A model generated the notes under the pieces. The model saw only the letters and a program-made list of their open reading frames with translations, did no database searches and was not told the origin of the DNA. Positions 1 to 25,300 of a stretch of 25,300 bases of DNA are shown one piece after another; within the stretch, counting starts at the first letter, position 1, and every line of letters starts with the position of its first letter. The DNA is from a virus. Location: positions 1 to 25,300 of IMG/VR virus record IMGVR_UViG_3300006802_000508; one strand, 5' to 3'. Made by a program: the position numbers and the translations under genes.

Positions 1-1422
1 GCCAAGAGGGCGGCCCATGGGTGCCTCACCTCCGACCACGAGGTCCTGACCCCCTCTGGGTGGCAACCCATCAACACCATCGATGTGGGGATGCGCGTCG
101 CCTGCTGGGACACCGATGGATCCATCTCCTTCCAGCCCACCTTGGGGGTGACCAGCTTCCTCTACGAGGGAACCCTCCATCAGTTCGAGGGCACGGCCTA
201 TTCCCTCCTTGCCACCCACGATCACCGGATGCCCTACACCACCGACAACAAGTTCAAGGTGGCACCAGCCGAAGCCCTCCCTTCCTCTGCTCGCCTGCCC
301 GTGGCCGGCCACTATGTCGGGGGCCAGCAGACCGTCACCCCCATTGAGGCAAGGCGCATTGCCGCCCTGCAAGCCGACGGCAGCAGCACCTCAGGCAACC
401 TCCGCTTCCATCTCAAGAAGCCGCGCAAGATCCGGAGGGTTGACTTCCTCTTCGGCCCCCAAAACTGGGTGACGGATAGCAAGGGCGCAAAGTCCTGCAC
501 CATCTCCCGCAAGGTATTCAATCCCGATAGCTTCAAGCTGCCCGGCCCCTACCTCTTGGGGTGGTCCCGCGAAGCCCTAGAGGCATGGCTCGATGAGACC
601 CGCCACTGGGACTCCCACGTGGGCAAGACCCATGTCAGCTTCCATAGCGTCCGCAAGGAAACCATCGATTGGTACCAGACCATCGCCGCCCTGTGCGGGA
701 AGGGAACCACCTACCAGGGAACCACCCTCAGCGGCTTTGGCAGCATCGTCCATAGGGCCAACCTCAACCGGCGCACCCTGAGTCGCGCGTCCCACCTGAA
801 GGTCACCAAGATCCCCACTGAGGGGACGCCAGTGCACTGCCTCACCGTGCCCACCTCCTACTTCCTGGTGCGCCGCAACAACAAGATCATGGTCACTGGC
901 AACAGCAACTACGGGGGCAGCGCCTACACCATCGCGCGCGTCCTCAAGGTGGAGACCAAGCTCATCGAGGAGTTCCAATCCAAGTATTTCCGCACCTTCC
1001 CCAACCTCAAGAAGTGGCAGGTCTGGGTGGCCCAGCAGGTACAGACGGAGCGCCACCTAGTCACCCCCTTTGGCCGACGCCGCAACTTCTGGGAGAACCC
1101 CCGCGACGACACCACCATAAGGGCGGCCATCGCCTACGTGCCCCAGAGTACCGTGGGGGACATGACCGCGCGGGGCCTCCTCGCCATCCGCCAAACCCTC
1201 CCGGAGGTGCAGATCCTCAACAACATCCACGATGCTGCCTTCGGCCAGATCCCCCTCCACCTCAAGGACACCCTGGTGCCCCGCATCGTGGAGGCGCTGA
1301 CATTTCCCTTGCAGGTAAAGGACATATGGGGTAACATTCGGGAGATGACGATCCCGTGGGAATCCCAAACTGGGATGAACTGGGGCAAGCGCAAGAAGGA
1401 CAACCCGGATGGACTGGCCTGA
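1..1422 (+). CDS. polA: Family A DNA polymerase, C-terminal part, interrupted by an in-frame intein (partial at left edge)
   Basis: The frame is open from base 1 and ends at TGA 1420-1422, so the N-terminal part, including motif A, lies outside the window. With the intein (22-903) removed, the flanks join as AKRAAHG + SNYGGSAYTIA. This aligns without gaps to the O-helix (motif B) of E. coli Pol I (AKAINFG LIYGMSAFGLA): the catalytic Lys758 equivalent is codon 4-6 and the Tyr766 equivalent is codon 910-912. Downstream are a Q-helix-like PQSTVGDMTARGL segment and motif C, NNIHDAAFGQIP. This is the phage replicative polymerase, acting on DNA in the host cytoplasm. Two active-site positions are unusual: His where Pol I has Phe762, and HDA in place of HDE in motif C. 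The small genes that follow are translationally coupled: the next start at 1409 lies inside this gene. The family call is secure. Confidence 0.93.
   Translation, partial: AKRAAHGCLTSDHEVLTPSGWQPINTIDVGMRVACWDTDGSISFQPTLGVTSFLYEGTLHQFEGTAYSLLATHDHRMPYTTDNKFKVAPAEALPSSARLPVAGHYVGGQQTVTPIEARRIAALQADGSSTSGNLRFHLKKPRKIRRVDFLFGPQNWVTDSKGAKSCTISRKVFNPDSFKLPGPYLLGWSREALEAWLDETRHWDSHVGKTHVSFHSVRKETIDWYQTIAALCGKGTTYQGTTLSGFGSIVHRANLNRRTLSRASHLKVTKIPTEGTPVHCLTVPTSYFLVRRNNKIMVTGNSNYGGSAYTIARVLKVETKLIEEFQSKYFRTFPNLKKWQVWVAQQVQTERHLVTPFGRRRNFWENPRDDTTIRAAIAYVPQSTVGDMTARGLLAIRQTLPEVQILNNIHDAAFGQIPLHLKDTLVPRIVEALTFPLQVKDIWGNIREMTIPWESQTGMNWGKRKKDNPDGLA
22..903 (+). mobile_element. Intein in DNA polymerase A motif B, with one degenerate LAGLIDADG-like segment
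   Basis: The insert is 294 residues long. It starts at Cys1 (codon 22-24, block A: CLTSDHEVLTPSGW) and ends at Asn294 (codon 901-903), with Ser as the first residue of the C-extein (codon 904-906). Block B is LLATHDHRM, giving the TxxH motif at about residues 65-68. Blocks F/G read HCLTVPTSYFLVRR...KIMVTGN. The penultimate residue is Gly instead of the usual His, a known but less common intein variant. Between blocks B and F, residues about 184-225 (ALEAWLDETRHWDSH followed by FHSVRKETIDWYQ..ALCGK) resemble one LAGLIDADG block E followed by its helix. No second motif is visible, so the endonuclease may be dimeric or decayed. Protein splicing would be needed to restore the polymerase active site. 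Confidence 0.9.
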
Positions 1423-1597
1423 CTACCTCGGTAGCAAATTCCACAGTGAGCGGCTAGCCTCTTCCATCCGGGCGTACTGGAGGAAGCGCGGCCACGAAGT
1501 CAAGGTCTGGGTCGAAAAGGAAGGTACCGTCTATGTCATCCGCAGCACTCTCCAGTTCACGTTTCCGTTTGCCCAACCGGCGCGAAAGCACCGTTGA
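1409..1597 (+). CDS. Small phage protein, 62 aa, unknown function
   Basis: ATG 1409 overlaps the last 14 bases of the polymerase gene and is preceded by a purine-rich AAGAAGGA stretch about 8 bases upstream, which supports this start. The product is basic: its N-terminal half (SKFHSERLASSIRAYWRKRG) looks like an amphipathic helix rich in Arg, Lys and Trp, followed by a short beta-like stretch (HEVKVWVEKEGTVYVIRS). It resembles short conserved proteins I recall near phage replication genes, but I cannot name a family. Its last 65 bases are shared, in another frame, with the TSCPD gene starting at 1533. A nucleic-acid-binding role is possible from its charge but is only a guess. Confidence 0.7.
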   Translation: MDWPDYLGSKFHSERLASSIRAYWRKRGHEVKVWVEKEGTVYVIRSTLQFTFPFAQPARKHR

Positions 1598-1859
1598 GGA
1601 ACTCCTCTTCAACGGGGAGCGCTACCACCTCTCCTACTCCACCCTCGGCGGGAAGGTGTGGGAGGTCTTCATCTCGGGGCCCCGGGCGGGCACGGACCTC
1701 TATGCCATTTGCTGCACCGCCGCCACCCTCGTATCCCTCGCCCTCCAGCATGGGGTGCCCCTCTCCGTGATGCGCGAAGCTGCCCTGCGCGACAAGGAGG
1801 GTAATCCCGTAGAGATCGTGGGAGCCGTGTTGGATGTCCTCTCCAACTCTGGGGCATAG
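1533..1859 (+). CDS. Stand-alone TSCPD-domain protein (ribonucleotide-reductase-tail-like)
   Basis: The product has 108 residues. After about 12 leader residues it reads LPNRRESTVEELLFNGERY, then a Gly-rich turn, WEVFISGPRAGTDLYA, AATLVSLALQHGVPLSVM and a C-terminal EIVGAVLDVL. This order (LPNRR, EVFI..G, SLALQ.GVP, VLD.L) matches the TSCPD domain found at the C terminus of B12-dependent ribonucleotide reductases (NrdJ) and as single-domain proteins in alphaproteobacteria and phages. The reductase catalytic domain is absent. Its role is unknown; a link to nucleotide metabolism or replication is inferred from the domain and from the polymerase and nuclease neighbours. ATG 1533 has AAGGAAGG eight bases upstream. 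TTG at 1569, just before LPNRR, is a possible alternative start. The gene overlaps both neighbours. Confidence 0.8.
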   Translation: MSSAALSSSRFRLPNRRESTVEELLFNGERYHLSYSTLGGKVWEVFISGPRAGTDLYAICCTAATLVSLALQHGVPLSVMREAALRDKEGNPVEIVGAVLDVLSNSGA

Positions 1860-2262
1860 GCCCCTCTACCTCCCCAAGGACAATCCTACGCGCATCCAGC
1901 GCAAGGGCATCCTCTACGAGAAGAAGGTGGTGCGCCACCTGGCTGAGGGGGGCAACCTCGACACCTTCATCATCCACGGCCAATGGATCTACTGGGACAA
2001 GGCGGTGTGCCAGCCCGACATCATCGTCGTGCCCCCCAAGGGTCCCGTCGTGGTGGTGGAGGTGAAGCTCACCCAGAAGCGCAACGTGGAGAAGAAGCTA
2101 CGCGAAGTCTACGGGGTTGCCCTCCAGCACATCTTTGCCGGGCGTAGCCTCTCCTACTGCCAGATCTACAAGAACCTCGACGACGGGGAGCCCTTCTCCC
2201 TCGACCCGTGGGACATCCTTACCCTCAAACCCTTCGAGTATGGAGAGATACAATGGCGCTGA
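1834..2262 (+). CDS. PD-(D/E)XK family nuclease, small phage type
   Basis: The 142-residue product carries a complete PD-(D/E)XK signature: a helix-borne Glu29 (GILYEKKVVRHL), Pro61-Asp62 on a beta strand (CQPDIIVVP) and Glu76-Val-Lys78 on the next strand (VVVVEVKLTQK), followed by a helix. This is the fold of many phage recombination and repair nucleases, including T7 gp3-type resolvases and RecB/Cas4-like enzymes. No Cas4-like cysteine cluster is seen. The position next to DNA polymerase suits a resolvase or debranching role, but the substrate cannot be told from sequence. ATG 1834 overlaps the end of the TSCPD gene by 26 bases and has GGGAG about nine bases upstream. Its end overlaps the start of the 44-aa gene. 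Confidence 0.75.
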   Translation: MSSPTLGHRPLYLPKDNPTRIQRKGILYEKKVVRHLAEGGNLDTFIIHGQWIYWDKAVCQPDIIVVPPKGPVVVVEVKLTQKRNVEKKLREVYGVALQHIFAGRSLSYCQIYKNLDDGEPFSLDPWDILTLKPFEYGEIQWR

Positions 2263-2387
2263 ATGAAATGCTGGAGATCCTCGACGAGTGGCTGCAGGAT
2301 AACACTGCGGAGCCCACCCACCTGGAGGACATCGTGCAGCTTCTAGAGGTTATCGCAGAACACCTGCGGGACCTCGAAGGCAACTAA
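2253..2387 (+). CDS. Small acidic protein, 44 aa, unknown function
   Basis: ATG 2253 lies ten bases inside the end of the nuclease gene and has GGAGAG five to six bases upstream; the reading frame ends at TAA 2385-2387. The product (MALNEMLEILDEWLQDN..., ending VIAEHLRDLEGN) is strongly acidic and predicted helical, with regularly spaced Leu/Ile. I do not recognise a family. The good ribosome-binding site, translational coupling and filling of the gap to the strand switch support it as a gene. It is the last plus-strand gene, and its stop overlaps the stop of the opposing 86-aa gene. Confidence 0.6.
   Translation: MALNEMLEILDEWLQDNTAEPTHLEDIVQLLEVIAEHLRDLEGN
2384..2387. other. Convergent gene junction with overlapping antiparallel stop codons
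   Basis: The four bases CTAA hold TAA (2385-2387) of the plus-strand 44-aa gene and, on the other strand, TAG (2386-2384) of the 86-aa gene. This is where the replication block meets the virion/lysis block. There is no intergenic space, and I see no strong U-tailed hairpin nearby; CTGGA/TCCAG around 2399-2419 is weak. Transcription from each side must run into the opposing genes or stop by an unseen mechanism. Confidence 0.8.
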
Positions 2388-2644
2388 CCCAGGAGAAGCT
2401 GGAGTTTCACCGATTCCAGTATCCCCGCCATCTGCACGGGGGAGATGAGGCCGGCGATGGTTCCAAAGGAATCGTTGTCCTTCGTCATCCCCACCACCAC
2501 GAACCCCTCCAGGTTCCCCTCGGCCACCAGCCTCTGCAACTCCGCGAGGGCCTGGGTAATCTCCGGCATGCCGGTGTCCCCCTCCTTGGCGGGGCGCATC
2601 CCCTCGGGTATGTGCTTTGCCCTGAAGTCCACGATGTCAGCCAC
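2384..2644 (-). CDS. Phage protein of unknown function, 86 aa
   Basis: The start is GTG at 2644-2642, preceded by AAGGAGAT about seven bases upstream, a near-ideal ribosome-binding site that lies inside the preceding 43-aa gene. The product begins MADIVDFRAKHIPEG and contains a helix (EITQALAELQRLVAEG), a strand (GFVVVGMTKDND) and a second helix (ISPVQMAGILESVKLQLL). It looks like a compact alpha/beta domain. Short proteins with this helix-strand-helix pattern occur in podophages, but I cannot give a function. It is the last gene of the minus-strand block and overlaps the stop of the convergent plus-strand gene. Confidence 0.7.
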   Translation of the reverse strand: MADIVDFRAKHIPEGMRPAKEGDTGMPEITQALAELQRLVAEGNLEGFVVVGMTKDNDSFGTIAGLISPVQMAGILESVKLQLLLG

Positions 2645-2768
2645 GCTTGATCTCCTTCAGCATCTTCTTGGCCATCTTGCCCACGTTCTTGGGCTTGCCC
2701 ACCGCCATCTTCTTCTTCATGGGCGGCCTCGAAATCTGGGCGGGGATGTTGGCGCGCGTGATCGTCAT
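2637..2768 (-). CDS. Very small basic protein, 43 aa
   Basis: ATG 2768-2766 overlaps the stop of the upstream 84-aa gene (ATGA), and the frame ends at TGA 2639-2637, just past the GTG start of the 86-aa gene. The product (MTITRANIPAQISRPPMKKK, then repeated K-rich segments such as GKMAKKMLKEIKRG) is highly basic with about a dozen lysines. An RNA- or DNA-binding or virion-packaged role is conceivable, but nothing proves it. Evidence for the gene is the perfect fit between two overlapping neighbours and a purine-rich AGAGGAAG upstream. Confidence 0.6.
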   Translation of the reverse strand: MTITRANIPAQISRPPMKKKMAVGKPKNVGKMAKKMLKEIKRG

Positions 2769-3019
2769 CGCAGCTTCCTCTTCTTGGTGATGCACCCAAG
2801 GGGAATCATCATCTCCCCCCAGTAGCTGGGATCGTTGGTATCATGGAGGTCCATCGTACTGACGATGAGCACACTGGTATCCGTCACCTTGTGGACCCAG
2901 CCCACGGTGCGAATGTGGGGGGCGGCGAGAGAGTCGATCTCCTTCTTCTCCCGCCACTCATGGCCGCCCAGCGTCGCAGCGTCCACCCACTCGATGTAGT
3001 AGAGGTCACCCGCCTTCAT
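2765..3019 (-). CDS. Phage protein of unknown function, 84 aa
   Basis: The product starts MKAGDLYYIEWVDAATLGGHEW and continues with alternating hydrophobic strands (IRTVGWVHKVTDTSVLIVST, MMIPLGCITKK). This gives the look of a small all-beta barrel: an N-terminal GDLYYIEW.D strand, then GWV and IV strands. Similar short proteins occur in podophages without known function. The C terminus is basic (TKKRKLR), and the same purine-rich codons probably serve as ribosome-binding site for the next gene. ATG 3019 lies 14 bases inside the preceding 49-aa gene. Confidence 0.72.
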   Translation of the reverse strand: MKAGDLYYIEWVDAATLGGHEWREKKEIDSLAAPHIRTVGWVHKVTDTSVLIVSTMDLHDTNDPSYWGEMMIPLGCITKKRKLR

Positions 3020-3155
3020 GACGCTCTAGCTTCTCAAGGATCTTGAGGAGAAGCTCCTTCACTTCCTTGAGGGTGGGGTCGTCTTTCAGCGGTCCATACA
3101 TATAGCAGGAGCCAAGCAGCGGGGGCAGGTCCCACGATTGATTAAAGTGTGCCAT
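3006..3155 (-). CDS. Very small protein, 49 aa, unknown function
   Basis: I read ATG 3155-3153 to TGA 3008-3006. The start overlaps the end of the exported-protein gene by 14 bases and the end overlaps the 84-aa gene by 14 bases, so the frame exactly fills the gap. The product has an N-terminal part rich in Trp, Leu and Pro (NQSWDLPPLLGSCYMYGP) and a charged C-terminal helix (PTLKEVKELLLKILEKLE). GGAAA lies six bases upstream of the start, with AAGGAAAGG further out. I do not recognise it. Codon use (mostly GC-ending) matches its neighbours, which favours a real gene. Confidence 0.62.
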   Translation of the reverse strand: MAHFNQSWDLPPLLGSCYMYGPLKDDPTLKEVKELLLKILEKLERHEGG

Positions 3156-3390
3156 TGAATTTCCAAGCCTTTCCTTCGGTGACGATGCAGGCCACGTCGC
3201 CCTTCACACCCACCAGCGTCCAACTCTTGGTGCCGGCATAGAAGGTGTAGATGATCTCGGGGGCCTGGAAGGTAACCTGAGGCACCTCCCCGAAGTTGTC
3301 AAGGAGATAGCGGGCTACCCCCTGTGCGGGTCCGCAGTTGGCCCACGCCGTCCCCGGCAGCAGAGTGAGGAGGAGGGCCAGCTTCTTCAC
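3142..3390 (-). CDS. Exported 82-aa protein of the lysis cassette
   Basis: The minus-strand frame is open much further upstream, but GTG 3390-3388, overlapping the endolysin stop as GTGA, gives a product with a clear Sec signal peptide: MKKLALLLTLLPGTAWA, with cleavage expected before Asn18. The mature part has about 65 residues with two cysteines (Cys19 and Cys68) that could form a disulfide, and several beta-type stretches (YTFYAGTKSWTLVGV, VACIVTEGKAWKF). There is no lipobox, so it is not an Rz1-like lipoprotein. Its place directly after holin and endolysin suggests a periplasmic lysis or exclusion function, but none is established. GGAG lies about eight bases before the GTG. Confidence 0.72.
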   Translation of the reverse strand: MKKLALLLTLLPGTAWANCGPAQGVARYLLDNFGEVPQVTFQAPEIIYTFYAGTKSWTLVGVKGDVACIVTEGKAWKFNGTL

Positions 3391-3899
3391 GACGCCATCT
3401 CCATGGCCACGCTCTGCACATCCTTGACGCGCTTGGCCCAGCCCTTTCCAAAGGTATCCCAGATGGGCAACCTCTGGAGGAAGGCCAGCCGGTACTCGCA
3501 CACCCACGGGATGAGCGTCGTGGGGTCTGCCTTCTGTATGGCACCTAGCGTCACGGGACCCAGCACCCCATCGGCATTCACCGCCAGCGCCTCCTGTACC
3601 GCCACGATGGCCCGCTTGGGACCCGAATTGACGGCGTAATCGAAGAGGCAGAGATCCACCCCCTTGGGTAGCTCGTCCCCTCGCACCTTGTCCCAGTAGC
3701 GCTTGCGATAGATCTCGTCGCGGTGCGCCGCCGGCATATTGCGTAGCTCCTCCTTGGTGGCCTCGCGGCCCAGCCAATGGGAGTACGTGGCAATGGTGAT
3801 GCCCTGCATCGTGGCACCGCCGGGGTCGCGGGGGTGGTCGGCCCACCCGCCCTCGTGGCGCAGCACCTCAGCGAGGCACCTATCGAAGTTGTCCTTCAC
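3387..3899 (-). CDS. Endolysin, GH108 N-acetylmuramidase
   Basis: The product has 170 residues from GTG 3899-3897, which overlaps the holin stop (AAGTGA) and has AGGAG about eight bases upstream. A longer open frame exists, but it runs into the holin gene and adds no conserved sequence. The N-terminal domain carries the GH108 signature LRHEGGWADHP.DPGGATMQGIT; Glu16 in HEGG is the expected catalytic residue. LCLFDYAVNSGP is also typical. The C-terminal part (VNADGVLGPVTLGAI ... FGKGWAKRVKDV) matches the peptidoglycan-binding module usually paired with this family. It cleaves the glycan backbone of peptidoglycan at lysis. It has no signal peptide, so release should depend on the holin encoded just before it. 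Confidence 0.92.
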   Translation of the reverse strand: MKDNFDRCLAEVLRHEGGWADHPRDPGGATMQGITIATYSHWLGREATKEELRNMPAAHRDEIYRKRYWDKVRGDELPKGVDLCLFDYAVNSGPKRAIVAVQEALAVNADGVLGPVTLGAIQKADPTTLIPWVCEYRLAFLQRLPIWDTFGKGWAKRVKDVQSVAMEMAS

Positions 3900-4297
3900 T
3901 TCTTGCGCTCCTGCGCCTTGTCCCAACTGCGAAGGGCACCCATACCCAACATGCCGAACATCAACTCCCACAAGTTGTTATCCAGCACCGGCCACTTAGG
4001 AATGGGGTGCCCCGCAAGGGAGAGAGTGAATCCGGCCAGCGGTACTAGCATATACGAGTAGGCCAGCGCAAGCGCACACACCCAACCGATGGCAGGACGC
4101 CACCCTGAGACGAAGACGCTCTGGTGCCCGGCCTCGGCCTTGTTGACCTCCATCTGCCCCAGGTCCCCCCGAAGGGAAGCATCCAGGAGGGTGGCCTGCA
4201 TCTCCAGCTTGGCTTTCTCGGCGGCAGCCTTGTCAGGGATGACGCGATCAAGCACAGTCCCCAGCAGGGGCAGCAGGGCACTGAGGATGGGCAACAT
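3896..4297 (-). CDS. Holin, GTA-type with three membrane segments
   Basis: The product has 133 residues from ATG 4297, which overlaps the previous stop (TGATG) and has GGAAGG upstream. It starts with a hydrophobic segment (LPILSALLPLLGTVLDRVI), followed by a charged helix (AAAEKAKLEMQATLLDASL), a short link, SGWRPAIGWVCALALAYSYMLVPLAGF, and a last hydrophobic stretch near WELMFGMLGMGALRSWDKA. The GWRP-containing transmembrane segment after a soluble helix is typical of the 'holin of 3TMs, for gene-transfer release' family. It should form lesions in the inner membrane. The endolysin follows directly, which fits a holin. The C terminus is basic (AQERKK). Confidence 0.85.
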   Translation of the reverse strand: MLPILSALLPLLGTVLDRVIPDKAAAEKAKLEMQATLLDASLRGDLGQMEVNKAEAGHQSVFVSGWRPAIGWVCALALAYSYMLVPLAGFTLSLAGHPIPKWPVLDNNLWELMFGMLGMGALRSWDKAQERKK

Positions 4298-4524
4298 CAC
4301 TTCTTCCTTCCAGAGGGACTCACCGGCCAACTCTTCCGGGCGGGCCCGGTCTTCTTGGCGGCCATCGTGGCCTTCTGCGAGGGGGTCATGCGGGCGGCAG
4401 CAGCGGCGGGCCGGCAGGCAGGGTAACCGCGCTTGCCCTTCTCAGCACCGCTGCGGCCACACTCCTTGCCCGTCTTAACGTCAACCCACTTCTCCCCGAA
4501 CCACTTGCCCAGGCCGCCCTTCAC
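4297..4524 (-). CDS. Small basic cysteine-containing phage protein, 75 aa
   Basis: I choose GTG 4524-4522, which overlaps the stop of the upstream gene (AAGTGA), giving a product that begins MKGGLGKWFGEKWVDVKTGK. Conserved-looking features are EKWVDV, ECGRSGAEKGKRGYPACRPA and a C-terminal Lys/Arg-rich tail (MTPSQKATMAAKKTG, ending SGRKK). The order W-x-E-K-W-V-D-V, C-G-R, Y-P-x-C-x-P recalls a small family of unknown function seen in phages and some large DNA viruses; this match is from memory. The two Cys could bind metal, but two are few for a zinc site. It sits between another small basic protein and the holin. Confidence 0.75.
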   Translation of the reverse strand: MKGGLGKWFGEKWVDVKTGKECGRSGAEKGKRGYPACRPAAAAARMTPSQKATMAAKKTGPARKSWPVSPSGRKK

Positions 4525-4691
4525 TTCTTCTTCACGCGGTTGTCCGCGCCTCCCCACGTCCCGCCCTTCTTCTTGTACTCCTTGGCAGCCCACGCATTCG
4601 CATACGCGCTGGGGTACACATCGAACTTCTCACGGGCCGCCGCCTTGGTGGCAGCCCACAGCTTGGGGTTCTTGGGGGTGGACTTGGCCAT
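4521..4691 (-). CDS. Small basic phage protein, 56 aa
   Basis: Translation from ATG 4691 (overlapping the upstream stop as TAATG) gives MAKSTPKNPKLWAATKAAAR, then EKFDVYPSAYANAWAAKEYK, KKGGTWGG and a basic end (NRVKKK). The pattern LWAATKAAA..KFDVYPSAYANAWA..YK is shared with short conserved proteins I recall from marine phages. The function is unknown. It is highly basic and rich in Ala, Lys and Trp, which fits a nucleic-acid- or virion-associated protein, but that is a guess. The next gene starts within its stop codon. Confidence 0.78.
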   Translation of the reverse strand: MAKSTPKNPKLWAATKAAAREKFDVYPSAYANAWAAKEYKKKGGTWGGADNRVKKK

Positions 4692-4945
4692 TAGCAGTTC
4701 CACGCGCGCAGGGACTTGTTGATCCTGCTGTTGGGGTCGTTGGCCGTCTTGGCCGAGGTTAACTTCTTCTTCATGCCCTTCATGCGGGCGCAGAAGCTGT
4801 CGCGGCGCGGGCCGCCTTCCGGCTGCGGAGCCTTGAGGCCGGGCTTGCCAGGGTTGGCCCTATTGTAGGAGGCGCGGCCCTTGGCGTTGAGGCCGCCCGC
4901 TTCGGACTTCCCCTCCTTGCGCTGCCACGCGGGTGTCTTAGCCAT
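4691..4945 (-). CDS. DUF6321-like small basic protein, 84 aa
   Basis: ATG 4945 lies eight bases inside the end of the phosphoesterase gene, with GGAG nine bases upstream. The open frame continues further upstream but loses conservation. The product is a short, highly conserved type: TPAWQRKEGKSEAGGLNAKG, RASYN, LKAPQPEGGPRRDSFCARMKG, MKKKLTSAKTANDPNSRINK, SLRAWNC. I recognise this as the DUF6321 kind of protein found across phages and other viruses or microbes; no activity is established. The many invariant-looking Arg, Lys and Gly residues suggest an RNA- or DNA-binding role. It begins a run of three small basic genes. Confidence 0.82.
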   Translation of the reverse strand: MAKTPAWQRKEGKSEAGGLNAKGRASYNRANPGKPGLKAPQPEGGPRRDSFCARMKGMKKKLTSAKTANDPNSRINKSLRAWNC

Positions 4946-5684
4946 AGGTATGCTCCAGCTTCCGGGTGCTAATGAATTCCCAACCGTCATGCGGGAACCC
5001 CCCGGCCACACCCTTAAGTAGTGTAACCCCGGAAGTCCACATGGCCTGGGCGGGACCAGCATAGCCTTCTTTCTGGTTGGGGTCAAGATAGCAGCCGGCC
5101 ACCAGCCCGAAGAGCTTCTCCCTGCCCTTTCGGATGGCCACGTCCCAGATGTGGGTATGGCCCATGACGCACGAGCGGTACTGCTTCTTGAGGAGAGTGG
5201 CCGCCGGGTACTCCCCGCCCACGCTCTTGCCCATCACCCCCGTCACGAAGTAGTGGGAGGCGGCGAGGCCCCGCACCTGGAACTCCTCAAGGAAGGGCAC
5301 CACCTCCCAGGTGGCCAAAGCCAGGTCGTCGGTGCTAAGGGTACCCCGTAGCTCGGGGACGTTGTCCACCGCCCTATCGATGCGGGCCTCGTGGTTCCCC
5401 ATGAGAAAGACCTTCTTGCCCTTCCACAACCCCAAGGTGAAGAGGGCCTGGTTGGCGGCAGCCATATCGGCGTTGATGGTCCTGCCGTCGAAGCTGCCCT
5501 TCCGCCGCCCGTTGCCCGTGAGGGCGCTGCCGTCATAGGAGGAGAGGGAGGGCATATCGGCCAAGTCCCCCAGGCACAGGAGCATATCCGGCTGGGTATC
5601 CTTGAGGTACTTGAGGAGCCACTCGAACCGGCGGTTATTGACTCCGGGGCGCGCGTGGGAATCCGGGAGGATGAGGACGTTCAC
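4938..5684 (-). CDS. Calcineurin-like metallophosphoesterase
   Basis: The 248-residue product has the full dinuclear-metal signature in order: LPDSH (Asp8, His10), CLGDLAD (39-43), LMGNHEARI (GNHE 96-99), ASHYF (His144) and VMGHTH (175-178). It hydrolyses a phosphoester; candidates are a phosphorylated protein, nucleotide, nucleic acid or sugar phosphate. The start is GTG 5684, overlapping the upstream TGA, with GAGGAGAT a few bases upstream. It directly follows two sugar-transfer genes in one coupled unit, so a part in the same modification pathway is plausible. Phage phosphoesterases of this fold also act as lambda-type protein phosphatases or in DNA metabolism. The fold call is secure; the substrate is unknown. 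Confidence 0.9.
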   Translation of the reverse strand: MNVLILPDSHARPGVNNRRFEWLLKYLKDTQPDMLLCLGDLADMPSLSSYDGSALTGNGRRKGSFDGRTINADMAAANQALFTLGLWKGKKVFLMGNHEARIDRAVDNVPELRGTLSTDDLALATWEVVPFLEEFQVRGLAASHYFVTGVMGKSVGGEYPAATLLKKQYRSCVMGHTHIWDVAIRKGREKLFGLVAGCYLDPNQKEGYAGPAQAMWTSGVTLLKGVAGGFPHDGWEFISTRKLEHTYG

Positions 5685-7852
5685 TTGAAGATCTCCTCAA
5701 GGGTCGGAAGCTCCTGCTTCTTGTCGCCCAGGATGAGCTTCCAGATGGTGGGGCCCACGCCCTCCCCGTGGCAGTAGATGCGCATGCCCATCTCCGCCGC
5801 ATGCTCGAAGAAGTACTGGGCGTCCTGTGAGGCGGCAATCAACTCCCCCGTGCTCCAGAACTTCTTGCCCGTCTGCCCGATGGAAATCTCCATGTACTTG
5901 GGGCGACCCTGCTCATCCTTGGCCGTCTTGTCAATTTGGCCCTCGGGGTAGCAGAAGTCGAATCCGAAGAGGTGGAACTCGCTATACCCCAGGGAGAGGC
6001 TCAGGGACATTGCCCGCCACGCCGCGCAGGTGCCGCCGTTGACGAGGAGGGAACCCGGCGGGAACACCTCGCTCTTCAGCAGCGCCTGCGTCATGGCGTG
6101 CCAGCCCCACACATTCTTGGTGCGCGCCATCACGTGCCGCGTGACGGAGGGGTCGGACATCGAAGCCACCAGCACCTTCGTGGTGGGCGGGATGTCCTCA
6201 AGGAGGTCGGTGCGCTTGATGCCGTGAGTGGAGATGCCATCGACGGGGCGCGGATCCAGCAGCACGAGGTAGTGGGGGTCGATGCCCCAGCCCAGCACCG
6301 TGGGCAGCGAGTGCTTCACCACCGCCACGTCGGCACCCTCCCGCCACATCTTGAGGATCTTGTCCTTCCTCTTGTGGATGTCGGGGCCCGCCGACACAAT
6401 CACCAGCTTGCGGGAGTGGGGCCGCGCCTTGGTGACCCACCGGGAGAGCAACTCCATGTTCTCCTTGACGTTGCTGATGATGTGGTCCTTGGGCATGCAA
6501 TCCTGCGCCGTGACCTTGAGGGGCACACCCCCCATGCCCGCCCCCGGAAGATCGGGGAGGCCCTCGCCCACCGCCGCGATCTGGACGATGCCACCCCCTG
6601 ACACCCTATCCTTGCTCTTGTAGACGCGCTTCTCCCGGAGGATGCGGGTGAAGGTGGCCTCCACCCCCCTGAATTCGGCAGCGGGCATCCCGCCCTCGGG
6701 GTCCGCCACGTAGTAGTCGTCGAAGACCACCACGGGAATGCGCTTGCACATCTCCCAATCATGTGCGATGGTATCCACCGAGTGGCCCCCGTCGAGCCAC
6801 GCGAATTCCACGCCCGCCACTTCCCGGAGGGTATCCTTGGTGTCCCCCTTCGTGAGGTGGAACTCGAACTTCTTTCCCTTGGCGGCCATCGCCTCCGCGA
6901 ACTCTCCCAACTTCTTGGTTACATCCTCAAGGGAGAAGTGCTTCTTGATGTTGTGTTCCTTGGCGTCGGTATCCGCCGATGCCTCCTCGAAGAGGTCGTA
7001 GCCGTGGTAGACAACGTGGTCGTGTTTCCCAAACGCAACCTGCGCCATCTGCAGGGCCCGGTCACCATTCCATGTGCCGGTCTCCAGCAGGACGCTGGGC
7101 ATGTAGTGCTGGACGAGAGCCAGCAACTGGTCGTAGCGGGTCCTCAGTCCCGGGATAACCTTGGTGTTCTTGCGAGCCCCCTTGAGGTGGGTGAAGACCT
7201 CCTTCAGCGGGCTGTTCTCGAAGGCGTCGAGCCCTACGTAGTCGGGGTCCACGAGGTTGACGGCCTCCAGCCCATGCATCTTGTGCATCTGGAGGACACG
7301 CTCGAAGATGAAGGCGTCAGTCCACTCGCTGTAGTTGAAGATCTCCCCCGTCATGTACATGTCGTACATATCGGCTATGAGGGTGCGCCCCTCATTCCCG
7401 GCGAAGTAGATGAAGCCCGTCTCCGAGTAGTTGATGCCCTTCCTCCCCAGGTGGGTGACGTGCCCCCGGCAGATATCCTGGAGCCACCCCAGGGTGAGGG
7501 GCTTTGTAGTGAGTACATCGCCGTCGAGCCACAGGAAGGGCGCAGGGTCACGAGCCGCATCGTGCAGGGCGAAGACCTTCGCGCAGAACTTCACGGCGTC
7601 CAGACGGTAGTTGTAACCCTCCGGGGTGTTCCCATCCTTGTCCGCGTGGGCCCGCTTGAATTCGTTGAAACCCTCGACTTCCTCAAGGCGCTTGACGACG
7701 AGGGGCCGGTGCTGGCATGAAACCTCGGCGGGGTCCATCCCATCCACGTAGACGGTGAGGGAGATGTTGGAGTCCCACAGGCGAGTGGAGTCCAGGAAGT
7801 TCTTGCCGTAGAGGTCCCAGCCCTTCGGCCCCCAAGAAGTAACGATTCTCAT
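5681..7852 (-). CDS. Three-domain fusion: glycosyltransferase-like, SAM methyltransferase-like and DUF115-like
   Basis: The product has 723 residues. Residues about 1-230 form a GT-A-like glycosyltransferase with FLWLDGDVLTTKPL (DGD at 110-112, a candidate nucleotide-sugar metal site). Residues about 235-430 form a class I methyltransferase of the TylF/CmcI (Methyltransf_24) kind: VLLETGTWNGDRALQMA is the SAM-binding loop, YHGYDLFEE an acidic end of a strand, and LDGGHS (353-358) with VVFDDYY (376-381) a likely metal site. Residues about 480-700 match DUF115/MAF-like proteins: LVIVSAGPDIHKRKDKI, GIDPHYLVLLDPR, NGGTCAAWRAMSLSLSLGY and HLFGFDF. DUF115 proteins are linked to flagellin glycosylation and related sugar transfer. 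The gene overlaps both neighbours by four bases or fewer. It probably makes or attaches a modified sugar; the acceptor is unknown. Confidence 0.85.
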   Translation of the reverse strand: MRIVTSWGPKGWDLYGKNFLDSTRLWDSNISLTVYVDGMDPAEVSCQHRPLVVKRLEEVEGFNEFKRAHADKDGNTPEGYNYRLDAVKFCAKVFALHDAARDPAPFLWLDGDVLTTKPLTLGWLQDICRGHVTHLGRKGINYSETGFIYFAGNEGRTLIADMYDMYMTGEIFNYSEWTDAFIFERVLQMHKMHGLEAVNLVDPDYVGLDAFENSPLKEVFTHLKGARKNTKVIPGLRTRYDQLLALVQHYMPSVLLETGTWNGDRALQMAQVAFGKHDHVVYHGYDLFEEASADTDAKEHNIKKHFSLEDVTKKLGEFAEAMAAKGKKFEFHLTKGDTKDTLREVAGVEFAWLDGGHSVDTIAHDWEMCKRIPVVVFDDYYVADPEGGMPAAEFRGVEATFTRILREKRVYKSKDRVSGGGIVQIAAVGEGLPDLPGAGMGGVPLKVTAQDCMPKDHIISNVKENMELLSRWVTKARPHSRKLVIVSAGPDIHKRKDKILKMWREGADVAVVKHSLPTVLGWGIDPHYLVLLDPRPVDGISTHGIKRTDLLEDIPPTTKVLVASMSDPSVTRHVMARTKNVWGWHAMTQALLKSEVFPPGSLLVNGGTCAAWRAMSLSLSLGYSEFHLFGFDFCYPEGQIDKTAKDEQGRPKYMEISIGQTGKKFWSTGELIAASQDAQYFFEHAAEMGMRIYCHGEGVGPTIWKLILGDKKQELPTLEEIFK

Positions 7853-8610
7853 CGGAAGAGGTCCACCTTATGGTTCCAGTTGTAGAACTCGTGTTCAACC
7901 AGCGCCTTCTCCGCATTCCATGCGGCAGCGTAGGGAACGTCCTTGTAGTTGGGGAACCACGGTCCCCCGTCAGTGAAGTGGATGGCCTTCGGGCTCTCGT
8001 AAGAGTAGCGCGTGGTGGGACTGTGATATGGAAGCCAGTTCCAAGTCTCGTCGATCTCCCCTATGGAATCCGTCCACTCGAAACCGTGCAGCCACGACCC
8101 CTTCTGGGTGTTGACCGCTTCGAGGTCCAGCTTCCGGCAATGGGGGTGCAGGGGATTCAGAACCATGAGGGAGGACCACAGCTTGCGGTGGTACTGCTGC
8201 TGCGCCACCCCGTCCATCTTGACGGCTTCTTTGGGACGAAACTTGTGTTGCACCACCGAGACTGCCCGCTCGGGATCGCAGAATTGGAGCATCTTTGCGA
8301 TGTCCTCGAAGAAGAGGAAGTCGCAATCCACGAAGACCACAAGGTCCTCGATGCCATTTTGGCGGGCCAGGTGGGGCACGAGGAAGCGCGAAAAAGAGAA
8401 CTCCGTGGAGAACGGCTTGCCGTCCCCCATGTCGATCATCTGATTGCCTTCCCGGTAGAGTGTGCGCCAGTACTTCCCTGCAGCCTTCAGGGAGTCCAGC
8501 TTGAGCGGGGTGATGACGCAGGGAACGCTACAATGCCGCTTGATGCTATGCGCGGCTACCTTGTAGGCGATGTCCTCCCTAGAGTCATAGCCAATGAAGA
8601 TGTGCAGCAT
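7849..8610 (-). CDS. GT8-like glycosyltransferase
   Basis: The 253-residue product starts LHIFIGYDSREDIAYKVAAH, a typical GT-A start with a conserved Asp after the first strand and a helix that reaches a substrate site. LVVFVDCDFLFFEDI holds the DxD-type metal and nucleotide-sugar motif (Asp95-Cys-Asp97), and KAIHFTDGGPWF near residue 211 corresponds to the third GT8 motif (HY/F..G...PW). It should move a sugar from a nucleotide sugar to an unknown acceptor. It is the first gene after the 41-base spacer with the palindrome and is coupled (ATGA) to the three-domain fusion, so the two probably act on the same glycan. No strong ribosome-binding site precedes ATG 8610. Confidence 0.87.
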   Translation of the reverse strand: MLHIFIGYDSREDIAYKVAAHSIKRHCSVPCVITPLKLDSLKAAGKYWRTLYREGNQMIDMGDGKPFSTEFSFSRFLVPHLARQNGIEDLVVFVDCDFLFFEDIAKMLQFCDPERAVSVVQHKFRPKEAVKMDGVAQQQYHRKLWSSLMVLNPLHPHCRKLDLEAVNTQKGSWLHGFEWTDSIGEIDETWNWLPYHSPTTRYSYESPKAIHFTDGGPWFPNYKDVPYAAAWNAEKALVEHEFYNWNHKVDLFR

Positions 8611-8618
8611 GCCTGAAT

Positions 8619-8641
8619 CTTAGGGGGCATGCCCCCGGAAG
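8619..8641. promoter_or_regulatory. Perfect 14-base GC palindrome in the only sizeable spacer of the minus-strand block
   Basis: The 8611-8651 gap holds GGGGGCATGCCCCC at 8623-8636. In minus-strand RNA it can fold as five G-C pairs closing a CAUG loop, extended by a CTT/AAG outer helix at 8641-8639 and 8621-8619. No U-tract follows, so a plain intrinsic terminator is unlikely. It may be an RNA-processing or stability element, a partial attenuator, or a protein-binding site, placed about nine bases before the glycosyltransferase start codon. Its role is inferred only from position and symmetry. Confidence 0.5.
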
Positions 8642-8651
8642 TCAAGCTAAA

Positions 8652-11468
8652 TTACTCTCGCAATCTGGCGGCGTACTCCCCGCGAACCCCCTTCGGTACC
8701 GCTTCCAGGCGCTCGGGGCCCAACTGCATCTTCTTCAGCTTGTTCTGGATGCTGGTATTGAAGGAGGAGGGATCCTGGATGATGCGGTCCCGGAGGGGCT
8801 TGCCCCTATCATACTTGGCAATCTCCTTGAAGTACTCGTTGGCTTCTTGCCGGTACTTCACGCGGGCCTCGGCATCCAGCGCATTGAGGGACTTGTTGAG
8901 GGCGGTGGCAATCTTGTCGCTATAGGACTGCCGCGCCTCGTCCATCTTGGTGCCGAGTTGCTTGGTCTCCTCCAGCTTCTCGCGGCCCACCGCCACCTTC
9001 GTGGGAGTGAAGCCCATGCCCACCTTGGCCACATCGACGGTCTCCCGCATCTCCTTGGCGGGCACCGCCGGCTCGATCTTGCCGGGGGTGATGAAGCCGG
9101 ACTCCTGCATCACCTGGGACTTGACGATGTTGCGGACCATCAAGGGGGCCAGGGAGGCGTAGGCCATGGCGTCCTCGCCCTTGCTCTTGTAGGCCAGGAA
9201 GTCACGGATGCCGCCGCCCACCGCGCCCCCAAGGGGACCGAAGTTGGTCCAATCGAGTTGCAGCGGATTGAACTGGATGATGTCCAGCGCCGTCCTCTTG
9301 GAGATATCCACCCCCGAGGCGCGGAACGGCCCGTTGAGGACCATGTCGGCCAACTCGGCGGGGGTCCCCAAGAAGTTGAGGGCGGGCAAACTCTTGAACA
9401 TATCCTGGAGGGCCTCGCGCACCTGCGCGCGCACTGCCGTGGGACTGATGCCCAACTCCACCCCGAACTTGCGGGTGAACCAATCGAGGGCATCGCCCGC
9501 CGGGGCAAGGAAGGGCAGGCCCCAAATCCCCGAGGTGGACATGATGCCCATGAAGAGGAGCGTCGTCATCTTGCGCGCCTCTGAGGAGTTGGCGAGGTTG
9601 CCCCCGTAGTAGCGCATCGACTTGTTGAAGAGGCCCAGCATGAAGATGGGGAAGGCGGCAAACTGGGTGAGGACCCCGAGGGCCATCCCGTGCATGTAGC
9701 GCGCACGGAAAGCCTTGGACATCGTACCCTGGGTGTTATCGGAGGCGAAGAACGCGGCCTCCATGGGGTCGTTGACCTCCACCCCCACCTTCTTCCCGAA
9801 CTTGCCCAGGGTGTCCAAGGTCTTCTTGTCCTGCGCCATCCTAAAGGCAGCGAGGGCCGTGGCCATTCGGTTCATCGTCTCCACGGCGGTGAAGGCGAAA
9901 GAGCCTACCTCCACCACTTTGCCGATGAGCTTGCCCGCCGCGTACAACTCCTTTATCTGGCTGCCGGCAAGCTGGGTAGGGGCCTGGTCGCGCGAAAGCA
10001 TAGCCTGGAAGTGGCCCCGCTTCAAGCCCTCTCGCAGCATCTCCAACTCGGCGGGACTCACCTTGCCCACCAGCTTCTCGATTTCAAAGGGGTCACCCCC
10101 CGCAGAAAAGGTGAAGGCCTTGGTGATATCCTTGATGGCCCGCCCGAGTTGCATGGCGGCATTGCCGGTGCCACCCGCCGCGCCCAGGAAGGGCAGGGAG
10201 GCGTGGGGAATCTGGGTGAAGTTGACGACGGCGGAGGAGAGGTTGCCCCACAGCGTATAGAAGAAGGCCAGGGCCTTCAACTGGGCGGTGCGCGCCTCGT
10301 TGCTATGAAGGTACTCCTCCTGGGTGTTGGCGATATCTAGCAACTTGGGGTCGTTCTTGATGGAGGCCATCGCTTCCCGGCGCAGCCCCTCGGTGGCCTT
10401 GTTGGCTACCCAATCGGAGGTGGATGCCACGAACGGCGCGAAGATACTACGGAGGTAGGTATCGTAATTCTCGGGGGTGAGCCACCCCGGGACATTTTCG
10501 CGCTTGCGCAGGCGGGCCATGGGCACGGCAGCTTCCTGCCTGAGGGACTGAAGGATGTCCTTCACCTCCTCCATGCTAGCCCGGCCATTCTTCTTGGGAT
10601 TGAGGATGGCCGTAAAGAGAATGTCCATCTTGGTGATGGCATCGACCTTGGGGAGAAACTGCTTGAGAAGTTCCTTGCGCTCCACCATGTCGAAGGGCTG
10701 GGAGATCTCGGTGGCCCCCAGCTTCCTTAGCTCCTCGATGCGCTTGAGGGCCTGCTGCTTGCCCCCGCCCTGGAAACCCTTGATGGGATTCCACCCGAAG
10801 TCCTGGAGGTGCATCTGCCCGTTGAGGTTGTAGGTGATGCCCCAGCGCCCCTTGCGGATATGGGGGATGTAGCCCTCCTTGCGGATGGATTCCATGCGCC
10901 GAAGGATGAGGGCATCCCTGCCCATGGGTGTCTCGTTGGGCCCATACCCCATCGCCACCTTGGTGGAATCGATCATGTGGGTAAAGAGTTCGTCCATCAC
11001 CCGCCGCATTTCCTTGCGGGTATCATTCAGTTTCTTGGGGAGGGTTACCGTCTCGCCCTGCTTGACGCCGACGTGATCCTGCTGCGCCGTGATGGTAGCG
11101 GTGCCATCGGCATTCTCGGTGGCGAGGCGGCCCTCTGCATCCTCCACCTCCATGATGCGGGTGATGGCCCGCCCCTCTTTGGTGTCGAGGTCGGCCACCC
11201 TGCGCATCGACTCGGCATACTCGTAGTTCAGGCGGCTACGAATCTGCTCGCCCGTCTTCAGGGCGTTGACATAGGGGCGCAACTGGGGCCAAGTGGTAGC
11301 CAGGTTGTCCAGCGAGACGAAGCCCGACATGAACTTGAGGAAGCCGTTCATGGCGCGGAATGGCTCGTCCCCCGCCTTCATCGCCTCAAGCTGCTGGCGC
11401 TGCACCTCCACCCGCTGGAAAGCGGGGGTAAGCACCCTGGACCTCTGGGGGTTGCAACTATTGGCCAT
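8652..11468 (-). CDS. Large internal virion / polyvalent protein, 938 aa (LPD38-like)
   Basis: ATG 11468 is preceded by AGGTAAGAG, which also contains the upstream stop. The product is largely helical. Residues about 395-740 contain the segment TLWGNLSSAVVNFTQIPHAS, hydrophobic and Gly/Ala-rich stretches and KAFRARYMHGMALGVLTQFA, matching what I recall of the large polyvalent protein-associated domain LPD38 at the ends of giant phage proteins. The C-terminal 150 residues are charged helices (EAMAYASL..., AEARVKYRQEANEYFKEIAK). Such proteins are carried in the capsid and ejected with DNA. It directly follows the 1645-aa protein, so the pair may correspond to a polyprotein that is one gene in other phages. 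No enzyme motif is obvious. Confidence 0.75.
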   Translation of the reverse strand: MANSCNPQRSRVLTPAFQRVEVQRQQLEAMKAGDEPFRAMNGFLKFMSGFVSLDNLATTWPQLRPYVNALKTGEQIRSRLNYEYAESMRRVADLDTKEGRAITRIMEVEDAEGRLATENADGTATITAQQDHVGVKQGETVTLPKKLNDTRKEMRRVMDELFTHMIDSTKVAMGYGPNETPMGRDALILRRMESIRKEGYIPHIRKGRWGITYNLNGQMHLQDFGWNPIKGFQGGGKQQALKRIEELRKLGATEISQPFDMVERKELLKQFLPKVDAITKMDILFTAILNPKKNGRASMEEVKDILQSLRQEAAVPMARLRKRENVPGWLTPENYDTYLRSIFAPFVASTSDWVANKATEGLRREAMASIKNDPKLLDIANTQEEYLHSNEARTAQLKALAFFYTLWGNLSSAVVNFTQIPHASLPFLGAAGGTGNAAMQLGRAIKDITKAFTFSAGGDPFEIEKLVGKVSPAELEMLREGLKRGHFQAMLSRDQAPTQLAGSQIKELYAAGKLIGKVVEVGSFAFTAVETMNRMATALAAFRMAQDKKTLDTLGKFGKKVGVEVNDPMEAAFFASDNTQGTMSKAFRARYMHGMALGVLTQFAAFPIFMLGLFNKSMRYYGGNLANSSEARKMTTLLFMGIMSTSGIWGLPFLAPAGDALDWFTRKFGVELGISPTAVRAQVREALQDMFKSLPALNFLGTPAELADMVLNGPFRASGVDISKRTALDIIQFNPLQLDWTNFGPLGGAVGGGIRDFLAYKSKGEDAMAYASLAPLMVRNIVKSQVMQESGFITPGKIEPAVPAKEMRETVDVAKVGMGFTPTKVAVGREKLEETKQLGTKMDEARQSYSDKIATALNKSLNALDAEARVKYRQEANEYFKEIAKYDRGKPLRDRIIQDPSSFNTSIQNKLKKMQLGPERLEAVPKGVRGEYAARLRE

Positions 11469-11471
11469 CTC

Positions 11472-14400
11472 TTACCTGCAATCGTAGGGTTTGGTGGCGG
11501 GCTCCCCCATCTCCACCTGCCTATTGATATCATCATTCAGCTTGCGGGCAAACTCCGCAAGATCCTTGTTGCCCTTCGGCAGGTTGAGTTCCCGCGAGTT
11601 GACTTCGGGGAAGAACTCGGAGATGGCGCGCCACGCCCGGTCCTGCCCCAGCGTCGTCCACTGCTCGCGACCAACTGGAATGTTTTCCTGTCGAAGTTTT
11701 TCCTGACGCTTCTTTGTTTCAACTTTCTTATCGACTACGTCCTTGAAGTCACGAATTGTGGAGGTTACTTTTTGACCAAGCTCTTGCAGCTTTGGGAGTT
11801 CTACTCCAAGTACATTCTCCACCATGGCAGAGGCTTTACGGGTATTCTGGTACATTGAGTAGATGGTAGAAGCGGGAATCTTGCTGACGATCTCCTTGGC
11901 TTTGCGGAAAATCGCAAAGTCTTCCCGTGACTCTTCGAGCATTTTGTCAAGTCTGTCAAAAAACTCCGCTGGCCACTCCGAAATTGGTTGCGAAAACGGA
12001 TGGTCAGATTCTACGTTCTTGCGAATAAACTCCGCAAAAGCTTGACGATTTTCCGGTTTATCGAAATTGTTCGATGTCAGTGTGTCTAATATGTCGTAGG
12101 TGCTTCTACGAAAATTTCCCGCATCTTCTATATAATTTGTTGGTAATTCCGCAATTTCTCCGTCCATCATTATTCTAGCCCATTTAGTACTTCCATCTAA
12201 GGCTGCCTCTTTCATAGTATCTTCTAAGCGATGACGAAAAACTACATAGTCGGAGCTTGGTTTAAATGCGGGGATGCCTTCGCGCAACATAGATATGAGT
12301 GAATTGTAATCGTATCCATTTATTACAGCATCGAATTCATCTGCAAAAACAGAATTACCCGATTGCTCAAGAATGTTTTTGATGACCTCGGTGCTGCTTT
12401 CCGCATCGATCTCACGTAAAGCTTTTCCGATGGCAGCTTGTTTTTCGCGATAAGCCACTATCTGTTTTTGAATTCTGCTTTGAATTGGGTTTCGCGTTTC
12501 TCCCGCCTTAGAAACTCTGCCATCGGTGCGCAGGTCAAAATAATCTTGCCATACGCGCTCAACATTGGATTCTGCCTTGTTCATGGCCTCCTTGATTTGC
12601 CTGCCCTTGGCATGCCAATCGGAAGGCAACCCCGGAATACCCTTGCCCGAAATGATGTCGCGCATGGTCGTGACCATGTCGGCGGCCTTGCCCGCCCCCG
12701 CGCCTGCCGCCATTACTGCCCGTCCCGTCGGGCTCACGGCAGCAGCCGCCTGCCCCATTCCCCGCAGGAACCCGCGACGACCCAGGCCGGAAGACATAGC
12801 TTGGGGGATATCGGCTTCGGTGGCCGAAGGGGGCATCGTATCCTGCAGCGAGTTGAGCCACTCGGCCACTTCCTGCGAGGGGGCAAACTTGCTACGCGCC
12901 CCCGTGAAGAACCGGCGCAGGGTATCAGCCAGCTTCTTGAAGAACTTGTCTACCGCCGTAAGGGGCTTCTCCTGGGTGGTGGCCCACCTGGAAACCTGGT
13001 CCGCGAACCACTCGCCAAACGACTGCCAATAGAGGGAGAGGTCCTTGGCGGGGTACGTCCCTGCTCCTTTTACGCCACGCCCGCTGCGCAGAGCCCGCAT
13101 CGCCTCGGCGTATTCGCGCGCCGACTTGGGAAGGTTCTCCGCCTGGAACTTCTTGAAGGCAGCCTCGATGCGCCTCCTGACCTCGGGGGAAGCATTCTGC
13201 AGGGCCACCTTCTCTACCAAGTGTCCCATCTCGTGTGCCAGGACTTCCAGCGTCTTGACGACGGTCATCCCTGGGCGCACAATCACGACGTGGTCACCAT
13301 CCCCAAGGGAGACGCTAATTCCATTGGTCCCCGGGAATTTCTGCGCCAGGTCCATGAGCCTGCGCCACTTGCCGGCGAACCTGTTCCCCATCTCCCGCGC
13401 GGCCTCAGGAGTAACCAGGAGGATGCGCTGGCCGCCCAGCCCCAGCATACCCATCCACTCGCGGGCAATCCCCGCCACCTCTGGCTTGACATCGGGAGAT
13501 GCATGCAGCTTCTCGCCCGCCTTGAAGGGGCCGTTGGGATTGGCGGCAGCCTCCTTGTTCTCGGCGGCAACCACGTCAGCGCGCGCCTTCTGCAGCTTCG
13601 CCAACTCCTCCTTGGTGAAGAGGGCGTTGTCCCTGACCCTATCGAGGCTAACCGGCAGCAGCCTGTCACCCTTGGCGGGCACATAGATGGTGCTGCCCAG
13701 CATTGAGCTAGTCTGAACGAGGGCGAGGTTGCCCTCCTGCCACACCACCCGGCCACCAATGTCCCGGGCATGCTGCTCTGCCAGGCTCTCGGACATCGCT
13801 TGGGCGGCGGGGGGCTTCTTCTCGCGGCGCTCCGCCACGTCCCGCGCTTCCTCCACGGACATCCCGCCAATGTCCTCGCGGGTATACCCCAGGCCATATA
13901 GCTTGTTGCGGGTGCCCTTGTCGAGGAGTTCCTGCCCGGTGACCTCGGTGGGCTTGTCCATGCGCGGGCTGCCCTCGTCCCTAAACTGGGTGGACAACTC
14001 CGCTTCGGGGTTGGCGCGGAAACCCAGCCCGGCGCGCTTCACATCCCCGTTGGAGGAGAGGGCTTCCCAGATGTCCTTGGCCTGCTGCTGGGTGAGTTCA
14101 ACCCCCGGCCCCCCTGCGGCATCCAGATCCTTCTTGGTCAGGATCTTCTTGGGGTCCATGCGAATGACGCGGTTGCGCATCGCCTCGTACTGCAGCGGGG
14201 TAAGCCCCGCCGGGGGATTCTGCAGGGTGCCCTGCAGCGGGGTGACGGGGCGCGACACCTCGGTGCCCAGCGTGACGCCCTCGAAGCCGCCCTTGGTCGG
14301 AACCCCCGTGGGCTCCCCGATCTGCTGCCGAACTGGGGTGCCAGAGGGCGTACCCACCTGCTTGACGAATACTCCGTCTTCCCCCTGCACTCGGCCAAGG

Positions 14401-16409
14401 CGGAACTGAGCGTCCACCGGCACATACGATTCCGCCCCTGGAGCATACTGCGCAAGAATATCGATGACATCCTGCTTGGAAGCATCGAGTCCCGCATCCT
14501 TGAGGCGCTGCTGCATGACAGGAAGGGAGACGCGCTGGCCCGCCTTAAGCTCCCCAAGGTAGTCCTCGACTTCCTTGCGTACCCACGACTGCAGCTTGGG
14601 TGCCCCCTCTGCAACCTGTGCCCCTTCTTCCCTACGGAGATTCAGTACGAGGTTGCGGGCAACATCGGGGCCCATCTGGGCAATCTGGTCTAGCCTATAC
14701 CCCGCATCCAAAAGGGCATCACGGACATCCTCGGGGACCTGGGCCCTCTCCGTCTGCAGGGGGGTGGCGCGGGACGGGAAATCCCCGAAGCCCAAACCGG
14801 CCAGCATCTCCTCGTCGGCCAAGCGCTCCGTGCGCTCCTGAGTGCGTCGCTGGGTCTCGCGCTGCCGCGCCTCGTCGAACTGCTGGCGGAAAGCAGGGTC
14901 GCGCAGCAGGGAGGTATCGGCGTTGCCCCGCTGGATGATATCGGCGTCAGAAGCCCGCTGGGCCTCCTCGGCGCGGCGCGCCTCTCCCCGCCGGGTGGCC
15001 TCTTGCTCCGCCGCGACCTTCTTGGCTTCCTGGTCCTTCACATACAGGAAGACTTGGTCCTGGACCTCCAGGTCCAATTTGCGCATCTTCTTGAGATACG
15101 CCTTGCGCTGCGAGGGCGGGAGGTTCTCCTCGGCGTACTTCTCCGCCGCCTCCAAATCCACTCGGCCTTCATCGGTAAAGGTCACGTTGGGGTTGCTGCG
15201 GCGCAGGAGGGAAACGGCATCCCTTTGGAAGTTGGGGCCGGCGGGCGGCTCCTCACCCAAGAGGGCATAGCGCTCCTGCAACTCCGCTTGGCGCTGCTCT
15301 TCGGCCTGCTGCTCCCCGCGCATCTCCCCCAACTGGGCGGCCTCGCGGGCCTTTGCCCTTTGCCCCACGAAGCCAGCAGCCGCGCCGGGCACGGCAGTAC
15401 CGAAGGCACCCTTGAGGGAGGCTTCCGCGATGTCCTTCCAGTTGATGGACTTGTCCGCCAGCGTGGCAACGGCAAGCTGGTCAAGTAGCTCCTGGGTACC
15501 CTCGGTGAGACCTTCGAGGGCGGCGGATTCGAGGAGACCACCGATGGCCCCCGCCATGCCCGGCATCCCCTTGAGGAGGCGGCCCGCCAGCACATCGGAG
15601 AGCTTCTCCGAGAAGTCGATGCCCCGCGTCTTCTTGATGAGTTGGAGGGGACCCAGTATGTCGAGGGAGGACTTGAGGCCGCCCACCAGTGTCGCCACCT
15701 CGGGCCGCATCTCGCCCGTCTCGGTGTAAATTTTGGCGAAGGTCTCCGGCATATTCTGGGCGGCGGAGCCCAGGGCCAACCCGGCCATCTGCCCCCAGTT
15801 CCTGCCGATGAGGGCGGGGGCAGCTTCCAGGGCAGCCTTCTCGATGGCAGCGCGCGTACCCGCATCAACGGCGATACCGGCAGCCTCCCGCTTGGCAATC
15901 TCCTTGGCGGCAGTTTCGGCAGCGGTGGATGCCACTTTTCCGGCGGCGCGCGACACAGCGGCTCGTCCCACCGTGGAAGCACCTGCGGCCCCCAGGCCCA
16001 CGCCGGGAATGGCGGCGGTAGCAAGGCTCACCGCGCCCTCGCCCACGCTCTCGCCCAGGAAAGAGAGGAAGGACCCTACATCCTTGATGTCCTCCAGGCC
16101 CACCCGGCTGCCCAGCCCAGACTCCTGCAGCTTCTTAAGGCGCTCCTGGTACTCAAGGAGGTTCTTCTGGGCAGCCTCATCGTACCCAAAGGCACTCTGG
16201 ACAAGGGCGGGCAGCGCCTCCGAGAGGAGCCCCTTGGTGGTTTCCACCCCGGTGGTAATACCACGGGAGATGGCCCCCGGACCCTCGGGGTTCTTGCCCT
16301 GCACCCACTCGACGCCATTCCATTCGGCGTTCAGGGCACCAGGTTTGCCCTGGGCCTCCACCCACTGGGAGGTAGCATCATCCCATTCGACCTTGAGCGG
16401 AATCGCCAT
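11472..16409 (-). CDS. Giant internal virion/ejection protein, 1645 aa, with embedded HExxH metallopeptidase
   Basis: The N-terminal 40 residues are a Trp-rich repeat-like stretch. About 60-390 is Gly/Ala-rich with amphipathic or membrane-active segments (FLSFLGESVGEGAVSLATAA, GMPGMAGAIGGLLESAALEG), typical of proteins that cross the envelope during DNA ejection. About 390-560 is highly charged coiled coil. Two UBA-like helical modules (GYRLDQIAQMGPDVAR near 575 and GYTREDIGGMSVEEAR near 850) follow. A zinc metallopeptidase core reads VLAHEMGHLVEK (H1059-E1060-x-x-H1063) with a likely third ligand in FGEWFADQ (Glu1133). GRRGFLRGMGQ (R1211-R1212) resembles a twin-arginine motif. Residues about 1284-1574 are encoded by conspicuously AT-rich DNA. 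It probably enters the host with phage DNA; the protease may act on virion or host proteins. Confidence 0.82.
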   Translation of the reverse strand: MAIPLKVEWDDATSQWVEAQGKPGALNAEWNGVEWVQGKNPEGPGAISRGITTGVETTKGLLSEALPALVQSAFGYDEAAQKNLLEYQERLKKLQESGLGSRVGLEDIKDVGSFLSFLGESVGEGAVSLATAAIPGVGLGAAGASTVGRAAVSRAAGKVASTAAETAAKEIAKREAAGIAVDAGTRAAIEKAALEAAPALIGRNWGQMAGLALGSAAQNMPETFAKIYTETGEMRPEVATLVGGLKSSLDILGPLQLIKKTRGIDFSEKLSDVLAGRLLKGMPGMAGAIGGLLESAALEGLTEGTQELLDQLAVATLADKSINWKDIAEASLKGAFGTAVPGAAAGFVGQRAKAREAAQLGEMRGEQQAEEQRQAELQERYALLGEEPPAGPNFQRDAVSLLRRSNPNVTFTDEGRVDLEAAEKYAEENLPPSQRKAYLKKMRKLDLEVQDQVFLYVKDQEAKKVAAEQEATRRGEARRAEEAQRASDADIIQRGNADTSLLRDPAFRQQFDEARQRETQRRTQERTERLADEEMLAGLGFGDFPSRATPLQTERAQVPEDVRDALLDAGYRLDQIAQMGPDVARNLVLNLRREEGAQVAEGAPKLQSWVRKEVEDYLGELKAGQRVSLPVMQQRLKDAGLDASKQDVIDILAQYAPGAESYVPVDAQFRLGRVQGEDGVFVKQVGTPSGTPVRQQIGEPTGVPTKGGFEGVTLGTEVSRPVTPLQGTLQNPPAGLTPLQYEAMRNRVIRMDPKKILTKKDLDAAGGPGVELTQQQAKDIWEALSSNGDVKRAGLGFRANPEAELSTQFRDEGSPRMDKPTEVTGQELLDKGTRNKLYGLGYTREDIGGMSVEEARDVAERREKKPPAAQAMSESLAEQHARDIGGRVVWQEGNLALVQTSSMLGSTIYVPAKGDRLLPVSLDRVRDNALFTKEELAKLQKARADVVAAENKEAAANPNGPFKAGEKLHASPDVKPEVAGIAREWMGMLGLGGQRILLVTPEAAREMGNRFAGKWRRLMDLAQKFPGTNGISVSLGDGDHVVIVRPGMTVVKTLEVLAHEMGHLVEKVALQNASPEVRRRIEAAFKKFQAENLPKSAREYAEAMRALRSGRGVKGAGTYPAKDLSLYWQSFGEWFADQVSRWATTQEKPLTAVDKFFKKLADTLRRFFTGARSKFAPSQEVAEWLNSLQDTMPPSATEADIPQAMSSGLGRRGFLRGMGQAAAAVSPTGRAVMAAGAGAGKAADMVTTMRDIISGKGIPGLPSDWHAKGRQIKEAMNKAESNVERVWQDYFDLRTDGRVSKAGETRNPIQSRIQKQIVAYREKQAAIGKALREIDAESSTEVIKNILEQSGNSVFADEFDAVINGYDYNSLISMLREGIPAFKPSSDYVVFRHRLEDTMKEAALDGSTKWARIMMDGEIAELPTNYIEDAGNFRRSTYDILDTLTSNNFDKPENRQAFAEFIRKNVESDHPFSQPISEWPAEFFDRLDKMLEESREDFAIFRKAKEIVSKIPASTIYSMYQNTRKASAMVENVLGVELPKLQELGQKVTSTIRDFKDVVDKKVETKKRQEKLRQENIPVGREQWTTLGQDRAWRAISEFFPEVNSRELNLPKGNKDLAEFARKLNDDINRQVEMGEPATKPYDCR
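11690..12560. other. AT-rich mosaic segment inside the 1645-aa gene
   Basis: Base composition falls visibly from about 11690 to 12560 (runs such as aaaatttccc, ataatttgttgg, ttattacagcatcg) and then returns to the usual GC-rich, GC3-rich pattern on both sides. The reading frame stays open throughout, so the segment codes for residues about 1284-1574 of the giant protein. Codons such as AGA, TTA, AAT and GAA become common here. The boundaries are eye estimates. This suggests exchange of a C-terminal module with a lower-GC relative, not decay. Confidence 0.7.
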
Positions 16410-16412
16410 TCG

Positions 16413-17684
16413 TCACCTGGGGGCAGCAGGAAGAGCCTGGGGAAGTGCCCCCGTCAGCGCAAGTAGGTTACGCCGCGCCGCTTCCCTGACTGCGGGATCC
16501 GTCTGCGGGTTGGCAATAATCTCATTGAGCCTGCGGGTCTCCTCGATGCGCTGGGCCTCGCCCGCAACAGACTGACGACCCTCCGCCCCGATGTAGGCAC
16601 CGCCAGCGCGCTGGGCTGCCGCCCGCAGGATGGGAATGCTCTCAAGGCGCGAGCGCTGCTCCGGCGTCCTCTGGTTCTCGGGGATGCGCTCAAGCTCCCC
16701 GCGCTCCCGCTCCAGGTTCTCGACGATCCGGTAGGCTTCGCCGGGTCGCATCTGGTTGCGCTCCGCTTCCCGCTTGAGTTCAAATTCCGCGCGGTCCAGG
16801 GCCAGCTTGGCAGCCTGCCGCCCCTCTTCGCTGACGCCCTTCTCGATGAGGAAGCGCAACTGCTGCTCGGCCACATTACGCTGGCGCTCCGCCTGCCCAA
16901 GTTCAAGCAGCTTGCCTTCGACTCCCCGCTGGGACTCGTAGCGACGATAGGCTTCCGTCCGTGCCTCCTTCGCCTCCTCGCGCTTGGATGCCCGCTCCTT
17001 CTCCTTCTCGCCCCGATACTGCTCGACACCCTTGGCGAGGGGCTCCGAGATGACGTTGAGGCCGCTGCGACCCAACTCCGGCTTGGCCGCCAGGATGCGA
17101 AGGCCCGTCTGCAGCATCGTCATGTAGGGGTCGGCCTTGTAGGTCTCCTCGGCCTTGCGCTCCTCGGGCATCCCCTTGAGCATGCGCTCGCGGATCTCCC
17201 CCTCGTTGAGGGGCTCCGGCGGCTTGAACGGGGTGAAGCGCAGGGGTGACCCCGCCCCACCGGACAGCAGGCGATCTATATTCGAGCGCCCCAGATCTGG
17301 CTGGGTCCTACCCCCCGGAGTGGCGCTTCCGCCCGGCGGCTGCGTGGTATCAGCGATAACCGGAGGCGCGGCATCTCCGCCAAGCGGCGCGGGCCCTCGT
17401 GGCGCACGAGCAATACTCTGGGCGATTTCGGCCCCCGACCCCCCGGAAGAAAGCTCGGGGACCACCGGGATCTGGACGGTGCCCTCGGGACGCCCCGAAA
17501 CCCGCCGCCTGTAAATCTCGTCGCGAATCTGAGATTCGCGGTAGGGGCCGGGACCCCACGACGTGCGAGACCTCTCCAGCATCTCCTGGAGTTCGCTGAG
17601 ATTGAACGCGGAAAGAGGGCGCGCGGGGGGCTGCCGCTCTCCACCCATGCCACCAAATTCTTCCATGCCGGAATAATCACTCAT
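16413..17684 (-). CDS. Coiled-coil virion protein of unknown function, 423 aa
   Basis: ATG 17684 overlaps the stop of the transglycosylase gene (ATGA). The N-terminal 165 residues are Pro/Gly-rich and look disordered (for example PPARPLSAFN, TQPPGGSATPGGRTQPD). From about 165 to 410 the protein is strongly charged and helical with long Glu/Arg/Lys-rich heptad-like runs (EKEKERASKREEAKEARTEA, AERQRNVAEQQLRFLIEKG, LERERGELERIPENQRTPEQ). No catalytic motif is visible. Its place between the transglycosylase and the giant ejection protein suggests an inner-core or ejectosome component. Just three bases separate its stop from the next ATG. Confidence 0.75.
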   Translation of the reverse strand: MSDYSGMEEFGGMGGERQPPARPLSAFNLSELQEMLERSRTSWGPGPYRESQIRDEIYRRRVSGRPEGTVQIPVVPELSSGGSGAEIAQSIARAPRGPAPLGGDAAPPVIADTTQPPGGSATPGGRTQPDLGRSNIDRLLSGGAGSPLRFTPFKPPEPLNEGEIRERMLKGMPEERKAEETYKADPYMTMLQTGLRILAAKPELGRSGLNVISEPLAKGVEQYRGEKEKERASKREEAKEARTEAYRRYESQRGVEGKLLELGQAERQRNVAEQQLRFLIEKGVSEEGRQAAKLALDRAEFELKREAERNQMRPGEAYRIVENLERERGELERIPENQRTPEQRSRLESIPILRAAAQRAGGAYIGAEGRQSVAGEAQRIEETRRLNEIIANPQTDPAVREAARRNLLALTGALPQALPAAPR

Positions 17685-18253
17685 GTCACGGGGTCTCCAA
17701 GCACATTGATGCCGGGCGGGAATGTCCCGACGTTACCATACATCTGCTGGATGTCGTAGATGTCCAAGCTGCCCTTGCGCGTGGGCTGGGAGGCGGCCCC
17801 GGAGGGGCGCGACACGCGAAGCTCATCTTCCTTGGCTTCGGTGGCTCGCCGGAAAACGGGATCCTTTGCGCGCACCTGGGTGATGTAGTCGCGCACCTGG
17901 CGGGGCAGCTTCCCGTACCAATCCTCGCCATGCACCTGGAGGTGCCGGTCAAGTTTGGCGGGCCCCCAATTGTAGGCGGCGAGTGCCTTGTTGTCGTCGC
18001 CGTACTTCTTCTGCATATTCTTGAGGAAGGTGAGGCCGCCCTCGATGTTCTCGTAGGGGTTGTACCGATTGACCTTGAGGTCCTTGGCGGCATCCGCCCC
18101 AAGCTGCATGGGACCGTAATACTTGCTGCCCGCCGTGGCCCTGTTGGGAGAATCGCGCGTCTCGTGATAGTACACGCCGTAGAACGGGGAGGATACGTCC
18201 CCCCGCGCAAACCTCTCCTCGTAGTACTTGTCGAGTACTTCGTTGGTCGGCAT
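17681..18253 (-). CDS. Virion-associated lytic transglycosylase (SLT/GH23)
   Basis: The 190-residue product has the SLT fold signature: GVYYHETRDSPN (Glu31, expected catalytic acid), KYYGPMQLGADAAKDL, YNPYENIEGGLTFLKNM and NKALAAYNWGPAKLD. It cleaves peptidoglycan without hydrolysis, and phages use such enzymes to open the cell wall during DNA entry, as in the T7 gp16 or P22/N4 internal proteins. It is a separate small gene instead of a domain of a larger protein. The C-terminal 45 residues are low-complexity (SGAASQPTRKGSLDIY). It lies between two internal virion genes, not in the lysis cassette, which supports the entry role. ATG 18253 is three bases past the upstream stop; the ribosome-binding site is weak. 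Confidence 0.9.
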   Translation of the reverse strand: MPTNEVLDKYYEERFARGDVSSPFYGVYYHETRDSPNRATAGSKYYGPMQLGADAAKDLKVNRYNPYENIEGGLTFLKNMQKKYGDDNKALAAYNWGPAKLDRHLQVHGEDWYGKLPRQVRDYITQVRAKDPVFRRATEAKEDELRVSRPSGAASQPTRKGSLDIYDIQQMYGNVGTFPPGINVLGDPVT

Positions 18254-18256
18254 GAA

Positions 18257-19210
18257 TTAGAATCCAGGCAAGCCGAGTGCCGTGGGGCTCATGCGGCTGG
18301 CCCAATTGGAAGCAAGACCTGAAGGCGAGCCACCGTACCCCATGAGGTTGTAGATGCTGGCACCAGTGAGGCCGAGGCCTGCAGCAGTCTGCAGCGGGGA
18401 CATCTGGGGGATGAGGGTCTGCCCCTGCGTCGTGGTGGTGGCACCCGGCTGCGCCCCCCGGAGGAGACTCCCGAGTTGACCAAGCTGGCCCATCCCATAC
18501 TGCTGGCCCCGCAGGTACTCCTGGAAGGCGAGGTCACGCTGCTGCTGCTCCAACTGGCGCGGGAGAGCCTGGCTCTTCATGATGGCATCTAGGCCACCCA
18601 GACCCAACTGCTGCGCCTGCGCGCCCATCTGGGAGAAGAGAGGGGCCGCCTGCAACTGCCGCTGGGCTTCCTGCTGCGCGAGGGCGGTACCGGAGGTGAA
18701 GGCCCGCTCTTGCCCCGTCTGCTGGATATCCGCGAGGCGCTGCCCCAGATTCCTTTCAGCTTCGGCTTCTTGCACACCGTAGCGCGCCCCGCCGAAGGCA
18801 CCCTGCCTGCTGGCCTGGAAGCCCCTCTGGGGCCGCATCTTCTCGTAGTCCCGCACGGCCTCGCGCTTGGCGATATCGGTGACGTACTGAGTGTAGGGGT
18901 TCATGTACTGGGAGTAGTCGATATCGCCCACCCCCCGCGAGCCCAATGCGGCACTTTCAAAGCCGGCGGCCAGCCCTGGCATGTAGGCCCCTGCGGCCTG
19001 GGGGGCTGCTCCAATGGCCTGCTGCTCCGTGGCGCTAAGTGGGGCAATGCGCTGCGACGGGTCGTAATACTCGTAGGGGGTGGCCCTCACCTCGGCTTCG
19101 CCGGCCTCGACGATCCGCTTGAGAGCATCCTCGTACCACGATGGGAACTGCGACGACTGAACGGTCGTAGTGGGCTGCGTCGAGGTGCTGGACTTGCAAA
19201 GGAAACCCAT
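18257..19210 (-). CDS. Internal virion / injection-type protein, 317 aa
   Basis: The product has a Ser/Thr-rich start (SSTSTQPTTTVQSSQFPSWY). It then has a conserved-looking core, SQYMNPYTQYVTDIAKREAV, followed by RQGAFGGARYGVQEAEAERN, and a Gln/Ala/Gly-rich remainder (QAAPLFSQMGAQAQQLGLGG). The combination MNPYTQ..V followed by GAFGG.R...E recurs in many podophage and related virion proteins thought to be carried with the DNA or in the tail; exact function is not known. There are no cysteines apart from Cys5 and no enzyme motif. ATG 19210 overlaps the GNAT stop (TGATG). Confidence 0.78.
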   Translation of the reverse strand: MGFLCKSSTSTQPTTTVQSSQFPSWYEDALKRIVEAGEAEVRATPYEYYDPSQRIAPLSATEQQAIGAAPQAAGAYMPGLAAGFESAALGSRGVGDIDYSQYMNPYTQYVTDIAKREAVRDYEKMRPQRGFQASRQGAFGGARYGVQEAEAERNLGQRLADIQQTGQERAFTSGTALAQQEAQRQLQAAPLFSQMGAQAQQLGLGGLDAIMKSQALPRQLEQQQRDLAFQEYLRGQQYGMGQLGQLGSLLRGAQPGATTTTQGQTLIPQMSPLQTAAGLGLTGASIYNLMGYGGSPSGLASNWASRMSPTALGLPGF

Positions 19211-19647
19211 CAGAAACCCCTTGAGTAGACGCCGCCCACGCGGGTAAATCCGTGGCGCTCATAGAAGGCATCTTTGCGCACCACGTCCTCCCCATGCACC
19301 ACTGCCATTAGGAGGGGGAGTTCCCTCATAGTAGCATATTCGAGGGCAGCGCGCAACAGGTGGGAAGCGATGCGTGAGGTGCGCGCACACGGGGCAACAT
19401 AGAAGACGAGATCCCCCAGGAACTTCCCGTGGGAGTACCAATGTTCTCCCTCCTGGAGGGCGAGGACACCCGCGAGCCTATCCCCCTTGTGGGCAAGGAA
19501 GATGCGGCCCCCCTGCAGGCAATCCCCGAGGGCAGCTTCAACCTTGTGCGGGGCAATGGGAGGCAGCCCCACGGGTGCCCCCGCATGCATCTCCACGAGG
19601 AGGGCCCCGATGGCGGGGATGTCCCCCTCCTTAGCGACCCTTATCAT
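19210..19647 (-). CDS. GNAT-family N-acetyltransferase
   Basis: The 145-residue product begins IRVAKEGDIPAIGALLVEMH (GNAT strand 1 and helix 1). It continues with GRIFLAHKGDRLAGVLALQE (strands 2-3), FLGDLVFYVAPCARTSRIAS (strand 4 and acetyl-CoA loop), HLLRAALEYATMRELPLLMA (helix 3, strand 5) and DAFYERHGFTRVGGVYSRGF. The acetyl-CoA loop is ARTSRIA, so the first Gly of the usual R/Q-x-x-G-x-G/A is Arg, a variant often met in phage GNATs. It moves an acetyl group from acetyl-CoA to an amine; the target is unknown. Its position between virion genes suggests a target in virion assembly or a host protein. ATG 19647 lies 17 bases inside the previous gene. Confidence 0.88.
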   Translation of the reverse strand: MIRVAKEGDIPAIGALLVEMHAGAPVGLPPIAPHKVEAALGDCLQGGRIFLAHKGDRLAGVLALQEGEHWYSHGKFLGDLVFYVAPCARTSRIASHLLRAALEYATMRELPLLMAVVHGEDVVRKDAFYERHGFTRVGGVYSRGF

Positions 19648-20587
19648 AGAGCCTCACGAGGTCGCCCACGCTGTAGTTCTTGGGCGGCTGCTTCTCGTGG
19701 CCGTAGGCCTTCTTGCGGATTGCCTTGCGCAGCCCGTCGAGCTTGCGGGCACCCGCCTGGTTGTTGCCGTCCCCCAGCGCCGCCACCGTCGCAGCATCGA
19801 AGACAAACTCCCCGGAGGACAACCTCGCGGGCCCCTTCCCGTCGATGATGGCAGGCACATCATCATCCATGCCCCCGCTCCCACCGGGGACGTAACCCCC
19901 CGCAGCGTACATCCCCGTATCCCCAAGAGTGTCAGCCCCCGGAGTAGAACTGCTCATGCCTCCCATTTGGGAAGCGACACCCTCAAGAGATGCAGAAGCT
20001 CGGTCTGCTGCCTCTATAGCGGCTTGAATCTCAGCAGCTTCGTCGATACTCGCACTTCTGATTCCCGAGGAGACGGGCGTCGTAGATATAGCTTGATCCA
20101 CGAAAGAATAGCCAAGGGGAGTGCCGAACGCCCCAAAAGGGCTGGCGGCATTGACTAAACCTGAGAATGTTTGGCCCGTAGTGAGGCTAGGCTTGCCCTG
20201 TTGCGCAAGGGCAGCATCCATTTCACGAGCGTCCAAGTAGGTGCCCAAAGCAGCCCCAGCAAGGGTTCCGATGGGTCCAGCCACCGTTCCGCCTAGTATG
20301 CTCAAGGCCTTGCCTGTACCGATATCATTACCGACTGCCGTACCCCCGGCGGTGGTGGGATCGGACTTGTCCGCTTCTCCCGCACTTCCCTCCTGCATTC
20401 CCCGAATGACGGAGGAAATGCCGGGGGGCACGGGGGTTTCCTCGCGGGTGGGCTGCGTCCCGTAGATGCCCATGTAGCCGGCATTGCGCGGGGAATAGAC
20501 GGGCATGGGTTCCAGCGTGCGCGGAGCCTCGGGGGGAAAGTTGTAGGGACTTGTGTAGCCGTAGGCGTAGCTCTGGAAAGGATTCAT
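19631..20587 (-). CDS. Internal virion protein with C-terminal 'LSSGEFVFDAATV' module, 318 aa
   Basis: The N-terminal 90 residues are Pro/Tyr-rich and probably disordered. Residues about 95-118 (GTAVGN..., ILGGTVAGPIGTLAGAALGT) form a hydrophobic glycine-zipper-like stretch that could insert in a membrane. The C-terminal third carries GGYVPGGSGGMDDDVPAIID, then RLSSGEFVFDAATVAALGDG, then GARKLDGLRKAIRK. The pattern '(L)S.GEFV..A..V..lG.G....GA..ld.l...' is widespread in phage virion proteins of unknown role, often encoded next to tail-hub or ejection genes. The start ATGA overlap with the 87-aa gene and the 17-base overlap with the GNAT gene show tight coupling. Confidence 0.78.
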   Translation of the reverse strand: MNPFQSYAYGYTSPYNFPPEAPRTLEPMPVYSPRNAGYMGIYGTQPTREETPVPPGISSVIRGMQEGSAGEADKSDPTTAGGTAVGNDIGTGKALSILGGTVAGPIGTLAGAALGTYLDAREMDAALAQQGKPSLTTGQTFSGLVNAASPFGAFGTPLGYSFVDQAISTTPVSSGIRSASIDEAAEIQAAIEAADRASASLEGVASQMGGMSSSTPGADTLGDTGMYAAGGYVPGGSGGMDDDVPAIIDGKGPARLSSGEFVFDAATVAALGDGNNQAGARKLDGLRKAIRKKAYGHEKQPPKNYSVGDLVRLYDKGR

Positions 20588-20847
20588 GTCTTGTCCACCT
20601 TTACGAGACCCTTGTCTTGCAGGTCGGAAAGCAACTTCACGAGGGTGTTGGCCACCGCCGTGACGGTAATGTTCCCCAGATCGATGGTGGCGCTAGCTGG
20701 GATTGTACCAGAGACAGCGTAGCCTGTCACCCCGGGGCCCGTCACCACCTGGCCGTGGTAGAGGTTGAGGACGCGCACCAACTCACCCCACGCACTCTGG
20801 GCATCGGGCTGGAGGGAGAGAGGGGGAAGGGGCAGGAGGGGCTTCAT
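20584..20847 (-). CDS. Small virion-block protein, 87 aa, unknown function
   Basis: The protein starts with a Pro/Leu-rich stretch (KPLLPLPPLSLQPDAQSAW), continues with a helix (GELVRVLNLYHG) and ends with a helix (VANTLVKLLSDLQDKGLVKV). The middle holds Thr/Ala/Val-rich strands (TIPASATIDLGNITVTAV). It is joined to the gp10-like gene and the 318-aa gene by ATGA overlaps on both sides. Similar short proteins sit beside tail-hub genes in podophages. I cannot assign a function; a tail or head-completion accessory role is likely from context. Confidence 0.72.
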   Translation of the reverse strand: MKPLLPLPPLSLQPDAQSAWGELVRVLNLYHGQVVTGPGVTGYAVSGTIPASATIDLGNITVTAVANTLVKLLSDLQDKGLVKVDKT

Positions 20848-22697
20848 CGCTCACCGTCGGGGGCCACCCGAAAACGCATGGCACCCAAGCGCCACGAGGT
20901 GTTGACACCATCCCCGTCGATGCGATAATATGCGTGGCGCCCCCGTATACGCAGGTCGATCTTCTGTGTCTGCGCCGATACGGTGAAGGGCCCCTTCGTG
21001 ACTTCCTGCGCCGTCGGAGTGTTGGGGTACTTGAGGGTGTGCAGCGTAATTTCGACGTTGCCCGGCATCTCATCCCCATTCCTATCGGAGAAGTCGGGGA
21101 TGATCCTATCCATGTACATCAGTTCTTGGCCCGCGTCCAGATCGAAGAGATTGCTCTCGATGTAGGATGGGAGGGCCGCTCCGTCGGCATCGTTGCCATA
21201 CTCATGATAGTAGAGCTTGGTGGCACTGCCGGCATACTCGGCGGCAATGGGGTAGGTGGCGATGCCCTGGTCGATCCACGCCGTGCGCACCATGGTGCCG
21301 ATTGACCACAGATTCTGCATGTAGTCATAGATGACGTAGGAGTCCACTTCGCCCGAGGTGGTGGGGTAGAACCAGATGACCTCGTTGTAGGAGGTGTTGG
21401 AGCCGCAGACGATCTTGTCTAGCTGGGTGCGATCCAGGGCCTCGAAGACGTAGCGCAGCACGTCGCACTTCAGGGGTCGCGCCGCCGCACCATCATACAT
21501 CATGAAGCGCTCGTCGGCCATCCAGTAGGTGCGGCCCCCCACCTCCGTCATGGCATTCTGGCCCAGCACCCCGCAGTTGGTGCCGATGAGTTGGAACCCG
21601 AAGGTATACGGCGGGCCGACCTGCTGCATGCTGTAGAGGTTCTCGTCGGTCCAGATGAGGATTTGGCCCCGGGTGCGCCTTGCTGCCACGATCTTGGAGG
21701 CTCCCGAGAGGACCTTGTCGCCCGCCGTGTTGGTTGCCGAGGCCGTCCAATCGTTGATGTCCTCCTGCGAGCACCACCGGATGTAGAGTGGGTTCACTAC
21801 TGAGGTCAGGGCGTCGGGGCACCCGAAGGAGATGAGGTGCCTATCTTCGGGGCTCACCAGGATCTGCGTATTTTGGGAGGGGGTGGCGGTAACCTGGTAG
21901 GCTCGCTTGGCGGTACCCTGCGAGGAATCCCAATAGTAGATGCCGTTGTCGCGGGGGGATGCCACCAGGTCCTCACCCCAATTGTCCATGCTCCAGTAGC
22001 GCAGCGGGGCCACGAAGGCTGAAGAGGCGGGAGTACCCCAGCCCTGGCCGCCGCTCCACACGCCCGCGCCCCACCCGAAGCTGGCGGCATTGCTGCCAAA
22101 CCCGGAAGGATGGATGAAGAAGCCCGTGGCCACGCCGCCCGAGGAAGCAGATGTGGCGGCGGCAGTAACCCCCGTATTGATGGTGAAGCTGTTGGCATCC
22201 ACCACCGTGATGGAGAAGCCCCCCAGGGGTGCACTGACCGGGTAGATGTTGCCGCCCACCGTGGTGGCCACCGAGGTGAAGTAGAAGTAGTCGCCGGTGG
22301 AGTGGCCGTGGGCCGACACTGAAACCGTGATGGTGGTGGAGCCCGCCGAGGTGCTGATGATGTTGGAGGCGGAAACCGAAGTGTCGACGGGGGTGATATA
22401 GTAGTACTTGCCGCCGTCCCACACCATGAGGTGGGAGTTGGTGCCCACCGCGAGGTAGGTGGTGCCCGCCAGGTTGACCCACGTGAAGAGGGAGCGGCCC
22501 ACGCCGGGTACCGTGACGGTGTCCCCCACGCCGTTGATGTTCTGCCACCCACCAATTTTTTCGGGCTGGCCGTAGCGGAACCTTACCTTGTCGGAATCGT
22601 ACCAGCCGCCCTCGCCCGCGTAGCGGGTAAGCTCCCGGTTGACGCCGGGCCTGGCGGGTGCCGTGATGAGGCGAGGACTACGGGGTGCTTCCGCCAC
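20844..22697 (-). CDS. P22 gp10-like tail hub / packaged-DNA stabilisation protein, 617 aa
   Basis: The N terminus (NRELTRYAGEGGWYDSDKVR, then FRYGQPEKIGGWQN) and the repeated strands of type LFTWVNLAGTTYLAVGTNSH, LVASPRDNGIYYWDSSQG, GQILIWTDENLYSMQQVG and GRTYWMADERFMMYDG match the beta-propeller-like family of P22 gp10, which closes the portal and links it to the tail needle or fibres. It is longer than P22 gp10 (472 aa), partly because residues about 108-192 form an extra beta domain (VSVSAHGHSTGDYFYF...VVDANSFTINTG). The start is GTG 22697, inside the preceding gene, with GGAGAAG about five bases upstream. The protein sits at the portal-tail junction of the virion. Confidence 0.87.
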   Translation of the reverse strand: MAEAPRSPRLITAPARPGVNRELTRYAGEGGWYDSDKVRFRYGQPEKIGGWQNINGVGDTVTVPGVGRSLFTWVNLAGTTYLAVGTNSHLMVWDGGKYYYITPVDTSVSASNIISTSAGSTTITVSVSAHGHSTGDYFYFTSVATTVGGNIYPVSAPLGGFSITVVDANSFTINTGVTAAATSASSGGVATGFFIHPSGFGSNAASFGWGAGVWSGGQGWGTPASSAFVAPLRYWSMDNWGEDLVASPRDNGIYYWDSSQGTAKRAYQVTATPSQNTQILVSPEDRHLISFGCPDALTSVVNPLYIRWCSQEDINDWTASATNTAGDKVLSGASKIVAARRTRGQILIWTDENLYSMQQVGPPYTFGFQLIGTNCGVLGQNAMTEVGGRTYWMADERFMMYDGAAARPLKCDVLRYVFEALDRTQLDKIVCGSNTSYNEVIWFYPTTSGEVDSYVIYDYMQNLWSIGTMVRTAWIDQGIATYPIAAEYAGSATKLYYHEYGNDADGAALPSYIESNLFDLDAGQELMYMDRIIPDFSDRNGDEMPGNVEITLHTLKYPNTPTAQEVTKGPFTVSAQTQKIDLRIRGRHAYYRIDGDGVNTSWRLGAMRFRVAPDGER

Positions 22698-22860
22698 GCT
22701 TCTTCTCCAGATAGCCCTGCACCGTCTTGCTCTCGTAGATGCGCAGCGCAGTCCACGCTATGGTGAAGAGGGCGGCGACGGCGGGGAGGAGTCCCGCGAA
22801 GGTACCCACCACGGTGGCTACCGAGGCCGTATCCATGAGGTTCTTGGTGGTGTCATCCAT
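22678..22860 (-). CDS. Small holin-like membrane protein, 60 aa
   Basis: I choose ATG 22860, eight bases inside the previous gene; the longer frame lacks conservation. The product is MDDTTKNLMDTASVATVVGT followed by a long hydrophobic segment (FAGLLPAVAALFTIAWTALR), then IYESKTVQGYLEKK and a basic tail. The order 'TVVGT..LLPA.AALFTI.W.ALRIYE..TVQ' is typical of small phage proteins annotated as class II-type holins in T7-like genomes. With one long or two short membrane spans and a charged tail, it could be a second holin, an antiholin, or a virion membrane component. It is far from the endolysin but next to tail genes. Confidence in the gene is high, in the function moderate. Confidence 0.7.
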   Translation of the reverse strand: MDDTTKNLMDTASVATVVGTFAGLLPAVAALFTIAWTALRIYESKTVQGYLEKKRGGSTP

Positions 22861-23323
22861 GGAGGGACACCCACAGGAGGAGGCCAAGGAGGAAGCCCAC
22901 GCAGCACTCGGCCCTCTCGGTCCACTTGCCCCCGAGGGGCTTGTTGGCGGCATAGGCCACCATGAAGAGGATGCCGCCCAGCGAGTTGAGGAGGACCCAC
23001 GGGTTGTACCACGTGAGGGGGGCGATGCACAGGGCGGCCACCGCCACTCCCCACAACGCCAAGTAGAAGTGGTCGCGGCCCTTCTCCTCCAGGCCCATGC
23101 TCTTGTCGAAGTAGGGGAGGGTCATCGCCGCGAAGACGAAGGGCCACATCGCCGCCAGGTGCCAATTAAGGTAAGTGAGGGGAGCCACGATGAGGGCGCT
23201 GGTGACGATGCGAGTGATGCCCGTGCCCACATGGATGCCCACCATGCTGGTAAGCTGGTTGAGTGCACCGCCGCGCAGCCGCCAGCAGAGTCCGCACCAC
23301 AACGCATACAGGATAGGGATCAT
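22853..23323 (-). CDS. Polytopic membrane protein of unknown function, 156 aa
   Basis: Five or six hydrophobic segments are visible: IPILYALWCGLCW, IVTSALIVAPLTYLNWHL, AAMWPFVFAAMTLPYF, FYLALWGVAVAALCIAPLTW, LNSLGGILFMVAYAA and CCVGFLLGLLLWVSLHG. Between them are short charged loops (RLRGGALNQL, DKSMGLEEKGRDH, GGKWTERAE). The start is ATG 23323, overlapping the tail-fibre stop (ATGA) with GAGGG upstream. A start with W..RGG is familiar from membrane proteins of other phages without known role. Possible roles are superinfection exclusion or help to the adjacent holin-like protein; neither is shown by the sequence. Confidence 0.75.
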   Translation of the reverse strand: MIPILYALWCGLCWRLRGGALNQLTSMVGIHVGTGITRIVTSALIVAPLTYLNWHLAAMWPFVFAAMTLPYFDKSMGLEEKGRDHFYLALWGVAVAALCIAPLTWYNPWVLLNSLGGILFMVAYAANKPLGGKWTERAECCVGFLLGLLLWVSLHG

Positions 23324-25300
23324 CTTGCCCTCGTATACTTGAATGGAGTCTCGGCAAATGCAGCGAAAACGTAGGTGCCGCCGCTGGCGTTCTTCTCGGG
23401 GTCGGTATTGCGGAGCTTGAAGCCGTTTGCGAGGAAATCGACGTTCTGCACCGAGCTAACAGCCTCTGCGTCGGCAGAGTTTGGCTTAAGCCGCGCATCG
23501 ACCACGTTGAGCGGGTTGCGCGCGTCGTCTTGGATCGACCAGTTCTCCGCGCTGTCCGACCGCTTGATCATCACGAATGCGGGCCTAAAGCCGCACCACA
23601 CAAACGGACCGTCCGCGCTGGCATTGCCAGTATAGCTACTAAACTTGGAATATCCGTCAATCTCAGCCCACAGATACGCCACAAAAGAAAATGTATTTCC
23701 ATTTGTTTCGCTGTTAGTTCCAACACTAAAAACGCTGCTAGTTGGTGCGGTACTATTCCACATGGTAGAAGCAGCAGCAAAACCTGCTGTTGAGTTTAAA
23801 TACATATATCCACTTGCTGGCGAAGCATTTTGATTAACGTGATAGGAGGGCCAGCCGTTTCCTGTATCCAATCTTTTCACGGTCATAAACTTTGGAACCG
23901 CGCCCAAAGAATGTGAAATTGTTCGATTAGTTCCATTTCCGGTATAGGTAACAATATCAAATCCCGGCGTTATACCCTTTTTCCAAGCCCAGTCAACATA
24001 TGTAGCTGTGTTTGTATTAAGTTGAGCCAGAGAACCAACGGTGTAGCCGTTGCTATTGAAAGCCGTCAATCCTGTAGTTTCTGTTGTCTCTCCGGTTGTC
24101 GTATTGCTTTCAATTTGTTTTTGAACCCCGCGTACTGAGTCATAAAGCCCATGATCTGTCGCCGCGCTGCGGCTCTTGATCCACACGAGGTCAGGCTGGA
24201 AGCCCAGCGAAGACACGCTCGCCGTCGCGCCCGTGCCAGTACGCAACGTGGCGTCCATGTAGAGCGAGGGCTTCTTGATCGTCGGGACGGAGAGGTTCGC
24301 GGTGTTCAGCGCCTTGAAGCCGGTGGGCGGGGTGTAGCTGAAGGCGCGCTGGCCGAAGTTCCAAGTGCCAAGATCCGAGCTGTTATAGGCGCTGGACGCG
24401 AAGAACATCGCTTGTCCTGAAACCGAAACGCTGGAAAACATCTCGTTGGTTCCGCTCGCAGGATTTCCACTTGCAAACCAAGTGCCGTTTTTCCCGTACC
24501 AGAACTTTCCAGCGTCAGCATCGTAGGCAATCATGTGGACATCGGTTGGATCTAGCGTGTTGCCAGAAACATACAGAGTGGCCGTGCTGTTGTAGACCTT
24601 GTAGAGGCTGCCACCAGACTCGTAGATAGACCACGAAAGCACGTCGCCATTGCCGAGGAAGCTGGTCGTGATGCCCGCCGATCCGGTCATCAATCCAGCT
24701 TGAAGACGACTTGGGGCGCTTTCAGTATCAATCACAAACTCGGCGTACCACTTGCCGGTAGTCATGCCAATCGACGAGCGTATGCGCTCATAAGAGCCGC
24801 CGCTTGTGTTAGAAACCCTGAGACCACCGTTTGACGTGGACATGCTTGCGCCCTTGTCCGCCGTGTTCATCACCGCGTAGTTCAGCGTCGGCGTGTCGGT
24901 CATCTGGTCGAACGTCGTGCCGCTCGTCACCGAGATACCGCTGGTCGTGAAGTTGTTGCTGTTGCCGCTGGTGTCGTAGCCGATGGTCGTGGTGCTGGCA
25001 GCGTCCTTGAACTGAAGGAAGAAGCCGTTGGCCCCGAACGTGCCAGAATACGCTTTCGGCACCCACACGCCTGTGGTGGCATCGGTCTGGCCGAACGACG
25101 AGGGCGTCAGGGCTTGGCCGTCGATCATGTAAACGTTGGCGAGGTATCCGTCTAGATACCAGCCGTTCACCGTGTCTTGCATGATCCTGTATGCAGTAGA
25201 CGCGGCATTCAGATAGGTATTGGAGTTCAGCGATGGGTACGCTCCAGAATTGTACGTCATCGCGACGCCGTTCCAATACACCTTCACCCTGTCCGATGAC
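23320..25300 (-). CDS. Tail fibre / host-recognition protein with ConA-like, SPRY-like and DUF7483-like regions (partial at right edge)
   Basis: The frame is open past 25287: the apparent first codon there is GTG and upstream codons continue to base 25300, so the N terminus lies outside the window. The visible 655 residues begin with a ConA/LamG-like region (KVYWNGVAM..., NVYMIDGQALTPSSFGQTDA, TTGVWVPKAYSGTFGANGFF, DTSGNSNNF). Next comes a SPRY-like region (TGKWYAEFVIDTES..., GKFWYGKNGTWFASGNPASG). Last is a repeat-like region common in marine phage tail proteins (LGFQPDLVWIKSRSAATDHG, FDIVTYTGNGTNRTISHSLG, YSKFSSYTGNASADGPFVWC, FVMIKRSDSAENWSI). The last region seems to hold two related units. 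It probably binds host surface glycans. The 23640-24150 part is AT-richer than the rest. Confidence 0.85.
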   Translation of the reverse strand, partial: SSDRVKVYWNGVAMTYNSGAYPSLNSNTYLNAASTAYRIMQDTVNGWYLDGYLANVYMIDGQALTPSSFGQTDATTGVWVPKAYSGTFGANGFFLQFKDAASTTTIGYDTSGNSNNFTTSGISVTSGTTFDQMTDTPTLNYAVMNTADKGASMSTSNGGLRVSNTSGGSYERIRSSIGMTTGKWYAEFVIDTESAPSRLQAGLMTGSAGITTSFLGNGDVLSWSIYESGGSLYKVYNSTATLYVSGNTLDPTDVHMIAYDADAGKFWYGKNGTWFASGNPASGTNEMFSSVSVSGQAMFFASSAYNSSDLGTWNFGQRAFSYTPPTGFKALNTANLSVPTIKKPSLYMDATLRTGTGATASVSSLGFQPDLVWIKSRSAATDHGLYDSVRGVQKQIESNTTTGETTETTGLTAFNSNGYTVGSLAQLNTNTATYVDWAWKKGITPGFDIVTYTGNGTNRTISHSLGAVPKFMTVKRLDTGNGWPSYHVNQNASPASGYMYLNSTAGFAAASTMWNSTAPTSSVFSVGTNSETNGNTFSFVAYLWAEIDGYSKFSSYTGNASADGPFVWCGFRPAFVMIKRSDSAENWSIQDDARNPLNVVDARLKPNSADAEAVSSVQNVDFLANGFKLRNTDPEKNASGGTYVFAAFAETPFKYTRAR
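23640..24150. other. AT-richer segment within the tail-fibre gene
   Basis: Between about 23640 and 24150 the sequence becomes visibly richer in A and T (for example attgttcgattagttcc, caatttgtttttg) while the tail-fibre frame stays open. The segment encodes the middle of the C-terminal repeat-like region. Host-range genes often exchange such pieces. The limits are judged by eye. Confidence 0.55.

Follow-up and report, generated by a model that had tools for sequence, protein, structure and literature searches.

A family of phage proteins in which predicted glycosyltransferase, O-methyltransferase and DUF115 modules are fused: a candidate glycan-assembly enzyme

Chlorella virus PBCV-1 encodes its own sugar-nucleotide enzymes, and multi-transferase proteins that build and cap the virus's own glycan, A064R and A111/114R, are known from it. 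A064R (638 aa) has three modules, each of about 200 aa; two are rhamnosyltransferases and one is a 2-O-methyltransferase, and they act sequentially on the capsid N-glycan (PMC9614988). Among phages, mycobacteriophages attach glycans to the proteins of their own capsids and tails (PMC12363180). The DUF115 fold (PF01973) is found in the Maf flagellin glycosyltransferases (5mu5), whose central domain has been likened to the sialyltransferase Cst-II (PMC11339370), and in the archaeal 6-hydroxymethyl-dihydropterin pyrophosphokinase (HPPK) MptE (8sd5), a stand-alone protein of about 240 aa.

The DNA analysed here (the window) is a 25.3-kb virus record of IMG/VR. The gene under study occupies positions 5681-7852 on the minus strand, the strand having been left unstated in the preliminary description, and is an open frame of 723 aa with an ATG start and a TGA stop. 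By structure prediction and sequence matches it encodes three confident modules on this strand: a GT-A glycosyltransferase (GT; residues 1-224, positions 7181-7852), a TylF/COMT-like SAM-dependent O-methyltransferase (MT; residues 237-432, positions 6557-7144) and an MptE-like/DUF115 module (residues 450-716, positions 5705-6505). The claim that three domains are joined in one 723-residue phage protein was borne out by Pfam matches, by AlphaFold2 modules and by the recurrence of the fusion in many further viruses; the motifs quoted with it (W108-LDGD-112, E257-TGTWNGD and D354-GGHS) were found, and vary little or not at all among sequences of 38-88% identity.

The structure was modelled with AlphaFold2 from an alignment of 32 diverse relatives, in all 32 of which both MptE-like/DUF115 and Methyltransf_24 were matched (E<=0.1). 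Mean pLDDT was 87, and values below 50 occurred only at residues 225-236 and 439-442, the two module junctions. The pTM of the full model was 0.45, so the relative placement of the modules is not fixed by it. A Foldseek search of the whole model against the PDB returned Maf (5mu5), GT6 galactosyltransferases, ABO enzymes, O-methyltransferases (TomG, COMT) and archaeal HPPK. The structure prediction, which had been proposed as a check, thus showed three folds, and the predicted active-site residues are intact in the window protein.

A search for the fusion in other viruses, likewise proposed there, was performed with domain HMMs on every frame of fetched loci. A single GT-MT-DUF115 frame was found in 221 loci, corresponding to 154 distinct sequences from many metagenomes, nearly all in IMG/VR; the loci were drawn from best-hit lists, and proportions among them do not represent population frequencies. 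Patterns made from the window protein by itself gave 32 loci at 61-100% identity, an alignment-based search added relatives at 37-43% identity, and DUF115-only and GT-only scans each gave more than 530 relatives among the matches listed. No match was obtained in a first scan of genome contigs with close relatives, nor in a DUF115 search among cultured phages. Judged from these sequences, the phages that carry the fusion are uncultured aquatic ones and form a large group. An entry of 714 aa from an uncultured Caudovirales phage (UniProt A0A6J7X5Q0), labelled only 'methyltransferase domain containing protein', is by its 33% identity over the whole length a family member already deposited. Individual members of the GT-MT-DUF115 family have been deposited previously; no description of the architecture was found in the open-access literature on phage DUF115/MptE-like glycosyltransferases, most subscription journals lying outside the scope of that search.

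A fusion created by chance or by mis-assembly, its middle part decayed, would accord with the broken or missing methyltransferase of some relatives. It was rejected on the 154 distinct intact homologues and is considered extremely improbable: the glycosyltransferases of the fused proteins form a single clade (support 99/97), and sequence comparison indicates that each of the three modules is under purifying selection, with median dN/dS of 0.157 for GT, 0.187 for MT and 0.181 for DUF115 (NG86, simple pairwise, non-independent pairs). Neither the middle nor the last part is the unrelated filler considered in the preliminary description, nor have the relatives as a whole lost their catalytic residues. 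The three-domain arrangement is real and conserved.

Other arrangements of the same modules were also observed. Split pairs consist of GT and MT-DUF115 (L089) or of GT-MT and DUF115 (L239); part of the GT-MT and MT-DUF115 entries are fragments at contig ends. Whether fused, split or permuted, the methyltransferases constitute one clade (100/100), separate from other bacterial ones. The permuted form was seen in two alphaproteobacterial MAG proteins of about 498 aa (L091, 1396-2895; L092, 8001-9497), which show the reverse order MT-GT, lack DUF115 and use the same MT and GT families as the fusion. A bacterial origin of the whole fusion was considered and rejected: the two full-length matches in genome contigs, from a Sneathiella MAG (L088) and a Myxococcales MAG (L089), sit amid phage-type genes, and that of L089 is split.

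No family match to residues 1-234 was found in Pfam, PHROG or NCBIfam; at 28% identity they match proteins that stand alone in Pelagibacter phage Mosig and Podoviridae ct7QV12. On the predicted fold, Foldseek matched module 1 to GT6 alpha-1,3-galactosyltransferase/ABO enzymes (local E about 1e-5) and to GlyE, and the DxD motif and metal-binding His of the GT-A fold are both present. D110, D112, D179 and H222 are conserved. The predicted DxD metal/donor motif W108-L-D-G-D112 (7517-7531, minus strand) has Asp in 150 of the 152 residues present at each site, and H222 (7187-7189, minus strand; H-x-K-G motif), the predicted third metal ligand, is invariant in stand-alone relatives too. D110, D112 and H222 are lost jointly in two sequences, L088 and L230, as expected for a metal site. 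These two proteins (L088, 7992-10337; L230, 6-2357) are full-length and carry D110N, D112N and H222N together with a lost methyltransferase site and an intact DUF115.

Module 3 matched PF01973 at residues 457-637 (E=1.6e-15, 57.8 bits against a cut-off of 34.6). Its core motif L531-LDPR535 is located at 6248-6262 on the minus strand; K513, H514, D533, R535 and H543 are invariant in 154/154 distinct fusions, as is G489. Modelled alone, the module reached a pLDDT of 91 and a pTM of 0.89. The Pfam name would suggest an MptE-like pyrophosphokinase or another non-glycosyl domain, with sugar transfer by module 1 only; the archaeal HPPK 8sd5, which shares family and fold with module 3, was matched by Foldseek at TMt 0.67, nearly equal to Maf, with a weak sequence match in addition. 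The best match in both structure and sequence profile was nevertheless the Maf glycosyltransferase (5mu5, E=5.4e-8, prob 1.00; profile E=0.0013), a sialyltransferase (human ST8SiaIII, E=2.7e-3) stood lower in the Foldseek list, sugar-nucleotide genes co-occur, and no pterin context is visible at the locus. The pyrophosphokinase reading is accordingly held to be improbable. DUF115, the invariant part of the protein, is more probably itself a transferase than a 'cap'. The Maf N-terminal Rossmann-like and C-terminal helical domains were not detected in the fusion protein (Pfam up to E=1), and DUF115 is joined here to GT-A and methyltransferase modules, in which respects the protein differs from Maf in spite of the common fold. 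A nonulosonate donor as in Maf was tried and rejected, as NeuB (PF03102) of nonulosonate synthesis was found in 0/13 records; NeuB was the one gene sought, and the donor could be the host's.

Module 2 matched Methyltransf_24 at residues 256-380 (E=4.2e-6, 28 bits against a cut-off of 26.3) and, by profile, 5i10/4cdz (about 2.5e-4) and the sugar 3''-O-methyltransferase MycF (2.4e-3). The SAM motif and D...DD site of metal-dependent class I O-methyltransferases are both present, D354, D378 and D379 aligning with 5i10/4cdz. SAM motif I (E257-TGTWNG263; 7064-7084, minus strand) has E257 and G259 in 154/154 sequences. The predicted metal/catalytic site D354-GGHS358 lies at 6779-6793 and F377-DDYY381, with the predicted second and third metal ligands D378 and D379, at 6710-6724 (both minus strand), the latter aligned with VIIDDYF of 5i10/4cdz. 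SAM motif, predicted D...DD site and MycF match are shared with TylF/MycF/CmcI and COMT, from which the module differs in being embedded between two transferase-type domains.

D354, H357 and D379 are intact in the window protein and are lost together in a large subclade. At least one of D354, H357, D378 and D379 is altered in 35/154 distinct fusions, about a quarter of the sample, mostly as joint D354G+H357N/D+D379N/H with SAM motif I retained; the joint loss is as expected for a metal site. On a quick tree (92 rows, methyltransferase columns excluded) the losses fall in one clade of 18 and three single lineages, with two separate deletions besides. The module is absent from two distinct GT-DUF115 sequences, L202 and L238. 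L238 groups (100/100) with a protein that has all three domains, and its own methyltransferase was therefore probably deleted. Set against the invariant DUF115, these losses argue for the methyltransferase as a removable cap module and DUF115 as the constant core. The proposal that sugar is added, methylated and capped in one step has to be modified, since the modules are separate and the methyltransferase is dispensable; 'in one polypeptide' is the apt wording.

The fusion overlaps its neighbours by 4 bases at both ends, an arrangement as in a translationally coupled operon. At the 3' end (5681-5684) its stop is overlapped by a calcineurin-like metallophosphoesterase gene (4938-5684, minus strand), which adjoins the fusion only in close relatives and in L036; in distant relatives the neighbours, as read from the sequences, are different, namely ribonucleotide reductase and terminase-small-subunit-like genes. 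At the 5' end (7849-7852) its start is overlapped by a companion GT-A-like glycosyltransferase gene (P0002, phrog_28018; 7849-8610, minus strand), relatives of which are annotated as nucleotide-diphospho-sugar transferases. A companion homologue was found upstream of the fusion in 78/78 loci with room for it (69 directly adjacent by ORF calls, 7 by tblastn, L064 with one ORF between, and L089 in the split form). In the cultured Pelagibacter phage Mosig the same two glycosyltransferases adjoin each other, surrounded by two FkbM-type methyltransferases, another glycosyltransferase and a putative sulfotransferase. Mosig is the closest cultured phage to have this glycosyltransferase pair, and a DUF115 match was not found in the part of its genome that was inspected. 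In one distant group a PKHD-type 2OG-Fe(II) dioxygenase and an HSP20-like small heat shock gene lie regularly just 5' of the companion (L044, 4108-5189, and similar loci).

GDP-mannose 4,6-dehydratase was found in 16/24 virus records and in 9/9 records of at least 48 kb, counts that are not independent because the phages are related. The enzyme is rare in phages generally (88/50,697 phage records, E<=1e-20). One SDR enzyme was found per genome, its gene often distant from the fusion; the L085 copy exceeds the NCBIfam gmd equivalog cut-off, and that in the record of a 98% identical relative falls slightly below it (372.7 against 415 bits). DegT/DnrJ-type (sugar-type) aminotransferases occur in five virus records. 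In L085 a downstream pair (5999-8199) of adjacent dehydratase and DegT-type aminotransferase genes resembles a GDP-perosamine cassette. The companion glycosyltransferase and the GDP-sugar enzyme encoded in these genomes suggest that a glycan is assembled in several steps.

DNA is a possible substrate of phage glycosyltransferases, and decoration of modified bases in the phage genome was considered on this ground. It was rejected and is regarded as very improbable: a thymidylate-synthase-fold base hydroxymethylase was found in 0/12 records, and no DNA-modification genes were noticed among the neighbours.

The explanation favoured, with slightly better than even confidence, is a phage multidomain glycan-assembly enzyme with GT-A and DUF115 transferases, an optional methyl cap, a GDP-derived deoxyhexose and a probable virion-protein acceptor; domains, predicted folds, conservation and co-occurrence are what we show, and donor, acceptor, reaction order and DUF115 chemistry are what we infer here. 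Module 1 would act as a metal-dependent GT-A glycosyltransferase in partnership with the GT-A protein encoded directly upstream, and module 3 as an indispensable Maf/Cst-II-like transferase core. The donor would probably be a 6-deoxy-hexose that the GDP-mannose 4,6-dehydratase of the phage itself would produce from GDP-mannose. In lineages retaining module 2, this metal-dependent O-methyltransferase would methyl-cap the product. The tethered modules may react sequentially, as in PBCV-1 A064R, first building a short glycan and then terminating it; its carrier would most likely be a virion protein.

In the window the fusion is flanked by ejection-type/virion genes and holin/endolysin genes, a placement that makes late expression probable. 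Solely from this position between ejection-type and lysis genes is a virion protein taken as the most likely acceptor. Sugar O-methylation is known from bacterial surface glycans, and the main rival assigns the same chemistry to the host envelope, with LPS or capsule remodelled during infection, e.g. to prevent superinfection or to keep progeny from being reabsorbed. Such a role is the usual reading for cyanophages that carry GDP-mannose 4,6-dehydratase together with glycosyltransferases (PMC9602691), and the permuted MT-GT fusion occurs in ordinary bacterial contigs. However, no O-antigen polymerase or flippase was noticed among the neighbours, and the location amid late structural and lysis genes would be late for exclusion; we consider a host-envelope acceptor possible, though rather unlikely. 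A more specific scheme, a 'phage Maf', is put forward tentatively and with similarly low confidence: DUF115 would prime a structural protein as a GDP-sugar-dependent O-glycosyltransferase, the two GT-A proteins would extend the glycan, and the methyltransferase would end it. If true, abundant aquatic phages would possess a self-contained methylated-glycan coat system.

The A064R precedent, together with phage self-glycosylation, leads us to read the fusion as an enzyme that builds a glycan step by step and can, as an option, close it with a methyl group. Both proteins are viral and consist of three transferase modules, each about 200 aa long and the first of them GT-A, with a methyltransferase that caps the glycan in A064R and is proposed to do so in the phage protein. 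They differ in order, which is GT-GT-MT with the methyltransferase last in A064R and GT-MT-DUF115 with a central methyltransferase in the fusion; moreover, the second glycosyltransferase of A064R is not DUF115, and A064R belongs to a eukaryotic virus whereas the fusion comes from phages. Homology was considered and rejected, the best GT profile match (2p6w, A064R domain 1) being non-significant (E=0.55), and the best reading is one of apparent analogy, homology not being demonstrable. To judge from this family, a large group of tailed phages seems to have reached an A064R-like solution with different parts and a sugar-nucleotide enzyme of its own. It offers a candidate function for a DUF115 branch that bears the name of an archaeal pterin enzyme, and its natural variants, in which the methyltransferase is inactivated, deleted, split off or permuted, provide existing controls for telling the roles of the modules apart.

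Two further features of the window were recorded. A GNAT acetyltransferase gene is located at 19210-19647 on the minus strand, amid late structural genes. At about 22-900 on the plus strand, DNA polymerase A carries an intein-like insert with the borders AKRAAHG|CLTSDHEVLTPSGW...KIMVTGN|SNYGGSAYT; the relative L008 has the uninterrupted sequence KRAAHGSNYGGSAYT at this site.

Follow-up and report, generated by a model that had tools for sequence, protein, structure and literature searches.

A zincin-like metallopeptidase module occupies an exchangeable position in a giant phage protein that is probably ejected into the host

The window analysed here is a 25.3-kb virus record; all coordinates refer to this window and residue numbers to its giant protein P0001. 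P0001 (1645 aa) is encoded at 11472..16409 by an intact ORF of 1645 codons with an ATG start. A first-pass annotation of this DNA had placed a 1645-residue ORF at these positions, which was borne out, and we add that it lies on the minus strand. The surrounding genes are arranged on the same strand in the order virion structural protein (617 aa, 20844..22697; phrog_3287, E 1.1e-75), DNA-ejection-protein-like gene (317 aa, 18257..19210; phrog_4287, E 4.4e-16), SLT transglycosylase (190 aa, 17681..18253; PF01464, E 1.1e-10), a 423-aa protein with no family match of note (16413..17684), P0001 and P0002 (938 aa, 8652..11468). Gaps of only 3 nt separate P0001 from the 423-aa protein upstream and from the adjoining P0002. 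Just beyond P0002 a 723-aa protein (5681-7852, minus strand) shows methyltransferase (PF13578) and MptE-like (PF01973) matches. This gene context supports the view that P0001 is a virion protein which is probably ejected into the host together with the DNA, and its residues 39-165 weakly resemble a PHROG family named 'virion structural protein' (E 5.1e-5). P0001 contains no strongly hydrophobic helix (Kyte-Doolittle 1.5 over 19 residues), and neither P0001 and P0002 nor P0013 and P0014 matched anti-phage defence profiles.

We divided P0001 into segments, partly by comparing it segment by segment with seven sister loci (L001, L002, L003, L004, L005, L006 and L016). All segments are encoded on the minus strand. 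The N-terminal scaffold (residues 1-871; 13797..16409) is retained in sister phages whichever payload they carry. It is followed by the N-terminal part of an exchangeable module (residues 872-977; 13479..13796), delimited by a homology block and by the sister breakpoints, and by a zincin-like metallopeptidase domain (residues 978-1200; 12810..13478), delimited by alignment, predicted fold and structure matches. A short linker, IPQAMSS (residues 1201-1207; 12789..12809), which is also found at module junctions in L002 and L005, leads into a segment we call module X (residues 1208-1594; 11628..12788). Module X has a low GC3, opens with the twin-arginine-like segment GRRGFLRG (residues 1210-1217; 12759..12782) and is missing along with the zincin in L002 and L004. 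The C-terminal anchor (residues 1595-1645; 11475..11627) is kept in L001, L002, L004, L005, L006 and L016.

The putative active site lies in two motifs of the zincin-like domain. HEMGH (residues 1059-1063; 13221..13235) holds the predicted zinc-binding histidines and the predicted general base Glu1060. FGEWFAD (residues 1131-1137) starts 72 residues past the first His of HEMGH and contains Glu1133 (13011..13013), the predicted third zinc ligand on a second conserved helix. The HExxH...E site with Glu1060 that the first-pass annotation had recognised is therefore present as described. Any HExxH at all occurred in 4 of 2000 whole-protein shuffles of P0001, and HExxH followed by FxE[WF]xA[DE] in 0 of 2000. 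Between the two motifs lies an invariant tyrosine, Tyr1127 (13029..13031), which is a candidate transition-state residue.

Relatives of the zincin were found in the named phages Microcystis phage Mae-Yong1326-1 (E 2e-6) and Vibrio phage VS-ABTNL-3 (E 5e-4), and weaker ones in Microcystis phage Mel-JY34 and Vibrio phage PG11. The proteins of Mae-Yong1326-1, VS-ABTNL-3 and Mel-JY34 have an HExGH and an SFxE motif in common. In GenBank the first of these (L007 9367-16692) is named 'peptidoglycan transglycosylase' and the VS-ABTNL-3 protein (L012 10132-15504) 'putative DNA methylase', the zincin being mentioned in neither name. The related protein of Mae-Yong1326-1 also carries an LPD1 domain, near which a second HExxH is located.

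A profile scan of viral contigs returned 123 loci, the best 80 of which were used. Their open frames, some of them ended by a contig edge, range from 1,055 to 3,117 aa, and all 80 encode HExGH. Together with P0001 these best 80 of 123 loci gave 81 aligned rows, in which H1059, E1060, G1062, H1063, Y1127, E1133, W1134, A1136, W1142, P1149 and F1157 are invariant (81/81). Two motifs served as seeds for the scan: the HExxH pattern alone matched 74 of the 80 loci, the SFxEW pattern alone three and both patterns three. Since most rows were retrieved through HExxH, the invariance of Tyr1127 and Glu1133 is a freer test than that of HExxH itself. Glu1133 was kept in all 74 loci found by the HExxH pattern only and, conversely, HExxH in the three found by the SFxEW pattern only. 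The HExxH motif was thus lost in none of the homologues seen among the best 80 of 123 loci. In bacterial genome contigs we found seven loci, with HExGH in 7/7 and the second motif, by pattern, in 5/7. Pfam gave no match for the zincin of P0001 itself; when 53 members of the alignment were searched, 31 touched Peptidase_M78 and 18 the putative metallopeptidase DUF6782, all of them weakly. Judged by its substitution pattern the zincin is under purifying selection, with dN/dS of 0.40 against L005, 0.18 against L001 and 0.36 against L016, a range (0.2-0.4) that cannot separate a host target from a self target. The block common to P0001 and unrelated giant proteins mostly starts at about residue 870-890 and ends at about 1190 in most of the best 80 of 123 loci.

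AlphaFold2, run on 53 aligned rows, predicted a confident zincin (pLDDT 88.4, pTM 0.87). In model numbering its elements are H2-13, E20-24, E55-61, E64-69, H75-95, which bears HExxH, and H156-170, which bears Glu1133, with further helices between and after them. The two motifs are thus placed on two core helices of the model. Its three-stranded sheet with one N-terminal and two C-terminal core helices is the layout of the polyvalent-protein MPTases. The best BFVD match was a phage 'Large polyvalent protein associated domain-containing protein' (E 1.2e-10, TMq 0.81, 27% identity). Foldseek found nothing in the PDB at E <= 1e-3 (best 0.023), the best E of a PDB sequence search was 0.078, and a single-sequence search gave nothing convincing. 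VIA-align, a comparison which covers only the families in its list, gave Z values of at most 8.5 against the PDB. The nearest solved structures include Pro-Pro endopeptidase 2 (PPEP-2; 6fpc, Z 6.6, rmsd 3.5 over 138 residues, 21% identity). Z values of the model against PPEP-2 and the catalytic chains of lethal factor were 6.6-7.6, which are weak scores and unaccompanied by a Foldseek E <= 1e-3. We take these nearest solved zincins to be of the M34 type. PDB titles among the structure matches name PPEP variants altered at a Glu and a Tyr, and by analogy Tyr1127 may be the counterpart of the PPEP tyrosine. Conservation, the predicted zincin and the BFVD match together support the metallopeptidase identity given by the first-pass annotation well, as the ORF and its neighbours do for its embedding in a large protein within an ejection-protein gene block.

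A zincin of this kind has already been described. According to Iyer et al. 2017 (PMC5512222), who give the same fold description, no domain is commoner in the polyvalent proteins of phages and plasmids than the zincin-like MPTase, which is present in about 36% of them. The substrates proposed there for such peptidases are either the protein's own chain, processed before or after injection, or host proteins. The zincin of P0001 belongs to this kind: it has HExxH and a Glu on a later helix, a three-stranded sheet with flanking helices and a place in a very large phage protein, and its nearest predicted structure is named after LPD domains. It differs in that no Pfam model matches it and that its partner C-terminal domain is encoded by a separate gene. 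Polyvalent proteins unite several domains of disparate activity in one polypeptide and enter the host packaged with the DNA; in P0001 one enzyme domain was recognised. Three residues after HExxH P0001 has Glu1066, where one widely distributed phage MPTase clade has an Asp as a clade marker; strand 2 of that clade also ends in a His (PMC5512222).

Three other known systems show partial likeness. The N4-type virion RNA polymerase (vRNAP), an ejected giant protein, has a zincin (C1) domain (PMC12633501; PMC8472413); as in P0001, whose ejection is probable, a large C-terminal part comes after the HExxH domain. The vRNAP of Vibrio phage PG11 is weakly similar to the P0001 zincin (E 0.1), and PPEP-2 (6FPC) is a structural match both for the P0001 zincin and for the vRNAP of CB1 (PMC8472413). 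In contrast to the N4-type proteins, no RNA polymerase domain was found in P0001, and neither Pfam nor PHROG matched P0001 or P0002 to a polymerase family. We also asked whether P0002 is homologous to the C-terminal part of the vRNAP and rejected this, as its comparison with the PG11 vRNAP gave no match. M34-type zincins (PPEP, the lethal-factor catalytic domain) are among the best PDB structural matches, with weak scores that imply no likeness in target, and differ from P0001, which is probably injected into a bacterium by a phage. T7 gp16-like proteins are internal virion proteins that build the inner-membrane portion of the ejection channel. Like them, P0001 is a large late protein encoded near a transglycosylase and an ejection-protein-like gene; here the transglycosylase has its own gene and the exchanged enzyme is a metallopeptidase. 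Transfer of enzymatic domains from one ejection protein to another is known (PMC8954989).

P0002 is similar to the C-terminal region of giant phage proteins, among them a family named DarB-like, and has two strongly hydrophobic helices (Kyte-Doolittle 1.5 over 19 residues). A P0002-like domain and the zincin occur on one polypeptide in 31 of 80 viral loci (best 80 of 123) and likewise in VS-ABTNL-3 and Mel-JY34. Because the homologues are fused in these phages and loci, the products of P0001 and P0002 probably act together.

The comparison of the sister loci revealed that the zincin is part of a replaceable unit. L001, whose homologue of 1648 aa covers nearly all of P0001, has the same layout as the window. 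The 1949-aa protein of L005 contains the zincin and an extra module at the IPQAMSS linker, bracketed by two copies of the linker and its DNA, and in L016 a diverged module X (21.5% identity) comes after the zincin. L003 ends before the exchanged module and L006 begins after it. L002 and L004, which come from two metagenomes, are 99.99% identical over 15.6 kb and are therefore taken as one virus population. Their protein has 1111 aa and is missing residues 872-1594 of P0001, the remainder matching residues 1-871 with 84-98% identity by segment and the C-terminal anchor with 63%; the identities are 99% for P0002 and 86% for the structural protein P0010. The module that replaces residues 872-1594 weakly matches phrog_498 (E 0.0021) and phrog_620, a 'ParB-like partition protein' (E 0.012). 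It has no Pfam match, and its one phage relative is a protein of Dolichospermum phage Dfl-JY45 that is itself without a Pfam match. On the 61-kb L004 contig, which may be incomplete, there were 0 zincin matches. As far as can be read from these possibly incomplete contigs, one phage of the group does without the zincin module. The breakpoints between sister phages lie at residues 868-871 and in the linker at 1201-1207. Since the edges of the block shared with unrelated giant proteins coincide with these exchange points, the zincin module is a unit of evolution. Our literature search, which was not exhaustive, turned up no report of a zincin being swapped between sister phages inside a shared scaffold, and we claim no priority.

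Two further differences were seen among the sister loci. In L005 a second block of the N-terminal scaffold is exchanged, with 35% identity at residues 386-650, no match at 651-714 and 96% in the flanks. In L002 only 20% of the SLT transglycosylase (window 17681-18253) is matched and a 294-aa ORF stands there instead (L002 5857-6741). The extra module of L005 had seemed to us by eye to hold what we took for an ART-like motif. This assignment was dropped, as the module had no PHROG, Pfam, PDB-sequence or phage match and its single-sequence fold reached a pLDDT of only 31.8.

Module X stands out by composition. Its GC3 is 0.50, compared to 0.80-0.81 in the preceding parts of the gene, its GC is 0.489, and the L016 counterpart is also low (0.477). 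Such low values within a GC-rich gene, recurring in L016, point to a foreign origin. Outside the sister group no homologues of module X were found in bacterial genome contigs or phages. Its 21.5% identity with the L016 C-terminal part has an E of 2e-21, calculated for that pair alone with composition correction off. The L016 counterpart likewise opens with a twin-arginine-like segment, GRRSLMQG (L016 protein residue 691), in mid-protein. Module X accompanies the zincin in the window, L001, L005 and L016, whereas L002/L004 have neither of the two.

For motif counts we used 51 non-redundant giants, that is the best 80 of 123 loci minus near-copies more than 90% identical around HExxH. The idea that these proteins hold many short-linker cleavage sites each was tried with a loose motif, which occurred 46 times in the 51 giants compared to a shuffled mean of 27.6 (maximum 43). 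We dropped it because the surplus was in large part concentrated at a single position behind the zincin, where relatives, though not the window, have a QxxLF-type peptide. In 17 of the 51 giants (L019, L023, L024, L028, L032, L041, L045, L051, L052, L056, L057, L064, L068, L069, L078, L080 and L082) a peptide Q[LMI]x[LMI]F is located 148-156 residues after HExxH, and an exact QLSLF occurs elsewhere in L076 and L091. The window and its four nearest rows are without the Q[LMI]x[LMI]F peptide. Counted at all places the pattern occurs 21 times in the 51 giants, with a shuffled mean of 4.25 (maximum 9), which is no independent test because the pattern had been noticed in the same sequences before counting. 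A slightly looser pattern is present in 18 of 52 rows and clustered in one part of the zincin tree, requiring 7 changes compared to a shuffled mean of 15. The peptide fits the bacterial sliding-clamp-binding consensus QLxLF (PMC4549789); the word 'clamp' is absent from Iyer et al. (PMC5512222). This QxxLF-type peptide might serve for docking to the host replisome, or it might be no more than a conserved end of the domain.

Taken together we consider it probable that residues ~872-1200 of P0001 form a zincin of the polyvalent-protein kind that serves as an exchangeable payload in an ejection protein working with P0002. The enzyme is exchangeable, sits between a constant scaffold and anchor and gives way in a close relative to a domain that may be directed at nucleic acids, all of which makes it look like a payload. 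The protein would be packaged in the head, with the zincin held between the constant scaffold (1-871) and anchor (1595-1645), and ejected with the DNA; among close relatives the payload would be swapped for other modules. Once inside, the zincin would presumably bind zinc and, at an early stage of infection, cleave a small number of host proteins or just a single one. Of the uses suggested by the first-pass annotation, cleavage of host targets after entry, along with self-processing of the injected polypeptide, fits best. We tentatively rank the host target first, at somewhat short of even confidence. Our second choice, which we regard as rather unlikely, is self-cleavage at or close to IPQAMSS (1201-1207), in the host or in the head, by which the zincin would free module X. 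Such a cut would be in keeping with the joint presence of zincin and X in four genomes and their joint absence in L002/L004, with a linker that lies just past the zincin domain and recurs at module junctions, and with the autoprocessing that Iyer et al. propose for these domains, citing P1 DdrB, which is cut before packaging (PMC5512222). However, zincin and X are jointly present in only four genomes and jointly absent in a single population, many relatives have a different sequence at the place of the linker, and the linker copies, present or duplicated at the L002 and L005 junctions, share almost the same DNA, so that recombination accounts for them and no cleavage is needed. An extended version, a self-unpacking vehicle in which the zincin cuts at IPQAMSS, the freed X uses GRRGFLRG...AAAA to enter or traverse the inner membrane of the host from within and modules are reloaded at the linker, seems to us quite improbable.

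The remaining roles are harder to reconcile with the sister phages. Cutting of capsid or other virion proteins during assembly, a form of the maturation role that the first-pass annotation had offered, would suit a zincin encoded in the structural block, and a maturation role has been suggested for a jumbo-phage zincin (PMC7824862). It is disfavoured by L002/L004, where the same scaffold, the next gene at 99% and the structural protein at 86% are found without a zincin in the gene or on the contig. As this sister has the same virion genes and, on its possibly incomplete contig, no zincin, we consider general virion maturation very unlikely; it is also without module X, which leaves room for a role in processing X. 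The same annotation had proposed that the enzyme clears the path through the envelope, which would mean trimming periplasmic or membrane proteins in the way of the DNA. This is conceivable in so far as ejection proteins cross the periplasm and those of other phages carry enzymes, such as the transglycosylase of T7 gp16 (PMC8954989). A separate SLT transglycosylase gene, however, already fits the job, 'protease' and 'peptidase' have 0 occurrences in the text of that review (PMC8954989), and the exchange of the payload for a weakly ParB-like module suggests action in the cytoplasm, so that we rate envelope clearing lower still. Least probable of all appears a structural relic, in which the zincin fold would persist because it aids packaging or stability and catalysis would be unimportant. 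N4 would agree with it, as its protein enters the head uncut and cannot be encapsidated without the zincin-bearing region (Iyer et al., PMC5512222), but the predicted catalytic positions and Tyr1127 are invariant in the 81 rows (best 80 of 123 loci), Glu1133 is kept in 74/74 rows found only through HExxH, and the module is dispensable in L002/L004, provided that this phage is viable.

The sister group thus provides close relatives with and without a zincin in the same scaffold, so that comparing these naturally occurring forms, or an E1060A mutant, could reveal what the enzyme does. Should it indeed be a payload, the constant parts 1-871 and 1595-1645 would represent a natural frame for delivering different proteins into bacteria.
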